Assembly (NCBI RefSeq): GCF_018128285.1
Contig: NZ_CP072380.1
Coordinates: forward strand, 930,001-994,000
DNA: 64,000 nt
Origin: Atopobium sp. oral taxon 416
GTDB lineage: Bacteria; Actinomycetota; Coriobacteriia; Coriobacteriales; Atopobiaceae
Reading direction: 5' to 3'
Shown here: positions 1 through 64,000 of the stretch, in pieces
How the letters are laid out: the number at the start of each line of letters is the position of its first letter
Numbering within the stretch: position 1 is the first letter of the stretch
The notes under the pieces: model-generated
Told to the model about the DNA's origin: nothing
Database searches by the model: none
What the model saw: the letters and a program-made list of their open reading frames with translations, nothing else
Made by a program: the position numbers and the translations under genes

Positions 1-1
1 T

Positions 2-112
2 GATGCGCTGAAGGCAAATGATAAGGTGATGTACGTGAGCGAAGTGGGCAGCGTTGCCGAGCATACGGCAGGTAAACGCATCCATGTCCACAGCAGTGAG
101 ACAACGGCATAA
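2..112 (+). CDS. C-terminal end of an unidentified CDS (truncated by window edge)
   Basis: An open frame entering from the left edge ends at TAA 110-112 and gives about 36 residues (DALKANDKVMYVSEVGSVAE followed by a short hydrophilic tail). It lies 26 bp before xdhC on the same strand, so it is probably in the same operon. From its place it may be another Mo/Se hydroxylase maturation protein, but the fragment is too short to assign to a family. Confidence 0.5.
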   Translation, partial: DALKANDKVMYVSEVGSVAEHTAGKRIHVHSSETTA

Positions 113-138
113 CCCACCTGAGAAAGAAAGTTAGATAT

Positions 139-1173
139 ATGAGTGATTCACACGAGACCCTGCGCGACGAGCAGTTTGTAGGAAAGCTGGCCGCCGAGGT
201 CGAGGCCGGCCATCCGTTTGTTATGTCCTCCATCTTAGCGACGCAGGGCTCAATGCCCCGGCACGCCTCTGCGCGTATGGTGCTGCTCGCAGACGGTTCC
301 TTTATCGGTACGATCGGCGGTGGTCGCATCGAGATGATGGCACAGGAGCGCTCCCAGAAGGTAATGAGCGGAGAAAGGGGTAACTCGATCGAGTGGCTGA
401 CCCACGCAAAGACAAAGATGGCCTGCGGGGGCGACGCATTGGTCTCGGTGCGCCATTCGTTCCCGGCGAAGCAGGAGCTCCATATCCTGAAGGATGAGAT
501 CTTAGGCTGCCTCAAGGAGGGCAAGCCCTTCCTGCTGGAAGAGGACTGGTCTGATCCTGCAGATGTGAAGATCACGACAGTAGAGTTGGATGAGCTGCCC
601 GCAGATGACAAGCGCGCTAGTGCGGATGTCCCAGTCTGGGATGAGACCACCAAGCTCTACAGTGAGCCCATGGGGGCAGACCCGAAGGCCTTTATCTTCG
701 GTGCGGGCCATGTCGGGCATGCGTTGACCCCGGTGCTCGCGAGCGTCGGCTTCAAGGTGATCATAATGGACGATCGCCCCGACCTCTCCAAGTCGGAGGA
801 TTTCCCCCAGGCTGAGAAGGTCCTGGTCGGAGACTTCAAGAAGCTCAACGACTATGTGCACATCACTCCGCGTGACTATGTGGTGGTGCTGACCCACGGC
901 CATAAAGGGGATATCGATGTGCTCGAGCAGGCTCTGAAGAACCACCCCGCATATGTGGGCTGCATCGGGAGCCGTAGCAAAGCCGCGTTTGCGCGTCAGA
1001 CATTGATTGAGCGGGGGTGCGACCCAACCGATGTGCAGAACATCCATCTGCCAATTGGTGAGGATATCTTGGCGGTAACGCCGTCGGAGATTGCAATCTC
1101 GATTGCCGCCCAGATGATTGAGTGCCGTGCAGAGTATCGTCCCGACTGTCCCCATCAGCACATCAAGAACTAG
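139..1173 (+). CDS. xdhC: XdhC/CoxI family protein (molybdenum hydroxylase maturation)
   Basis: A 344-aa cytoplasmic protein of the XdhC/CoxI family. These proteins bind molybdenum cofactor and help insert the sulfurated cofactor into xanthine dehydrogenase-type enzymes. The N-terminal XdhC_CoxI domain shows TQGSMPRHASARMV and GTIGGGRIE (about residues 35-70) and CGGDALVSVR (about 95). The C-terminal Rossmann-like domain starts at FIFGAGHVGHAL (about 186) and carries GCIGSRSKAA and PIGEDILAVTPSEIA. Length is typical for the two-domain form. The start at 139 follows AGAAAG with good spacing. It is followed by a strong terminator and then by Mo-cofactor genes, which fits a role in a molybdenum hydroxylase pathway. 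Assignment is firm at family level; the client enzyme is not in the window. Confidence 0.93.
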   Translation: MSDSHETLRDEQFVGKLAAEVEAGHPFVMSSILATQGSMPRHASARMVLLADGSFIGTIGGGRIEMMAQERSQKVMSGERGNSIEWLTHAKTKMACGGDALVSVRHSFPAKQELHILKDEILGCLKEGKPFLLEEDWSDPADVKITTVELDELPADDKRASADVPVWDETTKLYSEPMGADPKAFIFGAGHVGHALTPVLASVGFKVIIMDDRPDLSKSEDFPQAEKVLVGDFKKLNDYVHITPRDYVVVLTHGHKGDIDVLEQALKNHPAYVGCIGSRSKAAFARQTLIERGCDPTDVQNIHLPIGEDILAVTPSEIAISIAAQMIECRAEYRPDCPHQHIKN

Positions 1174-1200
1174 CCAGAGAACACTAGAGACATGAATACC

Positions 1201-1245
1201 AACGCTTGGGTAGCGGAATCACTCCGTTACCCTGGCGTTTTTGCT
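1201..1245 (+). terminator. Rho-independent terminator after xdhC
   Basis: AACGC-tt-GGGTAGCGGA pairs with TCCGTTACCC-tg-GCGTT around an ATCAC loop and is followed by a T-rich tract. It separates xdhC from the moaA operon. Confidence 0.85.
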
Positions 1246-1409
1246 TTCAGTTAGCCCAGTATCAGAGATTGCTCCAGTGTGGTGGATCTGACCGTTTAGT
1301 GCGTGTTTATTGTTCCAGTGACCGGTCCTGCTCTGGTGCGATAGAGTCAATGGAGTATAACGAAAAGGATGATAGTATACCTTACAAAAAGTAAGAAAGA
1401 GTTTGCCTG
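1246..1409 (+). promoter_or_regulatory. Leader region of the moaA operon with a 12-bp near-direct repeat
   Basis: This gap must hold the moaA promoter. Two near-identical copies, ATTGCTCCAGTG (1268-1279) and ATTGTTCCAGTG (1309-1320), lie 41 bp apart and may be operator half-sites. A short CTTAC-aaaaa-GTAAG inverted repeat precedes the ribosome-binding region. I could not fit the Moco riboswitch consensus, so none is called. Confidence 0.3.
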
Positions 1410-2357
1410 ATGCATGACACTGAAGGAAGACACATTGAATATCTGCGTCTTTCAATCACAGATCGGTGCAACTGTCGCTGTCAGTACTGTATGCCGGCAG
1501 AGGGGGTACCCAAGCTCAGGCATCAGGATATCTGCTCATTTGAGGAGTTGGCACACATCACCCAGGTGATGACAGAAATGGGTGTGCATAAAGTGAGGAT
1601 CACCGGGGGAGACCCGCTGGTGCGGCGTGGGGTCGTCGACTTTGTCGCAATGCTCCACGCAATCCCCGGGATCGACGAGCTCACGATGACTACCAATGGC
1701 CTGGGGCTTCCCCGCCTTGCAAAGCCCTTGAAGGAAGCGGGGTTGGATCGGCTCAATATCTCGCTGGATACGCTCAATCCTGAGCTCTATCACCGGATCA
1801 CTCGGACTGGGACGCTCGATCAGGCATTGGCTGGTATTCAGGCTGCCCGTGAGGCAGGTTTTACCCATACCAAGTTCAATGCGGTGCTGATGGGCGGCAT
1901 CAATGATACTGAGGTGCCTGAGCTGGTGAAACTCACGAAAGATGGATCCTACGAGATGCGCTTTATTGAGTTGATGCCAATGGGGCCTTGCGCCGTCTGG
2001 CCCCGGGAGCGGTTTATCCCAGCTGATACGGTGCTGAGGTTGGTACCGGACCTGAAACCTATAGACCACGAAGGTGTGGCAGAGCTCTACCAGGTGCCGG
2101 GCTGGAAAGGCAAGGTAGGCCTGATACGGCCGCTGAGCAACAGGTTCTGTGCCGGGTGTACCCGGGTGCGGGTGACTGCAGACGGAAAGCTGAAACCCTG
2201 TCTGCATACCGCCAATGAGATCAATCTGAGGGGACTCAACGACGATGAACTGCGTGCCACAATTCAACGAGGGATTGCACTGAAACCCCTCCACCACGAA
2301 TTGCTTGAGCACCATCGCTCAGATGCACTGCGCGACATGAACGAAATTGGAGGATAG
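1410..2357 (+). CDS. moaA: GTP 3',8-cyclase MoaA
   Basis: Radical-SAM enzyme of the first step of molybdopterin synthesis, working with MoaC to turn GTP into cyclic pyranopterin monophosphate. The N-terminal radical-SAM motif CNCRCQYC begins at about residue 21. The second [4Fe-4S] site is visible as FCAGCTRVRV with a further CL near residue 270. The protein ends in the conserved GG needed by MoaA. At 315 aa it is slightly shorter than usual (about 330). It is the first gene of a tight operon: the next start lies 3 bp after its stop and uses a GGAGG inside its last codons. Start ATG 1410 has an upstream AGAAAGAG. Confidence 0.96.
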   Translation: MHDTEGRHIEYLRLSITDRCNCRCQYCMPAEGVPKLRHQDICSFEELAHITQVMTEMGVHKVRITGGDPLVRRGVVDFVAMLHAIPGIDELTMTTNGLGLPRLAKPLKEAGLDRLNISLDTLNPELYHRITRTGTLDQALAGIQAAREAGFTHTKFNAVLMGGINDTEVPELVKLTKDGSYEMRFIELMPMGPCAVWPRERFIPADTVLRLVPDLKPIDHEGVAELYQVPGWKGKVGLIRPLSNRFCAGCTRVRVTADGKLKPCLHTANEINLRGLNDDELRATIQRGIALKPLHHELLEHHRSDALRDMNEIGG

Positions 2358-2360
2358 AGC

Positions 2361-3290
2361 GTGGATTTGACGCACATCAATGAACAGGGGCGTGCCCGGA
2401 TGGTCGACGTGTCAGCAAAGGACAAGACTTACCGTATTGCACGCGCTGCTGGAAAGATCCTGATGAATCCGGAGACTCTGAATCTGGTGCGCACTGGTGG
2501 CGTCAAAAAGGGAGATGTGCTGGCGGTGGCTCAAGTGGCGGGGATCATGGCAGCAAAGAAGTGCTGGGAGCTTATCCCGATGTGCCATCCGATTCAGCTT
2601 ACGGGCTGCGACATCGACTTCCAGTTTGAGCCGGATGGGATCTCTTTTGTCGCGGCCACCAAGTGTACTGGGGAGACCGGTGTCGAGATGGAAGCGTTGA
2701 CCGCTGCGAGCGTCGCAGGCCTCACGATCTATGACATGTGCAAGGCCCTGCAGCGTGACATGGTGATTGAGCAGGTATGCCTACTTGAGAAGGACGGTGG
2801 TAAGTCGGGTCACTTCGTTCGGAAAGACGAGAAAAACGACGATATCGCTTCACAGGGCACGGTCGTAGCAACCTGCATCTCGGAGAAGAGAGGGACCCGC
2901 AAACACCTGGTGGATGCGATTGAGCTCAAAGTCGGCAAAGGTATCGTGAACGATGCCCACGCCGGCAACTGGCATCGCCAGGTGAGCCTGTTGGGCAATG
3001 AGTCGGTGGATAAAATGCGTGCCAAAGGTTTGGACTTACATCCCGGTGACTTTGCGGAGAACATCCTGACTGAGGGTATCGATCTCCCGAAGATCCCGAC
3101 AGGCTCAATTATTGATGTCGGTCCGGTTCGGATGGTCGTGACGCAGATCGGAAAGACCTGCCACAGCGACTGCGAGATTAAGCGGTTGACAGGCATGTGC
3201 GTGATGCCGACCGACGGTATCTTTTGCGTCGTGACGCAGTCAGGTACCGTGAAGGCAGGAGACACAATTTACGTCCACCACACGCATTAA
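2361..3290 (+). CDS. moaC: MoaC-MOSC fusion protein (cyclic pyranopterin monophosphate synthase plus MOSC domain)
   Basis: A 309-aa two-domain protein starting at GTG 2361, with GGAGG 9 bp upstream inside moaA. Residues 1-155 are Moa[18 protein letters not shown] and the [20 protein letters not shown] block carry the active-site residues for the second half of cPMP synthesis. Residues about 165-305 are a MOSC domain ([38 protein letters not shown]), a fold known from Mo-cofactor sulfurases and usually involved in sulfur/persulfide transfer. The CHSDC cysteine is the expected reactive residue. MoaC-MOSC fusions are known in anaerobes. The fusion may couple cofactor synthesis to terminal sulfuration or selenation, which is inference. 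Confidence 0.93.
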
Positions 3291-3317
3291 GCGCATTGAA
3301 TAGTGGAGAGGCAATGT

Positions 3318-4394
3318 ATGAAACTCATTCGCACTGAAGACGCGGTAGGGCAAGTCCTCTGCCAGGATATGACCCAGATCGTGATGGGTGGTACCGACAA
3401 GGATGGCAAACCCCAGAAGTCCTTTAAGGGTCCACGCTTCCGTAAGGGGCATGTAGTGCAACCGGAGGACATCCCGGTACTGCTAAGCATGGGCAAAGAG
3501 CATCTCTATGTATGGGAGATACAGGAAGGGATGCTCCACGAAGATGATGCCGCAAGGCGCATGGCGGCGCTGTGTCTCGGCAGCAACACCTGCGCTTCAG
3601 GGGAACCGAAAGAAGGCAAGATCGGGATCAATGCGGCCTGTGACGGCGTATTCCTCGTCGATACGAAGCGCCTGAATGCGGTCAACAGTGTCGACCAGGT
3701 GATGATTGCTACCTGTCACGGTGACTTCCCGGTCAACAAGGGCGACTCACTGGCGGGGACCCGCGTGATCCCGTTGGTGATCGACGAAAAACTTGTCGAG
3801 CGGGCAGAGCAGGCCGCAGATGTGGCACACCAAGGTGCGCTCATGCGCGTAGCACCGTACAAGGTAAAGACTGCCGCAATGATCGCGACCGGCTCTGAGA
3901 TTAAGAAAGGCCTGATCGAGGACAAATTCACTCCGGTGGTGGAGCGAAAGCTTGCAGAGTATGGAGTCAAGACCGTGAGCGTCGTGAAACCCGGAGACAA
4001 TATGGATGACCTCGTGCGGGTAATCGCGGATGCTCGTCACCTCAAGGTTGATATGATCGTCTGCACCGGCGGTATGAGTGTGGATCCGGATGACAATACA
4101 CCGGGTGCTATCAAGCACGCTGGGGCTCGCATCGTGACGTATGGCGCACCGGTGTTGCCCGGAGCGATGCTCTGCCTTGGGTACTTCGATACACAAGACG
4201 GCGGTGACCCCACCCCAATCATCGGCTTGCCGGGCTGTGTCATGTACAACAAGGCAACGGTCTTCGACCTTGTCTTGCCGCGCCTTGCGGCACGCGTTCC
4301 CCTCATGAAGCAGGACTTCGTGACAATAGGTGAAGGTGGCCTGTGCCTCCACTGCGAGCCCTGCACCTATCCGGTGTGCCCCTTTGGCAAATAA
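3318..4394 (+). CDS. MoeA-like molybdopterin-binding protein of the Mo/Se hydroxylase cluster type
   Basis: A 358-aa protein with a MoCF_biosynth (MoaB/Mog-like) fold in its C-terminal half: IATGSEIKKG, VCTGGMSVDPDD and PIIGLPGCVMYNKAT are the molybdopterin-binding signatures. The N-terminus resembles the short MoeA-like proteins found beside molybdenum hydroxylase genes rather than full MoeA. The C-terminus is cysteine-rich (CLHCEPCTYPVCPFGK) and could bind metal or a chalcogen. An in-frame GTG exists at 3303, but GGAGAGG at 3305-3311 places the start at ATG 3318. The reaction is probably Mo insertion or cofactor editing; this is inferred from family and context. Confidence 0.85.
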   Translation: MKLIRTEDAVGQVLCQDMTQIVMGGTDKDGKPQKSFKGPRFRKGHVVQPEDIPVLLSMGKEHLYVWEIQEGMLHEDDAARRMAALCLGSNTCASGEPKEGKIGINAACDGVFLVDTKRLNAVNSVDQVMIATCHGDFPVNKGDSLAGTRVIPLVIDEKLVERAEQAADVAHQGALMRVAPYKVKTAAMIATGSEIKKGLIEDKFTPVVERKLAEYGVKTVSVVKPGDNMDDLVRVIADARHLKVDMIVCTGGMSVDPDDNTPGAIKHAGARIVTYGAPVLPGAMLCLGYFDTQDGGDPTPIIGLPGCVMYNKATVFDLVLPRLAARVPLMKQDFVTIGEGGLCLHCEPCTYPVCPFGK

Positions 4395-4406
4395 GGTGAT
4401 AGCTCT

Positions 4407-4931
4407 ATGGGCGATGCAGATAACAAAAAAGCGGCTTCTAGCGCTCGGGTGATCACGGTGAGTGACCGCTCTTCACAAGGGGCACGCGAAGACGCTTCCG
4501 GTCCCGCGTTAGTGAAGTTGCTGCAGGATGAGGGCTATGCGGTTGAGTCTGAGGTCGTGCTCGTACCCGACAAGCAGGATCAAATTAGAGCAGTGCTCGA
4601 GCAGGCGGTACAGGATAAAGTAGCGCTGGTTTTGACGACCGGTGGCACTGGCTTTGCACCGCGCGATGTGACGCCGGAGGCGACCTTGCAGGTCATTCAA
4701 CGTCGTTGTCCAGGTATTCCGGAAGCGATGCGTGCAGCTTCGCTCGCGATCACCCCACATGGGTGCCTCTCCCGTGAGGAGGCGGGCATCGCCGACCGGA
4801 CCCTCATTATCAATCTCCCCGGGAGTCCAAAGGCCGCCCGAGAGAATCTACAGGCGGTGCTGCCGGCGCTGCCGCATGGGCTTGCACTGATCAATGCCAC
4901 CGGACCCACGGACTGCGCTCCTCAGCACTAA
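4407..4931 (+). CDS. mog: MogA/MoaB family molybdopterin adenylyltransferase
   Basis: 174 aa. It activates molybdopterin by adenylation before metal insertion. MoCF_biosynth motifs are clear: VITVSDRSSQGAREDASGP (N-terminus), LVLTTGGTGFAPRDVTPEAT (about 75-95), and NLPGSPKAARENL near the C-terminus. It follows the MoeA-like gene by 12 bp and closes the plus-strand Mo-cofactor operon. It faces yqeC convergently with 17 bp between stops and no obvious terminator hairpin. Confidence 0.92.
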   Translation: MGDADNKKAASSARVITVSDRSSQGAREDASGPALVKLLQDEGYAVESEVVLVPDKQDQIRAVLEQAVQDKVALVLTTGGTGFAPRDVTPEATLQVIQRRCPGIPEAMRAASLAITPHGCLSREEAGIADRTLIINLPGSPKAARENLQAVLPALPHGLALINATGPTDCAPQH

Positions 4932-4948
4932 CAACTGAATAGGTTGCT

Positions 4949-5701
4949 TCAATCGGCGCGGGTGCAGGTCTTAGCCCGCGCTGATCCGTAATAGATGGGC
5001 ATATCGGGAAGCGTAGCGTGTAGAGTCTCGGCAAAGAGCTGCACCGCTTCGATGTAGAGGTCTGACACGTCGCACTGGTTCACGAAGACCACGTCGAAGG
5101 TGAGATGTTCCTTCTGATGCTCTTGGCCCATCTCCTGGGCGATGAGCTCGGGGGTTGCCTTTGCGTGGGAGCTTAATTTCATGCGGCGGCAAAAGAGCTC
5201 CGGGCGGTGGACTACTTCAATCACCGGTTCATTGAAGCCGGAAGCCCCGATGACTGCGATCGTGAAGCAGGGGAGGTCCGGATAGGCGGGCTCCCAGGAG
5301 GCATGTGCCTTGAGGGGACGTTCGTGGGATCCATCCGCTTCGATCAGAATAAAATCTGCCAGCGTGGCGAGTTTCTCGACGCCCCAGGAGGGCGCTTCAA
5401 TCTTTTTGAGGCCCCTGACTTCGCAGTACTCTCCGATATAGGCGAGTCTATCTTCTTTGAGCTCCTCAACCGCTTTGTCTGTGTCATCCTCCGTGATCAG
5501 AGGAAGTACCTTAGGCGGCCACACCTTGGTTGTTGTGGTCAGTGCCACGGTTTTTGCAGGAAATGCGCGGTGGAGCTCTTCTCCCAATTCCTCCATCAGC
5601 GTCGTCTTGCCACCGCCCCCGATGAAGGCAAGATAACCTCCGCCGGAGGCACAAGAGGTGAGTAATGGGGCAAAGGGCGAGTCTTTTAATGAATAGGTCA
5701 T
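4949..5701 (-). CDS. yqeC: YqeC-type accessory protein for selenium-dependent molybdenum hydroxylases
   Basis: 250 aa. It matches the family of putative selenium-dependent hydroxylase accessory proteins YqeC. Visible motifs are a P-loop-like FIGGGGKTTLM (about 27-37), LTTTTKVWPP (about 54-63), ILIEADGSHERPLKAH (about 116-131) and VVHRPELF. The biochemical role is not established; genomic association places it in maturation of selenium-containing Mo hydroxylases. Together with XdhC, the MoeA-like protein and the EF2568-type desulfurase it is the best evidence that the locus serves a selenium-dependent molybdenum hydroxylase. Confidence 0.82.
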   Translation of the reverse strand: MTYSLKDSPFAPLLTSCASGGGYLAFIGGGGKTTLMEELGEELHRAFPAKTVALTTTTKVWPPKVLPLITEDDTDKAVEELKEDRLAYIGEYCEVRGLKKIEAPSWGVEKLATLADFILIEADGSHERPLKAHASWEPAYPDLPCFTIAVIGASGFNEPVIEVVHRPELFCRRMKLSSHAKATPELIAQEMGQEHQKEHLTFDVVFVNQCDVSDLYIEAVQLFAETLHATLPDMPIYYGSARAKTCTRAD

Positions 5702-5863
5702 ACTTCTAAATTCCGTATTGGTCTAAGGGGTTTGTTTCACTATAGCGATTTTTGGTATGCGTACCCCCAAACCACCGTGGAGTATGCTTAAATCTTGAGG
5801 TGCTGCTAACAATAAATAAGTAAGTATCGTTCAGATGCTGCATATGCCATACTGGGAGGATGC
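5702..5863. promoter_or_regulatory. Divergent intergenic region between yqeC and xpt
   Basis: 162 bp that must contain promoters for both genes. A small dyad GGTA-TGCG-TACC lies around 5754-5765. The conserved cores of the purine riboswitch, which often precedes xpt in Firmicutes, were looked for and not seen. The xpt ribosome-binding site is GGGAGG just before ATG 5864. Confidence 0.35.
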
Positions 5864-6445
5864 ATGAAAGAGCTGGAAGAGCGTATTCTGCGCGATGGGG
5901 ACGTAAAGCCGGGAGATGTTCTTAAGGTTGATTCCTTCTTGAACCATCAGATGGACACCAAGCTCTTTGCGGATATGGCCAAGCAGTGGCACAAAGATTT
6001 TGCCGATGCTCCGATCAACAAGATCCTCACGATTGAAGCCTCCGGTATCGGTATCGCCGCAATGGTAGCCAACGAGTTCGGGGTTCCGGCAGTGTTCGCC
6101 AAGAAGTCAAAAAGTATCAACCTGGATGGGGCGGTCTACACCTCAAAGGTGAAGTCCTATACCCACAAACGGGTCTATGACATTATCGTTGCGCAACGCT
6201 TCTTAGGTCTGGATGACCATGTGCTGATCGTTGACGACTTCCTTGCGAATGGCTGTGCAATGGACGGCCTTCTGCAGATCTGCACGCAGGCCGGTGCTAC
6301 CGTTGAAGGCATTGGTATCGCAATCGAAAAGGGCTTCCAGCCGGGAGGTAAACGCCTGCGCTCTGAGGGCTATAGGCTGGATTCACTCGCAATCGTCGAA
6401 TCTATGGACTCAGAGACGAACAACGTGACGTTCCGCGAACAATGA
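5864..6445 (+). CDS. xpt: Xanthine phosphoribosyltransferase
   Basis: 193 aa, the usual length. It converts xanthine and PRPP to XMP in purine salvage. Family landmarks are the N-terminal [20 protein letters not shown], the [10 protein letters not shown] substrate loop (about 53-62), [20 protein letters not shown], and the PRPP-binding segment [17 protein letters not shown] (about 123-139). Its stop overlaps the start of the next small gene (ATGA), so the two are translationally coupled. Location beside Mo/Se hydroxylase genes fits coupling of xanthine salvage with xanthine oxidation. Confidence 0.95.
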
Positions 6446-6720
6446 GGAAAAAGCTCGACCGCGTGCATAACTTATCCGAAGCAGGTTCCCGCAAGAACCG
6501 GAGATCTTCCGGCTACGGGATGGCCGGACAGCAGCGTGGGGAAGACATCCTGGAATACCGGACCTGTGCTCGTAAACGCCGCTTTGCGACGAAGTTTGAA
6601 GCGAAGAAAGCCGCAGCCCGCGCTTCCGCAAAGAAAGACGCGCCCAAAATCACCTACTATCACTGCCCCTATTGTGATGGGTGGCATCTGACACATAAAC
6701 ACACTACCAAACGTCGGTAG
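6442..6720 (+). CDS. Small basic zinc-ribbon-like protein, coupled to xpt
   Basis: 92 aa, strongly basic, starting inside the xpt stop (ATGA overlap of 4 nt). The middle is rich in K/R/A ([20 protein letters not shown]), and the C-terminus shows [15 protein letters not shown], a CxxC...H...H arrangement typical of a small zinc-binding module. I do not recognise a named family; it could bind nucleic acid. The overlap and good frame make it a real gene. Function unknown. Confidence 0.7.
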
Positions 6721-6837
6721 CGATACATCGCTTCATTGAACGTCCGCTTATATCGGTGAGTGGGGGTAGCTAAGAGGTATGTGTGAGCCGCTCTTTCGAG
6801 ACTGGTATCCTGAAGATGACCAGTAAGAACGATGTGA

Positions 6838-7995
6838 TTGGAACCATACTCATTGATCTATCTTGACAATGCGGCGACGACCATGCAGAAGCCTCAGGTC
6901 GTTGTGGATGCTGTGACGAAGGCCCTAACCACGATGGGGAACGCTTCTCGAGGTTCCCACGCTGAATCGCTGAAAGCCACCCGCGTTGACTTCGTCTGTC
7001 GCGCCCAGTTGGCGCAGCTCTTTAACTGCAAACCTGACCACGTCTGCTTTGCGCCGAATTCCACCGGTGCACTCAATATCGCCCTGATGGGGCTGATCAA
7101 CCCGGGTGACCATGTGATCTCTACGGTGACCGAGCACAATTCAGTGCTCCGCCCGCTCTACCGGCTGCGAGCTGAACACAATGTCGAGGTCAGCTTTGTG
7201 GGGACCGACGAGGTGGGGAGGCTCAAGACTGAGGAGTTTGAGTCTTTCCTCAAGTCCAACACCAAGCTCATCGTGGTCAACCATGCCTCCAATGTGACCG
7301 GGAACATGGCGGATATCGCCGCGATCGGGAAGTTTGCCCACAAGCATGGGCTGCTCTTTGTAGTCGATGCTTCGCAGACGGCGGGTGTTATTCCGATCGA
7401 TATGGAAAAGGACAATATCGACGTCCTATGCTTCACCGGGCACAAATCGCTGATGGGCCCACAGGGGATCGGTGGACTGTGCATCAGAGAGGGTGTTGAT
7501 ATTAGGCCGTGGGCTGTGGGCGGCACCGGGGTGCAGTCCTATTTGAAGACACAACCCTCTGACTACCCGACTCGTCTGGAAGCTGGAACGCTGAATTCCC
7601 ATGGAATCGCAGGCCTCTCGGCAGCATTGAATTACCTGAAGGACACCGGTCTTGACACGATCGAACATCACGAGGATGAGCTGATGAAGAACTTCTACGA
7701 GCAGGTGAAGGATATCCCCAGCGTCAGAGTCTATGGGGACATCACGGTGGAAGAGAATGTGGAGCGCGCTGCGATCGTCTCGCTTAATGTGGGCGACTAC
7801 GATTCCGGTGCGGTCTCTGACCACCTTGCCGAAGATTACGGTATCGCCACCCGCCCCGGCGCACACTGCGCACCGCTCATGCACAAAGCCCTGGGTACAG
7901 TGGAGCAGGGTGTTGTGCGCTTCAGCTTCGGTTGGTTCAACACACAGGAAGAGGTCGACACTGCCGCAAAGGCCATCATGGAGATTGCCCGGTGA
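6838..7995 (+). CDS. Cysteine desulfurase-like class V aminotransferase (EF2568 type)
   Basis: 385 aa from TTG 6838, or 380 aa from TTG 6853. The family normally begins just before IYLDNAATT, so 6853 is equally plausible; an in-frame stop at 6835 excludes longer forms. PLP fold-type I motifs: TVTEHNSVLRP, VVDASQTAG, CFTGHKSLMGPQGIGG (PLP lysine), and the catalytic cysteine loop RPGAHCAPLMH. The closest known group by context is the EF2568-type desulfurase linked to selenium-dependent Mo hydroxylase clusters, where it could supply sulfide or selenide. It may instead serve general Fe-S or tRNA thiolation, so the role is inference. Confidence 0.85.
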   Translation: MEPYSLIYLDNAATTMQKPQVVVDAVTKALTTMGNASRGSHAESLKATRVDFVCRAQLAQLFNCKPDHVCFAPNSTGALNIALMGLINPGDHVISTVTEHNSVLRPLYRLRAEHNVEVSFVGTDEVGRLKTEEFESFLKSNTKLIVVNHASNVTGNMADIAAIGKFAHKHGLLFVVDASQTAGVIPIDMEKDNIDVLCFTGHKSLMGPQGIGGLCIREGVDIRPWAVGGTGVQSYLKTQPSDYPTRLEAGTLNSHGIAGLSAALNYLKDTGLDTIEHHEDELMKNFYEQVKDIPSVRVYGDITVEENVERAAIVSLNVGDYDSGAVSDHLAEDYGIATRPGAHCAPLMHKALGTVEQGVVRFSFGWFNTQEEVDTAAKAIMEIAR

Positions 7996-8023
7996 TTCAA
8001 ACCTATATACATAGGGATGGAAC

Positions 8024-8065
8024 AAGTCCCACGCAGTCTGTTTGAAGGTTGTGTGGGGCTTCTTG
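8024..8065 (+). terminator. Probable terminator after the cysteine desulfurase gene
   Basis: AAGTCCCACGCA (8024-8035) pairs over 12 positions, with two G-U pairs, with TGTGTGGGGCTT (8050-8061). A weak T-rich tail follows. Confidence 0.6.
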
Positions 8066-8141
8066 TGTAGTGACCAAATTGTGGTGATACTCATCGATAA
8101 AGATGTAAAAGGATACATTACAACAAGATAAGGGAGCGATC

Positions 8142-8800
8142 ATGACAGACGATGAGGAGGCAACTTGGCTGATTAGTTACCTGCTGCACGATTCCGCCTA
8201 CACCTATGCGACCGAAGGGGAAGGCAAGGGGGTTCCATATCCTTCAGGGTCGGGGAAGTCGGCGTCTCCTCTTGCGGGCACTGATGAACGTACGGATGCC
8301 CCAGCCGGTGAGCGATCAGTTCCTGGAGATCCAGGATGACTATTTGGCATGTTGCCTGCAGGAGTGCGGCGTGCAGAAACCTTCCGCGGTACCCCTCAAT
8401 GCAGAAAATCTCGGAGTGTCGCGGGGTGATATCACCACGCTTGAGACTGACGCAATCGTGAATGCCGCCAATGACCAGATGCTCGGGTGCTTCATTCTCA
8501 ATCGTCACTGTATATCGACAATGCGATTCAAACCTATGCAGGCGTGGGGCTCAGGCACAAATGCCACAAGCTGATGGAAGCGCAGGGACATCCTGAGCCG
8601 ACCGGACAGGCGAAGGTCACACCGGGCTACAACCTGCCAGCTTCCCGTGTACTACACGCTGTGGGACCGATCATCGAGACCGGACAGCCGAGTAAAGCGA
8701 AGTGTAAGCAGCTTGCCTCCTGCTATCGCTCCTCCCTCGAACTGGCCTTACAGAATGGAATTGAGAGTATCATCTTCTGCTGTATCTCAACCGGAGACTC
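8142..8800 (+). pseudogene. Broken zinc-type macrodomain protein (ADP-ribose hydrolase family)
   Basis: Three successive frames read as one protein: MTDDEEATWLISYLLHD, then ALMNVRMPQPVSDQFLEIQD with GDITTLETDAIVNAANDQML, then YIDNAIQTYAGVGLRHKCHK through HAVGPIIE and FCCISTG. This is the protein-ADP-ribose hydrolase macrodomain family with the extra N-terminal segment. At least two frameshifts are needed (near 8240 and near 8510). The frame stops at the CTAG that begins an IS5 copy, exactly where the conserved ISTG loop is followed by the rest of the domain. It is therefore both frameshifted and truncated. The lost C-terminal part was not found elsewhere in the window. Confidence 0.85.
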
Positions 8801-9785
8801 TAGGGAAACGATGATTAATTCGCCTCGATGAGGTTACTGGGGCCACACGCTGTATGCCGTCGGCTCAAAATGTCTCGAACCACGCAGTGCCCATACCCAC
8901 ATAGATACCTATCTGCCTGCGGATATGTTATAGCTACATCCACACATTCCAGCATATCCAAAAGACAGATATGGACAGACAGATGAGCTTTTAGGACCTT
9001 AAATCCTAAGGTCTGAAGAGAAAGACCAGACGAGAGGCACTCCTGGAGCGGGTGGATACAATCGTTGTGTGGGATAGCTGGATTGTTCTGGTAGATACCA
9101 GCTACCACGGACATGCTCTTGTCAGGCATGTGCGTGCTGCAAAGACGAAGCGTAAGGATGTATCCTGCTTTAGGTCATGTTTGGGCTCTTAAGACGAGAG
9201 AACCTAAGGATGCTATCCTGGATTGTCGCTCCTGGTAGCACTTCTGTGCACGTAGACCTCATGTCTGAGCAGGTGCCAGATGCAACGACACTTGCGAAGA
9301 GGTGCCATAGCCTTAAAGCGGCAGGGATCACGGCGCGGGGTGGCTCCATGGTGAATGTGACCTTCACCTGGGCCTTAAAGCTTCACGAAGAACCAAGACC
9401 ATGCACGCGACCCTTAAAGCGCACCAGTCCAAGAAAGGGAAGGGGTGGCGTATCGGATACAAGGCGCATATCGGCGTGGATGCCGCAGGTGGCCTTGTGC
9501 ATGGTGTGAAGACAAGCGCCTAGAATGTATCTGACATATCCTGTGGCACATGCACTCGTAAGGGAAGATGATAGGTTCTGCTATGCAGACTTTAGGCTAT
9601 ATAGGTATAGCGAAGCGCCCTTAAGGACGCATAAAGACCCACACCTCTCATCTATGCGCTAAAGCGTTGCTAAGGAAGCCTTCGACTAGAGAGGGCCTTG
9701 CCTGTGCGCTCTTCTCCGAGAAAGGCATCGAGTCCAGGAAGGCATCCGGCCGCTCAAAGGTAGAGCATCCCTTCCTTACCTCGCC
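8800..9785 (+). mobile_element. IS5-family element, left end and most of body, transposase disabled
   Basis: Starts with CTAG at 8800-8803 followed by the terminal sequence GGAAACGATGATTAAT seen at every copy in the window. The decayed transposase gives IS5-family signatures in shifting frames: LRRKT-like start region, QVPDATTLAK, and GYKAHIGVDAAGGLVH. Early stop codons disable the frame (TAG and TAA within the first nine codons). Similarity to the full copy at 45752 is lost near 9785, shortly before the IS256 end, so the right terminus is missing. It truncates the macrodomain gene. Confidence 0.85.
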
Positions 9786-9822
9786 AAAAGCATCAAAATG
9801 TGCTACCCAACGCGCGGATATC

Positions 9823-11087
9823 GGTCGTGTCCGTAAAGTGGTGTAAAAGGTGGGCGAGCCAGAGGCCCGCCGCCAAGGTGTGCTCGCAGTCACCAAACAG
9901 CGAGGACACCCAAGAGGACGGACATGGCTCGAATCAATCTTACACTGGACCAAGACGAGGTACTGGGGCTGCTTACCGACGGGGGCGGGGACGCCTTCAG
10001 GCTGCTGCTCCAGGAGACGCTCAACGGGGTACTGAGGGCGAAGTCAGCCGAGCAGCTGTGCGCTCAGCCCTACGAGCAAACGCAGCAGCGCACCGACAGC
10101 CGCAACGAGACGAAGGTAAGGCCCCTCACGACCAGGGTCGCCACCATCGAGCTGAAGGTGTCAAGGCAGCGCACCACCCCGTTTGAGGCCCTCGTGTTCG
10201 ACAACTACAAGCGCAAGCGAGGCTGCCCTTATGACCGAGATGGTCGTCGCGGGCGTCTTTACAGTGAAGGTGGGCAGGGTCATAGAGGAGGTCTGCGAAA
10301 GGTCGTTCTCCAAGCACTCCGTCTTTGAGGCTCACGCCGAGCTGGACCCCGCCGTCAGGGCGTTTTGTGATTGGCCCCTTAAGGGCGAGTAGCCGTTCGT
10401 GATGGCAAACGCCACCTACCTCAAGGTCAGGGTCGACCACCGCGTGAGGTCAAAGGCGCTGCTAAGGTCATCGGGGTCTCGCTTGCCGAGTCGCACACGG
10501 GACGCTCCTGGGCGGACTTCCTGCGCTCCCTCGTGGACGCCAGAGAGGGGCTCGTGGCGGCCACAAGGGAGGTGCCCCCCGGCGCCGCCTGGGCAGCGCT
10601 GCCAGGCCCACTTCTCGTACAACGTGTGCAAGGCCACCCCCAAGGGCGTGCACGCCGGCCTTAAGGGGGGAGCTGGTCGAGAGGCTCAACTGCCAAGCGC
10701 ACCGGAGGCGAGGCGCAGGTGCGACGAGATACTGGCGCACTTGCGCGATGTTGCCCCAAGGGTGGCGAGGGTGCTGATCGCCGCGATGCGTCTGTACATG
10801 AGGACGTCTAACTACCTGGAGAGGCTGAACAGGGAGATAGAGAGGCGCGCCTGCTTTGTCGGGGTCTTCCCGAGTAAGGTGTCGGCGATCAGGCTGATCG
10901 GGTCGGTCCTTACCGAGGAGAACGAGTGTAGCTCGACGCAGAGGAACAGCTACTACGGATTAGACTTACGCGCAGCTCCTGCAGGTGGAAGACGAGCTCG
11001 CAAAGATAGCGTGCAACCAAAGGGACATGGCAAAGGCGTAAGGCAGGGAACGCGACAGCGATTTTACACACGAAGTCGGACTTGACC
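9823..11087 (+). mobile_element. IS256-family element, transposase frameshifted
   Basis: About 1265 bp between imperfect ends: GGTCGTGTCCGTAAAGTGGT at 9823 and, inverted, GGTCAAGTCCGACTTCGTGT ending at 11087. Inside, a mutator/IS256-type transposase begins at MARINLTLDQDEVLGLLTDG (9924) and continues in several frames through VATIELKVSRQR, VFTVKVGRVIEEVCERSFSK, a NATYLKVRVDHRVRSKAL block, and SNYLERLNREIERRACFVGV. Multiple frameshifts make it inactive. No target duplication is visible at its borders, unlike the sister copy at 48485. Confidence 0.88.
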
Positions 11088-11215
11088 ATAAGTAGCGAAG
11101 AGCCCAAAAGGGTTCCGACCTCGGTTTTGAAGAAACTTGTGAAGAGATATCGTGGGAGGGTCTGAGACCCTCTATCATAGAGGAATGAATTATCGTCACT
11201 CTATGAGGAGTTGAT

Positions 11216-12679
11216 ATGCCGACAAGCGATTCATCCTCCACAGACAAACAACCGACAGCACAGGATGGCTATGTGCCGAAGCATTTTGCCAACATTGACC
11301 AGGAAAAAGATGGGGAACACGAGAAGGCACCTCAACACGTAGCGGCAGCTTCAGGCAGTGCAAAGCCGGCGACCGAGGCACCGAAGGCCGCTGAGGAGTC
11401 AGACGAGGGCGCGAACACCACAGTGGGGAAACATATGGCGAAACCTGCGGCAAAGCATGTGGAGCCGCCCTCTGAGAGCTCCGTAGCTCCTGAGGAATTC
11501 GCGGCTCAGCCTGCAAAAGCTGCTCTGGCGGCTGTGCCTGCCAAACCTTCCGGAAAGCCTGCTCAAGCTAGGTCTTTCCCGGAGAAGCCCACTGAGAAGG
11601 CATCTGAACCTGAGAACAAGGACGCTGACACGAAAAAGACTTCCAAAACCTCTACAACAACGAAGACCACGAAAGCTACTAAGACGACGAAGCAAACGTC
11701 GAAGGCTCCGAAGAGCACGAAAGCCAGCAAGAGCACCAAGACTAGCAAGTCGACCAAGCAGACGTCCAAGAAGAAAAAGGGCTCCAAGAAGAAGCGGGGC
11801 CTGATCGTACGCCGCGTGCTCATTATCGTAATCTGCGCGCTCGTCGCTGCGATCGTGATTCTCTTTGCAAACGGTATCTACTGGGAGCCAAAAGTTTCCG
11901 GTCAGTACTACGGCTCCGGCCTGAGCCAACAGAATGACTCCTATGTCAATCCGTACCAGTGGCAGAACCTGAACCGGGATGCCTTAGGCAGGCTGCACTA
12001 TACGGTTGACGGTCAGGAGATGAGCCGTACCGGTATCGATGTCTCCGAATTCCAGGGCGACATCAACTGGCACCAGGTGAGAAATGACGGCATCTCCTTC
12101 GCGATGATCCGTGCAGGCTATCGCGGTAGCGATAACGGACAGATTGTCGGGGATTCCAACTTCCGCAAGAACCTGATTGGCGCCCAGATGGCTGGACTCG
12201 ATGTGGGGGTCTACTTCTACTCACAGGCGACCTCGGTCGATGAGGCGGTTGAGGAAGCCAACTTTGTGCTGGGTCAGTTGGGACCGGCCTCGATCGAGTA
12301 TCCGGTTGCCTTCGACTGGGAGCCGGCCAGCGGTGCGGATTCGCGCATCTCGGATCTGAACGTGGAGAGCTCACAGCAGATTGCAGAGGCCTTCTGCCAG
12401 GAGATTCAGAACAAGGGCAAGACTGCTGTCGTTTACGGCAACATCTACGATCTGGAATCCCTGAACTATCCGACGCTGTACTCGTACGGATATTGGCTGG
12501 CCTCCTACACGGATCAGCCGCTGATGGCGATCCCATGTGGCCTGTGGCAGTATTCCTCCTATGGCACAGTCTCCGGTATCGACGGCAAGGTTGATATGGA
12601 TATCGACCTGACGCAGGCACTCAATCAGTACTACAGCAATGCGGATACGTCAGACAGTGCCAGTAGCTCCAACGATTAA
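11216..12679 (+). CDS. Membrane-anchored GH25 muramidase with Lys/Thr-rich stalk
   Basis: 487 aa. Residues 1-190 are low complexity, first Ala/Glu/Pro-rich then repeats of Lys, Thr and Ser (KTTKATKTTKQTSK, KSTKASKSTKTSK). A single membrane helix (VRRVLIIVICALVAAIVILF, about 198-218) follows a KKKKGSKKKRG block. The C-terminal glycoside hydrolase 25 domain starts at GIDVSEFQGDINW (about 272), with acidic catalytic residues in that motif and in AFDWEP (about 363). Likely a type II membrane protein cleaving peptidoglycan outside the cell, with the positively charged region inside or against the wall polymer. Good ribosome-binding site GAGGAG before ATG 11216. Confidence 0.88.
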   Translation: MPTSDSSSTDKQPTAQDGYVPKHFANIDQEKDGEHEKAPQHVAAASGSAKPATEAPKAAEESDEGANTTVGKHMAKPAAKHVEPPSESSVAPEEFAAQPAKAALAAVPAKPSGKPAQARSFPEKPTEKASEPENKDADTKKTSKTSTTTKTTKATKTTKQTSKAPKSTKASKSTKTSKSTKQTSKKKKGSKKKRGLIVRRVLIIVICALVAAIVILFANGIYWEPKVSGQYYGSGLSQQNDSYVNPYQWQNLNRDALGRLHYTVDGQEMSRTGIDVSEFQGDINWHQVRNDGISFAMIRAGYRGSDNGQIVGDSNFRKNLIGAQMAGLDVGVYFYSQATSVDEAVEEANFVLGQLGPASIEYPVAFDWEPASGADSRISDLNVESSQQIAEAFCQEIQNKGKTAVVYGNIYDLESLNYPTLYSYGYWLASYTDQPLMAIPCGLWQYSSYGTVSGIDGKVDMDIDLTQALNQYYSNADTSDSASSSND

Positions 12680-12694
12680 TGCAAACTCTGAGAG

Positions 12695-12716
12695 TGGTTC
12701 AGGAAATCCTGAACCA
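12695..12716. terminator. Hairpin between convergent muramidase and small gene
   Basis: TGGTTCAGG-aaat-perfect inverted copy CCTGAACCA. It lies 16 bp after the muramidase stop and overlaps the last codons of the convergent 12699-13046 gene. No long T-run, so terminator function is probable rather than certain. Confidence 0.5.
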
Positions 12717-13046
12717 TTCGTCACCTGCATCGTCTGAATTCCCATCATTGTCATTGTCCTTATCCTCGTCTTCGCGGGGACGGTTAACGAAGGCGTTGTA
12801 GGTCTGCTGCGCGTGCTCTGAGCGCTGTATATCGATCCAAGTGGAGCGTTCCTGCACAATTGTCACGGCTTCGTCGGCGGCCTCTTCCAGGGTGTGGGGT
12901 CGGTCGGTGACAAGGTAGTGCGCCATGTCATTCATCGCGGCGGCGCTTCCCAGATACTGGGCAAGCGCCTGACCGAACTCCTGCGGAAAACCGATACGCA
13001 TGCAGGCTTCTTCCAAGTAGTAACGAGCTTGATCTTGTTCATCCAT
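12699..13046 (-). CDS. Hypothetical acidic protein
   Basis: 115 aa, soluble and acidic. The N-terminal 85 residues are predicted helical (DEQDQARYYLEEACMRIGFP, then LAQYLGSAAAMNDMAHYL). The C-terminus is a low-complexity Asp/Glu/Asn tail (REDEDKDNDNDGNSDDAGDE). No recognised family. It lies 13 bp after the remnant MFS gene on the same strand. There is no good Shine-Dalgarno before ATG 13046, so the start is not certain. Confidence 0.55.
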   Translation of the reverse strand: MDEQDQARYYLEEACMRIGFPQEFGQALAQYLGSAAAMNDMAHYLVTDRPHTLEEAADEAVTIVQERSTWIDIQRSEHAQQTYNAFVNRPREDEDKDNDNDGNSDDAGDEWFRIS

Positions 13047-13059
13047 ATATAGTCAAAAC

Positions 13060-13572
13060 CTATTTCTCGTGTGAAAGTTGTGGGGTTGGCTTCTTGAGCG
13101 TCGCACGCTCAATGCGGGCTGTGAGGTAGGACAGCTGAGCTGCGATGCACGACAGAGCCGCTGCGATTGATCCTACCGAAGTGATACCCCAAGTGGTGAC
13201 ACTCCATCCTCCGATTGTGCTGTCCAATGAAATTCCGATGTTCATAGCAGAAGGATCCAGGGAGCTTGCCAGCGTCAGCACTTTCGGGTGCTTTAGACGC
13301 GAGGCTTTCATAAAGAGGGATACACAGAGGACTGAGACCGTATACATTAGAAGCGCGATCACACACATGAGTATGAGCGAGATGACGGTATTGCTGCCCG
13401 CCACAGCGAGGCCGATCATAACGGCGGCATTCAAGAGGTAGTTGACCGCGGCTCCCGCAACGCCAAAGTGTTTGTCGACGACGCCACCCAAAAGTTGGAG
13501 AAAAAGTAGAAGATTCCGTAAAGTACGAGGGTACTGCTGATCTGCGCCGTATCGAGGGCGAATACTTGTTTA
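13060..13572 (-). pseudogene. C-terminal remnant of an MFS transporter
   Basis: The 143-aa frame from 13491 is membrane-rich and ends like the last helices of an AraJ/DHA-type MFS exporter (HPKVLTLASSLDPSAMNIGI and following). Upstream, another frame continues the protein (FKQVFALDTAQISSTLVLYG, then IFYFFSN), joined by a single-base shift near 13495. The 5' two-thirds is missing: coding ends near 13572, where IS3 sequence begins. The gene was probably destroyed by that insertion. Confidence 0.7.
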
Positions 13573-13574
13573 AA

Positions 13575-14560
13575 GTGGCCCAGCTAATTCGACACTGAAA
13601 TCAACCCCGAAAGAGTGCTCGCCTCCTTCGATCCGGGGCCTTACGCCGCCATCAGCCCTAAGCGATACCAGTTTGAGGAGCGTCTCGTAGCTAAGTAGCT
13701 GGTGGAGCCGCTCGTTGTTGTACTGCTTAGCGTAAGCCCGCGCTGAGCCTTCTTGAGCTCGGTGGGCGCTTTGTACTCGTTGATCCTCACGCACTCACTC
13801 TTGAGGCTTCTAGATCATCTCTTTTACGATAGTGTTGTCGACCCACTTGGCCTTGCCGTCCATGCTCTGGCAGATGTTTCAGCAAGCCAGCAGACCCTTA
13901 TACGTTGCAGCGGAGAAGGGCGATCCCTGGTCGAAGTTGGCGCAGGAGGGTCTTTGTGCTCCTCCAGTGTCTGGCACATGCACTCGCACACGCCTGCGGC
14001 GCCCATGTCGGATGAGTCCTTCCGGCCCGCGACGCAGCGGAAGAACCAGCCGATCACACAGATCAGATACAGGTACAAGCCCCCTATCGGAATGTAGGTG
14101 ATCTCGACGCTACCTGGTTGGGAAAGCGTATCGCCTTGTTCTTCAGCAGGCAGGGGTGCTTTACCGAGCTCTTGGCCGGCTTGGGACAGGTTGGGTGCAC
14201 ACCCATCTTCTCCATGAGCCTTCGCGCCCAGCACCTCGATGCCTCGAGTGTACGGCTTATCTTCCTCGCACCTGCGTAAGGGCTGCTTCAGGTGGACGTT
14301 ATCCACGATGCGCATGGCGCGCTTGCGATTAGATCCCTCAAAAGAGCGCCAGTGAGGGCCCTTGGCCTTGTAGTAGTAGGTGAACCTGGGGATCTACAGC
14401 TACTGGAGCTGTCTGACCACGTTGATATCAGCGTTTCTTGGATCGACCAGGAATGTCTTTTATGTCGATGCTGTAGCGCTTAAGCAGGCAGTGTTGAAGA
14501 TGGTCGTGCTCGCCGACCTCCTCCCGGTGCTCGTCGCACTCCCGCTCGTCCTCGGACGCT
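13575..14560 (-). mobile_element. Decayed IS3-family element
   Basis: Minus-strand frames give IS3 orfB integrase core pieces in order: YYYKAKGPHWRSFEG and KRAMRIVDNVHLKQPLRRCE, EITYIPIGGLYLYLICVIGW, SMDGKAKWVDNTIVKEMI, and a terminal YAKQYNNERLHQLLSYET. These match the DDE region and the YNNxRxHxxLxYxTP end of the family. Frame changes and stops occur throughout. The 14380-14586 part is probably the orfA/orfB junction but is too degraded to read. Confidence 0.75.
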
Positions 14561-14596
14561 GTGAACACACGCTATCTCAAAGGTAGCCTTTGAGAC

Positions 14597-14692
14597 CTAG
14601 GGAAACGATGATTAATGCCCATGCCGACTGCGAAAGGCCACGTGGCTGATCCTCTTTGGCACATTATTGGGAATTAATCATCGTTTCCCTAG
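14597..14692. mobile_element. 88-bp miniature IS5-derived element flanked by CTAG
   Basis: CTAG (14597-14600) and CTAG (14689-14692) flank an 88-bp piece whose ends are perfect 16-bp inverted repeats, GGAAACGATGATTAAT and its complement, identical to the IS5 copies here. The interior is an imperfect palindrome centred on GCCACGTGGC and has no coding capacity. Both ends resemble the right end of the parent IS. It fits a MITE-like deletion derivative mobilised in trans. Confidence 0.8.
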
Positions 14693-14789
14693 TTCTTGAC
14701 CAGGTTGGGGTTTTAGGTCGTGCTCAAAGGCGAGCTCGTTGGCAGTCTTCTTTGCGTGCTTGTACGCATTGTGCGGGTTCTCTTCTGAA

Positions 14790-15190
14790 CGTCAAATCAC
14801 TGTCCAGATATTGCGAGCCACACTGCATACAGCACAAGCTGTAACTAAGACAGGAAAGCTTGCTGTATCTGGTTGTCCTGTCAAGACCAGCACACCAAAG
14901 AGAGACAAAGAGATCTGCACAGCACAGAGATGTCGCACAGACACTGAAAGCTGAGCTTCTCTTCTGTCTGCCTTATCACCCGTGGCAAAAAGCGAGCGTT
15001 GAAAGACAGCTATGGCCCTATCTAAGAGTACCTCCCAAAGTGTACAAGCTTTCGTGATGCCACCTTATCTGAAGTCAGACAGCTCTATACGAATGCTACC
15101 AACCTAAGACTGAACAGATGCCTCGCTAACAAGACACCCTGGGAAGTCTTTCACTTTCAGACATTGCAGTTGGTAGGAGAATTCAAGTAG
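14790..15190 (+). mobile_element. C-terminal remnant of an IS30-family transposase
   Basis: Fragments read CLPYHPWQKASVERQLWPYL followed, after a shift, by LRLNRCLANKTPWEVFHFQT and a TAG at 15188-15190. This is the end of the IS30 catalytic domain (the PY..WEKG.VE...G motif and the final N.RP...L..KTP.EVF segment). The N-terminal portion is absent. The stretch 14693-14790 before it has only unrecognisable remnants. Confidence 0.6.
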
Positions 15191-15249
15191 GATAGTGTCC
15201 ATAAAGTTTGTAATCAGTTCGGCGATGGGGCCCAATGGAGAGGCCTGGT

Positions 15250-16338
15250 ATGGATTCACAGACATTGATTGGTATCGGGGCGGCTATCCTGACTACCCTG
15301 TTGCAGCTATGGTTCTGGAGACTGCGAACTCACGAAGAGCGGAGCCTGTGGCTTGGATTTACCGGTATTTTGGCTGCCGGATCCTTGCTTGCATTTGTGA
15401 CTATCGCGATACCGGCGATGCTTCAAGCAGAGGGGTTTGAGACCTACCGCAACGTCGGTGCTGTAATCGATATGGTCTTTTTGATCCTGCTGATGATCTT
15501 CCCGGTCGCTCTGGTTATTACCCTCATCGTCTCGGGGATCAAACTGATCCGTCGGGAAGGTGCCAGCTTCCGCAATGTCCTGTCCTTAGGACTCGGACTT
15601 GGGATGATTGCCTACCTGATCATCTGGTCAGTTGTGAGGAATGCGCTCTCAAACGTGCCGGTGGCAGGAGGAGTCTTCGACTTTATCTTTGGTTTTATCG
15701 CAGTTCTTTTCTTTATCTTCGGTATCGCCTTCACGCTTTACACGGTCTCCGCCATGATCGCTCAGATCCCCCATTACCACCGTCACTACGTCGCAATCAT
15801 CGTCCATGGAGCGGGGCTCATGCCCGATGGGTCACCGACTCCCTTGCTTGCCAAGCGGGTCGACAAGGGGATTGAGCAGCTGCATAAGCATCCGGAGGCG
15901 ATGCTCATCCTCTCAGGGGGCCAGGGTGCTGACGAGGTTCAGTCCGAGGCAAGCTCCATGAAGACCTATGCACTGGCGCAGGGGGTTCCTGAGAACAAGA
16001 TCCTGTTGGAGAATCACTCCGCGACGACCAAGGAGAATCTGCAGTATTCTGATGTCGTGTGGGCGCAGTATCGAATAGATCATCCTTCAAAAGAGCATCA
16101 GGAGACGCGTTTTCTGGTTGTGTCAGATAACTACCATGTGTTTCGCGCGCTGCTGCTGGCCCGTGAGCTCAATATTCAGGCGGACGGCGTCGGATCCCAT
16201 GTAAGCCTCTACTTTGCACTCAATGCACTGGTGCGCGAATGGGTGGCTTATATGGTGCTACGTAAGCAGTTCTATAACACATTTACAATCGTGCTTCTGG
16301 TTATTTACACGATGGGGGCGTTGCTGATCTTAGGCTAA
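15250..16338 (+). CDS. YdcF-like (DUF218) membrane protein
   Basis: 362 aa. About five membrane helices occupy residues 1-170 (TLIGIGAAILTTLLQLWFW, LWLGFTGILAAGSLLAFVTI, VFLILLMIFPVALVITLIVS and others). Then comes a DUF218/YdcF domain starting at YVAIIVHGAGLMPDGSPTPL (about 178) with LILSGGQGADE and FLVVSDNYHVFRALLLAREL, and a further C-terminal hydrophobic end. Such domains are linked to cell-envelope metabolism, but the reaction is unknown. The open frame extends to ATG 15235, but GGAGAGG at 15237-15243 supports ATG 15250. Confidence 0.85.
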   Translation: MDSQTLIGIGAAILTTLLQLWFWRLRTHEERSLWLGFTGILAAGSLLAFVTIAIPAMLQAEGFETYRNVGAVIDMVFLILLMIFPVALVITLIVSGIKLIRREGASFRNVLSLGLGLGMIAYLIIWSVVRNALSNVPVAGGVFDFIFGFIAVLFFIFGIAFTLYTVSAMIAQIPHYHRHYVAIIVHGAGLMPDGSPTPLLAKRVDKGIEQLHKHPEAMLILSGGQGADEVQSEASSMKTYALAQGVPENKILLENHSATTKENLQYSDVVWAQYRIDHPSKEHQETRFLVVSDNYHVFRALLLARELNIQADGVGSHVSLYFALNALVREWVAYMVLRKQFYNTFTIVLLVIYTMGALLILG

Positions 16339-16454
16339 GCCTCGTAGCAAGGTTGCTTAAATTGATGTCGCATATGCCGGTTGAGTATCCATGCGGGGAG
16401 CTCAATCGACATTTTTCTGTTGGTGGTGCGGCTGATGTACTGGCTCGCTGTAGC

Positions 16455-16469
16455 ATTTCTATGAAAATG
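16455..16469 (+). repeat. 15-bp direct repeat, left copy bounding an IS cluster
   Basis: ATTTCTATGAAAATG, identical to 18922-18936 and embedded in similar context (TAGC before it). The two copies bracket the IS110 and IS1595 remnants. Confidence 0.6.
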
Positions 16470-16485
16470 GACGCTCCTATAGATG

Positions 16486-17597
16486 TCAAGAGCCTGGGCC
16501 TTCGACATCTATCGGCATGCTCTCGAGCGCCCAGGCGGAATACCTCTTCGCGAACATCCAACTCTCGCACCTTCCGGACTCAAATCCGCTCACCGTGGAA
16601 GGCGACACCTCGAGGGCATGCGCGACCTTGGCCTGGTTCAGGCCGGCGCTCTTGCGCGCTTCCCTGAGTGAAAACCTGTCGACCCGCTCACCCACGTCCC
16701 TGAGTGCATGAGCATATGGTAGACCTCGCGCGATGTATCCTTGACACACACCCTTCGAGAGGGCGTGCGGCCCCGACATGCGCCGCTTAACGTAGCCTTT
16801 TGTCCTTGGGGTCGTATCTCATGCGCCTCGCCGTGACGGTGTGCAGCGCCTTGTTGGCACGCCGGTCAACGCCCTTGTTGAGGTATATGCAGCCCGATGT
16901 CTTGCCAGACGATGCCGGGATGGACGACGTTTTGCACAGCATCGCGAATGTGGCCTTGCTCCTTGAGCCTTTCGGGGTTGTCGTCTGCGGCGACAGCGAG
17001 CTCGGAGGTGCCCAGGGTCTTGAGGCACTAGATTGTAAGCAGCGACGGTGCTCAGCGACCACGCCCCTCATGAGGGACTCGAGGGTGTCTGCCTCATCCC
17101 TGGCGCCCTTCCCAGCGCGTCGGCTGCGCCCTCGTCGATCTTCAGGGCAGATTCCATCATCCTCTCCTGGGACATACCCTCCCAGCTGCTGCGAACATCG
17201 TCGGGGGCTGTCCTGGTAAGCGAAAGCGTGGCCGCATGAACCTCGAGCGCGCAGGACACACAAGCGCTTGCGCGCCACAAGCAGCGACCTGAGCTCATCG
17301 AGCCTGCCGCCGCGCAGCTTGGGGATGGACGTCCCGTCGGCGTCGGTCTCGTCGTCCTTGCCCTCGCCGCACCTCCTTCTTTGGTCCTTCTTCTTGTTGA
17401 GGACCTCCAGCACCCTGAGTGTCCGTGAGGTCAGCTCCGTAGGAGCACATACCCTCGAAGCCGTTCGGTGTGGACAGAAACTCGCACGACAGCGCAACCC
17501 TGTGCCTCTCGTCCAAGACGCACAGCCAGTGTGTGTCGATGCCGGCGACGACCTTCCCCTCGAGCTTTCTGTCCGTGAGCTCTATACCTTTCGACAT
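16486..17597 (-). mobile_element. Decayed IS110-family transposase with C-terminal XRE-type HTH
   Basis: The minus-strand frame starts MSKGIELTDRKLEGKVVAGI then DTHWLCVLDERHRVAL, the IS110 DEDD N-terminus (start about 17597). After shifts it continues to SGKTSGCIYLNKGVDRRANK and ALHTVTARRMRYDPKD, the Transposase_20 end. Directly downstream in the next frame is SLREARKSAGLNQAKVAHAL then EVSPSTVSGFESGRCES, a clear helix-turn-helix of XRE type. It is best read as a C-terminal extension of the transposase separated by a frameshift. Several frameshifts make it inactive. Confidence 0.75.
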
Positions 17598-17876
17598 CTT
17601 CCTGCTATCCCTTCCTCGCGCCTTGCCTGCCGGCCTAGGTAGGCAAGACAAAGCAGCGAAGGGAGCGCTAACATAGGGTTGTGTGAGTCTCAGGCCTGCG
17701 CTTAGGCTCCTATCAGGTCATCGCCAGGCCTTAGCTTCGACTCGTGGCACAGGACAGGTCCATTTGAGTGCAGCCCCTCGGGGCGCAAGCTGCAAAGATG
17801 AGTCGCCGCACCACGGGCCAATTATCCGACCTGCCTACGTGGGCAGGCCAACTTTGAATTCTCGGTGCTGAGGACT

Positions 17877-18790
17877 TTAAGCACAGTTAGGTCTGCCAAA
17901 CTGCAAGCGGCTTAGGCAACTTCGGCTGCAGTGTGGCTGTCGCAGCGATGCCGGAGAGCGGAACGTGCACAAGGTATATCCCATGCAGGAGCTCCATACA
18001 TGCATCGTTGTAGCCCCTGTGGCTGTACCTCTAGCTGAAGAAGTCCGCATACGACTGCGTGTGCGTCTTCGGAAGGCTATGGAACGTGCTACAGACATAT
18101 GCCTTGATATTCGAGATGAGCCTGCAGCCCTCAGGGAAAGCGATGCACCACCGTCGAAGCTGTCACACTCCTTCTGGGCGAGCCTGCAGAAGGAGGAGAG
18201 CCCGACCGATATCCCCTTCAGACATCCGCTCCTATCCTCGACCTGCCAAAAGTCCCCCGAGCAGTCCTTAGCCCAGCGGATTGACGCAGGCGCCCTGTCC
18301 ATCGCAGCGAGCATGGGCTGCTGCTTTGTGCCGTATCCCCCTGTGCCTTTTGCCCTGGCTTCTATATAGGAGACGTCCACCTCGAGTGTGTCAGCTGAGA
18401 GGACATCGAGTACACTTCAATCTCGCTATAGCACAACAGCAAGGACGCTGTCCTGTAGCTGTGGCCTATCTGGCGCTTGAGCGCACATGTGCTCGTGTTC
18501 AACTTTTTTGGTGTGCCATGAGGCAGAAGGCCACAAACCACGTCCTGAAGGCAGGTGGGTGTTTTCCATCATCGTGTCTGCAGTGAGGCTAAAGCCAGTG
18601 TTAAATATCTCGTGCACTACCATAGGTGTGTGCATGCCCATACACCTTCTGAGCAGCTGGCCCCTTTGCAGGCCGGGCAGGCAAAGCTTCAGGGGGACTT
18701 CTTTCCCTAAAAGCCTTTTTTTCGCACGACTCCTCTCCTTGATACCTCTCTGTGAGGTTCATAAGCGTTTCTCCCTACGCTTGCATTCCT
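17877..18790 (-). mobile_element. Decayed IS1595 (ISXO2-like) transposase
   Basis: Minus-strand pieces in order: a degraded zinc-ribbon region, FSLTADTMMENTHLPSGRGL (18426-18641 frame), MDVSYIEARAKGTGGYGTKQ and PMLAAMDRAP (17877-18380 frame), then GYNDACMELLHGIYLVHVPL. These match the T-SLTAGT-F..THLP, E.D.SYI-EARAKGTGGRGTKK.P, and C-terminal motifs of ISXO2-like transposases. Frames change repeatedly, so it is a pseudogene. Confidence 0.6.
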
Positions 18791-18921
18791 TCAGGCTCAA
18801 GCCCGCCTGTATGCCCTTTGGCTATGTCTTTCTCTGCTTTGCCGGATGTATCACTTTGCATCTATATCGTACAGTGCAGGGGTGACCAGAAGCGTTGGGA
18901 GTGTGCTGGAAGTGCTTAGCC

Positions 18922-18936
18922 ATTTCTATGAAAATG
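18922..18936 (+). repeat. 15-bp direct repeat, right copy
   Basis: ATTTCTATGAAAATG, the partner of 16455-16469. Between them lie 2.45 kb of IS remnants and no other gene. Confidence 0.6.
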
Positions 18937-18991
18937 CAGTGAGGGATGTGTCTAAGATCCCTAATCGGTTTAATGTTTGCGCTGAAAATTA

Positions 18992-19020
18992 GTTGGCATA
19001 TCAAGTGTTGATATATCAAC
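18992..19020. promoter_or_regulatory. Palindromic operator upstream of the MarR-type regulator
   Basis: GTTG-gc-ATATCAA-gtg-TTGATAT-at-CAAC is a 29-bp palindrome with one mismatched dinucleotide. It sits 38 bp before the regulator start. Its size and symmetry suit a MarR dimer, so autorepression of the regulator-exporter operon is likely. It also contains the shorter palindrome TTGATATATCAA. Confidence 0.65.
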
Positions 19021-19057
19021 TCTTTAGAACGTGAATGAAAGGTAGGAAGGTGGTTCT

Positions 19058-19546
19058 GTGGAACAATGCCCAGAACAGACGGGTGGGCCCGGTCGCTCCC
19101 TGTTCGATATACACACTCTGCTTTCCCAGGCCCACCATGCGCAGCAGAACTATTTCTATCCGTGCATGAAACCGATCAAGTTAGGTCCGGGGCAGCCTAA
19201 GCTCTTGAGCTACCTGCAGGCCTTCGGCCCCTCGACGCAGTCGAGTACGGCTGAATGCTTCGGGCTCGATGCCGCGGCAGTCTCACGTATGCTGAACGCA
19301 CTCAGAGAGAACGGATTTGTAACGATCCGCAAGGGTACCGACTGCCGAACCAAGCTGGTCTCCCTGATTGAGGTGGGAAAACAGATACTTGCCAAATGGG
19401 AGCAGGTCTGCGACGACGAGGTGCGCGCCATGCTCAAGGGGCTGAGCGACCAGGACATTGCTTGCTTTAAGCGCTGTCTTCAGACCGCCCACCACAACCT
19501 GATTAACGCTGACCAGGGAGGAGGTAGCCGTGAAAGCAAACGATAA
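19058..19546 (+). CDS. MarR-family transcriptional regulator
   Basis: 162 aa from GTG 19058 with GGAAGG 7 bp upstream. The winged-helix core is visible: QPKLLSYLQAFGPSTQSSTA, then AAAVSRMLNALRENGFVTIR (recognition helix about 68-87) and the wing KGTDCRTKLVSLIEVGKQIL. It overlaps the following ABC exporter gene by 17 nt and is preceded by a strong palindrome. It most likely represses the exporter operon and is released by a small molecule, possibly a drug or host compound. Ligand unknown. Confidence 0.88.
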   Translation: MEQCPEQTGGPGRSLFDIHTLLSQAHHAQQNYFYPCMKPIKLGPGQPKLLSYLQAFGPSTQSSTAECFGLDAAAVSRMLNALRENGFVTIRKGTDCRTKLVSLIEVGKQILAKWEQVCDDEVRAMLKGLSDQDIACFKRCLQTAHHNLINADQGGGSRESKR

Positions 19547-21311
19547 GCAAACAGAACTGAGTGACCTTGCGATTGTCGGGTCAGCCTTTGGACCCTACAA
19601 GCAGTCCTTTGTGCTCGCGGCGATCTGTGCCTGCATCGAGGCGACGATGGAGCTCGTTATCCCGTTTACGATGGCACAGATGGTCGATGCTGCGATCCCT
19701 TCAGGCGATGCAGAGCTGATCGTGCAGATCGGAATCAGGATGCTTTTGCTGGCGCTTGTCGCGGGTGTCTCCGGGATGGGGTATGCTCATTTCGCAGCGG
19801 AAGCTGCGATGGGCTTTGGGACAAACTTGCGCCGTAGCGCCTATGCGCATGTACAGCGGCTCTCCTTCTCCAACCTCGACCACTTTGACTCCTCCTCACT
19901 CGTGACACGCCTCACGAGTGACGTCACAGTCATTCAGGACGCTCTGGTGCAAGGCTTCCGCCCGCTTCTGCGTGGTCCCATCATGCTCGTTATGGGGCTC
20001 ATTTTGTCGTTTACGATGAGTCCACAGCTCACGCTGGTCTTTGCGGTCATCCTACCTTGCCTGGCGCTGGCACTCTTTCTGATCGTGCACCACGTGGCAC
20101 CGTACTTCTCAGTGTTGCAGTAGGCGATGGATCGCCTGAATGCAGTGCTGCAGGAGAATCTCGTTGCGATCCATGCAGTCAAAGCCTACGTGCGTGAACC
20201 CTGGGCTGCGGAGCGCTTTGAGGGAGTTAACAGGAAGCAGGCCGATATCGCGACCACAACCTTCTTGACAAGCGTGCTCAACATGCCGATCTTCCAGGCC
20301 TCGATGAACGTCACGAGCGTGTGCCTGCTGTGGTTCGGTGGGCAGATGATCCTGAATGGGACTCTCGGTATCGGTGCCCTGACGGGCTTTATGAGCTACG
20401 TGCTTCTGATCAACAACTCACTGCGTATGATCTCCAATGTATTCCTGCTGCTTGTGCGCTCGCTTACCAGTATCCACCGCGTGGGAGATGTCCTGCGCGA
20501 GGAGCCGGAGCTCAAAGAGCCTTCCGCGAAGCAGGCAATCAAGCACGTGAAGACCAGCTCCTTCAGCTACGACCACGTCAGCTTCCAATATACGAAGCAC
20601 GCAGAGAAACCGGTCTTGAGCGACATCACGCTTTCAGTTCCCGCAGGTAGCACGCTGGGGATCCTCGGCGGAACCGGTTCAGGCAAGAGCTCAATGGTGC
20701 AACTCTTGGCTCGGCTCTACGACGTGAGCAAAGGCTCCGTGGTGGTTTCTGGCCACGATGTCAGGGACTACGATATCGAGTCTCTGCGTGAAGCGGTGGG
20801 CATTGTCCTGCAGAAGAACGTGCTCTTTACCGGCACAGTCCGGCAGAACCTGGCATGGGGTAATCCCCATGCCAACAATACCAAAGAACTCACCTGGGCC
20901 TGCTACGTTGCCTGCGTCGATGAGTTTCTGGACTGCATCGGTGGGTTGGATGCGGACTTAGGTCACGGGGGAGCCAACCTCTCCGGCGGCCAACGCCAGC
21001 GGCTCTGCATCGCCCGCGCGCTCCTCAAGCATCCCAAGATCCTCATCTTCGACGACGCGACGAGTGCCTGCGATATGAAGACGGATGCCTTGATCCGCTC
21101 GCGGCTGTCCAAACTGACTGACGTGACGAAAGTGATCGTCGCACAGCGTGTGACTTCCGTACAGGATGCGGATCAGATCGTGATCTTGGACGACGGAAAG
21201 ATCGAAGGGATCGGGACGCACCAAGAGCTCCTGGCCCACGATCCGATCTACCGGGAGCTCTGCGTCTCACAGAACGTCGTTGATGCAAAGGCGGTCGAAG
21301 ATGCCCGCTAA
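19530..21311 (+). pseudogene. ABC exporter subunit 1, interrupted by an in-frame TAG
   Basis: One frame of 593 codons from GTG 19530 (GGAGGAGG upstream) carries a complete type I ABC exporter, broken by TAG at 20121-20123 (codon 198). Before the stop lie the first four helices; after it come AMDRLNAVLQENLVAIHAVK, the rest of the membrane domain, and the ATPase with Walker A GGTGSGKSS, signature LSGGQRQR and Walker B ILIFDDATSACD. The Asp in place of the usual catalytic Glu after Walker B marks this as the degenerate half of a heterodimeric exporter. The stop is one base from AAG or CAG. An ATG at 20127 could restart only a fragment without the first helices. Likely a recent nonsense mutation, or a sequencing error. 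Confidence 0.85.
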
Positions 21312-23109
21312 AGGGGAAGCTGCGAACCGCCCTCAGAATTTGTGGCACACCGTACGGCGGTTCCTCACGTACTTGGGCCATGCGCGTTGGCAGCTCTTGC
21401 TCGTTGCGATCCTAGTCACGATTGCCGGCGTCGGAAACCTCATCGGTACCTACATGATTCGGCCGGTAGTCAACGCCGTCGGTACCGGGGATATCCCGCG
21501 CTTTGTGCATCTGGTTGCCCTGACCGCACTCATTTATGCGATCGCGATCACCTCTTGTATCGGCTATACGCAGATGATGGTGAGGGCGGCGCAGAAGATC
21601 GTCTTCGATATCCGCCACGACCTTTTCTCCCACATGGAGCATCTGCCGCTCTCCTGGTTTGATAAGACGCGCACCGGCGACGCAATGAGTTACTTCACCA
21701 ACGACGTGGATACGATCTCCGAGGCGCTCAACAACAGCTTTGCGAATATCATACAGTCGATCATCCAAACGATTGGCACCTTGATACTGCTCGTTGTGCT
21801 GAACTGGCGCCTGACGCTTATCACCGTTGCCTGCGACTTCGTGATCGTGCTCTATGTGCGCTATTCCGGAGCTCGTTCCCAGCAGCTCTTCTCCGGGCAG
21901 CAAAAGATCCTGGGTGCCTTGGACGGCTATATCGAAGAGATGGTCGCCGGCCAGAAAGTCGTCAAAGTTTTCAATCACGAGAAGCAGAACCTGCACGGGT
22001 TTGATCACCTCAACAGGAGATTGCAGAAGACCGGCACCTATGCAACCTCCTATGCTCTCTCGATGGTGCCGGTGACAGTTGCGATGAGCTACCTTAACTA
22101 CGCGGTGGTAGCCGTCGTCGGTTCCCTCTTGACGCTGAACAATATGGCAGATGTCGGAGCGCTTGCGAGCTACCTTGTCCTCGTACGTCAATCAGCCATG
22201 CCGATCAACCAAATCACGCAGCTCGGCAGCTTCATTCTGACCGCCTTGGCAGGAGCGGAGCGCATCTTTTCAGTGATGGAGATACCGGTTGAGAAGGATG
22301 AGGGGAAGGTGCAGCTGATCCGCACCGGTAAGAATACCTGGGCGTGGAACAAGCCTGACGGATTCCGGACTCCGCTGGCGGGCGATGTGCGCCTCGACGA
22401 TGTGACCTTTGGCTACGTGCCGGGCACCACGGTGCTCAAAGATCTGACGCTCTACGCCAAACCCGGTCAGAAGATCGCCTTTGTTGGTTCGACCGGTGCA
22501 GGTAAGACGACGATTACCAACCTGATCAACCGTTTCTATGAGATCGATTCAGGTGAGATCACCTACGACGGGATTAACATCGAAGAGATCGGCCTTAAGG
22601 ATCTGCGAGGATCGTTGGGTATGGTCCTGCAGGAAACACACCTCTTTGAGGGGACGGTGGCGGATAACATCCGTTTCGGCAAGTTGGATGCCACTGATGA
22701 AGAAGTGAGGAAGGCGGCATCGATCGCAAACGCCGACTCCTTCATCTCTAGGTTGCCTGAAGGCTACAACACACGGATTATCGCGGATGGATCAAACCTA
22801 AGCCAGGGGCAACGGCAGCTCTTAGCGATCGCCCGTGCTGCCGTTGCCGACCCGCCGGTGCTGATCCTGGATGAGGCGACCTCTTCCGTTGATACCCGTA
22901 CTGAGGCTCTGATCGAGCGCGGTATGGATGCACTGATGAGAGGGAGGACCGTCTTTGTGATCGCTCATCGGCTCTCAACGGTACAGAACGCGGATGCGAT
23001 CATGGTGCTGGAACACGGACGCATCGTGGAGCGCGGTACGCGTGAGGAGCTCATGGCGCAGAAGGGTGTGTACTGGGAGCTCGAGACCGGCGAGTTGGAG
23101 CTCGAATAG
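21301..23109 (+). CDS. ABC exporter subunit 2 (permease-ATPase)
   Basis: 602 aa from ATG 21301, which overlaps the stop of subunit 1 by 11 nt; the open frame extends to 21280, but that start has no better ribosome-binding site. Six membrane helices precede an ATPase with Walker A GSTGAGKTT (about 397), signature LSQGQRQ and Walker B ILILDEATSSVD with the catalytic Glu, so it is the canonical half of a heterodimer. Substrate unknown; the MarR gene upstream suggests multidrug or antimicrobial peptide export. If subunit 1 is truly broken, this protein may be an orphan half-transporter. Confidence 0.92.
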   Translation: MPAKGEAANRPQNLWHTVRRFLTYLGHARWQLLLVAILVTIAGVGNLIGTYMIRPVVNAVGTGDIPRFVHLVALTALIYAIAITSCIGYTQMMVRAAQKIVFDIRHDLFSHMEHLPLSWFDKTRTGDAMSYFTNDVDTISEALNNSFANIIQSIIQTIGTLILLVVLNWRLTLITVACDFVIVLYVRYSGARSQQLFSGQQKILGALDGYIEEMVAGQKVVKVFNHEKQNLHGFDHLNRRLQKTGTYATSYALSMVPVTVAMSYLNYAVVAVVGSLLTLNNMADVGALASYLVLVRQSAMPINQITQLGSFILTALAGAERIFSVMEIPVEKDEGKVQLIRTGKNTWAWNKPDGFRTPLAGDVRLDDVTFGYVPGTTVLKDLTLYAKPGQKIAFVGSTGAGKTTITNLINRFYEIDSGEITYDGINIEEIGLKDLRGSLGMVLQETHLFEGTVADNIRFGKLDATDEEVRKAASIANADSFISRLPEGYNTRIIADGSNLSQGQRQLLAIARAAVADPPVLILDEATSSVDTRTEALIERGMDALMRGRTVFVIAHRLSTVQNADAIMVLEHGRIVERGTREELMAQKGVYWELETGELELE

Positions 23110-23130
23110 ATATCACTGCGCTATCTGACA

Positions 23131-23168
23131 GAAAAGCGGAAGAGGATCGATTGTGGTCTTCTTCCGCT
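23131..23168. terminator. Bidirectional-type terminator between exporter and ygiQ
   Basis: AGCGGAAGA (23135-23143) pairs with TCTTCCGCT (23160-23168). On the minus strand the stem is followed by TTTT, so it should end ygiQ transcription; the plus-strand tail is weaker. Confidence 0.6.
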
Positions 23169-23188
23169 GTACCTTTACGGTTGTAGCG

Positions 23189-25144
23189 TCATTTGCTGTG
23201 CTTCCGATAAGGATTGGTGTGGCGTCGCTTCCCTTGATGGGAGTGGGGACACACCGGCCGTACGAGGCACTTGGGTCCGTAGCCGATCAGGTTCTCCCGG
23301 TGTGCCCGATGGAGCGCTTCAACGACTAGATCATACTTCTTGGGATCGCGGTATTGAATTAGGGCGCGCTGCATTGCTTTCTCATGTGGGTTGGTGGGAC
23401 AGTAGACGTGCTTCATCGTCCTGGGGTCTAACCCGGTATAGAAGATACAGGTGGAAATGGTAGACGGGGTGGGATAGAAGTCAGAGACTTGCTCTGGCAT
23501 GTAACCCAGATCGCGGCAGAACTCTGCAAGCTTGGCCGCAACCTCCATTGTGGAGCCTGGGTGGCTGCTCATCAGGTAGGGGACCACGTACTGCTCTTTA
23601 CCTGCCTCTTTGCTGTAACGCTCAAACTCTTTACAGAACTTCTCATAGAGCCTGTGGGGTGGTTTGCCCATGACGTTTAAGACCTCAGGGCAGACATGCT
23701 CTGGCGCCAGGCGGAGCTGCCCGGAGGTGTGGTATTCTGCGAGCTCCTTGATAAAGGTGTGGTCGGAGTCGAGCATCGCATAGTCGAAGCGGATGCCTGA
23801 GCGGATGAAGACTTTCTTTACGCCGGGGATCTGACGGAGCCTGCGTAAGAGATGCACATACTTCGTGTGGTCTACTCTCAGGCTCTTGCAGGGGGTTGGG
23901 GCAAGGCAGCGCTTGTTTGTGCAGGCGCCCAGTGTCTCCTGCTTTGCGCAGGCTGGGATTATGAATTGGGCAGTCGGCCCGCCGACGTCGTTGATGTAAC
24001 CCTTGAAGTCCGGATCGTGCGTCATCGCTGTCGCCTCACGCACCAAGCTCTCCTCGCTTCTGGCCTGGATGATGCGGCCCTGGTGGAAGTTCAGCGCGCA
24101 GAAAGCGCACTCACCTAAGCACCCACGGTTGCTCGTAAGGGAGAACTTGACCTCAGAAAGTGCAGGGATACCACCTTGGTTTTCATACATCGGGTGATAG
24201 GTACGAGTGTAGGGCAGCTCGTACACCTCATCGAGGTCCGGGGTGGAGAGCGGCTTTGCAGGAGGATTCTGAATCACGTAAAGATGGTCGTCAGGATAGG
24301 GCTCGACTAGTGAGTGGCTCAGGTATGGATTCAGGTTTCGACACTGCAGCCCGAAGCTTTCAGCGTAGGTACGCTTACTTCTCTGAAGTTCATTCCAGGA
24401 GGGAAGCGTCACCGGGTGGTCGCACTGCTCGGTGCTCTTTGCTCGGTAGACTGTCCCTTGGATCCAGGTGATATCGTGGACATCGATGCCGGAGTTGAGG
24501 GCATCGGCGATCTCGACGATGGAGCGCTCACCCATGCCATAGGAGATGAGGTCGGCGCCGGAATCCAGAAGGATCGAGCGCTTGAGCGAGTCGGACCAGT
24601 AGTCGTAGTGGGCGAGGCGTCTCAAGGAGGCTTCGATACCGCCGATAATGATCGGGGTGTGCTTGTAGGTCCGCCTGATTAAGTTTCCGTAGACGGTGGT
24701 CGCGTGATCCGGGCGCAGATTGGTCTTACCGCCCGGAGAATAGAAGTCCTTGGAGCGGCGATGCTTTGCTACGGTGTAGTGCAACACCATCGAGTCCATG
24801 TTGCCGCCGCACACCAAGAATGCCAGACGCGGTTCACCCAAGGCCGTGATACTCTTGGGATCGTGCCAGTCCGGTTGGGGAATGATGCCGACCTTGTAGC
24901 CCCGGGACTCCAGGACCCGGCTGATGATCGCAGGCCCGAAGGAGGGGTGGTCGACATAGGCGTCGCCGATAACATAGACGAAATCGCACTGGTCCCAACT
25001 GCGATGCTTCATATCTTCTTTGTTGACTGGCAGAAAGTGATCGCGCGTTGGACGTGGGGTGATCGGCTCAACCGCCTTGCTGTGGTGTTTCTTTGTATGG
25101 GTATGCGCGGTGTGCGGATACATTGGTTGCTGAGAATGTGGCAT
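23189..25144 (-). CDS. ygiQ: YgiQ family radical SAM protein
   Basis: 651 aa. N-terminal YgiQ domain (DFVYVIGDAYVDHPSFGPAI, about 54-73) and central radical-SAM motif GCLGECAFCAL (about 319-329). The C-terminal conserved part includes RLAPEHVCPEVLNVMGKPPH and a cysteine cluster (CTNKRCLAPTPC). The enzyme class is known by family only; the reaction is not established. The N-terminus is His-rich (HTAHTHTKKHH), a local oddity that may bind metal or simply be a variable tail. Confidence 0.92.
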   Translation of the reverse strand: MPHSQQPMYPHTAHTHTKKHHSKAVEPITPRPTRDHFLPVNKEDMKHRSWDQCDFVYVIGDAYVDHPSFGPAIISRVLESRGYKVGIIPQPDWHDPKSITALGEPRLAFLVCGGNMDSMVLHYTVAKHRRSKDFYSPGGKTNLRPDHATTVYGNLIRRTYKHTPIIIGGIEASLRRLAHYDYWSDSLKRSILLDSGADLISYGMGERSIVEIADALNSGIDVHDITWIQGTVYRAKSTEQCDHPVTLPSWNELQRSKRTYAESFGLQCRNLNPYLSHSLVEPYPDDHLYVIQNPPAKPLSTPDLDEVYELPYTRTYHPMYENQGGIPALSEVKFSLTSNRGCLGECAFCALNFHQGRIIQARSEESLVREATAMTHDPDFKGYINDVGGPTAQFIIPACAKQETLGACTNKRCLAPTPCKSLRVDHTKYVHLLRRLRQIPGVKKVFIRSGIRFDYAMLDSDHTFIKELAEYHTSGQLRLAPEHVCPEVLNVMGKPPHRLYEKFCKEFERYSKEAGKEQYVVPYLMSSHPGSTMEVAAKLAEFCRDLGYMPEQVSDFYPTPSTISTCIFYTGLDPRTMKHVYCPTNPHEKAMQRALIQYRDPKKYDLVVEALHRAHRENLIGYGPKCLVRPVCPHSHQGKRRHTNPYRKHSK

Positions 25145-25162
25145 AGAGAGATCCCTTTGCAG

Positions 25163-25549
25163 TTATGTTCGCTCATAACCTAGCATAAACGCTCGGTCGG
25201 ACATGGTGGAGCTCTGTGGTATCCATAAAGTTGGGATGGGCTGTGGCAGTGATTGCAAAGGCAAAGCCATCTGTCTCCATAGTGGACACAACGAAGCGTT
25301 CTGTCTCAGGGCTCTCACAGCTACGGGGATACCTGAGCAGGCGATGAGCAGTACCTCTAAAAAGCGTTTCTTGTTGAGAGTGGCATTGCTCACTTCTGTG
25401 GCAGTGTCACTGCGTGCAGAAGCTTGAAGCGGATAGATGACTCCCATGACAGATATCAGCGTGAACGCTGCTACACAGTGTCCCAATATCATATCGATAA
25501 GGTAGAGGAGCCACAGCGCATCGCAGAGTATAGATAACGTTGTGTCCAT
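25163..25549 (-). CDS. Possible small membrane protein (uncertain)
   Basis: A 128-aa frame ending 18 bp before ygiQ on the same strand. Its first 45 residues form two hydrophobic segments (LCDALWLLYLIDMILGHCV and AAFTLISVMGVIYPL); the rest is unremarkable. No family recognised, and the ribosome-binding site is poor. It may be a genuine small membrane protein or a chance open frame. Confidence 0.3.
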   Translation of the reverse strand: MDTTLSILCDALWLLYLIDMILGHCVAAFTLISVMGVIYPLQASARSDTATEVSNATLNKKRFLEVLLIACSGIPVAVRALRQNASLCPLWRQMALPLQSLPQPIPTLWIPQSSTMSDRAFMLGYERT

Positions 25550-26067
25550 GGCTCGCCTCGCCGGTATGAGACAGATGTCTTAAGAACCATACTTCAGGAT
25601 GAATTGCGGTGGCACTTCATTCAATAAGTAAACCAATACTTACTCTCATACAGAGAAGTCTAGGTTATCGGTCGTCGCAGTTGAGCTGTTCGGGCAGCGG
25701 AGCAGAAGCGCCCGCGAAAGGATGGCCTGCCGGGAGAGAATCGATACCGAAAAAGCGTTGCCCCGCTGTAGGGGATGCTGTTGAGTTCAGGGAGGATGCG
25801 AGGCATATCTGTCCTGGACTCAGAACGTGAGGAACTTGTGTTCCCTTTTTGAACGTTGGCTCTCGGTCGTGTTCAGATCTTTCAGTATCACAATTGATGT
25901 CTACCGAGGTGCATCTCGACAGATATGGAACACTAACAGGAGTTTCATTATTGAGTCCGATAGAGGCCCTCACCATAGGTTGCAAAATGTTTAAATACTA
26001 AAGGTTTTCTGTTGGTGGTAATATGTGGAATTACGTTTCAGATGCGTTACTATATGAGCAGTATGTA

Positions 26068-26096
26068 TTGTGACGCAGGGGAAATTGTGTCACGAA
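26068..26096. promoter_or_regulatory. Inverted repeat upstream of nifJ
   Basis: TTGTGAC (26068-26074) and GTCACGAA (26089-26096) form a dyad 91 bp before the nifJ start. The region 25550-26186 otherwise holds no convincing gene. A second small hairpin, CCGTCC-aatatg-GGACGG, lies close to the nifJ ribosome-binding site. Either could be an operator or leader structure for this major fermentation gene. Confidence 0.4.
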
Positions 26097-26186
26097 CGTG
26101 CTCTGTGACTTCGCTTATTGTGGGCGAAAGAGCAGGTTCATTTCCGTCCAATATGGGACGGACCGTATCACTTCAAAGGAGAGGAT

Positions 26187-29100
26187 ATGGCAAGAAAGTT
26201 CAAGTCGATGGATGGTAACGAGGCCGCTGCTTGGGTCTCCTACGCATTCACCGAGGTGGCGGGCATTTACCCGATCACTCCTTCCAGCCCTATGGCAGAC
26301 CACGTCGATCAGTGGGCGGCACAAGGCCTGAAGAATGTGTTCGGAACGCCTGTCAAGGTAATTGAGATGGAGTCTGAGGGCGGTGCTTCTGGCACTGTTC
26401 ACGGTTCTCTGGGCGCTGGTGCACTCACCACGACGTACACCGCTTCACAGGGCCTGCTCCTCATGATCCCGAATATGTACAAGATCGCTGCTGAGGGTCT
26501 TCCTGGCGTCTTCCACGTCAGCGCACGTACCGTCGCAACGCAGGCGCTCAACATCTTCGGTGACCACTCCGACGTTATGGCATGCCGTCAGACCGGCTTT
26601 GCTATGCTCGCTGAGGGCAACGTACAGGAAGTTATGGACCTCGCACCGGTTGCGCACCTCGCTGCAATCGAGGGCAGCACTCCGTTCCTGAACTTCTTCG
26701 ACGGTTTCCGCACCTCACACGAGATCCAGAAAGTTGCTACCTGGGACTTCGATGATCTGAAGGATATGCTCGACATGGGTGCTGTCCAGCGCTTCCGTGA
26801 CCACGCACTGAACCCAGAGCATCCGCACGCCCGTGGCTCTCACGAGAACGGCGACATCTTCTTCCAGCACCGTGAGGCTTGCAACGAGCGTTACAACAAG
26901 ATCCCTGAGATCGTCCAGAGCTACATGGACAAGATCAATGCGAAGATCGGTACCCACTATCATCTGTTTGATTACTACGGCGCCGACGATGCAGACCGCG
27001 TCGTCGTCTGCATGGGTTCCTTCTGTGATACTCTCGAAGAGGTCATCGACTACCTCAATGCACATGGCGAGAAGGTCGGCCTGGTCAAGGTCCGCCTGTA
27101 TCGTCCGTTCGACGTCGGCGCCTTCGTCAAGGCACTTCCGTCCACGGTCAACAAGATCGCTGTCCTCGACCGTACCAAGGAGCCGGGTTCCATCGGTGAG
27201 CCGCTCTACGAGGATGTTGTGGCTGCCCTCTATGAGGCAGGCCGCTCTGACCTCGTTGTCACCGGTGGCCGTTACGGCTTAGGTTCCAAAGACGAGCCTC
27301 CTGCGGCAGCCTTCGCAGTATATGAGGAACTCAAGAAGGATCAGCCGAAGCGTGAGTTCACGATCGGCATCGACGACGATGTTACGCACCTGTCCCTTCC
27401 GATGGATCCGGATGCTCCGAACACTGCAGACCCGAGCACCATCGAGTGTAAATTCTGGGGTCTCGGCGGCGACGGTACTGTCGGCGCAAACAAGAACTCC
27501 ATCAAGATCATTGGCGACCACACCGACAAGTACGTTCAGGCCTACTTCCAGTACGACTCCAAGAAGACCGGCGGTGTGACGATCTCTCACCTTCGCTTCG
27601 GCGATGCCCCGATCCGCTCACCGTACTATGTGACCAAGGCCGACTTCGTCGCTTGCCACAACCCGAGCTACATCGTCAAGGGCTTCAAGATGGTTCGCGA
27701 CGTCAAGCCGGGTGGCACCTATCTGGTGAACTGCCAGTGGAGCGATGAGGAATTCGCAGACCGTATGCCTGCGGAAGCCAAGCGCTACGTCGCAAAGAAC
27801 AACATCAAGGTCTACCTGATCGACGCTATCGACCTTGCACAGAAGGTCGGTATGGGCAAGCGCACCAACACTGTGCTTCAGTCCGCGTTCTTCGCACTGG
27901 CAAAGATCCTGCCGCTGGATGACGCGAAGAAGTTTATGAAGGACGCTGCACAGAAGTCCTATGCAAAGAAGGGCCAGAATATCGTTGAGGCCAACTGGAA
28001 GGCTATCGACGCCGGCGCTTCTGCATTCCGTGAGTTCAAGGTTCCTGCCTGCTGGGTGAACGCTCAGGACGAAGAGCACGAGATTACCCTTGAGGGCCGT
28101 GAAGAGATCGTCAAGCAGGTCAAGGAGATCATGCAGCCGATCAACCGCATGGAGGGTGACTCCCTGCCTGTCTCCTCATTCAAGGACAACCCAGATGGCC
28201 AGTGGGAGCTCGGTGCTTCCCAGTACGAGAAGCGCGGTACCGCAGTCATGGTTCCTCGTTGGAATCCTGACGAGTGCATCCAGTGCAACAGCTGCGCCTT
28301 CATCTGCCCGCACGCCACGATCCGCCCGATTGTGATGGATCAGCAGGAAGCAGACAACGCACCGGCTGCTATGAAGAAGTCTGACCTCAAGCTTCCGAAG
28401 AACACCGGTTACACCTACACGATCGCGGTATCCCCGCTTGACTGCATGGGCTGCTACAACTGCCTGTACGTCTGCCCGAAGTCCGACGTTCAGAATGGCG
28501 GCGCGCTGACCATGGTTCCTCAGGAAGAGGAAGCTGCGCAGGCTGAGGTTTGGAACTACGCGGTCAACAAGGTCACCGAGAAGTCTGAGCTCATCGACTT
28601 CAAGACCCCGAGAAACACGCAGTTCAAGAAGCCACTGCTTGAGTTCTCCGGCTCCTGTGCCGGCTGTGCTGAGACTGTCTACGGCCGTCTGGCTGCGCAG
28701 CTCTTCGGTGACAACATGTTCATCTCCAACGCAACTGGCTGCTCCTCCATTTGGGGCAATCCGGCAGGCATCAGCCCGTTTGCAACTGACGCAGCTGGCC
28801 ACGGCCCCGCTTGGAACAACTCGCTCTTTGAGGACAACGCAGAGCATGGTCTGGGTCTCGAGATCGGCTATCAGGCAGAGCAGAACCGCCTGGTCGCACT
28901 GACCCGGCAGCTGATCGCAATGGACGACGTTGATGACAGCCTCAACGATGCTGCAACTGCATGGCTCGAGAGCCGCAACGACGGCGCAAAGTCCCGTGCA
29001 GCTTCTGATGCCTACATCGCACAGCTCGAGGCGAACGACATCAACAGCATCACTGAGGAGATCCTCAAGAATAAGAGCTTCCTGTCCAAGAAGTCCTTCT

Positions 29101-29747
29101 GGATCTTCGGCGGCGACGGCTGGGCCTACGATATTGGCTACGGCGGGCTCGACCACGTCCTTGCTTCTGGCAACAACGTGAACGTCCTCGTCTTCGATAC
29201 TGAGGTCTATTCCAACACCGGTGGACAAGCATCCAAGGCTTCTAACTTGGGCCAGGTCGCACAGTTTGCAGCTGCCGGTAAGGCCACCAAGAAGAAGTCC
29301 CTGGCTGAGATGCAGATGGACTACGGCTACGTCTACGTCGCACAGATCGCTGTCGGCGCTAACCCGGTCCAGACGCTCAGAGCTCTCACTGAAGCTGAGG
29401 CCTATGACGGGCCGTCTCTGGTCATCGGCTACTGCCCGTGCGAGATGCACTCCATCAAGAAGGGTGGTCTCATGCACTGCATGGAGGAAATGAAGCGTGC
29501 GGTCGACTGTGGCTACTGGAACCTCTTCCGTTACAATCCGGCGAAGCCGGCTGGCAAGAGATTCAGCCTCGACTCCAAGGAGCCGAAGGGCGGCTATCAG
29601 GAATTCCTGATGAACGAGTCCCGCTACGCATCCCTGAAGAGCTTCTTCCCGGATCGTGCGGATACCCTGTTCGCTGAGAACGAGGAAGCCGCAATGGAGC
29701 GCTATGCTCACCTTGTCCAGCTCAAGGAAATGTATGCCAAGGCGTAA
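26187..29747 (+). CDS. nifJ: Pyruvate:ferredoxin (flavodoxin) oxidoreductase
   Basis: 1186 aa, full length for the single-chain form. It oxidises pyruvate with CoA to acetyl-CoA and CO2 and reduces ferredoxin. The open frame extends upstream, but GGAGAGGAT just before ATG 26187 and the conserved start MARKFKSMDGNEAAAW fix the start. Domains in order: pyruvate-binding N-terminus (YPITPSSPMADH), CoA/domain II, EKR-type middle domain, a two-cluster ferredoxin domain (CIQCNSCAFICP and CMGCYNCLYVCP, about 690-765), and the TPP domain (GSCAGCAETVYGRL, FGGDGWAYDIGYGG, YSNTGGQASKA). Codon use is strongly biased compared with neighbours, as expected of a highly expressed gene. Confidence 0.97.
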   Translation: MARKFKSMDGNEAAAWVSYAFTEVAGIYPITPSSPMADHVDQWAAQGLKNVFGTPVKVIEMESEGGASGTVHGSLGAGALTTTYTASQGLLLMIPNMYKIAAEGLPGVFHVSARTVATQALNIFGDHSDVMACRQTGFAMLAEGNVQEVMDLAPVAHLAAIEGSTPFLNFFDGFRTSHEIQKVATWDFDDLKDMLDMGAVQRFRDHALNPEHPHARGSHENGDIFFQHREACNERYNKIPEIVQSYMDKINAKIGTHYHLFDYYGADDADRVVVCMGSFCDTLEEVIDYLNAHGEKVGLVKVRLYRPFDVGAFVKALPSTVNKIAVLDRTKEPGSIGEPLYEDVVAALYEAGRSDLVVTGGRYGLGSKDEPPAAAFAVYEELKKDQPKREFTIGIDDDVTHLSLPMDPDAPNTADPSTIECKFWGLGGDGTVGANKNSIKIIGDHTDKYVQAYFQYDSKKTGGVTISHLRFGDAPIRSPYYVTKADFVACHNPSYIVKGFKMVRDVKPGGTYLVNCQWSDEEFADRMPAEAKRYVAKNNIKVYLIDAIDLAQKVGMGKRTNTVLQSAFFALAKILPLDDAKKFMKDAAQKSYAKKGQNIVEANWKAIDAGASAFREFKVPACWVNAQDEEHEITLEGREEIVKQVKEIMQPINRMEGDSLPVSSFKDNPDGQWELGASQYEKRGTAVMVPRWNPDECIQCNSCAFICPHATIRPIVMDQQEADNAPAAMKKSDLKLPKNTGYTYTIAVSPLDCMGCYNCLYVCPKSDVQNGGALTMVPQEEEAAQAEVWNYAVNKVTEKSELIDFKTPRNTQFKKPLLEFSGSCAGCAETVYGRLAAQLFGDNMFISNATGCSSIWGNPAGISPFATDAAGHGPAWNNSLFEDNAEHGLGLEIGYQAEQNRLVALTRQLIAMDDVDDSLNDAATAWLESRNDGAKSRAASDAYIAQLEANDINSITEEILKNKSFLSKKSFWIFGGDGWAYDIGYGGLDHVLASGNNVNVLVFDTEVYSNTGGQASKASNLGQVAQFAAAGKATKKKSLAEMQMDYGYVYVAQIAVGANPVQTLRALTEAEAYDGPSLVIGYCPCEMHSIKKGGLMHCMEEMKRAVDCGYWNLFRYNPAKPAGKRFSLDSKEPKGGYQEFLMNESRYASLKSFFPDRADTLFAENEEAAMERYAHLVQLKEMYAKA

Positions 29748-29787
29748 CGATACCTCAGCGAGCGACTAGCTTCGCACAGACAGTGAG

Positions 29788-29820
29788 GGCCGGAAGCCAT
29801 CCGTGGCTTCCGGCCTTTTT
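29788..29820 (+). terminator. Strong rho-independent terminator after nifJ
   Basis: GGCCGGAAGCCA-tccg-TGGCTTCCGGCC followed by TTTTT; perfect 12-bp stem. Confidence 0.92.
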
Positions 29821-29843
29821 CGGTAGCTAGGTACGAACGGTAC

Positions 29844-29880
29844 AAAAAAAGACTCCGCAGGTGGTCCCTCCGAAGTCCTT
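29844..29880 (-). terminator. Terminator for the TM1266-family gene (minus strand)
   Basis: On the minus strand GACTTCG pairs with CGGAGTC, with an inner AGG/CCT stem, followed by seven T. It lies just past the stop of the 29912-30175 gene. Confidence 0.75.
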
Positions 29881-29911
29881 TAACTTATCCAGGTAAGTTG
29901 TTCTGACAGTG

Positions 29912-30175
29912 TCAGTCCTCTTCTCCTGTGAAGGCGCTCGAGTAGGCAGCCTTGGCGCTGATCCCGTTGAGGGCGCCGATCTTGCCGGCGAGTGAGGAGA
30001 TCGTATTGTCGGTTGCGTCCAGGACGATCGAGATTACGTCCATGTGGTGCTGACGGTAGGGGATGCCCATCCTGCCGATAATGTATTGAGAGTACTCGTG
30101 CAAGATTTTATTGAGAGGATCGACCGAGTCCGGATTTTCCACAATGATACCGATCACGGCGACGCGTGTTTTCAT
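29912..30175 (-). CDS. TM1266-family iron-only hydrogenase system putative regulator
   Basis: 87 aa from ATG 30175 (GGAG just upstream); a longer frame to 30238 lacks support. The sequence MKTRVAVIGIIVENPDSVDP, then GRMGIPYRQHHMDVISIVLD and the end GALNGISAKAAYSSA match the small ACT-like proteins called iron-only hydrogenase system regulator (TM1266 type). These are usually beside [FeFe]-hydrogenase maturation genes. No hydrogenase gene lies in this window, so its partner must be elsewhere. Function is by family name only. Confidence 0.8.
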   Translation of the reverse strand: MKTRVAVIGIIVENPDSVDPLNKILHEYSQYIIGRMGIPYRQHHMDVISIVLDATDNTISSLAGKIGALNGISAKAAYSSAFTGEED

Positions 30176-30227
30176 GGCGCTCCTAACTGCTGAACGATCG
30201 TTGGTTTGTGTGCATAGCTTAAAGCGT

Positions 30228-30287
30228 ATGCGCCACATATAATGGTTATACCCGATTACAAGGCGCCCCTAAGCTCCATAGGCGCAT
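30228..30287 (+). promoter_or_regulatory. Promoter region with dyad before the lipoprotein gene
   Basis: A perfect -10 box TATAAT is at 30238-30243, 65 bp before the gene start. No good -35 is seen. ATGCGCC (30228-30234) and GGCGCAT (30281-30287) form a perfect 7-bp dyad spanning the -10 and leader, a possible operator or leader stem. Confidence 0.45.
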
Positions 30288-30307
30288 GACAGGAAGGGAT
30301 AAGTATC

Positions 30308-31375
30308 ATGAGTGTCAATCTCACCCGGCGTGAAGCGCTTGCTACCTTGGCAGGCCTCGGATTTTCAAGTGTTCTTGTCGCGTGCGGAAATTCACAATCT
30401 CCCGACAATCAGAATAATCGACAGCAGCAAATCGAAGACGTAGTGGTTAGGGTGGCGACACTTAGAGGTCCCTCCTCGATCGGTTTGGTCAACATGATGA
30501 ACGACACTTCCGGTATCCCTGGGGATGGGGGAGATTTGAGCTCTGTAGGGAATCCTGAGGAAGGCTCCGGTATCACCTATGCCTATCAGATCTCGAGCGC
30601 ACCGGACGAGGTGACGCCGATGGTGGCACAGGGGACCTGCGATATCTGCTTTGTCCCTTCCAACGCAGCCTCGATCCTCTACGACCGTACCGAAGGGAAT
30701 GTTGAGCTTATCGATATCAACACGCTCGGCGTGCTCTCGGTCGTGACCGGTGACTCTTCGATCCAGCAGTGGGAAGACCTGGCGGGGCACACTGTAGTGA
30801 CCTCAGGCCAAGGCTCCACCCCTGAGTACGTGATTGAGTACCTGCTCGATCAGGCGGGCATCGCTGACCGTGTTGAGGTTACCTACGAGAGTGAGCACCA
30901 GCAGGTAGCGACTGAACTCGCCTCTGATCCTGCGGTGATCGCAATCTTGCCGCAGCCTTTCACGACTGTGGTGGAGACTCAGAACAGTGGCGTCCACTCC
31001 GTGATCAACCTGAACGATGTTTGGGATCGCTATGCCGGCGACTCCGGATCCAAGTTTGTGCTCGGCTCTACAATTGCCCGCAAGGACTTTGTCGAGCAGC
31101 ATCCTCAGGCCGTGGCGGACTTCCTCCAGAAGCATCAGGAGTCAGTGCAGAAGTGCAATGACGACCCGGACGGCACCGCAGATCTGGTCGTCCAGGCGGG
31201 CATCATCGCAAAGAAACCGATTGCGCAAGCCGCGATCCCCAAGTGCAATGTGGTGTGCATCACGGGCGATGAGATGGAGGATGCCCAACGCGGCTTCCTG
31301 CAGGTGATGAGTGATGCGAATCCGGACTCCGTCGGTGGTGCCCTCCCCGGCGATGATTTTTACTACAAGGGATAG
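30308..31375 (+). CDS. ABC transporter substrate-binding lipoprotein (NMT1/SsuA-like)
   Basis: 355 aa. N-terminus MSVNLTRREALATLAGLGFS has a lipoprotein signal ending in LVAC (Cys26); the RR pair could allow Tat export. The mature part is a periplasmic-binding-protein type II fold of the SsuA/NMT1 kind (APDEVTPMVAQGTCDICFVP, LAGHTVVTSGQGSTPEYVIE, QQVATELASDPAVIAILPQP). It should capture a small organic substrate outside the membrane for the fused permease-ATPase 6 bp downstream. Substrate unknown; sulfonate, nitrate or thiamine precursors are the usual ones. Confidence 0.88.
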   Translation: MSVNLTRREALATLAGLGFSSVLVACGNSQSPDNQNNRQQQIEDVVVRVATLRGPSSIGLVNMMNDTSGIPGDGGDLSSVGNPEEGSGITYAYQISSAPDEVTPMVAQGTCDICFVPSNAASILYDRTEGNVELIDINTLGVLSVVTGDSSIQQWEDLAGHTVVTSGQGSTPEYVIEYLLDQAGIADRVEVTYESEHQQVATELASDPAVIAILPQPFTTVVETQNSGVHSVINLNDVWDRYAGDSGSKFVLGSTIARKDFVEQHPQAVADFLQKHQESVQKCNDDPDGTADLVVQAGIIAKKPIAQAAIPKCNVVCITGDEMEDAQRGFLQVMSDANPDSVGGALPGDDFYYKG

Positions 31376-31381
31376 GGATAG

Positions 31382-32776
31382 ATGCGGAGAGCTTCGCAGA
31401 AATCGCATATAAAAACAGTGCTGGCTGCACTCATCTGGATTGGTGTGTGGCAGTTGGCGAGCATGGCAGTGGGAAACCATCTGCTGCTCGCAAGTCCAGT
31501 TGATACCGCGGTGACACTGGCGTCACAGATCGTGACGCCAGTGTTTTGGACTGCTGTCCTGCGTTCCTTCTGCCATATCGCGGTGGGGTTTCTGATCGGC
31601 TTCGCCTTGGCAGTGGTGCTCGGGTTTGCCGCCTATCGCCTCCCTTGGCTGCGACGGCTCTTGGAGCCTGCCATGGACGCGCTGAAGTCCATCCCGGTAG
31701 TCTGCTTCATAATGTTGCTGCTCATGTGGGTCGGACCCAAACGGGTGAGCATTATCACCGTGATGATCCTCATCTTTCCGGCGCTCTATTTTTCGGTGCT
31801 GGAGGGGCTGGACTCACAGGATCATGAGGTGATCGACGAGCTCAAAGTGATGGGCGTCAAGCCCCATGTACGCTTCCAGGTGGATACCTACCAGCAATTG
31901 TTGCCTTTCCTGGTTGCGACTTGCCGCAATATGTGCGGAATGGCGTGGAAGGCAGGCGTGGCTGCCGAGGTATTGGCTTCCCCACGGGGCACGATTGGGG
32001 AGGGGGTCTACCAAGCGCGGCTCTTGCTCAACACTGCGAACCTCTTCTCCTGGACTATCACGATCGTCCTACTTTCCTGGGTGTGTGAGCGACTCTTTCT
32101 GAAGGCGCTTACTGCTACGGGTCCCTGGGCACTCAAGCGTGCCTTGCGCAACCAGAACCGACTGCGGCCACAGACCTCGAATGTCCCCGGTACCATACGT
32201 TTTGTGCATACCGTGCTAGGTTATTCGGCAACCTCAGACCATGCGGCACCGGTCACGGTCTCTAAGGAATTGACGGGGGAGTTAGAGGGAGGCTCCTGGA
32301 TCCTCCAGGACGCTTCAGGTTCGGGGAAGACCACCTGCCTCATGACCATCTGCGGACTTCTGAGACCTCTCCAGGGCAGGATCGAGGCCCCGGTAGATAT
32401 CGCTCTAGTGTGCCAGGAGCCGCGCCTGGTAAGCGCGCTCACTGCCCCAGAGAATGTTCAATTGACCTCGGTACTGACTGAACAGGGGGCTAAGGAACTC
32501 CTGTGTGAACTGTTGTCCGAAGACGTTTTGTCCCGTCCGGTCTCAGAGCTCTCCGGGGGACAGAAGCGGCGTGTCGAGTTGGTGCGGGCCCTCGCACATC
32601 CCTCGGCACTGGTGTTGCTCGATGAGCCCTTTGCTTCGCTCGACGTGCAGAGCCACTATGCTGCGGCAGCCTTTATCAGAAAACATCTGCAGGGGAGAAC
32701 ACTGATCGTCTCCTCGCATGTGCCTGGAGATCAGGAGCTGTTGCACGCGCAACTGCTCAATATCTTGAAGCACTGA
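31382..32776 (+). CDS. Fused ABC importer permease-ATPase (SsuC-SsuB-like)
   Basis: 464 aa, one polypeptide with both importer parts. Residues 1-250 are a SsuC-type permease with about six helices and the EAA loop region (VIDELKVMGVKPHVRFQVD). Residues 265-464 are a shortened SsuB-type ATPase: Walker A DASGSGKTT, signature LSGGQKRRVELVRAL, Walker B ALVLLDEPFASLD, and a switch His in IVSSHVPGD. ABC importers normally encode these parts as separate genes. The ATPase lacks some N-terminal sequence, and its Walker A starts with D rather than G. It pairs with the lipoprotein upstream and ends 1 bp before the convergent engB stop. Confidence 0.88.
   Translation: MRRASQKSHIKTVLAALIWIGVWQLASMAVGNHLLLASPVDTAVTLASQIVTPVFWTAVLRSFCHIAVGFLIGFALAVVLGFAAYRLPWLRRLLEPAMDALKSIPVVCFIMLLLMWVGPKRVSIITVMILIFPALYFSVLEGLDSQDHEVIDELKVMGVKPHVRFQVDTYQQLLPFLVATCRNMCGMAWKAGVAAEVLASPRGTIGEGVYQARLLLNTANLFSWTITIVLLSWVCERLFLKALTATGPWALKRALRNQNRLRPQTSNVPGTIRFVHTVLGYSATSDHAAPVTVSKELTGELEGGSWILQDASGSGKTTCLMTICGLLRPLQGRIEAPVDIALVCQEPRLVSALTAPENVQLTSVLTEQGAKELLCELLSEDVLSRPVSELSGGQKRRVELVRALAHPSALVLLDEPFASLDVQSHYAAAAFIRKHLQGRTLIVSSHVPGDQELLHAQLLNILKH
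31514..31544 (+). repeat. Perfect 13-bp inverted repeat inside the permease coding region
   Basis: ACACTGGCGTCAC-agatc-GTGACGCCAGTGT followed by TTTTGG, about 130 bp into the gene. It looks like an intragenic attenuator hairpin although it lies in codons for VTLASQIVTPVFW. Confidence 0.7.
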
Positions 32777-32777
32777 T

Positions 32778-33368
32778 TTACTCGAAGCAGGCTCGCTCAA
32801 TGTAGCGGGCAAGGGTGTCGATGCCCTGTTTCTTTTCAGCAGAGGTGACCACACAGGCGAGGGGATCGAGTCCGAAGGCATTCGAGAGCTTCGTGAGACT
32901 CGCCTGCTGTTTAGTGCGGCTTTTCAACTTATCGGCCTTGGTTAAGGCGACGATGAAGGGTAGCTTAGCGCTCTTGAGATAGTCGATCATCCGTGCATCG
33001 AGCGTCTGCGGATCGAGACGGATATCGATCAGGGAAATGACTAAGTTGTGGGAGCGCTCGCTTTCAAAGTAGGCAGAGATCAGATCTGCCCAACGCTGCC
33101 TCTCCTGCTTACTGCGATGGGCAAAGCCATAGCCCGGCAGATCGACGAAATGGATCCCACTCGCTTCGAAGAAGTTGATCGTCTGGGTCTTGCCGGGTTT
33201 TCCGGAGACCTTTGCGAGCGCCTTTCTGCCGAGCAGTGCGTTGATCAGTGAAGACTTGCCCACATTGGAGCGCCCGACGAAGGAGACTTCCGGCTCCGTC
33301 GAGGGTGGCAACTGTTCCACAGTGCCGAACGAGGCGACAAATTGAGCGTTCTTGAAGGGGTTGGCCAT
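32778..33368 (-). CDS. engB: Ribosome biogenesis GTPase EngB/YsxC
   Basis: 196 aa, standard length. G1 GRSNVGKSSLINALLG (about 33-48), G3 VDLPGYGFA (about 75-83), and G4 TKADKL (about 142-147) define the YihA/EngB family, which assists large-subunit assembly. Its ATG abuts the helD stop without a gap, so it is translated from a helD-engB transcript. Confidence 0.96.
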   Translation of the reverse strand: MANPFKNAQFVASFGTVEQLPPSTEPEVSFVGRSNVGKSSLINALLGRKALAKVSGKPGKTQTINFFEASGIHFVDLPGYGFAHRSKQERQRWADLISAYFESERSHNLVISLIDIRLDPQTLDARMIDYLKSAKLPFIVALTKADKLKSRTKQQASLTKLSNAFGLDPLACVVTSAEKKQGIDTLARYIERACFE

Positions 33369-35546
33369 CTACAGGTTCTCTTTCTCAACGGGGGAGCCTT
33401 CGAGCATCGAGGTGGGCTCACCTTGGCTCACCAGCACTACTTTGTGCATCGCACGGCTGATCGCGGTATAGAGGCGACGACGATATCTCGGCGTAGCCTC
33501 ATAGACACTTGCCTGGACGTCCGGCACAATCACCGTGTCGAACTCCAACCCTTTCGCCATTGCCAAATCCATTACGACCACCCCGGAGAGTGGGAGGATA
33601 TCTTTGTCCTCCAGGACGCGTACTGATTTGCCAAGCTGCTTGCCGATCCAGTGTGCGCGGGCGCGGTCATCAGTCACGATTGCGGTGAGGCCGTCTTCCT
33701 CGCGCTGCTCCTCGACAAGCTTGCGCAGACGGTCGAGGTAGGTATCAGCGTCCTTGGTTACCAAGAGCTTGGCGGCGACACCTTTACACTGCACTGAGTG
33801 GGTCTGAATGGCTTCGTTGCGCTCGTAGAGGCTCATAAAGAGGTTGGTGATCTCCGGGGTGGAGCGGTAGCTCGTGAGCAATTTCAGGCGCTTTATGTCG
33901 GCGTCCTTCTTTGTGATACCTGCATCCTTGAGGATTTGCTCTAACTGGTCAAAGGATACGGAACCTTCGAAGATTGACTGGCGGGCGTCACCTAAGAGCA
34001 TAAAGTGGGCGTTGCTGAAGTATCTCGCCATCACCATGAGTTGAGCGGGTGAGTAATCCTGTACCTCATCGACCATAACGTAACGGGCGTTGCGGTCGCC
34101 GGCGCCGGTGATCAAGGACCTCAGGTAGAGGTACTCTGCGGCATTGAGCTGGTGGCCAAGCAGGCGCTGTCCGATGCGGTCGATTCTGAGCCAGCCTGCA
34201 GTTTCAATCAGATCGTGGACGTCTGAATACTTGTGGTCCACGTAGAGCTTGGCTAAGCGAGTGGTGTCTGCCTCATCGACGGGGTTGATCGGTTCACCGA
34301 AGACTGCAATCTGGTCCTCGATATCAGCTCCCAGCATCTCTTCGTGGACGCCTTCGTCGCGTGAGAGGTTGGTGAGCCGGGTTTCAAGACGTTCGTGCAG
34401 CACGTCCTTCACCATCGCAATCAGCCTCGGTCCCAACGGGGTGCGTGGGAACTTCGCAAAGGCGTTCTTTACCTGTGATGCTTTGATCAGCTGTACGTCA
34501 CCCACACTGATACCGCGCAGATCATCTGGTTCAAGCGTGAGGCCTTTGACTGTGGTTTCCATCTTCTTAAGTTCTGCCGGGTCAGTGTCCCGGCCGTTCG
34601 CACGGTCAGCGATGCCTTGCGACTCTATAAAGTTGCGCCAGGTGAAGCTCTGCGGGTTGGACTCACCCAACGAGGGGAGCACCGTGTCGATGTAGCTTTG
34701 GAACACGTTGTTCGGCGTAAAGAGGTAGACCTGGTCCGCCTTCAGCGTCTCACGCTGCTGGTAGAAGAGGTAGGCGATGCGCTGCAGCATCACGGAGGTT
34801 TTGCCGGAGCCGGCGATTCCGTCAACGATCAAGGCCGGAATGTCGCTGTGGCGCACGACCGCATTCTGCTCTTTCTGAATTGTGGCGGTGATCGCCTGCA
34901 GCTTCTCGGTGTGAGGGGACTTGAGTGCCTTGAGCAGAAGGGCATCTTCAATTGCGACCGTCGTGTCGAAGTACATATTGAGCTTATCTTCGGTGAGATC
35001 GAACTGTCGGCGCAGTAGCAGCTCCACATCGTGGCGCTTCCCGTTGACCTTATAGCTCGTCTTGCCGTTCTCCTGGTTGTAGTAGGTCTCTGCAACCGGT
35101 GAGCGCCAATCGACGATCAGCGGATGGGAGTCCTTGTCCATCACGCCGGCGACCCCGATGTAGATGTCGCGTGGGGGATGGTTGGGATGCATCTTGAGTG
35201 TGACCTTCGCAAAGTAGGGCTGACGCAAGAGTACCATCACGCGGCGCAGCTTCTCGACATCGAAATCGTGAGCCTGGTTGTAGGAGTCGATAACAGAGTT
35301 CAAAGTCTCGATTGCGGCCAAGGTCTCCATCGTCTCATCGTCTGAACCGTAGTCTTGGGTGATTTCCTCAGACATATCGTGCAGGTCCTTGGCAGCCTCT
35401 TTGTGGGTCACCTCAAGGCGATGATTCAACTCATCCCTGAGCTCCAGTAGCTTCTTGTAGGTTTCGGAGAGCTTCTCCTGTTCCTCCCGGAATACCGGAT
35501 CATTTTGCAACGCTTTCTGCTGCTTGTTTGTTAGGGCCTCACTCAT
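33369..35546 (-). CDS. helD: HelD-like UvrD/Rep-family ATPase (RNA polymerase recycling)
   Basis: 725 aa. HelD proteins release stalled RNA polymerase from DNA. The N-terminus is a coiled arm (FREEQEKLSETYKKLLELRD and following, residues 17-60). The UvrD-like ATPase follows: Walker A DGIAGSGKTSVMLQRIAY (about 242), Walker B VMVDEVQDYSPAQL (about 487), motif III LGDARQSIFEG, motif VI-type AMAKGLEFDTVIVPD and YTAISRAMHKVVL near the end. It is upstream of engB in the same operon, with a perfect dyad just before its start. Confidence 0.9.
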   Translation of the reverse strand: MSEALTNKQQKALQNDPVFREEQEKLSETYKKLLELRDELNHRLEVTHKEAAKDLHDMSEEITQDYGSDDETMETLAAIETLNSVIDSYNQAHDFDVEKLRRVMVLLRQPYFAKVTLKMHPNHPPRDIYIGVAGVMDKDSHPLIVDWRSPVAETYYNQENGKTSYKVNGKRHDVELLLRRQFDLTEDKLNMYFDTTVAIEDALLLKALKSPHTEKLQAITATIQKEQNAVVRHSDIPALIVDGIAGSGKTSVMLQRIAYLFYQQRETLKADQVYLFTPNNVFQSYIDTVLPSLGESNPQSFTWRNFIESQGIADRANGRDTDPAELKKMETTVKGLTLEPDDLRGISVGDVQLIKASQVKNAFAKFPRTPLGPRLIAMVKDVLHERLETRLTNLSRDEGVHEEMLGADIEDQIAVFGEPINPVDEADTTRLAKLYVDHKYSDVHDLIETAGWLRIDRIGQRLLGHQLNAAEYLYLRSLITGAGDRNARYVMVDEVQDYSPAQLMVMARYFSNAHFMLLGDARQSIFEGSVSFDQLEQILKDAGITKKDADIKRLKLLTSYRSTPEITNLFMSLYERNEAIQTHSVQCKGVAAKLLVTKDADTYLDRLRKLVEEQREEDGLTAIVTDDRARAHWIGKQLGKSVRVLEDKDILPLSGVVVMDLAMAKGLEFDTVIVPDVQASVYEATPRYRRRLYTAISRAMHKVVLVSQGEPTSMLEGSPVEKENL

Positions 35547-35570
35547 GAATATCTTTTATATCCTTCCGCG

Positions 35571-35593
35571 GTGCACTGAATTTATCAGTGCAC
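35571..35593. promoter_or_regulatory. Perfect 9-bp dyad before helD
   Basis: GTGCACTGA-attta-TCAGTGCAC lies 25 bp upstream of the helD start, so it is either an operator overlapping the promoter or a leader hairpin. No match to a known consensus is claimed. Confidence 0.5.
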
Positions 35594-35799
35594 GAATATA
35601 CAAACTCAAAAACACACAATATTATATTGTGCCCTAAAGCCGTCAACCTATTGCACGGCAATGCGTCAACGGTACAGCCCTCTGAATCTGTGCATTTAAT
35701 TGTGCAGATGACTCGTAAATTAGCTCATAAGCAACCGCTACCTGCAAGCCATCACGAATTAAGCCTCATCTGTCGCTGCGTGCGGGCTATCTTTGCGAG

Positions 35800-36010
35800 C
35801 ACCTCCTTCTTCCTCTCATAGCTCCTCGACCGCCGGCAGGCAAGTACTGCTTGCTCTTTGCCGCCCATCTGTCGTTCTCCTCGATAAGGTAGGTCCCCAC
35901 GAGCTTGATGAGTAAGTCCTCGCTCGGGAATATAGCGATGAGCTTCTGGGAGCGCTTCACCTCGGCGTTGAGCCTTCGAGGTCCTGGTGCACCTGCACTT
36001 GCGGGAGGGC
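35800..36010 (-). mobile_element. Fragment of a second IS256-type transposase C-terminus
   Basis: The minus strand reads RLNAEVKRSQKLIAIFPSED followed by LLIKLVGTYLIEENDRWAAK, the end of an IS256/mutator transposase distinct from the two larger copies. Nothing else of the element is left. The flanks 35600-35800 and 36010-36430 (about 400 bp) hold no feature I can support. Confidence 0.65.
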
Positions 36011-36431
36011 CATGACTTCCAATTGTGTCTTTAAACCCGGCGCCCAGGCACTCCAGTGCCTTGGGGCACCCCCGCGGTGGGCATTGACCTGTATCATTTT
36101 TTCGGACAGTGCGGCTTGAGGAATTATGAGGCTCCTCTTAACTGCAAGACAAGCCGACCGAAAGGACTACAGGTAACAAACAATCTTGCTACCAAATACA
36201 GCGATGAGTAGTGCCTGAAAACAGCTGAGTGTGCTATCTCCACCGGCAAGCCTAAAAGCCACCTTACCACCGAGTTAGGGCTTGGGTCCCAAAACACAGA
36301 TCCACTGGGTAAAGATGGCTCAATCCCAAAACCTGTTGATATGACGCCATGTGGGACGAAGATATAGTACGAATATAAAAATGGATCTCGTATAGTTGTG
36401 TGTGAGCAAACATACAAAATAAGAGATCCAT

Positions 36432-37856
36432 ATGCATGTTAACACACAGCCGCTTATTCAGGGAGAATTGCTTGATACAAGATCAGAAGATCTTCGTGCT
36501 GATACCTATGATCTGACTGATTCAATTTCTGATATACAGCTCCTGAGTGGCATCTTAACATTCTCATCAGGTCTGCCCTCCTTTACCCAGGTTGGTATGA
36601 CGCAAACGGCCGTTAAAGAGATCTCTGTGGGCACATCATCTAGACCTGCCAAGCGCAAAGTCACTGAATACTTCTTTAAGGGAAAGCTGAATCGTCTGAA
36701 CGGACAGCCGATCTAGTGCAGCTTCTGTGGCCAGGAGACGGTGTATAACGGCACAGCCGAGGTTGACTTGAAACACATTGCTATGGGAGGTATCTATACT
36801 CACATCGTTGTATCCAAGCAGCGAGCACTCTGCCAGAATAAGAACTGTGCGGCTAGCACTTATACAGAACCCGTAGATTTCAAGGCTCAGGGACATCTGA
36901 TTAGAGCTGCTCTTGAGAACTATACATGCGATCTGCTTTACTTTTAACTGACAGTGAAGGAAATATCCATCATTGTCGGTTTTAAGCAAGAATAGCGTCA
37001 AGGGAATCGATAAGAAGCGTCTTTGGGAACTGTATACCGTTAACGGTAAAGGTAAGCAACTGAAGAAGCCTACAGAATACTCAAAGTATCTTGGCATTGA
37101 TGAATTCCTTCTTCATAAAGGCCATAGATGCGCTTACGTTGATCATGGACATGAAGAGCGGAGATGTGCTGTGGCTTGCCTGTGGCAAGAAGAAACAGAC
37201 TGTATATGACTTTATTGACTGGATCGGCATCGACTGGATGAAAAACGTCAAGGCTGTGGCCTGTGATATGAACAGTGACTTTGAAGAAGCTTTCAAGAAA
37301 CGCTGTGAATGGCTAGATATTGTCTGTGACCATTCCCATCTGATCAAAAACTTCAATGACAAGGTGGTATCAAAAGTCCGTAAAGAGGAACAGAAACGCC
37401 TGATAGAAGAAGGCAATACAGAAGCTGCTAAAGCGGGCAAAATCATTGCCAAAGGAAGCGATCTGTTCAAAAAGCCAAAGGTGAAGCAAAAAAGCAGGAA
37501 TTGAAGAAGAATACAAGAAGCTGTTGGATGAAAACAAGCTGTTCTTCACCATGGATCTGGTAGAAGAACAGCTTAATAAAGCATACAAAGCAAATACCGA
37601 AAGAGGCATGAAGATTCATAGTAACCGGATCATACGCACCTGCAAAGCAACCAAGAACAAGCATTTCATGTGGTTTGCCAAGCTGCTTAAGAACCACATG
37701 AAAGGAATTATCTCTCATGCACGAGTTCATATCTCATCTGGCAAAGTTGAAGGAACCAACCAGATGATCAAGACACTGAGACACAAAGGATACGGCTATC
37801 CGGATGATGAATATTTCTTCCTGAAGATCATTGATGCCAGCAGGAAATTCTCATGA
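36432..37856 (+). mobile_element. ISL3-family element, A+T-rich, transposase broken
   Basis: Successive plus-strand frames give an ISL3 transposase: zinc-ribbon region CSFCGQE...CQNKNC (36718-36860), catalytic part YLGIDEFLLHKGHR, VIMDMKSGDVLWLACGKKKQ, AVACDMNSDFEEAFKKRCEW, DHSHLIKNFNDKVVSKVRKE, and the end SGKVEGTNQMIKTLRHKGYG. In-frame stops and shifts occur at about 36716, 36945, 37135 and 37500. The stretch is visibly more A+T-rich and uses A-ending codons, unlike the host genes, suggesting origin from a low-G+C Firmicute. Confidence 0.88.
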
Positions 37857-37899
37857 CCTCTGAGGTTATCTATCAACAGGAATTATGACTGAACCAAAG

Positions 37900-38413
37900 A
37901 TAATAGGTTCTGCTATGCAGACTTTAGGCTATATAGGTATAGCGAAGCGCCCTTAAGGTCACATAAGACCCACACCTCTCATCTATGCGCTAAAGCGTTG
38001 CAAGGAAGCCTTCGACCATAAAGGGCCTTGCCTGTGCACTTTCAGCTGAAAAGGACATCGAGTCCAGGAAGGAATCCGACCGCTCAAAGGTAGAGCATCC
38101 CTTCCTTATCGTGAAGCGGCGCTTCTGCCCCTTAAGGAAGCGCTACAGGGGGATAGAGAAGATGCCTGCACACTCGAGTCTTTTTCGCCCTTGCAAACCT
38201 TACCCATGTGCATCTTTTGCCAGCAGGCTGCACTTCCCGGCTCCCAGAGTCGCTTGATCCGTCTTGAGGCCTTCTTGCGGTGCATGGGGCAGGATGGCGG
38301 CTCCTGCACGTGCTGGATGAGCATCCTTCCCTGCTTTCCCGCATGCCGGCCTAGAAAGGCCGATGACCGATCATTTCTGGCGCGTCATGGGGCATTAATC
38401 ATCGTTTCCCTAG
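37900..38413 (+). mobile_element. Right part of an IS5-family copy
   Basis: From about 37900 the sequence matches the right half of the full IS5 at 45752 (ATAGGTTCTGCTATGCAGAC onward) to the terminus ATTAATCATCGTTTCC with CTAG at 38410-38413. The left half is lost where the ISL3 element lies. It marks the left border of the defence-type island. Confidence 0.85.
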
Positions 38414-38448
38414 GACGTCAAGAACGTAAAGCCGCTCACGGTCGGAAA

Positions 38449-38479
38449 GGGGCCGCTCGGGGAAGTCCCGAGCGGCCCC
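38449..38479 (-). terminator. G+C-rich perfect hairpin at the end of the helicase operon
   Basis: GGGGCCGCTCGGG-gaagt-CCCGAGCGGCCCC, a 13-bp perfect stem, followed on the minus strand by TTTCC. It lies 164 bp past the helicase stop and directly inside the IS5 border. Confidence 0.65.
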
Positions 38480-38522
38480 GATTCCCTCCCGCCGCGGCCG
38501 CAGCCAAACCCTCCCGCGGCCG

Positions 38523-38563
38523 CCCTCCCCGCCGTCAGGAACACCTAACGACGGCGGGGAGGG
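38523..38563 (-). terminator. Second G+C-rich perfect hairpin
   Basis: CCCTCCCCGCCGTC and its exact complement GACGGCGGGGAGGG around a 13-nt loop. With the preceding hairpin and a GC-rich tandem between them it forms a dense structured zone after the helicase gene. Terminator function is probable; a T-run is lacking. Confidence 0.5.
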
Positions 38564-38642
38564 AAATGAAGTTCGTCGTTTCTCGCAAGGAAGTTTGTAC
38601 GCTCGTAGTTGCCTCAGAAAACCAACATCCGTTGTTACCATC

Positions 38643-41579
38643 CTACTGATGCTCACGCTCGATTTTCAAGAATCCCTGGTAGAAGGCATCTGGAAAAGCG
38701 AATGTCCTGTCACGTCCTCCAAGCCTGACGACGATGCGGGTTCCCTCGATGCTTTTGATCCTGCCGTTTCCGAAAGCCTTGCTGCCGATAACGTCCCCCG
38801 CGCCAAGCGAGTCGATTTTCGCTTCGAGGTCCCGGCGGGCTTCCTCCCGCGCCTTTCGCTGGGCACGTTCCCGTTCGGCCTTCTCACTCTCCGTCTCGAC
38901 GGGACTCGCGGGAACCGAGGAGACCGCGAACGTCACCTTTGAAGGTTTCCCATCCTTTGAGGAGCGCTCCTCGGTGATGCTCTGCACAACGTAAGTGTCA
39001 GCTCCTCCAGTCGGCCTCGCCTTGCCGTCAGATCCGAGGCGCTCGTCCTGGAGCCGCATCTGCTGGTAGTCCGTCTGGGTCAGCTCGGTGTCAAAGAGGC
39101 CCACCTTCCGGTCGTACTGGTGACGCTCGATGCCCGTGTAGGAGAGACTCGCGTCCTCGTATCTGCGGAACTTGTACACCGCGTCGTTCATGAGGGCGTC
39201 GTTGAAGACACCGAGCGAGACCAGGAGCTCGAAGTCCTTCACCTCGAGTCCCGTGACCTTCTTGAATAGGCCGGGCTCGAGCTGCGTGATCACGTCCTTC
39301 AGGCACTGCTCGCGGAAATCGGTGAGGTACATGAAGACCGGAATTCTCGTGGCGAACTTGATGAGCTTCTCCTGGACCTCGCGGCGCTTGGTCTTGTACT
39401 CCTTCTCCTCGTCGGAGAGCTCCTTCTTCTGCTTCGTGGTGAGCTCGCCGCCCTTACGCTTCGCCTTCTTCACGGCCTCCGACTTATTGATGATGGTCTT
39501 GATGTCGTCGTTGAGGCTCCTGAATCCCTCGATGCTCATGAGGGCCCTCATCGCGTCCTCGTTGGCGAGGAGCCTTCGGAGCGTGTCATTGTCAACGTTG
39601 ACGAGGAGGGCACTCTCCCAGCGACGTGCGAGGAGCGTCGCCGACGTGCCGGCCATCGCCATGTCGAGGATGTCGGCGGCGTCGACCTCGCGCATCGCGC
39701 TGCCGTCGTAGGCGAGCACGGGCAGGAAGTTGATGAACTCGTCCACCTTCTGCTCGGGACTCTCGTCGTTCACAGACAGGCGGCAGCTGTAGTCGCACAC
39801 CATGGTGAGCGCCCGGTCGAGGGCGAAGTCGAAAACGTAGCACTCCTCCTTGAGGTCCTGGACGTGTCCCTCGTCGTCCCTGGTGGTCCAGGGGCTCTGG
39901 ACGCGGAACGCAGTCTGGAAGTACGTCTCGGGGCTCCTGAGGTTACGCAGCATGAGTACTCCGGACCAGGGGCGTACCGTGACGCCTGTAGTGAGCTTGC
40001 CGCATGAGAGCGTGATGGTCTTTGTGCGAAGCGGGTCACCCATGGCCTCGCGGACCGGTTTTATCGCCTCGACGCCCATGCCGGCACCGGGTCCGGCCGC
40101 GACGATTACCTCGTAGTCGTGGAAGAAGGTGTTCTGCCTCTGGGCAAGCAGGTTGGCCATTGCCTCGCACGAGGAGACGTTCGGAAGGAACCACAGGGTG
40201 TGCGTAAGCGTCGAGAGCAGCCTCGTGTCGCTGAACGGCATGGGCGGCTTCTCGGCTCCGAGCCTAAGGTCGTCTGCCGCCGTCTCCTGCGACGACCCAC
40301 GGATCAGGTCGAGCCACTTCTGGACGTACTCCTCGTACACGAAACGTGCCTCGCTGCCATGCCCCTTGGCGGAGAAGAACAGGTTGAGGTCGAACTCGTT
40401 GAACTGACCCTGACGGGCTATCCGGGTGATGGAGTCAGGCACCTTGTAGGTCATAAGCACCATACGCGGGAGATTGGCGTAGGGGTTGTGCGGCCCCTTC
40501 CAGTCCCTCTTTGCCTCCTGCTCGTCGGAGTAGGTCCAGTTGAACACCTGGTCCTCGATGAACTCCCCGGAGTTGAGCGCCCGGAACGGGGTCCCCGATA
40601 GGTAGAGGTAGAAGCGGGACTGGATTGGCAGCCAGGTCTCGTCGAGCTGGTTGCCCGACGACGCCTCCCGTGCCGCCCTCGAGTCGTCGTCAGCAGATGG
40701 GACATAGTCGTCGAAGTCGTCTCCCATATCTTTAGCGCTCTCGAAGAGCCGCTTGGCGGAGTCCTTCCAGGCGCCGAAGTGATACTCGTCGAACACGACG
40801 AGGTCCCAGTCCTCCAAGTGAACCCACTCGTTCCTCGGCTTGATTCCGCCATCATTGCCCGGCTGTAGGAAGTCCTGGAAGGAACCGAAGCAGACGATGG
40901 GCCTGGAGGAGTCGCAGTCCTCGTACCGACCAGCGTTTCTCGCGACGAACTGCCATCCCTCAAAGTCGACATGGCTCTCCAGGTCGTCCTGCCAGGCGTC
41001 CTCCACCGCGGGCTTGAAGGTGAGAACGAGAACCCTCTTCATGTCCATGCTCTTCGCGAGCTCGTAGGTGGCGAAGGTCTTTCCAAACCTCATCTTCGCG
41101 TTCCAGAGGAACCGCGGGACTCTCTGGGACCCCTCCTGCTCGCAGCGCTCGAAGTAACCTCGCGTCATGTCGACCGCGCGCCTCTGCTCGGGGCGCATCT
41201 TGAAGTCCTCGGTCCTCTGCGACTCGTAGTCCTTGCGGTCCCTTACCTCTAGCCATGCGTTGCGCACGTCGTCGACGGTGCATTCGTACCACTCGCCGCC
41301 GACGCAGCGGAAGCCGTTTCGCTCGAGGCGGCGGTGGACGTCGTGATCCATGAAGGTGCTGCCGTCGTCCCTCACAGCGCTCTCGTTGAAGACAATCGTA
41401 TAGGGCTTCCCTTTCCCCGGCTGTATCACGGGGTGCTGCTCGGCGACGCGCTCCTCGGCGGTGCGCGTCGTGTAGCCGACCTTTAGAAAGCCCTTGTATT
41501 TTGGATTGTGTTCCTCATAGGCGTAGATTACTGGCTTAATTTCTGGGCGCTGAGGAAAGAGCACCTGTGGCATCCTCAT
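38643..41579 (-). CDS. GIY-YIG/T5orf172-like nuclease domain fused to a DExH helicase (restriction-type)
   Basis: 978 aa. Residues 15-120 look like a T5orf172/MUG113 branch of the GIY-YIG nuclease fold: VIYAYEEHNPKYKGFLKVGY, then TTRTAEERV (catalytic Arg) and GGEWYEC. Residues 130-620 are an SF2 helicase: Walker A AKMRFGKTFATYELAK, DExH box VVFDEYHFGAW, LYLSGTPFRA (motif III), and a C-terminal RecA region with SCGKLTTGVTVRPWSGVLML and AFRVQSP. A charged coiled segment (KKAKRKGGELTTKQKKELSD) and a small C-terminal domain GSKAFGNGRIKSIEGTRIVV follow. It starts directly after the methyltransferase stop, so it is the likely restriction subunit of this locus. Cleavage activity is inference. Confidence 0.85.
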   Translation of the reverse strand: MRMPQVLFPQRPEIKPVIYAYEEHNPKYKGFLKVGYTTRTAEERVAEQHPVIQPGKGKPYTIVFNESAVRDDGSTFMDHDVHRRLERNGFRCVGGEWYECTVDDVRNAWLEVRDRKDYESQRTEDFKMRPEQRRAVDMTRGYFERCEQEGSQRVPRFLWNAKMRFGKTFATYELAKSMDMKRVLVLTFKPAVEDAWQDDLESHVDFEGWQFVARNAGRYEDCDSSRPIVCFGSFQDFLQPGNDGGIKPRNEWVHLEDWDLVVFDEYHFGAWKDSAKRLFESAKDMGDDFDDYVPSADDDSRAAREASSGNQLDETWLPIQSRFYLYLSGTPFRALNSGEFIEDQVFNWTYSDEQEAKRDWKGPHNPYANLPRMVLMTYKVPDSITRIARQGQFNEFDLNLFFSAKGHGSEARFVYEEYVQKWLDLIRGSSQETAADDLRLGAEKPPMPFSDTRLLSTLTHTLWFLPNVSSCEAMANLLAQRQNTFFHDYEVIVAAGPGAGMGVEAIKPVREAMGDPLRTKTITLSCGKLTTGVTVRPWSGVLMLRNLRSPETYFQTAFRVQSPWTTRDDEGHVQDLKEECYVFDFALDRALTMVCDYSCRLSVNDESPEQKVDEFINFLPVLAYDGSAMREVDAADILDMAMAGTSATLLARRWESALLVNVDNDTLRRLLANEDAMRALMSIEGFRSLNDDIKTIINKSEAVKKAKRKGGELTTKQKKELSDEEKEYKTKRREVQEKLIKFATRIPVFMYLTDFREQCLKDVITQLEPGLFKKVTGLEVKDFELLVSLGVFNDALMNDAVYKFRRYEDASLSYTGIERHQYDRKVGLFDTELTQTDYQQMRLQDERLGSDGKARPTGGADTYVVQSITEERSSKDGKPSKVTFAVSSVPASPVETESEKAERERAQRKAREEARRDLEAKIDSLGAGDVIGSKAFGNGRIKSIEGTRIVVRLGGRDRTFAFPDAFYQGFLKIEREHQ

Positions 41580-43124
41580 CTACTCCATCTCTGGTATCGA
41601 ACTTTCTATTGTCTCGATTTCCTTTTCATCCAACCCGTACTTCTCATACAACTGGGCGTCCGTCCATTTGTGAGATATGTCCGGATCAGGAACAAATTCG
41701 AATGCCTTCGGAGCCATATCTTGTGTTGCGGTTCGTGTCGCAATCATGTACCGAACAAATTTAGTCTTGAGATATGAGACTAAGTTCTCTGCCTCATCAA
41801 GCTCATCGCCCAAAATTATGACGTTGTAGGTATTTGAGCTGCACGACCCAGGCTCGCTGATCCTCAGCTTTCCGAGAATCGAGCTACCGGGATTGCCCGC
41901 ACGAGGAATCAATACCTTATATTTTCCGACATCCTCGGAATGGCGGGTAACGTTTTCAGGAGATATCCAACACTCACCATGTGACACATAAACTTTCACG
42001 TTGAATTTTTCGGACTGGGTCTTGCGCACCGGATACGTCGAGGCACCGTCGGCCGTCTGCAACTTACCGACATTCCCATTCCATGTTACGCGAGTGTGGA
42101 ATCCGAAATACCGACCGGCATTCAACCTCTTTGAGAGAGGGACTTCTCGACGCGAGCGAACCTTCTCGAGAATCGACAGCTGTTGAGTTGTTCTTATGAA
42201 TGTTTCCATTCCCTCTTCAAGAAGTGGCCTTATAGACTCGCTTGTGTTCACTCCATCATGACTCACGACCTTACAGAGGCCATGACTATCTCGAGTCCAC
42301 AGGAAGTAACAGACACCACCCTTTATCTCCACTCCCGGGAAGCAGTCAGAAGCAGACGGGAAATCATGGAGCACTCGAATCCTGTCGTCATGCAACATCG
42401 TGGATCGGAATTCATCAAGACCACGGCCGCCCATATACCAGCGAGCCGGAATGATCATTGTCAAAAACCTGGGATTTAGCCTCTTAGCTTGCTCTACAAA
42501 CTTCTGATAAATGGGCATAGCGCTAGCGCTGTTTCCACCGTCACTCAACTGGTACGGCGGGTTGCCTACTATCACATCAAACTTCATCTTGAAGATGTCC
42601 TCTGGTCTCTTGGTATGGATGAACTCATACGCATGACTCTCTAGGTCCGCTGAGCGCCGGTACTCCTTCTCCGATGCCCCACAGTAGACGCACTTGCCAT
42701 CCTTCCAGGTGTGTCGGATGCCGCGGAACCGGACGTTACCTTCTTCATGGTCGAATAGGGAGACCGAGAACCTGCCGTTTGCATACTTGGAGCAATAGAG
42801 GCTCCTCCTGCTCATGAGGGAAGTCATCTCGGTGATTGCGATTCCGAAGAGCTGCTCGTGCATTATGTGGTCGACTCGCTCCTGGAGGTCCGGGTAGATA
42901 GGCGCGAGCCCCTCTATGAACCTTTTCGCCGCCTCCCGGAGAAACACGCCCGACTTGCAGCACGGATCGAGAATCCGGACGTTAGGGTCCTCCCACAACT
43001 CCTTCGGGAGCATGTCGAGGACACGGTTCGCGAGCTCCGGTGGGGTGAACACCTCGTCGTTGCTGAGGTTGGCGAGACACGTTAGGACATCGGGGTTATA
43101 TGTCCTCTCGAGAAGGCTAGCCAT
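41580..43124 (-). CDS. N6-adenine DNA methyltransferase (Eco57I-like), NPPY-containing
   Basis: 514 aa from ATG 43124; the frame extends to 43253 inside the preceding gene, but GGGAGG before 43124 and the homologous start MASLLERTYNPDVLTCLANL fix it. Motif X/I: NDEVFTPPELANRVLDMLP and VRILDPCCKSGVFLREA (about 50-66). A CVYCGASEKEY zinc-knuckle-like insert is followed by the catalytic motif IV, FDVIVGNPPYQLSDGG (about 185-200). The C-terminal 250 residues should be the target-recognition part. It overlaps the first methyltransferase gene by 8 nt and abuts the helicase gene. Confidence 0.88.
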   Translation of the reverse strand: MASLLERTYNPDVLTCLANLSNDEVFTPPELANRVLDMLPKELWEDPNVRILDPCCKSGVFLREAAKRFIEGLAPIYPDLQERVDHIMHEQLFGIAITEMTSLMSRRSLYCSKYANGRFSVSLFDHEEGNVRFRGIRHTWKDGKCVYCGASEKEYRRSADLESHAYEFIHTKRPEDIFKMKFDVIVGNPPYQLSDGGNSASAMPIYQKFVEQAKRLNPRFLTMIIPARWYMGGRGLDEFRSTMLHDDRIRVLHDFPSASDCFPGVEIKGGVCYFLWTRDSHGLCKVVSHDGVNTSESIRPLLEEGMETFIRTTQQLSILEKVRSRREVPLSKRLNAGRYFGFHTRVTWNGNVGKLQTADGASTYPVRKTQSEKFNVKVYVSHGECWISPENVTRHSEDVGKYKVLIPRAGNPGSSILGKLRISEPGSCSSNTYNVIILGDELDEAENLVSYLKTKFVRYMIATRTATQDMAPKAFEFVPDPDISHKWTDAQLYEKYGLDEKEIETIESSIPEME

Positions 43125-43785
43125 TCTTCGAAACCTCCCTGTAGTCAACAGGCGGATACTCTCGAATCGAGGCGGGGATGAGCCCGTCAATCTCAGAGTC
43201 GTATTCCCATCCGGTTTGAAAAAGGCCGAGCTGGTCGCCCTGCTTCGTGTCACCGCCAGCCATTAGCTCGTCGAGCCGATAGTCCTTCCTCTTCACGAGG
43301 TCCCCGGTCACCATCGACCACTCTGAGAAGATAATTGGAGAGCCGTCGTCCTGCACCATCGTGAGGGCGTCCCCGCACAGGACATTCTTTTCGAGGACGT
43401 AACGGATGGCGTCAAGGAACGCCTGCTCCGCCTGCTTGCCAATCGCGTCCCGGGCGGCAGCCTCAACGATGCGTAAGAGCCTCTGCCGGCACTCCGCCAC
43501 GTTGTCGGTCATGATGTCCACACCATAGATGCTCGAGACCGCAACGAACACGTAGCGCATGTACTCCTGGGGGCTCCGTGAGTATCGCTTTGCCACAACC
43601 GCAAGCTTCCGCCTTAGCACCTCGGCGAGGAAGTTACCGTCACCGCAAGCCGGCTCGAGGAACCGGGAGTCGATGCGCTCGGTCTCTTGCTTCACCAGGT
43701 CGAGCATGGCGTTGACCTCGCGCTCGTTGGTGAAGACCTCGCCGTGTTCCTGTACACGCTCGCGCGACTTTACCTGCCCTGCCAC
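43117..43785 (-). CDS. Companion methyltransferase-like protein with SAM motif but no NPPY
   Basis: 222 aa from GTG 43785 (GGGAGG upstream). The N-terminus RERVQEHGEVFTNEREVNAM and motif I FLEPACGDGNFLAEVL (about 42-57) are those of N6-adenine methyltransferases. No NPPY/DPPY catalytic motif follows; instead there is VLCGDALTMVQDDGSPIIFS and EWSMVTGDLVKRKDYRLDEL. It may form a heteromer with the larger methyltransferase encoded next, sharing or regulating SAM binding. It starts 1 nt after the RHH gene stop and overlaps the next gene by 8 nt. Confidence 0.8.
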   Translation of the reverse strand: MAGQVKSRERVQEHGEVFTNEREVNAMLDLVKQETERIDSRFLEPACGDGNFLAEVLRRKLAVVAKRYSRSPQEYMRYVFVAVSSIYGVDIMTDNVAECRQRLLRIVEAAARDAIGKQAEQAFLDAIRYVLEKNVLCGDALTMVQDDGSPIIFSEWSMVTGDLVKRKDYRLDELMAGGDTKQGDQLGLFQTGWEYDSEIDGLIPASIREYPPVDYREVSKNG

Positions 43786-43786
43786 G

Positions 43787-43993
43787 TTAGCGCCTCCCGG
43801 AGGTGAGCTCGTTGATAACGCACGAGCGCAGGAAGGCCGAGAAGCTTACCCCACGTAGACGCGCCGTCTCAGTCGCCGCCTCCTTGAGGTTCTTGGGCAC
43901 ACGAAAGGTGACGGCGGTCTGGTCGCCCTCGGCTAAGAAACCCTGAATCTGGGTCTCGCTAGCCCCGCCCTCGACAAGCTCGGAGTAATTCAT
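43787..43993 (-). CDS. Ribbon-helix-helix (CopG/Arc-type) regulator
   Basis: 68 aa from ATG 43993, with GAGGAG 6 nt upstream; a longer frame to 44026 runs across the probable promoter. The C-terminal half reads TAVTFRVPKNLKEAATETAR followed by LRGVSFSAFLRSCVINEL, a typical ribbon then two helices. It is the first gene of the four-gene operon and lies next to a TGCA-flanked dyad. It probably controls expression of the methyltransferase and helicase genes, like control proteins or antitoxin-type repressors. No toxin gene is adjacent. Confidence 0.75.
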   Translation of the reverse strand: MNYSELVEGGASETQIQGFLAEGDQTAVTFRVPKNLKEAATETARLRGVSFSAFLRSCVINELTSGRR

Positions 43994-44021
43994 CTGTCTC
44001 CTCAGGGTATAATCAACAAAA

Positions 44022-44036
44022 TGCAATAATTATGCA
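44022..44036. promoter_or_regulatory. Possible RHH operator
   Basis: TGCAATAATTATGCA, an A+T-rich dyad with TGCA half-sites, 29 bp before the RHH start in the divergent intergenic region. It is a natural candidate for autoregulation of both the operon and the divergent gene. Confidence 0.45.
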
Positions 44037-44155
44037 GTAATCATACCACGAGCGACAAGCGCGTCGCTCACGAGGTGTCATCGGCTGGCCCAGAGAGAGG
44101 GATGACTTGGTAAAGACCGCGCAAATGGACAGAAAAAAAGATCGAGAAAGCCGCC

Positions 44156-47100
44156 GTGAACCGCGTGTGCGACCTTATCCAGCAGTGCGATACTATCGAT
44201 GATAAGCTAAAAGAGGGTGATAAGAACATCCTCATAGACGGTTTCCTCGATCTGTACAGCTCACCGGAGCAGAGGGTCGAGAACCTGCGTGCGGAGATTC
44301 CCGTTCAGGTCAAAGGTACGATGGGGAAGCTGAAGCCCAACAAGCACGGTGTGGTGAAGTTCATGGCACGCGCCAAGGCACTCAAACGCTACAGGGACGT
44401 GTACTACGGCGTACTTCTTTTCGTTGTCGGCGTGAACAAGAACTCCCGTCTTGGCGAGGATGTCTTCTTCGCGCAGCTCTTGCCCTACAACATCAACTGT
44501 GCGCTGTCAAAGACATGCCCAAATCAGGAGAAGACGTCGGTACCTATCAAGCCATTCCCGACAAACCCGAAAGAGATGACAAGGATCATCACGGCGCTCA
44601 ACGCCAACCGGAAAAAGCAGATGAAGGCTAAGGTCGTCGCATACGACTTCGATGGAGATACAAAAACCCTGCCAGAAGATATCAACTCTATATCAGTCTC
44701 GACCCAGTTGTACAAAGGCGAACGTGTGACAACGATAGCCGGTTTGGAAAACGCCTACGTCTACGGCAAGGACATGGAGGGCCAGCTCGTCGTGCTCGGG
44801 AAAATTGAGGACGTGGCAATGTTCGCCAGAGGTGCTGAAGTCAATGTTGCGTCCGGGGACTTCGAGCTGACGACGCTGCTGATGCTGGGCGACCATCGTG
44901 AGGGCACCTACATTGAGTTCGAGGGCGTGAGCATGATCCTGCGCGATGACCACAGGGTCACGCTGAGCTTCGGCATCAAGGGCCCGATCCGCAGGAGGTA
45001 CAACACGGCCCGGTTCGTCCACGAGTTCATGCGCACGGGCGAACTAAGGGTCGAAGGGAAGACGTTATTGCGGACCAAGATCGAGAGTGACCCGGATCTC
45101 GAGATGCGCCTGGACGAGGACGTGTGTGCATGCGGCGAGTTTGTCGAGACGCTGGGCGCGCTCAGTATCGCCGTCGACTGGGATTCTGCTGACATGACGA
45201 CAAAGGAGCTAAACGATCTCGCCCTCATGCACCGCCTGCTGGTGGAAGGAAAGCCATGGGCCGGCCAAGATATAGAGTCGCCGATTGTCCACTTCGACAT
45301 CCAGGGATGTAGGGTCTATGCGCTCGTCCGGAAATGTGGGGATGGCAGCTACGCCTTCACGGGCCTCGACTCCGACCAGCTGTGCTTCTCCTTCTCTTCG
45401 CCAGATGAGAAGGAGCCGGAGGTGAGGGGGCCGTTCGAGCCGGTTCCCGCTGCGATGGTGCTTGGCAAGGACGACCTTCAGAAGGCTGTGAACCTAGACC
45501 TGGGGAAGTTCGATGCGCAGTTCGACCGTTTCCCGGTGACCGTGGGCAACCAGACGCCGCTCAACCAGAAGCTCCTGGACATGCTCACGGCCTATGACGA
45601 GGGTGCCAGGCAGCCGCAGGGCCTGCTCGCATGCGCGGCGGTACTAGCGCGAAGACTGCACGAGTTCGACCAGAAAAGCCAGACCTACCTGCTCAACCTG
45701 TTGCAGACGATAGGGCGCAAGCGTGAGTTCAACGAGGAGGAGAAGTCCGCGCTAGGGAAACGATGATTAATTCGCCTCGATGAGGTAGCTGGGGCCACAC
45801 GCTGTATGACATCGGCTCAAAATGTCTCGAACCACACAGTGCCCATATCCACATAGATGCCTATCTGCCTTCTGGATATGGTATAGCTACATCCACGTAT
45901 TCCAGCATATCCAAAAGGAAGATATGGACAGATAGATGAGCTTTGAAGACCTTAAATCCTAAGGTCTAAGGAGAAAGACTGGGCGAGAGGCACTCCTGGA
46001 GCGGATGGATGCAATCGTTGTGTGGGATAGCTGGGCTCTCAGACGAGGGAACTTAAAGATGCTATCCTGGATTGTCACTCCTGGTAGCGCTTCTGTGCAC
46101 GCAGACCTCATGCAAGCGCAGGTGCCAGATGCGACGACACTTGCGAAGATGCGCCATAGCCTTAAAGCGAGAGGAGTTCGGCAAAGCTTGTGCTTTGCGC
46201 CTGAACTTAGAGCTCGAGAAGGCAGGGATCACGGCGCGGGGTGGCTCCATGGTGGATGTGACCTTCACCTGAGCCTTAAAGCTCCACAAAGAGCAAGGAC
46301 CACGCACGTAACCCTTAAGGCGCACCAGTCCAAGAAAGGGGGAGCCTGGCGTATCGGATACAAGGCGCATATCGGCGTGGATGCCGCAGGTGGCCTTGTG
46401 CATGGTGTGGAGACGATCGCTTAGAATGTATCCGACATATCCTGTGGCACATGCACTCGTTAAGGGAAGATGATAGGTTCTGCTGCGCAGACTTTAGGCT
46501 ATATAGGTATAGTGAAGCGCCCTTAAGGTCACAGCAGACCCACACCTCTCATCTATGCGCTAAAGCGTCGCTTAAGGAAGCCTTCGACTAGAGAGGGCCT
46601 TGCCTGTGCACTCTTCTCCGAAAAGGGTATCGAGTCCAGGAAGGCATCCGGCCGCTTAAAGGTAGAAGCATCCCTTCCTTATCGTGAAGCGGCGCTTCTG
46701 CCCCTTAAGGACACGCTACTAGGGGATAGAGAAGATGCCTGCACACTCAAGTCTTTCTCGCCCTTGCAAACCTTACCCATGTGCATCTTTTGCCGGCAGG
46801 CTGCACCTCCCGGCTCTCAGCGTCGCTTGATCCGTCTTGGAGCCTTATTGCGGTGCATGTGGCAGGACAAATGTAAGGATGGCGACTTCTGCACGTGCTG
46901 GATGAGCATCCTTCCCTGCCTTTCCCGCATTCCGGCCTAGAAAAGTCGTGTGGTCGGTCCCCTTTAACACGTTATGGGGCATTAATCATCGTTTCCCTAG
47001 AGGACATTGCTCTCGAAGCCCCCGAGCTATACACGAAAGCTGCGGCCTATGCGCTCATGGGCTATTCGGAAATGGCGCAGGTTTGCCTCAGTCGATGCTC

Positions 47101-47173
47101 GGAATCCGAGCGCAGGCAGATAGAGGGCTATCCGATCTCGCGGTTCTTCGTGAGCGAAAGGCCACGGAACTAG
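44156..47173 (+). pseudogene. Large DUF4365/PD-(D/E)xK-like protein gene interrupted by IS5
   Basis: The first part, 44156-45754, encodes 533 residues; the remainder resumes at 47001 after the IS and gives EDIALEAPELYTKAAAYALM and more, ending at TAG 47171-47173. Removing the IS and one CTAG joins the frames exactly to a 590-codon gene. The N-terminus resembles DUF4365-type nuclease-like domains: ILIDGFLDLYSS (D28, D32) and EIPVQVKGT (Q51, K53) fit the D...(D/E/Q)xK pattern. The rest is unrecognised. No ATG starts this frame. ATG 44125 would join if an A7 run at 44133-44139 lost one A, giving MDRKKIEKAAVNRVCD. It may be an effector of the adjoining restriction-type operon; this is inference. 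Confidence 0.8.
45752..47000 (+). mobile_element. Full-length IS5-family element with CTAG target duplication
   Basis: CTAG at 45752-45755 and 46997-47000 flank 1241 bp with perfect 16-bp terminal inverted repeats GGAAACGATGATTAAT. CTAG is the usual target of IS5-group elements. The transposase starts about ATG 45936 (MSFEDLKS) and meets TAA at codon 9; later pieces include VPDATTLAKM and GYKAHIGVDAAGGLVHGV in other frames. It also lacks about 100 bp present in other copies (after GTGTGGGATAGCTGG). So ends are intact but the transposase is dead. Confidence 0.93.
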
Positions 47174-47442
47174 CTAACCGTTTGGGAACCTTTTCCAACC
47201 CACTCACCACTGCTCCGCTCCGGGCTTTTGCCGGACCGGGTCTTGCCACGGGGCTACACGCGCCCTGGAAGTTAACCTGGGCAGGCCGGGGTCCGCCCCC
47301 TTCTCAACGGCAAGGCAATACGTGACGAACATATGAAGAGACCCGACAGTCAAAATGCGCAAAAAGCGTGTACCAAAATCGCGTACCAAATGTGTACCAA
47401 AAGAAAACAGGCCACCAACTATGCTGATGACCTGGTCTTTTA

Positions 47443-47517
47443 TGGTGGGCGTTAGAAGATTTGAACTTCTGACCTCTTCCGTGTCAGGGAAGCGCTCTCC
47501 CCCTGAGCTAAACGCCC
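47443..47517 (-). tRNA. tRNA-Val (GAC), CCA encoded
   Basis: Minus-strand cloverleaf: acceptor GGGCGTT/AACGCCC, D-arm with AGCTCAGGGGGAGAGC, anticodon arm CTTCC-CTGACAC-GGAAG with anticodon GAC, T-arm CAGAAGTTCAAATCTTCTA, ending A-CCA. About 75 nt. Its 3' end faces the defence-type island, the side where tRNA-targeting integrases insert, but I found no second copy of the tRNA 3' end. The 270 bp between the island gene and this tRNA (47174-47442) hold no supported gene. Confidence 0.93.
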
Positions 47518-48484
47518 ATCTCCATTGTGCTACACCTGCGTAGCAGGTAATAGATTACGTGAACAGCAGCAAAATTACAAGTAGAAAATTGAAAGTGTTT
47601 TAATTACATATATTGAGCAGGTATTTTGAAAGAAGCGGTAGATTTCTGTCCCTCGTGCACTACCATAGCCCGGCTATTCTGACTCATCGCACTGTATTGT
47701 GCTGAGTCTTGCGTCAACTAAGGTATCTTCACAGCTGTAGCTGTAAAGACACGGTTGTGAGAAGAGCCATGAGACTTATGGCTGACAAGTACGAAATGCA
47801 CAAGCGATATGACAGATCGAGCCTTGCGAAAAGAAGATCCATTGAGCATGGGCTAGATTCAAAACACTCTATCTGTTCCATCGCAAAAGACTTTGATAGA
47901 GTACCCTCTACAGTGAAGAGAGAGGTTAGACACCACGTGGTCTACATAGTACCTAAGGGAGAGCCCGGAGAGCCAAAAGACAAAGACTGTCAAAGAGACC
48001 ACTTGTGGCAGCCACCGCAGTGTTGCTGCGGGTGTATGAGATACACAACAGAGGTATGCCACTACCGCATCCATGTAGCCTATATGGTGAAATACGCACA
48101 AACGCTTGCAGATGAAATGCGGCATCGATATGAGCGAAGAGGATACAGCGCACACAGTTGCCCACATACAAGATAAGCTCGCTTGTGGGCTTTCCCCTCA
48201 GCAGATAGCAACTGCCTCTCCTGTTCCAGTATCTGCCTTCACTATCTATCGCTGGGTCCACAGACGGTATGGCGATTATGTCTGCCGTGGACTTTAAGGC
48301 GATCTGTGGGCTATAGGTCCTAACAACACGCCTTTGTGCCCCGTATAACCACCCGTCCGAGCGCTTATAGTCGTTTCTGTCCTTAGGAGAGCCTGTGTTG
48401 GTGCCTGGGAGATAAATACAGCAGAAGGTCTTCAATCTGACAGCGAATGTATCCTTACACCTTTGTACAGACTATCGAAGTTTC

Positions 48485-49745
48485 GGTCGCGCCCGTAAAG
48501 TGGTGTAAAAGGTGGGCGAGCCAGAGGCTCGCCGCCAAGGTGTGCTCGCAGTCACCAAACAACGAGGACACCCAAGAGGACGGACATGGCTCGAATCAAT
48601 CTTGCACTGGACCAAGACGAGGTACTGGGGCTGCTTACCGACGGGGGGCGGGGACGCCTTCAGGCTGCTGCTCCAGGAGACGCTCAACGGGGTACTGAGG
48701 GCGAAGTCAGCCGAGCAGCTGTGCGCCCAGCCCTACGAGCGCGCCGACAGCCGCAACGAGACGAAGGCAAGGCCCCTCACGACCAGGGTCGCCACCATCG
48801 AGCTGAAGGTGTCAAGGCAGCGCAATGCCCCGTTTGAGACCCTCGTGTTCGACAACTACAAGCGCAAGCGAGGCTGCCCTTATGACCGAGATGGCCGAGA
48901 TGGCCGTCGCGGGCGTCTTTACAGTGAAGGTGGGCAGGGTCGTAGAGGAGGTCTGCGAAAGGTCGTTCTCCAAGCACTCCGTCTTTGAGGCTCACGCCGA
49001 GCTGGACCCCGCTATCAGGGCGTTTTGTGATTGGCCCCTTAAGGGCGAGTAGCCGTTCGTGATGGCAAACGCCACCTACCTCAAGGTCAGGGTCGACCAC
49101 CGCGTGAGGTCAAAGGCACTGCTAAGTCATCGGGGTCTCGCTTGCCGAGTCGCACACGGGACGCTCCTGGGTGGACTTCCTGCGCTCCCTCGTGGACGCC
49201 AGAGAGGGGCTCGTGGCGGCCACAAGGGAGGTGCTGCCCGGTGCCGCCTGGGCAGCGCTGCCAGGCCCACTGCTCGCGCAACGTGTGCAAGGCCACCCCC
49301 AAGGGAGTGTGCGCCGGCCTAAGGGGGAAGCTGGTCGAGAGGCTCAACTGCCAAGCGCACCGGAGGAGAGGCACAGGTGCGACGAGATACTGGCAGACTT
49401 GCGCGACGTTGCCTCAAGGGCGGTGAGGGTACTGATCGCCGCGATGCGCCTGTACATGAGGACGTCCAACTACCTGGAGAGGCTGAACAGGGAGATAGAG
49501 AGGCACGCCTGCTTTGTCGGGGTCTTCCCGAGTAAGGCGTCAGCGATCAGGCTGATCGAGTCGGTCCTTACCGAGGAGAACGAGTGCAGCTCGACGCAGA
49601 GGAAGAGCTACTACGGATAGGACTTACACACAGCTCCTGCAGGTGGAAGACGAGCTCGCAAAGATAGCGCGCAACCAGAAGGACATGGCGAAGGCGTAAG
49701 GCAGGGAACGCGACAGCGATTTTACACACGGATTCGGACTTGACC
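48485..49745 (+). mobile_element. IS256-family element with perfect 8-bp target duplication
   Basis: 1261 bp, closely similar to 9823-11087. Direct repeats GAAGTTTC at 48477-48484 and 49746-49753 are the target duplication, the right size for IS256. Ends start GGTCGCGCCCGTAAAG and, inverted, GGTCAAGTCCGAATCC. The transposase (MARINLALDQDEVLGLLTDG from 48586) is broken by frameshifts (one in a G7 run near 48644) but otherwise carries the same blocks up to NYLERLNREIERHACFVGVF. It sits inside the IS30 transposase gene. Confidence 0.92.
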
Positions 49746-49911
49746 GAAGTTTCAGCTCATATCTTTGAGGGACCACAAAGACTGCGACAATACCAAGCGA
49801 ACACTTGAGATGTTCTTTGAGTCTGTCGGAGAGCCGAGTTCTCAGATGAAGAGGTGCCAGGACACCTTTTCGAAGGAGAGGCTCAAGCAATCAGGCTCTA
49901 CTGCTGCGACC

Positions 49912-50769
49912 CTAGGGAAACGATGATCAATTCACCTCGATGAGGTCACTGGGGCCGCACGCTGTATGACATCGGCTCAAAATGTCTCGAACCACGCAAC
50001 TCCCATACCCACATAGATGCCTATCTGCCTGCGGATATGTTATAATTACAGCAACGTATTCCAGCATATCCAAAAGGCAGATATGGATAGCCTGATGAGC
50101 TTTTAAGACCTTAAATCCTAAGGTAAAAGGAGAAAGATCAGGCAAGAGGCACACCTGGAGCGGATGGATACAATCGTTGTGTGGGACAGCTGGATTGCAC
50201 TGGTAGATACCAGCTACCACTGACAGGCTCTTGTCAGGCATGTGCGCGCTGCAAAGACAAAGCTTAGGATGTATCTGCTACAGGTTATGTTTGGGCTCTT
50301 AAGACGAGGGAACCTAAAGATGCTATCCTGGACTGCCACTCCTGGCAGCGCTTCTGTGCACGTAGACCTCATGCAAGCGCAGGTGCCAGATGCGACGACA
50401 CTTGCGAAGATGCGCCATAGCCTTAAAGCGAGAGGAGTTCGGTAAAGCTTGTGCTTCATGACCTGGACTTAGAAGCTTGAAAAGGCAGGGATCACAGGGC
50501 GGGGCGGCTCTATGGTGGATGCGACCTTCACCTGGGCCTTAAAGCTTAACGAAGAACAAGGACCACGCACGCGACCCTGAAGCTCATCTGGCTGCCCACA
50601 TCTTCCTTTTGGATATGCTGGAATACGTTGCTGTAATTATAACATATACGCAGGCAGATAGGCATTTATGTGGATATGGGCACTGTGTGGCTCGAGACAT
50701 TTTGAGCCGATGTCATACAGCGTGCGGCTTCGCCGACCTCATTGAGCCGAATTAATCATCGTTTCCTTA
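49912..50769. mobile_element. Fold-back IS5 derivative with two left ends
   Basis: Begins with CTAG and GGAAACGATGATCAATTC (one change in the terminal repeat) and ends GAATTAATCATCGTTTCC then TTAG. About 175 bp at the right end (50590-50765) is an inverted copy of its own left end rather than the normal IS right end, so it has long terminal inverted repeats. The middle carries the IS5 transposase region with early stops (TTT TAA, TCC TAA). It interrupts the IS30 gene remnant. Confidence 0.82.
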
Positions 50770-50991
50770 GATGAGTTGGTTTCAAAACTTATTGCAACAC
50801 CGAAAAGGACGATAGCTTCCTGCGCAAACACTGAGGACCGATTGTTTCCATGAAAGATCTGTTGTCGAGAAGTCTTGCGCTAAGTGCAAATACACTTTCT
50901 AGCTGCTAGATATTGCGCTAACTTCAAGAATCAACCACTTCGAAGAAAGCGAATTTCGTTGGGACCTGTATAGATTAAATGGATAGGTCCA

Positions 50992-51456
50992 TTACTTACA
51001 GATGCTGTTGGCGAGCTTCTGTCCGCACATGTCACAGGCGAGACCAAGCAAGACACCGATAACAAGTGAAGGGATGATCATCGGATTGCCGCCTGCGGCA
51101 AAGGTAGAGAAGGAGCCGAAGAAGGTACCCGGCACGTAAGAGAGGTACTTGAAATGGGCATCCGCGCACATGAAGTAGGTCGTCACGCATGTCATCACCA
51201 ACGACACTGCCTGCGAGACTCTCGGATCGAGGAAGAGGCCTCCCACAAAGAGCGAGATAAAGGCAAAGGCACTGCCGCACAGAACACAGCACAAGATCAG
51301 CGGTAAGGCCTTGGGACCGCTTTTGGGGTACGCAAAATAAGAGGTGCAGCCGGCGAATCCTGCCCAACCAATTAAGCCCACAGCGGGTCCGAGAAGCATC
51401 CAGATGGTGCAGAGAACAGCAGTGGCGAGGGAGGTAACAACAAGACGGGATTTCAC
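50992..51456 (-). CDS. DUF1097 family membrane protein
   Basis: 154 aa from GTG 51456 with AGGA about 8 bp upstream; the open frame extends to 51516 without support. Four to five hydrophobic segments (LVVTSLATAVLCTIWMLLGP, VGLIGWAGFAGCTSYFAYPK, SVIGVLLGLACDMCG-type end) with the GGNP turn (FSTFAAGGNPMIIPSLVIGV) fit DUF1097. Function unknown. It lies downstream of pflB but beyond a terminator, so it is probably separately expressed. Confidence 0.78.
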   Translation of the reverse strand: MKSRLVVTSLATAVLCTIWMLLGPAVGLIGWAGFAGCTSYFAYPKSGPKALPLILCCVLCGSAFAFISLFVGGLFLDPRVSQAVSLVMTCVTTYFMCADAHFKYLSYVPGTFFGSFSTFAAGGNPMIIPSLVIGVLLGLACDMCGQKLANSICK

Positions 51457-51597
51457 TTCGGAGGTCCTTTCTATGGTTGCTATCACCAAGAAAGTGATAG
51501 AGGATCGGTGACGCATTTATGGTACCATCTGCTTCAATTGTTGATGCTGCTCTGAAAGTTAATTATCGTTTTGGGGCTGAGACATGATGGGGCGGCA

Positions 51598-51634
51598 TAA
51601 AAAGCGTGACCAGCCCATATAAGAGTTGGTCACG
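51598..51634 (-). terminator. Rho-independent terminator after pflB (minus strand)
   Basis: GCGTGACCA (51603-51611) pairs perfectly with TGGTCACGC (51626-51634), followed on the minus strand by TTTTTATG. Confidence 0.85.
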
Positions 51635-51663
51635 CGCGCTCAAGGTATCAACGTGATGTTTGA

Positions 51664-53931
51664 TTATACGTGGTCGTGGCAGGTGCGGGCGAGGACATCG
51701 AGCTGCTGCTCACGGGTGAGGTCGATAAACTTCACCGCATAGCCTGAGACACGGATCGTGAAGTTGGCATACTCAGGCTTCTCGGGGTGCTCCATTGCGT
51801 CACGGAGCTTCTCAGTGCCGAAGACGTTGACATTGAGGTGGTGGGCGCCCTGCTTGAAGTATCCGTCGAGGACGTGGACGAGGTTCTCTTGACGCTGATG
51901 CAAGTCATTGCCCAGAGCGAAGGGATTGATCGTCTGCGTGTTGGAGATACCGTCTAAGGCGTACTCGTAGGGGAGCTTGGCGACTGAGTTGAGTGAAGCA
52001 AGCAGGCCGTTTTTCTCTGCGCCGTAGGAGGGATTGGCACCCGGGGCAAATGGTGTGAAGGCTTTTCTGCCGTCAGGGAGTGCGCCAGTCGCTTTGCCGT
52101 ACACCACGTTCGAGGTGATGGTCAGGATGGATGTCGTAGGCTTAGAATTGCGGTAGGTGTGGTGCTTTTTCACCTTTGTCATGAACGTCTTCAAGAGCCA
52201 CACGGCGATATCGTCAGCTCTGTCATCGTCGTTGCCGTAGCGCGGGAAGTCCCCCTCGACTTTGTAGTCGACGACCGCGCCGCTCTCATCGCGGATTGTC
52301 TTCACGTGGGCGTACTTGATGGCAGATAGGGAGTCTACGACATGGGAGAAGCCGGCGATGCCGGTAGCGAAGGTACGGCGGACGTTTGTGTCGATCAGCG
52401 CCATCTCTGCAGACTCGTAGTAGTACTTGTCGTGCATATACTGAATGAGGTTCAAGGTATTGACATAGAGATCGACCAACCAGTCCATCATCAGATCGAA
52501 CTTGTGCATGACCTCATCGTAGTCTAGATACTCTGAGGTGATCGGGGCGTACTCGGGGCCGACCTGCAGGTGGTTGCCATTCTTATCGTCGAACTTGACG
52601 TCCTTGCCGCCGTTGATCGCATAGTTGAGGCACTTGGCGAGGTTGGCGCGGGCGCCGAAGAACTGCATCTCTTTGCCAGTCTCTGTGGCGGAGACGCAGC
52701 AGCAGATGCTGTAGTCGTCGCCCCAGACCGGACGCATGACATCGTCGTTTTCATACTGGATCGAGGAGGTTTGGATCGAAATCTTGGCAGCGTACTTGCG
52801 GAAGGCGATGGGTAGCCGGTCAGAGTAAAGGACCGTGAGGTTGGGCTCCGGGGCAGGCCCCATGTTCTCAAGGGTGTGCAGGAACCTGAAGTCGGTCTTG
52901 GTAACCTGGGAGCGGCCGTCCTGACCCATGCCGGCAACCTCCAGGGTGGCCCAGACGGGGTCGCCGGAGAAGAGCTCATTGTAGGAGGGGATGCGAGCGA
53001 ACTTCACCATTCTAAACTTCATGGTCAGATGGTCGATTAGCTCCTGGGCATCTGCCTCACTGATGCGGCCGGCCTTGAGGTCACGGTCGAGATAGATATC
53101 GAGGAAGGTTGAGATTCTGCCGACGGACATGGCGGCGCCGTTCTGAGTCTTGATCGCGGCGAGGTACCCGAAGTAGAGCCACTGCACTGCTTCCTGGGCG
53201 TTGGTAGCGGGCTTGGAGATATCGAAGCCGTAGATCTTTGCCATCTCCTTCATGCCCTTGAGGGCGCGGATCTGCTCGGCGATCTCCTCACGCAAGCGGA
53301 TCACGTCGTCCGTCATTGTTCCGTCCCCGCAGTTCGCAAGGTCGTGCTGTTTCTGGGAGATGAGGAAATCGATACCGTAGAGGGCGACGCGTCGATAGTC
53401 ACCGACGATACGGCCACGGCCATACGTGTCGGGGAGTCCAGTGATTACGTGGGAGTGACGGGCCAAACGCATTTCGGGGGTATAGGCGTCAAAGACTGCC
53501 TGGTTGTGGGTCTTGCGGTACTCGTTGAAGATCTTGTGGTACTTCTCGTTGATCTTATAGCCGTAGGATTTAGCAGCTTCCTCAGCCATTCTGATGCCGC
53601 CGTAGGGCATAAAGGCACGCTTCAGAGGTTTGTCGGTTTGGAGGCCGACGATGCGCTCGAGGTCCTTGGCCTTAGGATCTATGTAGCCCGGGCCGTAGGC
53701 GGTGAGGCCGCTCACGACTTCAGTCTCGCAGTCGAGGACACCACTGCGTTTGCGCTCCTCTTTCTGCAGATCCTGTACCTTGTTCCACAGGGTCATCGTC
53801 GCCTCAGTCGGGCCTGCGAGGAAACTCTCATCGCCGTCATACGGCGTATAGTTCCTCTGGATGAAGTCGCGGACATTGACCTCGTCGGTCCAAAGCCCCG
53901 GGGCAAAGCCCTTCCATGCTGCTGTTTCCAT
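51664..53931 (-). CDS. pflB: Formate C-acetyltransferase (pyruvate formate-lyase)
   Basis: 755 aa, typical length. It cleaves pyruvate with CoA to acetyl-CoA and formate using a glycyl radical. Catalytic cysteines are in [13 protein letters not shown] (about 417-420, here three Cys in a row), and the radical Gly is G730 in RVSGYAVKF near the C-terminus. The start follows GGAGG inside the end of pflA, only 2 nt separating the genes, with the activase first. It is strictly anaerobic because the radical is killed by oxygen. Confidence 0.97.
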
Positions 53932-53933
53932 TG

Positions 53934-54680
53934 CTAATCCTCCTCGATAGTGGATGGTTTATCGGATAAGATGCGCTGCGCCCGCTCAACCCGTTGCGGG
54001 GAGGGAGGTTTCACGTCGCGTAAGGTATAGGGGATATGGAGCGCATCCCACTTGTAGATGCCGAGGGTGTGATAGGGGAGCACTTCGACGCGTTTCACAT
54101 TGTGCAGGGTGGCGATAAAGTCACGGGTACGCTCAAGGTACTTATCGACGTCCGTGATACCCGGGACCAAGACCTGACGGATCCAGACCGGTACGTCGTG
54201 GTCAGAGAGCCACCGCAGTGCTTCAAGAATGTTTGTGTTGGGATGTCCGGTAAGCTTTTGGTGCTCGACCGGATCGATATGTTTGATATCTGCGAGGACC
54301 AGATTGGTTGAGTGCATCAGGTTCTGGAACTCGCTGTAGAACGGCTCCTTGGTGGTAAAGGGAGCAAGTGAAGTGTCGAGGCAGGTATTAATGCCGAGTA
54401 CATGGGCCTTCTCAAAGAGCTCACGGACAAAGCTGACCTGTGAGAGGGCTTCGCCGCCTGAGACAGTGATGCCGCCTTCCGGTCCCCAATAGGCACGGTA
54501 ACGTTTAGCTTTATCGAGCAGCTCATCGGCGCTCATATCGGTACCACCGGTGAAGCTCCAGATGTCCGGATTGTGGCAGTAGCGGCAACGCATGGGACAG
54601 CCCTGCAGAAAGATCAGGTACCGGACCCCGGGGCCATCGGCCGAACCAAACGATTCAACGGAATGTATATGACCGATCAT
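53934..54680 (-). CDS. pflA: Pyruvate formate-lyase activating enzyme
   Basis: 248 aa radical-SAM enzyme that makes the glycyl radical on PflB. The cluster motif is [11 protein letters not shown] (about 29-39), preceded by [19 protein letters not shown], and followed by [13 protein letters not shown]. Start ATG 54680 has GGGGAG 6 nt upstream. In this genome it precedes pflB, the reverse of the common pflB-pflA order. An FNR-like box lies about 70 bp upstream. Confidence 0.95.
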
Positions 54681-54745
54681 TTACACTCCCCACATCTACG
54701 TATTCATTACACCTTTAAGGTTACGAAGAAGGGGAAGTGCATTCC

Positions 54746-54759
54746 ATGATTAAAATCAA
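54746..54759 (-). promoter_or_regulatory. FNR-like box upstream of pflA
   Basis: Reading the minus strand, TTGAT-TTTA-ATCAT matches the FNR consensus TTGAT-N4-ATCAA at 9 of 10 positions. It is 66-79 bp before pflA and just beyond the end of the Crp/Fnr gene, so oxygen-sensitive activation of pflAB is likely. Confidence 0.7.
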
Positions 54760-54770
54760 GTAACGAAAAA

Positions 54771-55499
54771 TTATTCTTTGCTGACTTGGGCTAAGGCAGC
54801 TCGGTTGATCACTTTCAGATGCCCGCGTCCGATGCGTTTGACTAACCCATCCTTCTCAAAGGCGGAGAGGATACGGGAGACGGTCTCAGGGCGTAGGTTG
54901 ACTGAGGCAGCGATCTCATCGAGCCTCAGATGGATCTCCTGGTGGAGACAACGGTCATTTCTGTGGAGCAGATAGCGCGCTAGGCGGCTCTTGGGGGAGT
55001 GGATGCTTAAGATCGTGATCTTTTCCTCCGCATCGTCGAGCTCGGTGCTCAGCGTCTCGACGAGGTGCATCGCGACCTCGGGATGTGCGGAGATGAATGA
55101 CTCAAAGTCCGTTCTGCGGATGCTGCACACACTGACCTCAGTCAGGCAGGCAGCGCTGTAGTGGTAGGTGTGATCCTGTAAAAACATTCCGTGCCATAGA
55201 GCCTGTCCGTCGTGTAGGATATCGAGGATGTATTCTTCGCCGTCTTCGCTTAGGCGGTAGGTCTTGATGCGGCCCTTTCGGATGATGAAGATCGACTCGA
55301 TCGGATCGCTCTCATGCACGATCACGGAGCCTTTGGGGTAGTCGCTCTGGTGGGCGCAGCGCATCAGCTCACGCTTAGCTCCGCTGTCCAGATGGGAGAA
55401 AAGTCGGATGTGGTTCATGCAACAGTCACCGGTGGCACGGTACGAGCAGGACTGGTAGGGACAAAGGGGAGTTCCCATACTCGTGTGTCGCTCTGCCAT
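54771..55499 (-). CDS. Crp/Fnr-family regulator with N-terminal cysteines
   Basis: 242 aa. Cysteines at about 13, 18, 26 and 27 (CPYQSCSYRATGDCC) precede a cyclic-nucleotide-binding-type beta-roll (SDYPKGSVIVHESDPIESIF then IIRKGRIKTYR), a long dimer helix, and a C-terminal Crp HTH: HLRLDEIAASVNLRPETVSR then ILSAFEKDGLVKRIGRGHLK. The cysteine group suggests an FNR-type Fe-S or thiol oxygen sensor; the E..SR helix fits TTGAT half-sites. It is immediately upstream of pflAB with an FNR-like box between, so it is the likely activator. Start ATG 55499 follows AGGAGT. Confidence 0.9.
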   Translation of the reverse strand: MAERHTSMGTPLCPYQSCSYRATGDCCMNHIRLFSHLDSGAKRELMRCAHQSDYPKGSVIVHESDPIESIFIIRKGRIKTYRLSEDGEEYILDILHDGQALWHGMFLQDHTYHYSAACLTEVSVCSIRRTDFESFISAHPEVAMHLVETLSTELDDAEEKITILSIHSPKSRLARYLLHRNDRCLHQEIHLRLDEIAASVNLRPETVSRILSAFEKDGLVKRIGRGHLKVINRAALAQVSKE

Positions 55500-55560
55500 C
55501 GTACTCCTTTCCCCCTGTGCCGGTGTGGTGTAGATACCCCACTTTGCTTTCTCTGTACCC

Positions 55561-56196
55561 TCAATTGTAGAGTTGTATGTCGCACCCCTGGAAACCAGTC
55601 TGCCTCAGCGCTTCGTAGAGCACGATTGCGGCAGAGTTGGAGAGGTTGAGGGACGTGACGACACTCGCTCGGGGATCTACGAAGTTGCCTGCGATATCAC
55701 GTTGGAGATCAGGGTGGAGATTGTCGAAGGTCTCATGCCACGTATCCGCATTCTTGAGCGCATCGTCCCCACGCATTGGGATGCGCTCACACAGGGAGGG
55801 ATGCGCTGAAAGCAAGTCTCTCGAAAGCCCGGCACTCTCTTTACCGAAGATCAGGTAGTCCCCCTCGTGATAGGTGGAAGAGGAATACACACGCTTGCCC
55901 GCCTTAGTCAGTAAGTGGACATGTATATCCTCAACATCCTGCGCAGTAGTGGCGGTATTCTCCTGCAGTGCCTGTTCCACGACTGGGTTCTTCTGTACGA
56001 ATTCATCCCAGTCATTATAGACGGCCAGATTCAAGCTTTCCCAGTAGGCGAGGCCGGCACGCCGCAGCGCTTTTTCTTGAAGGGAAAAGCCTAAAGGTCC
56101 AGCCAGGTGGAGTCGTGCACCTGCTAAAACACAGGTACGGCCGATATTCCCCGTATTAGCGGGGATCTCCGGTTCTACGAGCACAACGTTGAACAT
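55561..56196 (-). CDS. trmL: tRNA (cytidine/uridine-34 2'-O)-methyltransferase TrmL
   Basis: 211 aa SPOUT methyltransferase. N-terminus MFNVVLVEPEIPANTGNIGR, the GPLGFSL loop, YLIFGKESAGLSRDL (SAM knot) and the C-terminal NLSNSAAIVLYEALRQ are diagnostic. TrmL methylates the wobble ribose of leucine tRNAs. It is longer than the usual 155-165 aa because of extra residues around VEQALQENTATTAQDVEDIH and between the knot motifs. Ribosome-binding site AAAGGATA before ATG 56196. Upstream is an 11-bp dyad. Confidence 0.93.
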   Translation of the reverse strand: MFNVVLVEPEIPANTGNIGRTCVLAGARLHLAGPLGFSLQEKALRRAGLAYWESLNLAVYNDWDEFVQKNPVVEQALQENTATTAQDVEDIHVHLLTKAGKRVYSSSTYHEGDYLIFGKESAGLSRDLLSAHPSLCERIPMRGDDALKNADTWHETFDNLHPDLQRDIAGNFVDPRASVVTSLNLSNSAAIVLYEALRQTGFQGCDIQLYN

Positions 56197-56215
56197 GGCT
56201 ATCCTTTCAAGCCCT

Positions 56216-56261
56216 CTATACTGAAGGACGGATGATTAAAAGACACTGTTCTTCAGTATAG
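56216..56261. promoter_or_regulatory. Perfect 11-bp dyad upstream of trmL
   Basis: CTATACTGAAG (56216-56226) and CTTCAGTATAG (56251-56261), separated by 24 bp, 20 bp before trmL. It could be an operator pair, a leader stem, or the end of a lost element, since IS3 sequence starts about 20 bp further on. Confidence 0.5.
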
Positions 56262-56281
56262 GGTTCTCATTGGATAGGAGG

Positions 56282-56510
56282 CGGACCCAAAAAGTTGGAG
56301 AATCTAGGTCGCTAGACCCAGTGACAGGCGCTATTCCAAAGGACTCATCCGGCTGAGTGATTCCTTTGGTCTTTCGTTGCAATACTACGTGATGTAGCCA
56401 CTAAACTGATTCATAAATTCGTTGCGTATGGTGTGGCTCCAATCCAGGTAGTAAAAGAATTCATGCTTGAGTCTACCGAAGATATCATCTAATGCACCAC
56501 ATGCGATTAT
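56282..56510 (-). mobile_element. 3' end of an IS3-family (IS150-type) element
   Basis: The border GGACCCAAAAAGTTGGAG resembles IS150-group termini. The minus strand then reads DDIFGRLKHEFFYYLDWSHT, TRNEFMNQFSGYI, ERPKESLSRMSPLE and SLGLA, the end of orfB (the ENFFGRLK...YN..R....L..MSP.EYR pattern) with two stops. Only this end survives. 56510-56690 shows nothing assignable. Confidence 0.7.
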
Positions 56511-56689
56511 GCGCTGAACGGGCGCCGGACAGCAGGCAAAGGGGCATGTCCATGCTCTAATGAGCGCATAACGCTGTAACGTCTTCCCTGTCGGGACTGC
56601 ATCCTCAGGAATACCTGTTATTTAAAGTCAAGGGGTAAACCCAAGATTTTCGATAGGAACCTTGAGAAGTGAATATGGGATAAAGAGCA

Positions 56690-57884
56690 GACATACTGAC
56701 GCGCGCCCCGCTGGGAGCACAAGCGCGATTCAGATGTAGAAAAGGCTACTTGCCGCCCTCCTGAAGATGTTCGGGTTGATGGTGCCCAGGGGCGCTGCTC
56801 CTTCATGAGGGCTAGACACACGCCCATGAGCTTGCAAGCAACACCTGCGAGGGCTAGGCAGTGGTGCTTTTTTTGTCTTCGCCTTCCCTGTTGGCGTAGT
56901 AGTCGCCGAAGTTATGGGTCGTATCTGCGCACACAGTCTGTAGCCTGCATGAGGGCCCACCTGAGATCTGCCGCAGCGCGCTTGGACATGGCTTTTACCC
57001 GATGCCACACTCTTACCGGACTTACTTTTGGTAGGGTCCATGCCAACATAGGCCATGAGCTGGTAGGCACCATCGAAGCGCTTATCGTCTCCAATCTCGC
57101 CTGCGATAATTAAGGCCAGCGCGATTCAGATGCCAGGGACGCTGAGCAGCCACCTACCGCTTGCCTTGTCGAGCAAGCGGGTAAGTTCAAATTCCACCTC
57201 GTCGATCTGGCTGCAGACGAGCTCAGACTCCTTATGGAAGAGTCTGAGCTCGAAGGTGAGCGTCTTTGAACCGAAGCCGACTGCAACCGACGCTTTCGTG
57301 GCGGCCTTCAGCTCCTCGGCCTTCTTTTGGCCGCAGTTGGAGCAGAAAGCTTCCTTCAGTGTGCACTCGAGCGTGCACCTGTCGCTTAAGTGTGTCTGCT
57401 GCGGCGTGGCACATTGTTCGAGCAGCGTCCGCTTGGCGGGCCTAAACGAGCCGCTGAACAGGCCATCGAGGATGGCTGTGGTGCGGTTTTTGAGCATAGT
57501 CGAGCGCTTCGACGAGCGAGGTGCAGTAGCGCGCCAAGCGCGAGCAGCTCCCCGCTCGCTCAGTGCGCAGGGCTCATAGCGCTTGTAGCGCATAAGCTCT
57601 GCGATCATGGGCTGCGCCGATCGCATCGGTCTTGACCGTGCGCAGCGTCATAGCCATGAGCGGCCATGAAGTTAAACAGGACAACCCAGTAGTGCCCTGT
57701 GGCCTCAATACTAGACAGGCTGCCCTCTGGACCGATACCGGCCTTCTTCAGCCGATCGAGCAGCTTTTTGAAGCCTGCCGGCGGTGTTGGCAAATCTGAG
57801 TGACTCGATGAGGGTCCCTCCATCCTCACCCACGGCTGACAGCACATAGAAGCGCTTAGCGATGTCTATGCCGATGTAGACCAT
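56690..57884 (-). mobile_element. Decayed IS110-family element (second type)
   Basis: Starts at ATG 57884 with GGAGGT upstream: MVYIGIDIAKRFYVLSAVGE, then after a shift GFKKLLDRLKKAGIGPEGSL and SSIEATGHYWVVLFNFMAAH, and the C-terminal Transposase_20 region MAYVGMDPTKSKSGKSV and LALMKEQRPWAP. Several frameshifts and stops. It lacks the C-terminal HTH seen in the other IS110 copy and belongs to a different subgroup. Confidence 0.8.
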
Positions 57885-58029
57885 GCAGCTACCTCCTACC
57901 TCTTACTTGACTGAGGGGCTAAGGTTTTCCTCTGGTCTTTGCAGGCGCAACCTCATGGGACATCCATCGCCTAACGACATCTTGCCTAATTCGCGTCCAG
58001 CTGCGGGCCAAAGGCACCAGCTTCTGCTC

Positions 58030-58518
58030 GAGCCAAACTCCAGCAGAACATGCCAAGTGCCCTGCGTCCCATGCACGCCCTTTATCCCATACTCGCGTCT
58101 ACAGGAAAAGAGCGCGGCCACTGCGCGAGAAGTGGCAGAAAGAATATATGAGGAGGATGCGCTGACGAAGGGCCTTGCCACAGCCGGCAGGAATCCGGGT
58201 GCAGGCGCTACAGAGCGCAGGGGGATATCCTCGACTTCCTTGAATCCCTTCAGAGAAACACGTTATATGCTGGACGCCGGATGGTCAAACTTCCCCGCCT
58301 GCTGTCCGGCACCCGTTCAGCACATAATCGCATGCGACGCATTAGAAGGCTTCTTCGGCACGCCCAAGGGCGGCTTCTTTTCCGGCATGGACTGGACGGA
58401 CAGCATGTTCGAGGAGTTCAAGAGCTGTCTTGACAGCTACATCGAGTGGTATCGTTTGGCTAAGCTCAAGCGTGACTTGTGGGTGGAGGACGCTCAGGGA
58501 GCACAGGAGGGACCTTAG
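58030..58518 (+). mobile_element. Remnant of an IS3-family orfB C-terminus
   Basis: The plus-strand frame contains DALEGFFGTPKGGFFSGMDW then TDSMFEEFKSCLDSYIEWYR and LAKLKRDLW, the terminal part of IS3 orfB (AEGFFGTLKREFFYGRDW...FEEF...LDSYI.WYR). Upstream pieces are shuffled. Inactive fragment. Confidence 0.7.
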
Positions 58519-58593
58519 CTGCGCATATGCAGCCTAGATCCGGAAAAATGTCCGAGATCCCCTATGGGTATTGGGGAGAGCGCCTGCGCTGGC

Positions 58594-58892
58594 CCGCCAC
58601 ATTGACCTTATCGTCGGTCTGCCATCATAAGAATATTCAAAGGCTGTGTGGTCGTTTGCAAGGAAGTATGGCACTCCCCTTATCGTCTGCCTCTTTGGGG
58701 AAATCAGAGCGGATGGGAAGTTCATCCAAAAGGCAACTGAAGCGGAGGCTGCCCTCGGAACCTTCGTGTGGTGGTGCGCAGAGAATTAGCTTGAGGATCT
58801 AAAAGAGTCTATCAATTTTACTGAGCGTGGTTATGCGATCGACCATTGGCGCTCAATGCAGCATCTGTTGATCTTTTGCCGTCCGTCAAAAT
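58594..58892 (+). pseudogene. Decayed CDS of unknown family with two in-frame stops
   Basis: One frame reads RHIDLIVGLPS, stop, EYSKAVWSFARKYGTPLIVC, LFGEIRADGKFIQKATEAEA, ALGTFVWWCAEN, stop, LEDLKESINFTERGYAIDHW and RSMQHLLIFCRPSK. It looks like real protein because of its composition and continuity over about 100 codons. Not recognised. The rest of 58893-59059 holds nothing supported. Confidence 0.4.
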
Positions 58893-59059
58893 GACAGGTC
58901 ATTGTGTATGAGCTGAGCTTTTGTGGTAACGGAGGATAATAGAGCCAGCTCAGAAGAATCTGGGTTGAAGGGAAGCTAGAAGGATAGTTGTCATGGTCAC
59001 TGAAAAGATCAGCGGCAAGGCATACTTGTAATATTCTATAGCGAGGGAGGGTGACTCAC

Positions 59060-59638
59060 ATGGATGAACCCGTACCGAAGCGTCGACTCTTTATCGCGTT
59101 GCGTTTTCCTGAGACGACACGGCAGACCTTAGTTAAGGCGGAAGATACCGTCGTAGCTTTTGCGGACAAAGCCCGTCCGATGCTTCCACAGAATCTGCAT
59201 CTGACGCTTGCCTTCTTGGGGATGCAGGATGAGCAGGGATATAACCGGGCATGTGAGGCGCTCAAAGCGACGGCCGCGCAGTGCCACACCGTGAAGAGTA
59301 CGCTGGGAGAACCTGGTGTCTTTCCCTGTCACCATCAACTGATCGTCTGGGAAGGCCTTGAGAAGAACGAGAATCTGAAACATCTGCAGAGTCACCTTAC
59401 CGAGGAACTCACCCAGCGTGGATTTGTGTTGGAACAGCGGCCCTTTGTGCCACACATCACTCTCGCTCGGAGTGTCAGACTGAAGAAGGATCAGAGCGTC
59501 GAGGAGCTGAAACAGCGGATTTCAGCAGTGCTAAAGCCTGATCAAAGTACGCACACGCACCTGTACTTGATGCTTTCCCATCGGGTTGACAACGTGCTCA
59601 CGTATACACCGTTAGTCTCAGAACCGCTGCTTGATTAA
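59060..59638 (+). CDS. thpR: RNA 2',3'-cyclic phosphodiesterase (2H family)
   Basis: 192 aa from ATG 59060 (GGGAGG 9 bp upstream; an in-frame GTG at 59051 overlaps that site and is less likely). Two HxT(x) motifs, NLHLTLAFLG (about 46-55) and PHITLARSV (about 132-140), are the paired catalytic histidines of the 2H phosphoesterase fold; the start RRLFIALRFPE is also typical. It hydrolyses 2',3'-cyclic phosphates on RNA ends; the physiological substrate is not known. Confidence 0.92.
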   Translation: MDEPVPKRRLFIALRFPETTRQTLVKAEDTVVAFADKARPMLPQNLHLTLAFLGMQDEQGYNRACEALKATAAQCHTVKSTLGEPGVFPCHHQLIVWEGLEKNENLKHLQSHLTEELTQRGFVLEQRPFVPHITLARSVRLKKDQSVEELKQRISAVLKPDQSTHTHLYLMLSHRVDNVLTYTPLVSEPLLD

Positions 59639-59808
59639 GAGTAAGTAAAAGTTCGTGTACTTTTTTGTAGCTCGGCGGCAAAAACGTTTGAGCAGGTTTT
59701 GAGCGTGTAGAATATGGGAAGGCAGATAGGCGCACCATCGAAATATATAAGTGTGGTGTATTCTACAACAGATACATACTGGGCAGAGAGGATTGGAGGA
59801 GCGACCAC

Positions 59809-61539
59809 ATGCTTTGTCCGCATTGCGGTGCCTCAATTCCTGACGATTCAAAGTTTTGTCCTTCCTGTGGAGCACGCATAGAGCGAAATCCCTTGCCTCA
59901 AACGATGGGTCAGTCAGAGGAAGGACAGGCTCAGACGCCTGACGATACAAAACCGAAAGAGGACGCTGAAGCGGTACCCGAGGAGCCTTCACAGATCGAT
60001 GAGGTGAAGGCGGAAGATACTCCTCAGGATGCTGGAGAGAACGAGCCAGCTGATACCGAGCCGGCAGAGGACAACGCAGAGCCTGGAACCAGCGCTGCGG
60101 ATTCCTCAACTCCCGAGCCAGCGGAATCCGATAATGCAGAGGCTTCACCGGAAGAGCCTGCAGCAGAACCGGGGGCAGAGCCTGTACCTCAAGCTGAGAA
60201 GCAGGGGCAGCCGGCGTCTGAAGATACTGGTGAGAACATAGAAAACGTAGATGAGAAAGATGAAGGTGCCGAGGAGGCATCGGAGCCAAAGCATGTGCAT
60301 ATGTCAGACGGCTCTCAGTCGCCCCGCCTGCGTGCCCTTACGCACCGTCGTCCCCGTACCCCGAGCTCCGCGCAGGTCCCTTCCCCCAACGATCAGCCGA
60401 TGACGGCAGATCAGTTGGGTCACAATGCAGCAGGGACACCTGAGGCGATGGAGCATACGGTGGTGCGCCCGCCGCTTCCCTATAACGGAGTAGGGCAACA
60501 GCCGGTTCCGACCGTCAACCCCTCGTTGGCCCATGGCGCTACGCCGATTCTGCAGGTGCCGATTGAATCGCACCAGTCGATCGACAAACGTTACGCCCGC
60601 CGGCACAAGCATCGTGAAGGCAGCGGAAAGCATGCCCAAAGGACGTACACTACGGCAGTCTCCCGTGCTGACTATGAAGCCAACATGAACGAAGTGGGCT
60701 ACAAACAGCAGGAACGGGATGTAGAGCACAACGTTGCGCGCCGTCCTGCCATGATCAATCGGGATGCGGCCAACCGTCCAATCAGTGCTGCTCCGGAGAA
60801 CTCAACGCTCGACGAGCACGCACGGCTTGCGGAGGGCGCGGTCCACGAAGGCGAGCCCGGTGCCGGATATTACGACGACGTTGACCGCTACGGCCAAGCC
60901 CGTACCCATCTCTATCAGTACCGCAACCGTATTATCGCAATTATCTGCATTGTGGCGGTCGTTGCGATCGGTGTCAGCGTCTATGTTTATCAGAATATGA
61001 ATGGGGCTTCCCAGACAGAGGAACAGACCCAAGAGCAGGATGCGACATCCCAGGATAATGCCGCAAGCACTGATGATACGACCGATCAGCAAGAAACCGA
61101 TCAGCCGGCTTCGACCGACGACGTGACCTACGACACGAACACCGGAGCGCTCTCCATCGCAAACTATGGTTTCAGCGCAACCTTGCCGACCGGTATGACC
61201 TCTGAGGTCAATTCAGACAAGACGGGATTGACCATGACAGACCCGACCACCTCGATGCAGATTGACGCTTGGGTGAGACCCAATACCGATGGATCGACGC
61301 TGGAGGGGTTGTTTGATCAGGCGCAGGTCGGGCACCAGATCACCTATACCTATATCTCGACGCTCAATAACTGGTTCGTGGTCAGTTACTGGCAGGGGGA
61401 TACCGGATACTACATCCGTGAGTATGTGAACAATAGTCGGTTGATGGCAATTGAGTTCACCTGGCCGAGAAGTCAAGCGAATGCCGGTACGCAGATCATC
61501 AATACGGTTACTGACTCGATGAGCATGATGCAGCAATAG
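59809..61539 (+). CDS. Zinc-ribbon single-pass membrane protein with disordered middle
   Basis: 576 aa. Residues 1-24 form a zinc ribbon, CPHCGASIPDDSKFCPSCGA. Residues 30-165 are low complexity and acidic (Glu/Pro/Ala). Residues 166-370 are more basic and probably disordered. One membrane helix (IIAIICIVAVVAIGVSVYVY, about 377-396) is followed by a Gln/Asp/Thr-rich linker and a folded extracellular C-terminal domain of about 130 residues (GALSIANYGFSATLPTGMTS onward). The N-terminus should be cytosolic. Likely an envelope sensor or scaffold; function unknown. Ribosome-binding site GGAGGAG before ATG 59809. Confidence 0.8.
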   Translation: MLCPHCGASIPDDSKFCPSCGARIERNPLPQTMGQSEEGQAQTPDDTKPKEDAEAVPEEPSQIDEVKAEDTPQDAGENEPADTEPAEDNAEPGTSAADSSTPEPAESDNAEASPEEPAAEPGAEPVPQAEKQGQPASEDTGENIENVDEKDEGAEEASEPKHVHMSDGSQSPRLRALTHRRPRTPSSAQVPSPNDQPMTADQLGHNAAGTPEAMEHTVVRPPLPYNGVGQQPVPTVNPSLAHGATPILQVPIESHQSIDKRYARRHKHREGSGKHAQRTYTTAVSRADYEANMNEVGYKQQERDVEHNVARRPAMINRDAANRPISAAPENSTLDEHARLAEGAVHEGEPGAGYYDDVDRYGQARTHLYQYRNRIIAIICIVAVVAIGVSVYVYQNMNGASQTEEQTQEQDATSQDNAASTDDTTDQQETDQPASTDDVTYDTNTGALSIANYGFSATLPTGMTSEVNSDKTGLTMTDPTTSMQIDAWVRPNTDGSTLEGLFDQAQVGHQITYTYISTLNNWFVVSYWQGDTGYYIREYVNNSRLMAIEFTWPRSQANAGTQIINTVTDSMSMMQQ

Positions 61540-61560
61540 AGATGCTGACATAGGGCGCAT

Positions 61561-61600
61561 AAGGTCCCATCTCTCAGTGTTGTTGAGGGGTGGGGCTTTC
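61561..61600 (+). terminator. Rho-independent terminator after the zinc-ribbon gene
   Basis: AAGGTCCCATCTCTCA pairs (with G-U pairs) with TGAGGGGTGGGGCTTT around GTGTTGT, followed by a short T-rich tail. It lies 22 bp past the stop and shows that the glycerate kinase frame cannot start at 61577. Confidence 0.75.
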
Positions 61601-61654
61601 TGTATCTATACTGGCATAAAGAAACTCTTGTTACACAAGACAGGTGGATGGGCA

Positions 61655-62809
61655 ATGAGGAACTATACGGTCTTGCTTGCTTCGGATTCCTTCAAAGGCT
61701 CTGCGATGAGCCGTGAGGTGGAAGACTACCTCGAAGAGGGAATCCGCCGGGTTGTGCCCCAAGCCCATATTCTCAAATACCTGATTGCCGATGGGGGAGA
61801 AGGGACGTTGGAAGCCCTGCTCACCGCCTGTAAGGGGACACGCTATACCGAGAAGGTGCACGGACCGCTGGGCGATTCCGTTCAGGCTCCCTATGCGCTT
61901 CTGGGTGACGGGAAGACTGCGGTGATCGAGATGGCGCAGGCTTCGGGAATAACTCTGATGCCTAAATCGAATGAGAATGCGCTTAAAGCTTCTACCTATG
62001 GTACCGGTGAGCTGATCGAAGCAGCACTTGAACAGGGGGCAAGAAAGTTCCTTATTGGACTTGGCGGCAGCGCGACAAGTGACGGCGGATGGGGAATGGC
62101 ACAAGCCTTAGGCGTAAAGTTCCTCGATGCTGAAGGACAACCGATCCGGCCCGGTCTCAGAGGGCTTAAGGATCTGCGCCAGATTGATACTTCCGGATTA
62201 GATCCCCGTATCCGGGAAAGTGAGTTTACCGCACTCAGTGATGTCACCAATCCCCTCACTGGTTCGGAGGGAGCTGTCTTCGTGTACGGTCCACAGAAGG
62301 GGATTGCACCGGAAGAGCTGCATGAGGTAGACGTGTGGATGGCTTCGTATGCCCGCCTCATCGAACAGGAACTGACAGGCGTATCGACTGATGTTCCCGG
62401 TGCCGGTGCTGCGGGTGGCTTAGGCGCAGGCCTGCATGTATTTTGCGGCGCTCGTATCGTGTCCGGTATTGACACGATCCTTGACCTGATCGGCATCGAA
62501 TCGAAGATGGATACTGTCGATCTTGTCGTCACCGGTGAAGGCCATATGGACAACCAATCAGTCAAAGGAAAAGCGCCGATCGGAGTAGCTAAGCGTGCAA
62601 AGAAGCATAACCTTCCCGTGATAGCTGTGGTGGGAGGTAGAGAAGATGACCTCTCTTCTGTCTACAGTGCGGGGATCGACTGTGTGCTCACGACGGTTGA
62701 AGGTCCCTGTACGTTGGAAGATTGCATGAAACGTGTGGCGATTGAGATCCCCAATGCTGGAGAGACCACAATGCGGGCCTTTCTATTGGGCCGCTCTCGT
62801 GCACAGTAG
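61655..62809 (+). CDS. glxK: Glycerate 2-kinase (GlxK/GarK type)
   Basis: 384 aa from ATG 61655 (AGGTGG upstream). The frame extends further but runs into a terminator, and the family begins at the VLLASDSFKGS motif. It phosphorylates glycerate to 2-phosphoglycerate. Signatures: IADGGEGTLEALL (about 47-59), GLGGSATSDGGWGMAQALG (about 132-150), GAGAAGGLGAGLHVF (about 249-263) and VTGEGHMDNQSVKGKAP. Good length. Confidence 0.95.
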   Translation: MRNYTVLLASDSFKGSAMSREVEDYLEEGIRRVVPQAHILKYLIADGGEGTLEALLTACKGTRYTEKVHGPLGDSVQAPYALLGDGKTAVIEMAQASGITLMPKSNENALKASTYGTGELIEAALEQGARKFLIGLGGSATSDGGWGMAQALGVKFLDAEGQPIRPGLRGLKDLRQIDTSGLDPRIRESEFTALSDVTNPLTGSEGAVFVYGPQKGIAPEELHEVDVWMASYARLIEQELTGVSTDVPGAGAAGGLGAGLHVFCGARIVSGIDTILDLIGIESKMDTVDLVVTGEGHMDNQSVKGKAPIGVAKRAKKHNLPVIAVVGGREDDLSSVYSAGIDCVLTTVEGPCTLEDCMKRVAIEIPNAGETTMRAFLLGRSRAQ

Positions 62810-62998
62810 CCTGTTCTGAGGAGAGGCCTGGTATCTCAACTCTGGTGTGGCAGACGCTCAAAGAGACCTGAGCATGCAGTGTTTCACACCTCTGCCGAAT
62901 TCCACCGTATGCCGTATGAAAAAACTCTTCGGTAGTTCATGTGGGTACCTATTCGGCATAACGCCAGCTACGGTACAGAAAGTATTCAGATATGGGAA

Positions 62999-63032
62999 GG
63001 GCGACTCCGCGAGGGGTTGCCAGCGCTTTTTT
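62999..63032 (+). terminator. Probable terminator near the IS5 border
   Basis: GGCGACTCC-gcga-GGGGTTGCC (9 pairs, one or two G-U) followed by AGCGC and six T. It is 190 bp past glxK; 62810-62998 has no gene. Confidence 0.65.
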
Positions 63033-63035
63033 CCT

Positions 63036-63595
63036 CTAGGGAAACGATGATTAATTCGCCTCGATGAGGCCGCTGGGGCTGTACGCTGTATGACATCGGC
63101 TTAAAATGTCTCGAACCACACAGTGCCCATATCCACATAGATGCCTATCTGTCTTCTGGATATGGTATAGCTACATCCACACATTCCAGCATATCCAAAA
63201 GGCAGATATGGATAGCCTGATGAGCTTTTAGGACCTTACATCCTAAGGTCTGAAGAGAAAGATCAGGCGAGAGGCATTCCTGGAGCGGGTGGATACAATC
63301 GTTGTGTGGGATAGCTGGATTGTTCTGGTAGATACCAGCTACCACTGACAGGCTCCTGTCAGGCATGTGCGTGCTGCAAAGGCGAAGCTTAGGATGTATC
63401 TGCTGCAGGTAATGTTTGCTCTCTTAAGACGAGGGGACTTAAAGATGCTATCCTGGATTGTCGGTCCTATCAGCGCTTCTGTGCACGTAGACCTCATGTC
63501 TGAGCAGGTACCAGATGCGACGACACTTGCGAAATTCCGCCATAGCCTTAAAGCGAGAGGAGTTCGGCAAGGTTTGTGCTTCACGACCTAGATTC
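63036..63595 (+). mobile_element. Left part of an IS5-family copy
   Basis: CTAG at 63036-63039 then GGAAACGATGATTAAT. It follows the left half of the shared IS5 sequence, including the early stops (TTT TAG, TCC TAA) and the QVPDATTLAKF block. Lost at about 63595, where an ISL3-type sequence begins. Confidence 0.85.
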
Positions 63596-64000
63596 GACTT
63601 CACCAAAAGTATCTCGGACCGCAGAAAGGACTGCGCATGGAGCAGATTCTACGCTGGGCACTGAGGTGAAGATGGTCGTGACCGGGGCCCGCATGGGGGG
63701 ATGTGGCATCGTGGTCTTCGCGAGGCCGTACAGTAAGGAGGCGCTGCGCTGCCCCGTATGTGGCAGGAGATGCGCCTGCCATGTCCATATAGAGCCGCGG
63801 CGCTGGCGCGTCATGGACCTCGGCAGGGCGAAATGCTGGATCGAATACCGCCCTGCGCGCATGAACTGCTCCGAGCATGGCGTGCATGCAAACGGGATCG
63901 AGGTTCACGTACGGCTTCGAGTAGACGAGCGATCCTGCCCTGACTGAGGTGGACCCTGAACTCTGCACAGATAGGCAGTGAGCCTTCCTGCATACTCTAA
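63596..64000 (+). mobile_element. N-terminal part of an ISL3-family transposase, truncated by the window edge
   Basis: The plus-strand frame gives VFARPYSKEALRCPVCGRRC, ACHVHIEPRRWRVMDLGRAK and CWIEYRPARMNCSEHGVHA, the N-terminal zinc-binding region of ISL3 transposases (CxxCG...C..HG). It is a G+C-rich type, different from the A+T-rich ISL3 at 36432. A frame ends at 63947, so it may already be broken. It interrupts the IS5 copy. Confidence 0.7.

Follow-up and report, generated by a model that had tools for sequence, protein, structure and literature searches.

Type ISP restriction-modification (RM) enzymes are single chains with an Mrr nuclease (PMC4666363), and several kinds of small or operon-linked regulator are known beside RM and other defence genes. 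C proteins are operon-linked autoregulators of Type II RM genes (PMC3874152), BrxR represents a WYL repressor family found near many kinds of defence system (PMC9122601), and RptR is a small repressor encoded by the first gene of an RM operon that binds direct repeats over the -10 box, with 54 of 117 homologues adjoining Type I RM genes (PMC12255303). Here, we describe a locus in a 64,000-nucleotide stretch (the window) of Atopobium sp. oral taxon 416 (assembly GCF_018128285.1, contig NZ_CP072380.1, positions 930,001 to 994,000), which we consider likely to be an ATP-dependent RM operon under its own ribbon-helix-helix (RHH) repressor, the RHH gene and its operator serving as a portable header. 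Four co-directional ORFs, all open, make up the operon, here in transcription order:

43787..43993, minus strand: RHH, ribbon-helix-helix regulator of 68 aa, the operon's first gene
43117..43785, minus strand: MTA, methyltransferase-like SAM-binding protein with motifs X, I and II, lacking NPPY and with FxEW where motif IV would stand
41580..43124, minus strand: MTB, Eco57I-type NPPY methyltransferase with a C-terminal variable region (Pfam, motifs, alignment)
38643..41579, minus strand: HEL, GIY-YIG (T5orf172-like) nuclease joined to an SF2 helicase/translocase, 978 aa (ORF, alignment, fold model, Pfam)

The mechanical ORF of MTB runs from 41580 to 43253, and the start is placed at the Met at 43124, where relatives begin. 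HEL and MTB abut, MTB (from 43124) and MTA overlap by 8 nt, RHH and MTA lie 1 nt apart, and a terminator scan found none. This tight coupling had been pointed out in an earlier note on the sequence, which listed these four ORFs and a divergent fifth; all five are present in the ORF list where it placed them. Its reading, a restriction-type island that combines a nuclease-helicase with a pair of methyltransferase-like proteins in a layout outside textbook Type I, II or III, is upheld. The RHH gene was on its list, but the note did not recognise this gene and its predicted operator as the more unusual part of the locus.

MTB matches Pfam Eco57I (E 2.6e-36), has NPPY in 84 of 84 alignment rows, and carries motifs X, I and II beside NPPY within one chain. 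Two of its features were located as follows:

42948..42956, minus strand: motif I variant K[ST]G inside DPxxK[ST]G, with Lys where Gly is usual, in 84 of 84 rows
41775..42299, minus strand: hypervariable region, ORF residues 319-493, likely target recognition domain (alignment)

The invariant Lys in motif I is unusual. Mean pairwise identity in the hypervariable region is 0.03-0.36 per 25-residue block, against 0.55-0.77 before it, with gaps scored as differences, and this variability suggests that the region is probably the part that recognises the site. MTA has a SAM motif (LEPACGDGNFL) in which E44, P45, C47, G48, G50 and F52 are present in 84 of 84 rows; [DNS]PP[YFW] occurs in none of the 84, FxEW stands where motif IV would be expected (E in 83 of 84), and the chain ends only some 65 residues later. 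The absence of NPPY from MTA and the NPPYQ of MTB are as the earlier note gave them. MTA is homologous to the N-terminus of MTB (hhalign probability 97.4), and it is apparently a non-catalytic methyltransferase partner. Searches of the PDB with either protein, alone or as a profile, matched no restriction enzyme, MTB giving only weak BrxX and methylase matches (best E 0.015) and MTA only weak methylase matches (E 0.074 and 0.09).

In Type IIS systems, an asymmetric site is modified by a pair of enzymes, one per strand, and MTA could likewise be an active enzyme serving one strand. The conserved motif I and the homology to MTB fit such an enzyme, but we find it improbable given the missing [DNS]PP[YFW], the FxEW at motif IV and the short remainder of the chain, and also given the related loci termed B-type, where the MTA counterpart (MTA') shares a chain with the other enzyme's NPPY half, as befits a partner rather than a second enzyme. 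Somewhat less remote, though still unlikely, is an arrangement of half-sites in trans, in which MTA would supply SAM and MTB, with Lys for Gly, only NPPY and DNA recognition. MTA does have the canonical motif I and MTB the DPxxK[ST]G form in every row, and B-type loci put the KSG half and the NPPY half on separate chains; against this, MTB keeps motifs X, I and II with NPPY on one chain, and motif I of B-type MTA' is a degenerate copy (LEITCGEAPF), so the canonical copy is not constant across loci. Since MTB carries both SAM-binding and NPPY motifs itself, there is no split enzyme at the window locus, as had been proposed; splitting is seen only in relatives.

The two parts of HEL lie at:

41241..41534, minus strand: GIY-YIG domain, residues 16-113 (alignment, model, Pfam in relatives)
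39705..41204, minus strand: SF2 helicase region, approximately residues 126-625, with GKT, DEYH, SGT and Q555/R559/Q561 (alignment, Foldseek)

GIY-YIG nucleases have a conserved Tyr and Arg and a metal-binding Glu, and HEL has all three (Y19, R44, E96), which are invariant together with K33 and G35 in 84 of 84 alignment rows. The domain follows a beta-beta-alpha-beta-alpha order in the predicted structure, and Pfam T5orf172 matches 22 of 30 alignment members, the window's own HEL giving no such match; these relatives and the invariant residues support the original GIY-YIG/T5orf172 reading. Motifs and structure matches place the following region in the SF2 translocase fold, with HEL under the Pfam cut-offs for ResIII. 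Helicases filled the Foldseek matches of whole HEL, so Foldseek did not address the GIY-YIG part, and PDB sequence searches with HEL (single sequence and profile) matched no restriction enzyme.

MTA-MTB-HEL is a widespread three-subunit RM layout. We counted 83 complete sets, in which each of the three genes passes its score limit and all run in one direction, in 44 neighbourhoods from the class Coriobacteriia (L034-L077) plus 80 named-genome loci, after removal of 5 duplicate loci. HEL matched in 62 of 296 Coriobacteriia genomes (a sample drawn by the search tool), six of the 62 through the C-terminal domain only, and MTA in 68 of the 80 named-genome loci, several of these matches being partial and two (L127, L157) probably due to the motif of MTB itself. 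In relatives, the same pieces occur fused or divided differently, and in L073 and L076 they form one chain. RHH accompanies the operon in 1 of the 80 named-genome loci and, within the 44 class neighbourhoods, in no more than four A-type loci apart from the window's own. Most relatives of the operon lack it, so RM function does not depend on it.

Upstream of RHH lies a divergent gene (ORF 44156-45766, plus strand), which with the insertion sequences around the island is arranged as follows:

44156..45751, plus strand: DUF4365-like gene, first part, interrupted (Pfam, relatives)
45752..47000, plus strand: insertion sequence inside the DUF4365-like gene, bounded by terminal inverted repeats and with CTAG at either edge
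46005-46424: transposase remnant ORF inside the insertion sequence (DDE_Tnp_1, E 0.00021, below cut-off)
47001..47173, plus strand: DUF4365-like gene, last part (over 51 aa, 61% identical to the C-terminal end of the relative in L168)
37897..38413, no strand assigned: second copy of this insertion sequence, incomplete, at the left edge of the island (direct repeats D1, D5-D7, D9, D11)

The N-terminal segment that DUF4365-like relatives share falls outside the main frame of the window's gene. A composite transposon bearing the whole island was considered, the same insertion sequence flanking both sides in the same orientation, and rejected because the right copy sits inside the DUF4365-like gene. 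DUF4365 gave no match in the 44 class neighbourhoods, the 80 named-genome loci or a search of plasmids, and a relative occurs in 8 of 296 class genomes, the window genome included. The earlier note had counted this gene as a partner in a five-gene system, in which the DUF4365 protein would be a second nuclease. The operon and the gene do share an intergenic region, and DUF4365-like relatives adjoin a 1040-aa N6 methylase (L168) or an Eco57I-type methylase with a BsuBI/PstI nuclease (L169); the lack of co-occurrence in the loci covered, an outcome that the note itself had named as refuting, the few genomes and the broken gene nevertheless make a five-gene system very improbable. The DUF4365-like gene is a decayed neighbour outside the system, excluded because the other neighbourhoods examined lack it and an insertion sequence interrupts it.

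The RHH protein is predicted to have a ribbon-helix-helix fold: its monomer model, from an alignment of 55 of 62 non-redundant proteins, has pLDDT 92, and Foldseek matches it to Arc (TMt 0.88) and CopG (TMt 0.85), all with E-values above 1 because the chain is tiny. Pfam DUF6290 matches 49 of 55 members and CopG_antitoxin 37 of 55, in agreement with that fold. Two RHH rows (L258, L261) contain an internal stop. Across the 296 genomes, relatives occupy 108 places in 73 genomes, and 94 of the 108 front recognised restriction or defence genes, a raw count that also takes in any chance adjacency to such genes. The partners include Type I, HKD-Snf2, PDC-S14, BREX-like, Type III, IIG, GmrSD and GIY-YIG/helicase (HEL) families, with classes assigned by the analyst from cluster representatives against PADLOC or Pfam plus BLAST to representatives; L254 was classed BREX-like by inference from its neighbours, and DUF1016 and HARE-HTH as restriction-type. 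Among the first 89 places by E-value, 82 have recognised partners, five do not (L209, L215, L245, L268, L271) and two (L220, L223) keep only a B-type gene fragment. The last 19 include 12 recognised partners, and the 7 without comprise L316, L325 and L331, and L328, L330, L332 and L333, which have a weak or no RHH match. For the first 89 places without near-copies, and with L268 taken out, the count is 57 of 62. Partner type switches often on the RHH tree, with slight clustering (as low in 2 of 200 shuffles).

These genes might instead be antitoxin or plasmid-mobilisation remnants lying beside defence islands by chance, as their Pfam names (DUF6290, CopG_antitoxin, NikA-like) and the antitoxins among their structural matches would allow. 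We give this little credence, however: in 75 of 87 cases the next gene follows at a distance of -60 to +20 nt, that gene is so often an RM or defence gene, and RHH loci with different partners have an upstream element in common. In the window, this element was located at:

44016..44033, minus strand: ATAATTATTGCATTTTGT, predicted RHH operator (best motif score in the window)
44040..44048, minus strand: TGGTATGAT, extended -10-like box just upstream of the operator (sequence, consensus only)

The half-site-like GCATTT (44019-44024) and GCATAA (44030-44035) form a tandem element after the -10-like box; the TGCA dyad noted earlier in this promoter gap is thus a real feature, better described as this tandem element. 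An element centred on GTATTGCA precedes 54 of 62 non-redundant RHH starts, where 0.33 would be expected, and in most cases follows a -10-like box, as scored with a matrix trained on the same loci and against mononucleotide shuffles run with 3 restarts versus 12 for the real set; a separate split test was also made. The motif is weaker in the 19 most divergent members, which lay outside the training set and of which 8 reach the motif threshold. A strict -10-plus-operator pattern matched none of the window genome's three RHH sites; it gave 48 sites, ten without an RHH gene listed beside them, and five of these ten, on inspection, had no significant RHH match. A reversed control pattern gave 22 sites in the same genomes, so we make no claim for operators in trans.

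From these features, we infer complex formation, methylation, cleavage, operator binding and the direction of regulation as follows. MTB, steered by its C-terminal recognition region, would methylate adenine within an asymmetric site and require MTA as a SAM-binding, NPPY-less partner subunit. HEL would join the same complex, its SF2 motor translocating and its GIY-YIG domain cutting at unmethylated sites. RHH would bind elements of the GTATTGCA type, which directly follow the -10 and lie close to where transcription begins, and repress RHH-MTA-MTB-HEL, such that restriction may remain low as long as the repressor is neither outrun nor removed. The same gene and operator would be a portable header that members of the order use ahead of many unrelated defence operons.

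That RHH relatives precede so many unrelated phage-defence systems suggests a common switch. Given the similarity of the operators, systems that share a cell, of which the window genome has three, may cross-regulate; an order-wide switch, with RHH and its GTATTGCA operator shuffled as a unit to the front of some ten types of restriction and anti-phage system across the Coriobacteriia and cross-regulating within the cell, is a tentative proposal that we rate slightly short of evenly balanced. If true, a phage or incoming element that removed or titrated a single RHH protein would free several defence systems at the same time. Little is known of how bacteria control many defence systems jointly, and two precedents, BrxR and RptR, are mainly proteobacterial. 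With a small predicted repressor and a recognisable element ahead of Type I, III, IIG, GmrSD, BREX-like, HKD-Snf2 and GIY-YIG systems, coordinated control can be tested directly in Coriobacteriia; the element also provides a sequence handle for finding further defence operons, and the operon itself points to a widespread ATP-dependent RM enzyme with freely re-split subunits.

Compared with known systems, HEL matches residues 146-800 (E 5.7e-28) and MTB residues 1010-1359 (E 2.9e-38) of PDLC03626, a 1359-aa Type IIG model (PADLOC-DB 2.0.0), and this model together with the Type II methyltransferase models PDLC03390 and PDLC03375 matches the relatives' B/C proteins (six relatives' proteins scanned). 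Window MTA has only partial matches to PADLOC methylase models (best E 9.4e-12, 42 bits). Unlike in PDLC03626, cutting and methylation are in separate chains here, in three subunits, and are in one chain in L073 and L076. The earlier description of the system as undescribed was only half right: Type II/IIG models recognise HEL, MTB and relatives' proteins, and among the literature matches listed we found no description of the MTA-MTB-HEL layout (REBASE being outside the scope), no biochemistry for such an enzyme and no RHH regulator of RM or defence operons. HEL shares the SF2 translocase fold with the Type ISP enzymes LlaBIII and LlaGI, which it does not match by phmmer or profile, and differs in having GIY-YIG rather than Mrr (PD-(D/E)XK), separate ORFs and the added MTA. 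As opposed to Type I RM, the four ORFs hold no separate specificity gene (HsdS), and neither HEL nor MTB has a Type I model as its top PADLOC match. Among regulators, C proteins are helix-turn-helix activators or repressors rather than RHH proteins. BrxR is a multi-domain WYL protein predominantly of Proteobacteria, whereas here a 68-aa RHH protein has the defence gene immediately adjacent; RptR has a different, four-helix fold, TAGCTA sites and a gammaproteobacterial range. The RHH family has no WYL Pfam match and lies outside the WYL and RptR protein families, and we read it as a portable auto-repressor cassette with a role like that of BrxR and RptR, played by another protein family. The RM parts are already filed under restriction systems (PADLOC Type II/IIG), and the RHH gene is the less expected result.

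We take the locus, whose function we infer throughout, to be an ATP-dependent restriction-modification (RM) operon of ordinary purpose and unusual layout, and its presumed auto-repressor to be part of a defence-wide regulatory habit of the host's order. The host genome (G000) is a single contig of 3.0 Mb, in which the enzyme family has three copies, two besides that in the window:

43993-38643, minus strand: genes for a 68-aa ribbon-helix-helix regulator (RHH), a SAM-binding methyltransferase-like protein without NPPY (MTA), an Eco57I-type NPPY methyltransferase (MTB) and a 978-aa GIY-YIG/SF2-helicase (HEL), with ends abutting or overlapping in the ORF calls
G000:C1:486240-488822: additional copy (L038), A-type, with its own RHH gene
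G000:C1:675454-677400: additional copy (L039), B-type, with its own RHH gene

Homology search found three RHH-family genes in G000, one heading each enzyme copy. The mechanical ORF start of MTB, 43253, is probably too early, because many relatives begin at the Met equivalent to 43124. HEL residues 917-973 form a C-terminal stretch, possibly tudor-like, with matches elsewhere in the class and absent from many HEL relatives.

MTB matches the Eco57I-type methyltransferase profile (E 2.6e-36), and NPPY, H181, C188, C191 and a motif I with Lys (DPxxK[ST]G) are present in 84/84 alignment rows. Residues 319-493 are hypervariable in the same alignment, and we take them to be the putative recognition domain. 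MTA is homologous to the N-terminus of MTB (hhalign probability 97.4) and keeps motif I residues E44, P45, C47, G48, G50 and F52 in 84/84 rows; [DNS]PP[YFW] occurs in 0/84 rows of its alignment, FxEW occupies the motif IV place (E in 83/84), and the chain ends shortly after.

Of 296 Coriobacteriia genomes sampled, 62 contain a HEL match, which in six is confined to the C-terminal stretch. At least 591 relatives occur in named genomes; the best 80, which were kept, carry titles from Clostridia, Bacteroidales, Chloroflexi, Proteobacteria, Patescibacteria, Verrucomicrobia and others. Among these best 80 loci, MTB was found in 75, MTA in 68 (two matches are probably MTB's own motif, several are partial, and some loci are cut by contig ends) and RHH in one. 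All 83 complete MTA-MTB-HEL sets are co-directional, with MTB-HEL spacing above 100 nt in 19. Where wide gaps were inspected, three held the remainder of a broken MTB (L046, L103, L132) and the others mostly differing genes, with two like pairs (L130/L149 and L161/L165). A stand-alone T5orf172 GIY-YIG gene (L055:11968-12651, E 4.1e-13) lies between MTA and MTB at one locus. The operon or its helicase is also found on viral contigs (L034-L037) and human-faeces phage records (PV036449.1, MT835565.1), and may therefore travel with phages.

Alongside this three-gene arrangement (A form), relatives are divided differently. In the B form (L039, L067-L072), the KSG SAM half of the methyltransferase sits at the helicase C-terminus; the NPPY half was observed on another chain in four loci. 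In three of these (L039, L068, L070) an MTA-like domain precedes it in a fusion protein; in L067 it is separate. In the C form (L073, L076), a single chain comprises helicase and methyltransferase. We read the three forms as a single enzyme divided at varying points, and count this in favour of a complex. PADLOC models for Type IIG (PDLC03626) and Type II (PDLC03375, PDLC03390) cover these pieces; the RM part therefore represents a layout within a known kind rather than a new kind.

The earlier note had counted a divergent gene, starting at 44156 on the plus strand, as a partner in a five-gene island. This ORF is DUF4365-like (E 0.0007, below the Pfam cut-off) and has relatives in 8 of 296 class genomes, the window's included. 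DUF4365 lay beside HEL relatives in none of the best 80 of at least 591 named-genome loci, nor was the gene found beside the operon in any other neighbourhood examined, and the partnership was not borne out. At 45752 an insertion sequence breaks the gene; this element has inverted ends, with CTAG at each edge. The gene's last codons lie at 47001-47173 (61% over 51 aa to the nearest relative's C-terminus). The island edges contain:

36432-37856 and 45752-50500: flanking insertion-sequence remnants (repeats; transposase-like ORFs by eye)
47443-47517: tRNA-Val

Some DUF4365-like relatives adjoin other RM genes, so this may be a roaming island gene. At L169 and L170, genes for an Eco57I-type methylase and a BsuBI/PstI-type nuclease are directly followed by a DUF4365-like gene.

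The RHH family occurs at 108 places in 73 of the 296 class genomes; in a 396-genome phylum sample, 13 genomes matched at E<=1e-8, all inside the host's order. An RM or defence gene that we recognised directly follows RHH in 82 of the 89 best places: HKD-Snf2 helicases (27), HsdM (17), the window's enzyme family (B-type 10, A-type 5), GIY-YIG PDC-S14 (7), HsdR (5), BREX-like (3), GmrSD (2), and one each of Type IIG, Type III Mod, 5mC methyltransferase, PDC-S54, DUF1016 and HARE-HTH. Without near-copies the count is 57/62, and 12 of the other 19 places bring the total to 94/108. The spacing from RHH to the next gene falls between -60 and +20 nt in 75/87. On a tree of 61 RHH proteins (68 columns, few forks resolved), partner type takes 32 changes (minimum possible 6) versus a mean of 37.4 for shuffled labels, which went as low as 32 in 2/200; the header is thus often exchanged between systems, with slight clustering left. 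At L220 and L223, RHH precedes a B-type gene fragment and then, by eye, an apparent tetracycline ribosomal-protection gene. The RHH model (pLDDT 92) matches Arc and CopG across its ribbon-helix-helix core; owing to the small size of the chain, the E-values exceed 1.

Motif discovery without prior alignment, applied to the sequence upstream of RHH starts, gave an 18-nt motif, ATTTGTATTGCATtTcGc (median position of first base -38). It scored 957.8, versus 436-464 for six shuffled sets run with fewer restarts. The resulting matrix scores >=8 in 54/62 non-redundant upstreams (0.33 expected from surrounding sequence) and reached threshold in 8/19 more divergent places outside training; when trained on one half and scored on the other, 28/31 and 22/31 exceeded the 99th percentile of shuffles. 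TA[AGT]AAT occurs within 75 nt upstream in 46/62, by eye mostly immediately before the motif. A strict -10+core pattern matched 48 sites across the 296 genomes (22 for its reversed control), and an RHH gene directly follows 38 of the 48; the strict form fits none of the three sites in G000. The window contains:

44016-44033, minus strand: predicted RHH operator, the best-scoring site within 64 kb

This site comprises a GCATTT/GCATAA pair 11 bp apart, preceded by the extended -10-like box TGGTATGAT. Lying between the -10 and the start codon, the site would be consistent with repression, the presumed sign, as with RptR, whose repeats overlap the -10 (PMC12255303).
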